Positions 1 to 10,587 of a stretch of DNA of 10,587 bases are shown one piece after another. The notes under the pieces were generated by a model. That model did no database searches. It was not told where the DNA came from and worked only from the letters and a program-made list of their open reading frames with translations. Each line of letters begins with the position of its first letter. Position 1 is the first letter of the stretch. The stretch comes from an uncultured Rhodocyclaceae bacterium. GTDB lineage: Bacteria; Pseudomonadota; Gammaproteobacteria; Burkholderiales; Rhodocyclaceae. Made by a program: the position numbers and the translations under genes. The DNA lies in assembly GCA_903950295.1 (NCBI GenBank), contig CAJBAP010000169.1, positions 1-10,587 of the forward strand, written 5' to 3'.

Positions 1-368
1 AACGTCGCCGCCGAAGCGAAGCTGGCGATGTGGCCGCCGAGGTTGGAATCGCCCTGGTTGGCGCGCAACACCATGGCCAGCGCATTCCAGCGCACATAAG
101 CGCGAATCTTGTTTTCCAACGCGTAGTCGCCCGGCGCGAGAGGCTGCCGGTCGACCGGAATAGTGTTGATGTAATCGGTATTTGCCGCGTAGGGCAGGTT
201 GATGCCGGCGCGATGGCCGAGATCGATGAGTTTCTCGATCAGGTAATGGGCGCGCTCAGGACCGACTTCCTTGATCACGGCCTCCAGCGCATCAAGCCAC
301 TCACGGGTTTCCTGCGGATCTGGATCGGCGCCGGACGCCAGCAAGGCTCCGGAATGGGTCTCGGACAT
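1..368 (-). CDS. aceE: Pyruvate dehydrogenase E1 component, homodimeric type (N-terminal part, cut by window edge)
   Basis: The minus strand reads from an ATG at 368-366 to the window edge without a stop, giving about 122 residues. The translation has the hallmarks of the AceE N-terminus: DPQETREWLDALEAVI, then GPERAHYLIEKLID, LPYAANTDYINTIPV and GGHIASFASAAT. AceE is the thiamine-diphosphate E1 subunit of the pyruvate dehydrogenase complex. It decarboxylates pyruvate and acetylates the lipoyl domains of E2 in the cytoplasm. The full family length is near 890 residues, so most of the gene, and probably aceF, lies beyond the left edge. The start is supported by an AGGAGG at 379-374, five bases before the ATG. 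The gene is divergent from the 2-oxoacid oxidoreductase operon that starts at 566. An overlapping plus-strand frame at 30-395 is its shadow. Identification is by recognised family sequence; I see nothing broken in the visible part. Confidence 0.95.
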   Translation of the reverse strand, partial: MSETHSGALLASGADPDPQETREWLDALEAVIKEVGPERAHYLIEKLIDLGHRAGINLPYAANTDYINTIPVDRQPLAPGDYALENKIRAYVRWNALAMVLRANQGDSNLGGHIASFASAAT

Positions 369-388
369 AGTCTCCTCCTGTTGGAGTT

Positions 389-402
389 ATTATGATTATC
401 AA
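389..402. promoter_or_regulatory. Weak FNR/Anr-like palindrome in the aceE/por divergent region
   Basis: The 14 bases ATTATGATTATCAA match 8 of the 10 defined positions of the FNR consensus TTGAT-N4-ATCAA. The right half is perfect and the left half has two mismatches. The site lies 21-34 bases before the aceE ATG and 164 bases before the gamma-subunit ATG. On the minus strand the same stretch contains GATAAT (400-395), which could serve as an aceE -10 box, although no convincing -35 is placed with it. If real, a regulator bound here would block aceE and could activate the divergent operon without oxygen. The remainder of 369-565 shows no strong sigma70 promoter or long palindrome to my eye. 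The call is tentative because AT-rich 14-mers like this occur by chance. Confidence 0.25.
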
Positions 403-565
403 ATACGCTCCGGCGGGTGATGCGGAGCGGCTAGCAAAGTCATCTGCCGGGTAGGCGGACGACCGCATGGTAAAGCGTTACACTCTCACCCGCAATCGGG
501 CACCGCAACATGAGCGCGACATGCGCCAACTGGGCCGCCCTGAAATATAAAGACAGGAGGAAGCA

Positions 566-1147
566 ATGTTCCAGGTTCGCATCCACGGACGCGGGGGGCA
601 GGGGGTGGTTACCGCCACCGAGATGTTGTCCATCGCGGCTTTCGACGAAGGCCGGCACGCCCAGGCTTTTCCCAGCTTCGGCTCCGAGCGCACCGGCGCG
701 CCGGTGGTGGCCTTTTGTCGCATCGACGACAAGGAGATTCGCCTGCGCGAGCCGATCATGGCGCCCGACGCACTGATCATCCAGGACCCGACCCTGCTGC
801 ACCAGGTCGATTGCTTCGCCGGCCTGAAACTCGACGGCTACATCCTGATCAACACCAACAAGACTTTCGAGGAACTCGGCCTGGCCGAGTTCGTCAAGAG
901 CCATCGCGCCGAACGACTCTGCACCGTCTCGGCCACCGACCTCGCATTGAAGCATGTCGGCCGACCGGTACCCAACGTACCACTGCTCGGCGGGTTCGCC
1001 GCCATCTCGGGCCTGATCCGGCTCGAGTCGGTGATCAAGGCCATCGAAGACCGGTTCTCCGGCAAGGTGGCAGCCGGCAACATCGCCGCCGCCACCGAGG
1101 CCTACAACATCGTGCGCAAGGAAATGGAGGAGGCTGCCCATGCTTAA
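566..1147 (+). CDS. porG: 2-oxoacid:acceptor oxidoreductase, gamma subunit (PorG/PorC type)
   Basis: This 193-residue protein is the gamma domain of the pyruvate:ferredoxin oxidoreductase superfamily. The family signature GRGGQGVVTA sits at residues 8-17, and the FPSFGSERTGAPV segment (35-47) matches the family's usual FGxERRGAPV, with Thr in place of the first Arg. The NVPLLGGFAAISG stretch (137-149) is also typical. In well-studied members this domain packs against the alpha subunit and helps form the CoA/intermediate site; it carries no cofactor. A strong AGGAGGAA at 555-562 sets the ATG at 566. It is the first gene of a four-gene operon, and the alpha subunit starts eight bases before its stop. 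The Azoarcus evansii phenylglyoxylate dehydrogenase subunit PadE is a similar stand-alone gamma, so the family alone does not fix the substrate. Confidence 0.9.
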   Translation: MFQVRIHGRGGQGVVTATEMLSIAAFDEGRHAQAFPSFGSERTGAPVVAFCRIDDKEIRLREPIMAPDALIIQDPTLLHQVDCFAGLKLDGYILINTNKTFEELGLAEFVKSHRAERLCTVSATDLALKHVGRPVPNVPLLGGFAAISGLIRLESVIKAIEDRFSGKVAAGNIAAATEAYNIVRKEMEEAAHA

Positions 1148-2393
1148 GCAAATGGAAGGCTCGCGCGCCGTCGCCGAAGCGGTGGCACTGTGCCGCCCCG
1201 AAGTGATTTGCGCCTACCCGATCTCGCCGCAGACACACATTGTCGAAGCGCTCGGCGAAATGGTGAAGGACGATTCGCTGAGCGACTGCGAATACATCAA
1301 CGTCGAATCCGAGTTCGCTGCCATGTCGGTGGCCATCGGCGCCTCGGCTGCCGGCGCACGCAGCTATACCGCCACCGCCTCGCAGGGTTTGCTGTTCATG
1401 GTCGAGGCGGTTTACAACGCTTCGGGCCTCGGCCTGCCCATCGTCATGACGGTGGCCAACCGTTCCATCGGCGCCCCGATCAATATCTGGAACGACCACT
1501 CCGACTCGCTCTCGCAGCGTGATTCCGGCTGGCTGCAGTTGTTCGCGGAAACCAACCAGGAAGCGCTCGACCTGCATATCCAGGCCTTCCGCCTCGCCGA
1601 AGAATTGAGCCTGCCGATCATGGTCTGCATGGACGGCTTCATCCTCACCCATGCCTATGAGCGCATCGACATGCCGACGCAGGCCCAGGTGGATGCCTAC
1701 CTGCCACCCTACGAACCGCGCCAGGTGCTCGACCCCGACGAGCCGGTTTCCATCGGTGCGATGGTCGGCCCCGAAGCCTTCATGGAAGTACGCTATCTCG
1801 CCCACGCCAAGCAGATGCAGGCACTGGAGCGCATTCCCCAACTGGCTGCGGAATTCAAGCAACAGTTCGGTCGCGACAGCGGCGGCCTGATCCGCACCTA
1901 CCGCACCGAAGATGCCGAAACCATCATCATCGCCATGGGTTCGGTGCTCGGCACGATCAAGGATACGGTGGATGAGATGCGCAACGCCGGACACAAGATT
2001 GGCGTACTCGGCATCATCAGCTTCCGGCCCTTCCCGCACGCTCTCGTTGCAGCAGCGTTGAAAAACTGCAAGCGCTTCGTCGTACTGGAAAAAAGCCTGG
2101 CCGTCGGCAGCGGCGGCATCGTCGCCACCGACGTACGTATGGCCGTCACCGGCATGGGGCTAAAAGGTCACACGGTCATCGCCGGATTGGGTGGCCGCGC
2201 CATCACGATGAAGTCGCTCACCGGACTGTTCGAAAAAGCCTGTAGCGGCGATCTTGAACTGCTGACCTTCCTCGATCTCGACTGGAAAGCGGTCAACAAG
2301 CAGCTCGAGCGCGAAAAAACGCAGCGCCGCTCCGGCCCCGTGGCCGAGGCCATGCTGCGTGACGTCGGCGTTGTCGCCGCACGCAACTACTAA
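1140..2393 (+). CDS. porA: 2-oxoacid:acceptor oxidoreductase, alpha subunit (PorA type)
   Basis: This 417-residue subunit holds the pyrimidine-binding and transketolase-C-like domains of a pyruvate/2-oxoacid:ferredoxin oxidoreductase. YPISPQT is at residues 26-32, where Ser29 replaces the Thr of the usual YPITP that contacts substrate. ESE follows at 56-58; this region includes the Glu that activates thiamine diphosphate in this superfamily. SQGL (81-84), ANRSIGAP (106-113, with the Arg aligned to a substrate carboxylate ligand in the Desulfovibrio enzyme), WNDHSDS (117-123) and QRDSGW (126-131) are all family motifs. The C-terminal half (about 250-400) is the regulatory/CoA-side domain. The ATG overlaps the gamma gene by eight bases and has a GGAGGAGG at 1126-1133, pointing to translational coupling; a second ATG at 1152 is less well placed. 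The substrate could be pyruvate or another small or aromatic 2-oxoacid. Confidence 0.92.
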   Translation: MLKQMEGSRAVAEAVALCRPEVICAYPISPQTHIVEALGEMVKDDSLSDCEYINVESEFAAMSVAIGASAAGARSYTATASQGLLFMVEAVYNASGLGLPIVMTVANRSIGAPINIWNDHSDSLSQRDSGWLQLFAETNQEALDLHIQAFRLAEELSLPIMVCMDGFILTHAYERIDMPTQAQVDAYLPPYEPRQVLDPDEPVSIGAMVGPEAFMEVRYLAHAKQMQALERIPQLAAEFKQQFGRDSGGLIRTYRTEDAETIIIAMGSVLGTIKDTVDEMRNAGHKIGVLGIISFRPFPHALVAAALKNCKRFVVLEKSLAVGSGGIVATDVRMAVTGMGLKGHTVIAGLGGRAITMKSLTGLFEKACSGDLELLTFLDLDWKAVNKQLEREKTQRRSGPVAEAMLRDVGVVAARNY

Positions 2394-2404
2394 GGAGAGC
2401 GGCG

Positions 2405-3412
2405 ATGAGTTTCCAACCCATCAAGTTCTACCAAACCGGCACGTTCACCGTCGGCAACCGCCTGCTCGCCCCCGAAGAACGCAGCGTGCAGGCGTCGGGC
2501 AAGCGCTTCAATTCGATCAACTCCGGTCACCGCGCCTGTCAGGGTTGCGGCGAGGCGCTCGGTGCGCGTTACGCCATCGATGCGGCCATGGAGGCCACGC
2601 AGGGTCAACTCATCGCCGCCAACGCTACCGGTTGTCTCGAGGTGTTTTCCACGCCATATCCGGAAACCAGCTGGCAGATTCCGTGGATCCATTCGCTCTT
2701 CGGCAACACGGCGGCAGTCGCCACCGGCATCGCGGCCGCACTGAAAATCAAGCAGAAGAAAAACCCGCGCCAGCAGGAAATCCGCGTCGTCGCCCAAGGT
2801 GGTGATGGCGGCACGACAGACATTGGCTTCGGCTGCCTCTCCGGCATGTTCGAGCGTAACGACGACGTGCTCTACATCTGCTACGACAACGGCGGCTACA
2901 TGAACACGGGGGTGCAGCGCTCCTCCGCCACGCCGGCGGCGGCACGTACCGCCACCACGCCGGCAGTCGGTCCGCAACCGGGCAACATTTTCGGCCAGGG
3001 CAAGTTCGTGCCGGCCATCGCGCTGGCCCATGAAATTCCCTATGTCGCCACGGCGACCGTGGCCGATCTGCGCGACCTCGAAGCCAAGGTCAAACGTGCC
3101 ATGGAAATTCGCGGCGCGCGCTACATCCACATCCTGGTACCCTGCCCGCTCGGCTGGGGCAGCGCTTCGCACGAAACCATCAAGCTGGCACGCCTGGCCA
3201 AGGAAACCGGCATCTTTCCGGTGTTCGAAGCCGAACATGGCGAGCTGAAGTCGGCGCTTACCATACGGCGACAACTGCCCGTGGAAGAGTATCTGAAGCC
3301 GCAAAAACGCTATGCCCACCTGTTCGGCAAGCAGCCTGATGTCGCCACGCTGACGAAACTGCAGGCACAAGCCGACCGCAACATTCGCAAATACAACCTC
3401 CTGGAGCTGTGA
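2405..3412 (+). CDS. porB: 2-oxoacid:acceptor oxidoreductase, beta subunit (TPP and 4Fe-4S binding, PorB type)
   Basis: This 335-residue subunit binds the thiamine diphosphate and the proximal 4Fe-4S cluster. Four cysteines in the PorB spacing are visible: Cys45 and Cys48 (CQGCGEA), Cys77 (NATGCLEVFST) and Cys247 (LVPCPLGW). The Mg/TPP motif is GDGGTTDIGFG (133-143) followed by YDNGGYMNTGVQRSSATP (160-177), which matches pyruvate:ferredoxin oxidoreductases closely. The length (about 310-335) fits the pyruvate/valerate-type beta better than the longer PadI subunit of phenylglyoxylate dehydrogenase, as I recall it; this comparison is from memory. An AAGGAGAG Shine-Dalgarno at 2392-2398 overlaps the alpha stop and supports the ATG at 2405. 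Enzymes with exposed clusters like this are usually oxygen-sensitive, which suggests use under anoxic or low-oxygen conditions. Confidence 0.93.
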   Translation: MSFQPIKFYQTGTFTVGNRLLAPEERSVQASGKRFNSINSGHRACQGCGEALGARYAIDAAMEATQGQLIAANATGCLEVFSTPYPETSWQIPWIHSLFGNTAAVATGIAAALKIKQKKNPRQQEIRVVAQGGDGGTTDIGFGCLSGMFERNDDVLYICYDNGGYMNTGVQRSSATPAAARTATTPAVGPQPGNIFGQGKFVPAIALAHEIPYVATATVADLRDLEAKVKRAMEIRGARYIHILVPCPLGWGSASHETIKLARLAKETGIFPVFEAEHGELKSALTIRRQLPVEEYLKPQKRYAHLFGKQPDVATLTKLQAQADRNIRKYNLLEL

Positions 3413-5034
3413 TGGACAAGCCCTTCGCCATTACCCTCGACCCCGGTTCCTCGCTCGCCAACCTCACCGGTTCCTGGCGGACCTACAAACCGGTCTATCT
3501 CGACCGCCTGCCACCCTGCAACGCCACCTGTCCGGCCGGCGAAGACATCCAGGGCTGGTTGTTCCATGCCGAGTCCGGTGACTATGAAGCGGCCTGGCGC
3601 TCGCTCACAGAAAACAATCCACTGCCCGCCATCATGGGTCGCGTCTGCTACCACCCCTGCGAGGGGGCCTGCAATCGCCAGCATGTCGACTCGGCAGTCG
3701 GTATCAATTCGATCGAGCGCTTTCTCGGTGACGAGGCGATCAAACGCAACTGGCAGTTCGCCAAACCTGCCACCCAGTCGGGCAAGCGCGTGCTCGTGGT
3801 CGGCGCCGGCCCATCGGGACTGTCCGCCGCCTATCATCTCGCCCGCATGGGCCACACCGTAGAACTCCATGAAGCCGGCCCCTTCGCCGGCGGCATGATG
3901 CGCTTCGGCATTCCCAAGTACCGCCTGCCGCGCGAGGTGATTGAGGCCGAGGTGCAGCGCATCACCAATCTGGGCGTCACGCTCAAGCTCGATGCCAAGG
4001 TGTCGAACATCGAAGCGTCGATGAAGGAAGGCAAGTTCGACGCCGCCTTCCTCGCCGTCGGCGCACATATCGGCAAGCGCGCCTACATTCCCGCCGGCAC
4101 GGCGGCGAAAGTGGTCGATGCGATTTCGGTGCTGCGTTCGATGGAAGGCGAAGAGAAGCCCATGCTCGGGCGCCGCGTCGTCGTATACGGCGGCGGCAAT
4201 ACGGCCATCGACGTGGCGCGTTCGGTCAAGCGCATGGGCGCCGAGCCCATCATCGTCTATCGCCGCACCCGCGACAAGGCGCCGGCGCACGACTTCGAGA
4301 TCGAAGAGGCGCTGCAGGAAGGCGTGATGGTGAAATGGCTGTCGACCATCAAGCAGGCCGAAGAAGGCGAGATCACCATCGAGAAGATGGCGCTCGACGA
4401 CAAGGGTTTCCCGCAGCCGACCGGTGAATTCGAAACGCTCGCTGCCGACTCGGTGGTGCTGGCGCTCGGCCAGGATGTCGACCTCGGCCTGCTCGAGGGC
4501 GTGCCCGGGCTGGAAGTGAAGGACGGCACCGTGCAGGTTGGCCCCAACATGATGACCGGCCACGACGGCATCTTCGCCGGTGGCGACATGGTGCCTTCGG
4601 AACGCACCGTCACCGTCGCCGTCGGCCACGGCAAGAAGGCCGCGCGCCACATCGATGCCTGGTTGCGCAGCCAGACCTATGCGCCACCGCCCAAGCACGA
4701 ACTCGCGGGGATCGAGAGGCTCAACACCTGGTACTACTCGGAAGCGCCCCACGTGGTGCGGCCGATACTGGACATTCTGCGGCGCCAATCCACCTTCGAG
4801 GAAGTCGTCGGCGGTCTCGACGAAACCAACGCCCTGTACGAGGCACGCCGTTGCCTGAGTTGCGGCAACTGCTTCGAGTGCGACAACTGCTACGGCGTCT
4901 GTCCCGACAACGCAGTGATCAAGCTCGGCCCCGGCAAGCGCTTCGAGTTCAACTACGACTACTGCAAGGGCTGCGGTATCTGCTCCGCAGAATGCCCCTG
5001 CGGCGCAATCAAGATGGTGCCGGAGGAAAATTGA
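3412..5034 (+). CDS. NAD(P)-dependent FAD/Fe-S oxidoreductase with fused ferredoxin domain (KorC/BzdV/GltD-like), electron-transfer subunit
   Basis: This 540-residue protein joins three modules. An N-terminal Fe-S domain of the glutamate synthase small-subunit/dihydropyrimidine dehydrogenase type has Cys36, 40, 79, 83 and 87 (CNATCPAG and CYHPCEGACNRQ). The GltD-like flavoprotein core has an FAD fingerprint GAGPSG (131-136), a nucleotide site GGGNTAID (260-267) and AGGDMV (389-394). The YRR at 283-285 is often taken to favour NADPH. The C-terminal two-cluster ferredoxin has Cys487/490/493/497-Pro and Cys518/521/524/528-Pro, plus an extra pair at Cys481/484. It replaces the separate delta subunit, which is absent from the operon. 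The role is to link the porGAB enzyme to NAD(P), as KorC does in 2-oxoglutarate:NADP oxidoreductase of Azoarcus evansii. The ATG at 3412 overlaps the beta stop by one base (TGATG), with GGAG at 3403-3406; a GTG at 3409 is the alternative start. Confidence 0.88.
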   Translation: MDKPFAITLDPGSSLANLTGSWRTYKPVYLDRLPPCNATCPAGEDIQGWLFHAESGDYEAAWRSLTENNPLPAIMGRVCYHPCEGACNRQHVDSAVGINSIERFLGDEAIKRNWQFAKPATQSGKRVLVVGAGPSGLSAAYHLARMGHTVELHEAGPFAGGMMRFGIPKYRLPREVIEAEVQRITNLGVTLKLDAKVSNIEASMKEGKFDAAFLAVGAHIGKRAYIPAGTAAKVVDAISVLRSMEGEEKPMLGRRVVVYGGGNTAIDVARSVKRMGAEPIIVYRRTRDKAPAHDFEIEEALQEGVMVKWLSTIKQAEEGEITIEKMALDDKGFPQPTGEFETLAADSVVLALGQDVDLGLLEGVPGLEVKDGTVQVGPNMMTGHDGIFAGGDMVPSERTVTVAVGHGKKAARHIDAWLRSQTYAPPPKHELAGIERLNTWYYSEAPHVVRPILDILRRQSTFEEVVGGLDETNALYEARRCLSCGNCFECDNCYGVCPDNAVIKLGPGKRFEFNYDYCKGCGICSAECPCGAIKMVPEEN

Positions 5035-5041
5035 TCTGGGT

Positions 5042-5067
5042 CGGGACGGCTAACGCCGTCCCGCTAC
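5042..5067 (-). repeat. REP-like palindrome with GTAG foot
   Basis: Read on the minus strand, GTAG (5067-5064) is followed at once by a perfect 9-bp stem with arms CGGGACGGC and GCCGTCCCG and a GTTA loop. A GTAG tetranucleotide at the 5' foot of a GC-rich hairpin is the signature of REP sequences mobilised by RAYT/TnpA-REP transposases. The element fills the 70-bp gap between the oxidoreductase operon and the next gene. On the plus strand the hairpin is followed 11 bases later by five T residues (5075-5079). It could therefore also slow or stop transcription, but the T-run is too far away for a standard intrinsic terminator. Only one clear copy is in this window, so the repeat status is inferred from structure. 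Confidence 0.5.
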
Positions 5068-5104
5068 CGCCGACTTTTTCTGAACCCGTTCGTTTTTCGC
5101 CCGC

Positions 5105-5950
5105 ATGAAATTCACTGCCGACTCTTTTCGTGCCTGGCCGCACAAGAAAGTCACCCTGCTCGGCATGTCGGGGGTGGGGAAGACCTGGTTGTCGTCGATT
5201 CTGCGGCGGCACGACTGGTTCCACTATTCCGCCGACTATCGCATCGGCAAGCGCTATCTCGATGAGCCGATCCTCGACATCATCAAGCAGCAGGCCATGC
5301 AGGTGCCCTTTCTGCGTGACCTGCTGCGGCGTGACTGGATTGATATCAAGAACAACATCAAGGTCGACGACCTCGGTCCGGTGCTTTCATTTGTTGGCAA
5401 ACTTGGAGATCCGGGACGGGGCGGCATTCCCTTCGAGGAGTTCTCGCGCCGCCAGGCGATGTACCGAGAAGGCGAGATCGCGGCCATGCGCGACGTTCCT
5501 TCCTTCGTGCGCAAGGCCCAGGAAATCTACGGCTACAACCACTTCGTCAACGATGTCGGCGGTAGCCTGTGCGAGTTGGAGGAGCCTGCGGTCATTGATC
5601 AGTTGGTCGAGCACACCCTGATTCTCTACATTCAGGTCACCACACCCGATGAAGAAGCCGAACTCATTCGGCGCGCCCAATCCGATCCGAAGCCGCTTTA
5701 CTTCCGCCCGGCCTTCCTCGCGGAATATCTGCCCGGCTTTCTCGCCGCGCACGGACTGTCCGATATCGCCGCCGCAGATCCCGACGACTTCACGCGCTGG
5801 ATCTTTCCTCATCTCTTCCACTCACGGGTACCGCGTTACGAGGCGATTGCCCGGCCTCGCGGCTACACCGTCACTTCGCGCGAGGTCGCCCAGGTCAGCA
5901 ACGAGAGCGACTTTCTGGCGCTGCTGGAAACAGCAATCAGGCGAGCGTAG
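5105..5950 (+). CDS. P-loop NTPase/kinase-like protein of unknown function
   Basis: The 281-residue product begins with a Walker A motif, GMSGVGKT, at residues 20-27 after a short strand (KVTLLG), as in small nucleotide or sugar kinases. A hydrophobic strand LILYIQV (172-178) could be the later core strand, and FVNDVGGS (147-154) is a possible Walker B region. No signal peptide or membrane segment is seen. I recognise it only as a conserved proteobacterial 'ATPase' type and cannot name a substrate. ATG 5105 is the first possible start after an in-frame TGA at 5081, but no Shine-Dalgarno precedes it, so expression may be weak. The gene follows the oxidoreductase operon by 70 bp with the REP-like hairpin between them, and its stop lies 8 bp from the convergent RlmN-like gene. 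Joint transcription with the operon is possible but unproven. Confidence 0.75.
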   Translation: MKFTADSFRAWPHKKVTLLGMSGVGKTWLSSILRRHDWFHYSADYRIGKRYLDEPILDIIKQQAMQVPFLRDLLRRDWIDIKNNIKVDDLGPVLSFVGKLGDPGRGGIPFEEFSRRQAMYREGEIAAMRDVPSFVRKAQEIYGYNHFVNDVGGSLCELEEPAVIDQLVEHTLILYIQVTTPDEEAELIRRAQSDPKPLYFRPAFLAEYLPGFLAAHGLSDIAAADPDDFTRWIFPHLFHSRVPRYEAIARPRGYTVTSREVAQVSNESDFLALLETAIRRA

Positions 5951-5958
5951 TCAGGCAC

Positions 5959-6960
5959 CTACCCAAGGCCAAGGCGCGCACGCAACTGGCCGCAGCCACC
6001 GTCGATGTCCTGCCCGGCCGACTGGCGCAACTTGGCCAGGATGCCGTGGCGGTAGAGTTGGAGCGACATCGCCGCTGCGCGCTCCTCACTGGGCCGCTGG
6101 AAATTGAGGCCATCGACCGTGTTGTAAGGAATGAAATTCATCACGGCATACTTTCCTTTCAGCAGCCGGATAATTCCATCGAGTTCCTCGTCACTGTCAT
6201 TCACGCCTGCAAGCAGGGTCCATTGATACTGAATCGGGTAGCCCGTGGCGCGGGCGTACTGTTCGCCGAGCTCCACCAGTTCGGCCGGCTCGATACGCTG
6301 TGCCTTGGGCAACAGTTGCGCACGCAGTGGCGCGCTGGTCGAATGCAGGGACAAGGCGAGTGCCGGCTTGACGATCCCGCGTGGCAGCCGCTCGAACACG
6401 CGGCGGTCTCCGACGGTCGAGAACACCAGGTTCTTGTGGCCAATCGCGCCAGCCGTGCCCAGCAGTTCGATCGCTTCCAGCACGTTGTCCATGTTGTGCG
6501 CCGGCTCGCCCATGCCCATGAACACCACCTTCTTGACGGCACGCCGAGCGCGGGCCAGCACCACCTGAGCGACGATCTCGGCACTACCCAACTGGCGCAG
6601 CAAACCATCACGGCCAGTCATGCAGAAAGTACAGCCGACCGCACAGCCGACCTGGGTCGACACGCACACGCCATCGCGCGGCAACAGTACGCTCTCCACC
6701 GTCTGGCCATCAGCCAGCGCCACCAGCAAGCGGACGGAACCGTCCGCGCCGGTGTGTTCAGAACCAACCTGCGCCAGAGCTGCCAGTGCCTCCGTCAGGG
6801 CGGGCAAATCGGCACGCAAACTGGCGGGCAGGAAATCCGCCCCCGGCACCGGGCCACTGTCGAGCGGCAGAGCCTGCAGCCAGGCGCGCAGTACGCGCTC
6901 TTCATGGCAAGCCTTGGCGCCAAGGGTACGCAGGCGCTGGCGCAGATGTTCGATGCGCAT
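5959..6960 (-). CDS. rlmN: RlmN/Cfr-family radical SAM RNA methyltransferase, compact paralogue
   Basis: This 333-residue protein has all catalytic landmarks of the RlmN/Cfr family. These are the radical SAM cysteines CxxxCxxC at Cys106/110/113, GMGEP (149-153), LALSLHS (201-207), and the dual-methylation pair Cys99 (GVCVSTQVGC) and Cys323 (QDIDGGCGQL). Family members transfer a methyl group to C2 of adenosine in 23S rRNA, and RlmN also to some tRNAs, using a methyl-cysteine intermediate. It is about 50 residues shorter than Escherichia coli RlmN, with a reduced N-terminus and almost no tail after the CGQL motif. FCMTG also replaces the usual FCSTA. This suggests a second, divergent paralogue, with the housekeeping rlmN elsewhere (inference). 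It lies 36 bp after the diguanylate cyclase gene on the same strand, so may share its transcript. The ATG has no clear Shine-Dalgarno. Confidence 0.9.
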   Translation of the reverse strand: MRIEHLRQRLRTLGAKACHEERVLRAWLQALPLDSGPVPGADFLPASLRADLPALTEALAALAQVGSEHTGADGSVRLLVALADGQTVESVLLPRDGVCVSTQVGCAVGCTFCMTGRDGLLRQLGSAEIVAQVVLARARRAVKKVVFMGMGEPAHNMDNVLEAIELLGTAGAIGHKNLVFSTVGDRRVFERLPRGIVKPALALSLHSTSAPLRAQLLPKAQRIEPAELVELGEQYARATGYPIQYQWTLLAGVNDSDEELDGIIRLLKGKYAVMNFIPYNTVDGLNFQRPSEERAAAMSLQLYRHGILAKLRQSAGQDIDGGCGQLRARLGLG

Positions 6961-6996
6961 AAGACGGAGGAAATGACAGCGGCGCTTGGCCCCGGT

Positions 6997-8814
6997 TTAG
7001 CCTGCGGCCGGCATCTGCCGGTCGCGGCCGAAGAAACACAAGGTGTTCCGCCCCGCCGCCTTGGACTGGTACATCGCGCTATCCGCACGCTTCAACAACT
7101 CTTCCGGAGAAACAGAACGGTCACTGAACATCGCAATGCCGATACTCGAGGTGCAACGATGGCTGTGCCGCGACACTTCGCCCGAGCGCTCGCGTATCTC
7201 GATCATGTAAGGCTGTGCCAGGCTGCGCAGCAGTTTGGTCGCGACGATTTCGGCCTGCGTAGCCGCGATGCCCCGTTCATCGAGTTGCTCGAGGATCAGC
7301 ACGAACTCATCGCCGCCCAGGCGGGCGGCGGTATCGCCTTGGCGGATCGAGGCCTTCAAGCGCGCCGCAACCTCTACCAGAAGTTGGTCGCCGGCTTCAT
7401 GGCCGAGGCTATCGTTCAGCGTCTTGAAGTTGTCGAGATCCAGCAGCAGCAACGCCCCATACTGGTTGTAGCGTTCGGTATTGGCCAGGGTGTGCTCGAG
7501 ACGATCCATCATCAGGCGGCGGTTCGGCAGGCCGGTGAGCAGGTCATGGTAGGCCAGTTGCTGAAGTTCGTTGCCGCGCACTTCCAGTTCGGCCAGCTGG
7601 TGACGAATCTGGTTTTGCATGCGATCGAAGCTGCGGGCGAGCACACCGATTTCGTCCTGTCTTTGCAAGGGCAGATTCTCGAGGGTATTGCTGCCGGTGA
7701 AGGCCTCTACGGCAGAACTCATGGTATTGAGAGAGCGGGTAATGACACGCCCGAGAATCAGTGCGACAAAAATGGCGGCCAAACTGAGGCCGACCATGAT
7801 CTGCACCATGGCCTGTCCCAGCCGGTCGGCATGCTTGACCACGCTGGCGCGGGGCAGGGCCAAGCCGAGGATGACGCTCGGTTCGCCAGAAACCACCTTG
7901 ACCTGCTGGGCAATGAAGGCGGCAACGACAGGACTGCCGGCATAACGGCCGGCGCCGGCTTCGGTGACGATATGCGTATCCTTTTGCTCTATCAGCATTT
8001 GGGTGGCGGGAAACTCGTCCTGGACCAGAAAACGCCGGCCCTTGTCAAAACCGAAGGTTTTTTCCGGGTCGGGATGAATCAGAAAATCGCCTTTGCCGTT
8101 GGCGAAAAACAATTGAAACTCCGCCGGCAGATCGGCACGCAGGAGGCTGAAGATGCCGTTCAGATCGACACTGATGACCACCAGCCCGCGCGCTTTGCCG
8201 GCGCTGTTGAAAACCGGCGTCGCGAGCAGGGCCGTGGGCTTGCCCAGACCGTCATGTGCGCCCACTTCGCGATTCAGCACGATACGTGACAAGTAAGTGA
8301 CCCCGGCGGGCAGCGCCAGGCTCTCATAGACATACGGGTAATGCCCCTTTTCCTGCAAATCTTCGCCCGCAATGCGCATCAGCGCACCCTGGTCGCGATC
8401 AACCCGCACACGCTCCATGCCGTTCTTCGCAGCGGAAATCAGGCGGATCTGGAAGTAGCCGGGATTCGCCTGCATGATCGACTTGAAGAGCGCGGCAACG
8501 CGGTCGGCGTTGGCCGGGTTGCGGTCTTCGAGCGTCGCCAGGGTTTCCGGCTGGGCAGCGACAATCTGCAGGTTGCGCGTCACCTCCTGTCGTGCCGAAG
8601 TAATGCGCCGGGCAAGTACCTGCGTCGCGGTCAATAATTCGTTTTTGGCCGAATCGACGAGCAGGTCGCGACTCGCCTGATACGCGTAAAACCCGGTCGT
8701 GCCGGCCGCCACCATACCGACGACAGCCAGCACCAGGCCGATCTTGGCGGCAATACCGAACTTCAAGGCTGCAGCACCCGCGCGGCGCTGTCGCCGGACA
8801 GAATGCGCTCCCAT
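6997..8814 (-). CDS. Membrane-bound diguanylate cyclase with periplasmic sensor, HAMP and GGDEF domains
   Basis: Numbered from the ATG at 8814 (605 residues), the protein has a first membrane helix at about 25-46, a large periplasmic sensor (47-334, probably double-Cache), a second helix (335-358), a HAMP region (355-408) and a GGDEF domain from YHDLLTGLPNR (422-432). The active-site GGDEF is intact at 500-504. An RxxD inhibitory site (Arg491-Asp494) lies five residues before it, so it should make cyclic di-GMP from GTP and be feedback-inhibited. There is no EAL domain. The ATG overlaps the upstream solute-binding protein gene by 52 bases. A TTG at 8766 that overlaps its TGA stop (TTGA) is an equally plausible start, and neither has a good Shine-Dalgarno. 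The overlap ties its expression to the binding protein, which may deliver the input signal. Confidence 0.9.
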   Translation of the reverse strand: MGAHSVRRQRRAGAAALKFGIAAKIGLVLAVVGMVAAGTTGFYAYQASRDLLVDSAKNELLTATQVLARRITSARQEVTRNLQIVAAQPETLATLEDRNPANADRVAALFKSIMQANPGYFQIRLISAAKNGMERVRVDRDQGALMRIAGEDLQEKGHYPYVYESLALPAGVTYLSRIVLNREVGAHDGLGKPTALLATPVFNSAGKARGLVVISVDLNGIFSLLRADLPAEFQLFFANGKGDFLIHPDPEKTFGFDKGRRFLVQDEFPATQMLIEQKDTHIVTEAGAGRYAGSPVVAAFIAQQVKVVSGEPSVILGLALPRASVVKHADRLGQAMVQIMVGLSLAAIFVALILGRVITRSLNTMSSAVEAFTGSNTLENLPLQRQDEIGVLARSFDRMQNQIRHQLAELEVRGNELQQLAYHDLLTGLPNRRLMMDRLEHTLANTERYNQYGALLLLDLDNFKTLNDSLGHEAGDQLLVEVAARLKASIRQGDTAARLGGDEFVLILEQLDERGIAATQAEIVATKLLRSLAQPYMIEIRERSGEVSRHSHRCTSSIGIAMFSDRSVSPEELLKRADSAMYQSKAAGRNTLCFFGRDRQMPAAG

Positions 8815-9926
8815 AACAAGTTCCGCCGGGCGACATCTTCGACAGGCTCCAGCCAGACCAGGCGATCGCTGGACTGATTAAATGGCGACAGCGACGTCGT
8901 ATTGGCCAACCCCTGGCGCGAGACCAGTGCGGCCGAGGGCTCCGCTTCGAGCAGATAATCGATCCAGGCCGTGGCCAACTTTTTGTTTTTCGCTCCCTGG
9001 GTGATTACCCAGCAATCCAGCCATGCCAAGGCGCCCTCGCGGGGAATCGCATAACCGACATCGACGCCGGCTTTCTTGAGCAATTGCACTTGTTGCGAGC
9101 CATAGTTGGCGAAGAGTAGAGCCGCGCCCCGATTCTTGAAGAGTTCGACGGATTCTTCGGGGCGCGTGTAGAAGGTCAGCATATTCCGGCGCAGATCAAT
9201 AAGCTTGTGCACCGCTTTGGGCCAATCCTCCACACCCATCCGGAACGGTTTCGGCAAACCCAGCGCCTGCGCCGCCAGCGCAAAGTTGTGTGCGCCCCCG
9301 TTGTAGATCAGCACCTTGCCCCGGTAACGCGGGTCCCACAGACTGGTGATCGACGACGGCGGCTCCTTGATCTGGTCACGGTCGTAAATCAGGCCCATTT
9401 CGGCATAGGTGTAGGGAATGGCAAACACCTGCTCACCCTGCATGATGCCCGGAATGTTTTTTCGCTCACGGAAGCGCGGCAATTGCCGGGCCAGATTCGG
9501 CATCGCTTGCGTGTCGATCGGTACTACCAGGGCCGCGCTGATGTAACGCTGTAATTCAGCCGTATTCACGGCAAAGACATCGTAGTCTTGCGCCGCACGG
9601 GTGCTGATTTTCTGCCACAACGCTTCATCGGAATCGATCAGCGTCACTTCCACCTTCGCCTTGGTGCGCTTTTCAAACACCTTGACCAGATCCGCATCGG
9701 CGTAACCCGGCCACGCCAGGACGCGCAACGTCTCCCCGGCAAACACCTCAGCCGATACGCAGAGCAGGAAAATCAGGCCGGCAAACTTGATCAGGGAGTG
9801 AAAAACGGCAAGCAACAGAGGCAACCTTTCGGGGAAGATGGTGCGCCGCAACAGGGCGGCCTTTCGAAAATGTAACACGGCCACACAGCGCCGTCCCGCC
9901 AGCGCCGACTTTCCATATAGACGCAC
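8763..9926 (-). CDS. PotD/NspS-like periplasmic solute-binding protein (spermidine/putrescine-type)
   Basis: A signal peptide (hydrophobic core LIKFAGLIFLLCVSAEVFA at 45-63, cleavage after VFA) precedes a mature domain starting GETLRVLAWPGYAD. The fold and landmarks match the polyamine-binding PotD/PotF family: WPGY (72-75), IPYTYAEMGLIYD (170-182), the SLWDPRYRGKVLI segment (195-207) and AWLDCWVI (301-308). Trp72, Tyr75, Trp302 and Asp304 align with PotD ligand residues. The PotD acidic pair (Asp168/Glu171) appears changed to a YNGGAHNF segment and the middle Trp229 to Phe, so the ligand may differ. No ABC permease or ATPase lies nearby. Instead the gene overlaps a diguanylate cyclase, suggesting a sensory role. 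The first codon given (9926) is GTG with no clear Shine-Dalgarno. A TTG at 9851, with AAAGG eight bases upstream, would give a more normal signal peptide beginning MRRTIF. Confidence 0.85.
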   Translation of the reverse strand: MRLYGKSALAGRRCVAVLHFRKAALLRRTIFPERLPLLLAVFHSLIKFAGLIFLLCVSAEVFAGETLRVLAWPGYADADLVKVFEKRTKAKVEVTLIDSDEALWQKISTRAAQDYDVFAVNTAELQRYISAALVVPIDTQAMPNLARQLPRFRERKNIPGIMQGEQVFAIPYTYAEMGLIYDRDQIKEPPSSITSLWDPRYRGKVLIYNGGAHNFALAAQALGLPKPFRMGVEDWPKAVHKLIDLRRNMLTFYTRPEESVELFKNRGAALLFANYGSQQVQLLKKAGVDVGYAIPREGALAWLDCWVITQGAKNKKLATAWIDYLLEAEPSAALVSRQGLANTTSLSPFNQSSDRLVWLEPVEDVARRNLLWERILSGDSAARVLQP

Positions 9927-10030
9927 GCAGGCCGAATCCGGATAATCACGTCCTCAGTTTCCTTTCACGACTTGTGCCGATAAATTCGGTGCGGGTCAAT
10001 TTTTTCCGCTTCATTCATTGCGAGATCACT
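9927..10030. promoter_or_regulatory. Divergent intergenic region between the solute-binding protein and iorA
   Basis: This 104-bp, relatively AT-rich gap must carry the promoters of the leftward signalling group and of the rightward iorA-like gene. On the minus strand TTGACC (10000-9995) could be a -35 box, but the bases 17 further on do not form a good -10. On the plus strand GATAAA (9979-9984) could be a -10 without a recognisable -35. If the solute-binding protein starts at the downstream TTG (9851), the regulatory region is about 75 bp longer. I see no long palindrome, riboswitch or terminator in it. Confidence 0.3.
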
Positions 10031-10587
10031 ATGGCCGCAGTCCTACCCGCACCGAGCCAGTCCCGGTTGCTGCTTTCCGGCAACGAAGCCGTTGCCCGCG
10101 CCGTCTGGGAATCCGGCGTGCGCGTCGCCGCCGCTTATCCCGGCACGCCTTCCACCGAAATGCTCGAGGTGCTCTCGACCTATCCGGACATCTACACCGA
10201 ATGGTCGGTCAACGAAAAAGTGTCGCTGGAGGTCGCCATCGGCGCCGCCTTCGCCGGTTCGCGCTCGTTCTGCTGCATGAAGCATGTCGGCATGAACGTC
10301 GCCTCCGATGCCCTGATGACGCTGACGCTGACCGGCGTGGCCGGTGGCCTGGTGATCGCCATCGCCGACGATGTCGGCTTGTCGTCGTCGCAAAACGAAC
10401 AGGACTCACGCTATTGGGGCCGCTTCGCCCATATTCCAATTTTTGAGCCGGCCGATTCGCAGGAAGCCTACGAGATGACGAAGACCGCCTTCGATTTCTC
10501 CGAAAAATTCCAGGTACCGGTGATCCTGCGCATGACGACGCGCATCAACCACGTCAAGGGCCTCGTCACCGTCGGCGAGCGTGTGGC
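10031..10587 (+). CDS. iorA: Indolepyruvate/arylpyruvate:ferredoxin oxidoreductase alpha subunit, IorA-like (N-terminal part, runs off window)
   Basis: From ATG 10031 the frame stays open for 185 codons to the window edge. The translation shows the IorA pyrimidine-binding domain: LSGNEAVARA (15-24), AAYPGTPSTEML (35-46), EWSVNEKVSLEVAIGAAFAG (58-77), CMKHVGMNVASDAL (82-95), GGLVIAIADD (106-115) and SSSQNEQDSR (119-128). IorA-type proteins carry both thiamine-diphosphate domains and a C-terminal ferredoxin-like domain in one chain of roughly 600-720 residues. With IorB they oxidatively decarboxylate arylpyruvates, from tryptophan, phenylalanine and tyrosine, to arylacetyl-CoA. Only the first quarter or so is present, so the TPP/Fe-S part cannot be checked. 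The start has only a weak GAGAT upstream. A different plus-strand frame at 10018-10446 overlaps it and is a shadow. It is divergent from the solute-binding protein gene. Confidence 0.9.
   Translation, partial: MAAVLPAPSQSRLLLSGNEAVARAVWESGVRVAAAYPGTPSTEMLEVLSTYPDIYTEWSVNEKVSLEVAIGAAFAGSRSFCCMKHVGMNVASDALMTLTLTGVAGGLVIAIADDVGLSSSQNEQDSRYWGRFAHIPIFEPADSQEAYEMTKTAFDFSEKFQVPVILRMTTRINHVKGLVTVGERV

Follow-up and report, generated by a model that had tools for sequence, protein, structure and literature searches.

The locus and its two genes

The window, as the whole stretch of DNA analysed here is called (10,587 bases, GC 58-64%), carries on its minus strand the genes of a PotD-like periplasmic protein and of a membrane GGDEF protein, with stops at 8763 and 6997, where the original prediction had placed them (Table 1).

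Table 1. Features of the gene pair, in window coordinates
Feature	Position	Strand	Remarks
PotD-fold periplasmic binding protein	8763..9815	-	Probable start TTG 9815, 350 aa; frame open up to GTG 9926
Putative signal peptide of the binding protein (residues preceding GETLRV)	9735..9815	-	Judged by eye
Transmembrane dCache-HAMP-GGDEF protein, predicted diguanylate cyclase	6997..8766	-	Probable start TTG 8766, 589 aa; alternative ATG 8814, 605 aa
TTGA stop/start overlap of the binding-protein and cyclase genes, 4 bases	8763..8766	-	
Periplasmic sensor domain of the cyclase	7855..8640	-	About residues 59-320 of the 605-aa reading
HAMP domain of the cyclase	7603..7755	-	Residues 354-404
GGDEF domain of the cyclase, with GGDEF motif and RxxD I-site	7045..7554	-	Residues 421-590

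The two frames had been described as overlapping by up to 52 bases, a start-codon artefact that arises from the upstream ATG at 8814. Among 30 aligned homologues of the cyclase, 29 start at the residue that TTG 8766 encodes, and P0231 alone starts four residues before it; this indicates a protein of 589 residues and, most likely, an overlap of 4 bases. An overlap of this length is found in 61 of the 80 scored loci, the window included (codon ATG in 45, GTG in 14, TTG in 2). For the binding protein, the start is probably TTG 9815 and not GTG 9926: the homologue P0005 (86% identical, 350 aa) begins at the corresponding residue, and GAAAGG lies 9 bases upstream of this codon.

The binding protein has the PotD fold, in line with the PotD family to which it had been assigned. 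A Pfam search assigns it to SBP_bac_8 (PF13416, E 5.2e-31, 108.9 bits), and the NCBIfam models for PotF and PotD match it at 78 and 68 bits, far under their curated cut-offs of 636 and 582. In the partner, Pfam finds HK_sensor_dom_bact (PF21623; E 3.6e-14) followed by HAMP and GGDEF domains, with a dCache_1 match just under the cut-off; the periplasmic domain matches both the PF21623 profile and the dCache fold. It differs from the dCache domain of the V. parahaemolyticus sensory box/GGDEF protein (2p7j, 3lid, 3lie), to which it is 19% identical. No EAL domain is found in the window partner by the Pfam search, which bears out the GGDEF-only output that had been read from the sequence, and GGDEF-only output is seen in 75 of 81 loci. 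The GGDEF motif is intact in 73 of 77 loci and RxxD in 76 of 77, and the window has both. A few relatives join the same input to other outputs, namely a hybrid histidine kinase (L039), GGDEF-EAL (L060), GAF-GGDEF-EAL (L076, L170) or GAF-PAS-GGDEF-EAL (L123).

Several other genes are recognizable in the window. On the plus strand, positions 566-5034 encode a 2-oxoacid:acceptor oxidoreductase with gamma, alpha and beta subunits and, behind these, a GltD-like NAD(P)-binding protein that bears a PorD-type ferredoxin tail. This oxidoreductase is matched, under cut-off, by models for phenylglyoxylate dehydrogenase, and an iorA-like start lies at 9974. A 281-aa protein with a P-loop-like motif, GMSGVGKT, is encoded at 5105-5950 on the plus strand and matches nothing in Pfam or NCBIfam at E 1e-3. 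Adjoining the pair, at 5959-6960 on the minus strand, is a gene for a radical SAM protein that is RlmN-like and of the PRK14464 type (613 bits against a cut-off of 422).

Conservation of the pair and absence of a transporter

Among about 8000 scored candidates each, protein searches recovered 2213 proteins related to the binding protein and 1046 related to the sensor region. A scan of a genome collection gave 273 relatives, and the best 80, which are the closest relatives and come mostly from Rhodoferax, Thauera, Azoarcus and other betaproteobacteria, were analysed. The sensor protein is encoded directly downstream in 79 of these best 80; in the exception (L029) the contig ends within the binding-protein gene, and in one locus (L009) the sensor is split over two overlapping reading frames. 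Since the best 80 loci are the nearest relatives, a sample of 199 genomes from the family of Azoarcus sp. L1K30 was added, with a strong match defined as E < 1e-130; the two samples partly overlap (L054 is G001, for example). Of its 27 carriers, 20 have the sensor adjoining and 7 are orphans. Burkholderia gave four rows at 53-54% identity, of which two were examined and both are paired, and in a phylum sample strong members occur in 5 of 29 examined loci, all five paired. The pairing of binding protein and cyclase is thus far beyond chance; the original prediction had named a lack of conservation in related genomes as grounds for its rejection, and the 79 of 80 loci and 20 of 27 carriers, with 7 unpaired, speak for the pairing.

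The genomes of the seven orphans encode no full-length sensor anywhere, which speaks against a sensor partner in trans. Partial sensor matches occur in three of them (G376, G489, G523), covering about 100-112 profile positions with E values of 1.7e-8 to 1.7e-5. The orphan relatives L116-L122, seven in number, have neither sensor nor transporter nearby, and by eye four of these (L116, L118, L120, L122) have a common DUF924-like reading frame downstream. Partner-related sensor-GGDEF proteins with no binding-protein gene within the stretch examined are found at L124 and L125. Neighbour clusters around the pair recur in only a few related loci; the larger ones were considered as conserved partners and rejected, as by eye GGDEF similarity or antisense reading frames seem to account for them. 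Viral contigs were also searched for relatives; 38 stretches fit a pattern and none was confirmed.

No ABC transporter genes lie beside the binding protein in the window, as had been stated. With E. coli queries, no PotB-, PotC-, PotH- or PotI-like reading frame was found in the window or in the flanks of the 80 loci (up to 8 kb, shorter at contig ends), where PotABCD-type uptake would place permease genes with the binding protein; as a control, transporter loci give these queries scores of 79-158 bits. With no permease-like reading frames in these flanks, the reading as a simple transporter binding protein was rejected. In Azoarcus sp. L1K30 a PotFGHI-like set is encoded separately, and a binding protein of its own goes with it. 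As to a permease encoded elsewhere, which had been raised as a possible refutation, the check was run in part: a permease close to that of the transporter-linked sister clade described below is absent from 14 carrier genomes, the best match being 38% (71% within the clade).

The dCache domain might itself bind the signal, with the binding protein merely delivering it or serving as a spare uptake protein, so that the pairing would be historical. The sensor does have an invariant core of its own (Y104, R108, G116, E118, R121, D123 and R124 in A3 numbering), and two genomes (G480, G515) encode sensor-GGDEF proteins without a binding protein nearby. These two sensors are, however, divergent, scoring 182-205 bits as against 380-660 for most paired ones, and a cognate permease was found neither in the flanks of the 80 loci and the window nor in the 14 carrier genomes. 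Furthermore, the sensor tracks the binding protein more closely than it tracks the cyclase: in a mirror-tree comparison of 77 loci the distances correlate at r 0.83 for binding protein and sensor and at 0.71 for the sensor and its own GGDEF domain, values of which only the order is used because they are inflated by common descent. Direct signal binding by dCache is therefore considered highly improbable.

Binding pocket and transporter relatives

In PotD, four acidic residues that hold spermidine are E36, D168, E171 and D257, as listed in the accessible part of PMC11414716. By this list, the first three correspond to G74, G210 and H213 in the window protein, and only D257 is kept (as D304); in addition, Y85 is replaced by A and Y293 by L. 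The PotF residues D39, D247 and E185, which according to the available portion of PMC8666671 are conserved in at least 96% of 250 PotF-type hits, are missing too. Retained from the polyamine pocket are W72, Y75, W302 and D304. Over 16 pocket columns, the window protein agrees with the consensus of a pentose-linked transporter clade at 12, with that of a fucose clade at 7, and with PotD, PotF and NspS-like proteins at 4 each; overall identity to four pentose-clade proteins is 43-44%. The column of PotD W229 is not relied on, since it aligns to N274 in one alignment and to the G276 region in another; without it, the window protein agrees at 11 of 15 columns with the pentose clade, at 4 with PotD, at 3 with PotF and at 4 with NspS-like proteins. 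The polyamine sensing first proposed for this protein is not borne out by these comparisons, which exclude a polyamine as the ligand of first choice; the accompanying caution that some other molecule may be the signal was correct, several PotD ligand residues having been replaced.

The ancestry of the protein was examined with a FastTree tree of 117 proteins and an IQ-TREE tree of 73, both rooted on PotD, the latter with 29 of 89 paired proteins. Eight transporter-linked proteins, the pentose clade, fall together with the paired and orphan proteins (support 1.0 in FastTree, ultrafast bootstrap 100 in IQ-TREE). A second transporter clade, the fucose clade, comes next, and NspS-like proteins fall outside both; the latter are proxies and not verified NspS of V. 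cholerae or S. meliloti, namely L126 and L136/L172, which lie beside GGDEF proteins, and six database proteins seen without their neighbours. Support for the node that joins all paired and orphan proteins is 21 in IQ-TREE, where the orphans are nested inside (93), and 0.77 in FastTree, where they are sister to the paired clade (0.875). The paired and orphan proteins may thus go back to one recruitment or to several.

The neighbours of the transporter relatives are suggestive of their substrates. At all eight pentose-clade loci, several of which are closely related to one another, an ATPase and permeases follow the binding protein. Upstream lie an IlvD-type dehydratase (8/8), an XylB-like SDR (8/8) and GguC/AraD1 (7/8), GguC being only a 36-bit remnant in L193. 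Several of the neighbours from which substrates are read score under NCBIfam cut-offs: in L165, the dehydratase reaches 853 bits for L-arabinonate dehydratase (cut-off 882) and the SDR 355 (cut-off 400), with GguC/AraD1 above its cut-off (490, cut-off 340). The second clade lies mostly beside enzymes of the L-fucose type: in its L131-type loci, genes for an aldo/keto reductase (6/6), a FucU-like mutarotase (6/6) and a fuconolactonase-like protein (3/6; 235 bits, cut-off 400) are found, and three others (L132, L171, L202) have mandelate-racemase-type or gluconolactonase-type genes. A further transporter-linked relative, L197, is without such enzymes except for a weak SDR match (81 bits). In an order-level sample, 12 of 13 places lie beside sugar-oxidation-type enzymes. 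Together with the pocket match, these neighbours point to a sugar or sugar-acid ligand.

Could the pair nonetheless be a true NspS-MbaA-type receptor, in which putrescine, spermidine or norspermidine switches the cyclase? This is improbable, given the lost PotD and PotF residues, the sugar-oxidation genes that adjoin the closest transporter relatives and the transporter clades that separate the window protein from NspS-like proteins in the tree. A polyhydroxy ligand is favoured over a polyamine because the ABC binding proteins from whose branch this one stems are linked to genes of sugar oxidation.

The hosts themselves do not appear to catabolize such a ligand by the linked pathway. The window holds no genes of sugar use or sugar-acid enzymes in Pfam and NCBIfam searches, and GguC, present in both control genomes, is missing from every one of the 20 paired genomes tested; its absence suggests that the hosts do not use the ligand via that pathway and that specificity may have drifted. 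Specificity could have shifted after recruitment to a quite different ligand, such as an amine, an amino acid derivative, an organic acid or an aromatic compound. The missing GguC is consistent with such a shift, as are three pocket sites (P73, G210, L340) that set the paired proteins apart from the pentose clade, and PotD-fold proteins bind GABA and opines too (4eq7, 5l9g). That 12 of 16 pocket columns match the consensus of the pentose clade, despite 43-44% overall identity, argues against it, and we place a quite different ligand on the unlikely side.

Comparison with known receptors and proposed mechanism

In the model for NspS-MbaA given in the available part of PMC8079147, NspS associates with MbaA when it carries its ligand, and MbaA is thereby shifted toward synthesis. 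As far as the accessible sections of the S. meliloti paper (PMC9993111) go, the pair is present in 222 of 16,076 complete proteobacterial genomes, section 17 naming no betaproteobacteria; NspS has eight contact residues (W41, D70, D90, F131, Y233, D236, W261 and D263); and MbaA has SGDEF-EAL/EVL and no RxxD. As in NspS-MbaA of Vibrio cholerae and Sinorhizobium meliloti, the PotD-fold gene of the window lies directly upstream of, and overlaps, the gene of a membrane c-di-GMP enzyme with a HAMP domain, and a transporter partner is lacking. The window protein differs in being without the polyamine acidic residues and in lying on a different branch from the NspS-like proxies, and its partner in having a longer, PF21623-type sensor and a GGDEF-only output with both GGDEF and RxxD. 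The original assignment as NspS-MbaA-like therefore holds for the two-gene architecture, the absence of an adjacent transporter and the conserved pairing, and fails for the polyamine residues, while in the trees with proxies the protein probably falls outside the NspS-like branch. As two tested features, the acidic residues and EAL, are missing, the pair is not filed as a member of NspS-MbaA.

Homology of the sensor to MbaA-type sensors was not apparent: a single-sequence hhalign comparison of sensor A3 with the sensor of L126 gave a probability of 0.9% (E 0.059), and the L126 and L172 sensors have no PF21623 match at 1e-6. The NspS-like proxy of L126 lies beside a broken GGDEF-EAL gene. In L172 (4527-7062) an NspS-like protein is found beside a GGDEF-only membrane protein, so the GGDEF-only form occurs on the NspS-like branch too. 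Another pair of binding protein and c-di-GMP enzyme is seen in Azoarcus sp. L1K30 (L127, 2623-6995), where a periplasmic-domain GGDEF-EAL protein overlaps by 4 bases a downstream solute-binding protein of a different type.

The binding proteins linked to IlvD, XylB and GguC, which belong to PotABCD/PotFGHI-type systems, are alike in the identity, pocket and tree support given above; they differ in that an ATPase and two permeases follow them, where in the window the sensor cyclase follows. Sensor kinases gated by a binding protein are exemplified by ChvE-VirA. In ChvE-VirA and XylFII-LytS, too, a sugar-type periplasmic protein works through a membrane sensor; in the window the output is predicted c-di-GMP synthesis, and a sugar-like ligand is predicted from sequence. 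In literature searches, which left most subscription papers outside their coverage, the betaproteobacterial pair was not found described.

On our best reading of the sequence evidence, an ABC binding protein for a sugar or sugar acid was recruited into a c-di-GMP receptor that is convergent with NspS-MbaA. The secreted PotD-fold protein would catch a small solute in the periplasm, and its closed, solute-loaded form would dock on the dCache domain that the membrane cyclase exposes there. The signal would pass through the second membrane helix to HAMP and a coiled coil and change GGDEF dimerization, so that c-di-GMP synthesis would track the solute, subject to product inhibition at the RxxD I-site. 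The ligand is most likely a neutral or acidic polyhydroxy compound, for example a pentose, a deoxy-sugar or an aldonic acid, and by analogy with NspS the loaded protein would raise cyclase activity. We consider it somewhat probable that the pair works as such a periplasm-to-cytoplasm receptor, with a polyhydroxy ligand and not a polyamine, and with activation by the loaded protein. Counted against the receptor reading are the 7 orphans among 27 carriers, the lack of GguC in 20 of 20 genomes, the differences at P73, G210 and L340, and the retained W72, Y75, W302 and D304.

Most likely, a periplasmic protein switches a membrane c-di-GMP enzyme in many betaproteobacteria. A conserved cyclase gated by a binding protein is ordinary in principle, and probably new in this lineage and in its class of ligand. 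More tentatively, and with some doubt, the pair may stand for a class of receptors across betaproteobacteria and other gammaproteobacterial genomes, in which, independently of NspS-MbaA, a sugar or sugar-acid ABC binding protein came to serve a dCache cyclase as its dedicated input; the cue would be pentose-, deoxy-sugar- or aldonate-like and not catabolized via the linked pathway, and the module would also serve hybrid kinase and GGDEF-EAL outputs.

To our knowledge, the input of most c-di-GMP enzymes is unknown. Here the predicted input protein is encoded beside the enzyme and is small, soluble and easy to screen, and comparison with the transporter relatives yields a short list of candidate ligands. 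If the proposal is true, PotD-fold transport proteins have been recruited into c-di-GMP signalling more than once, and the annotation 'spermidine/putrescine binding' misnames a large protein family.
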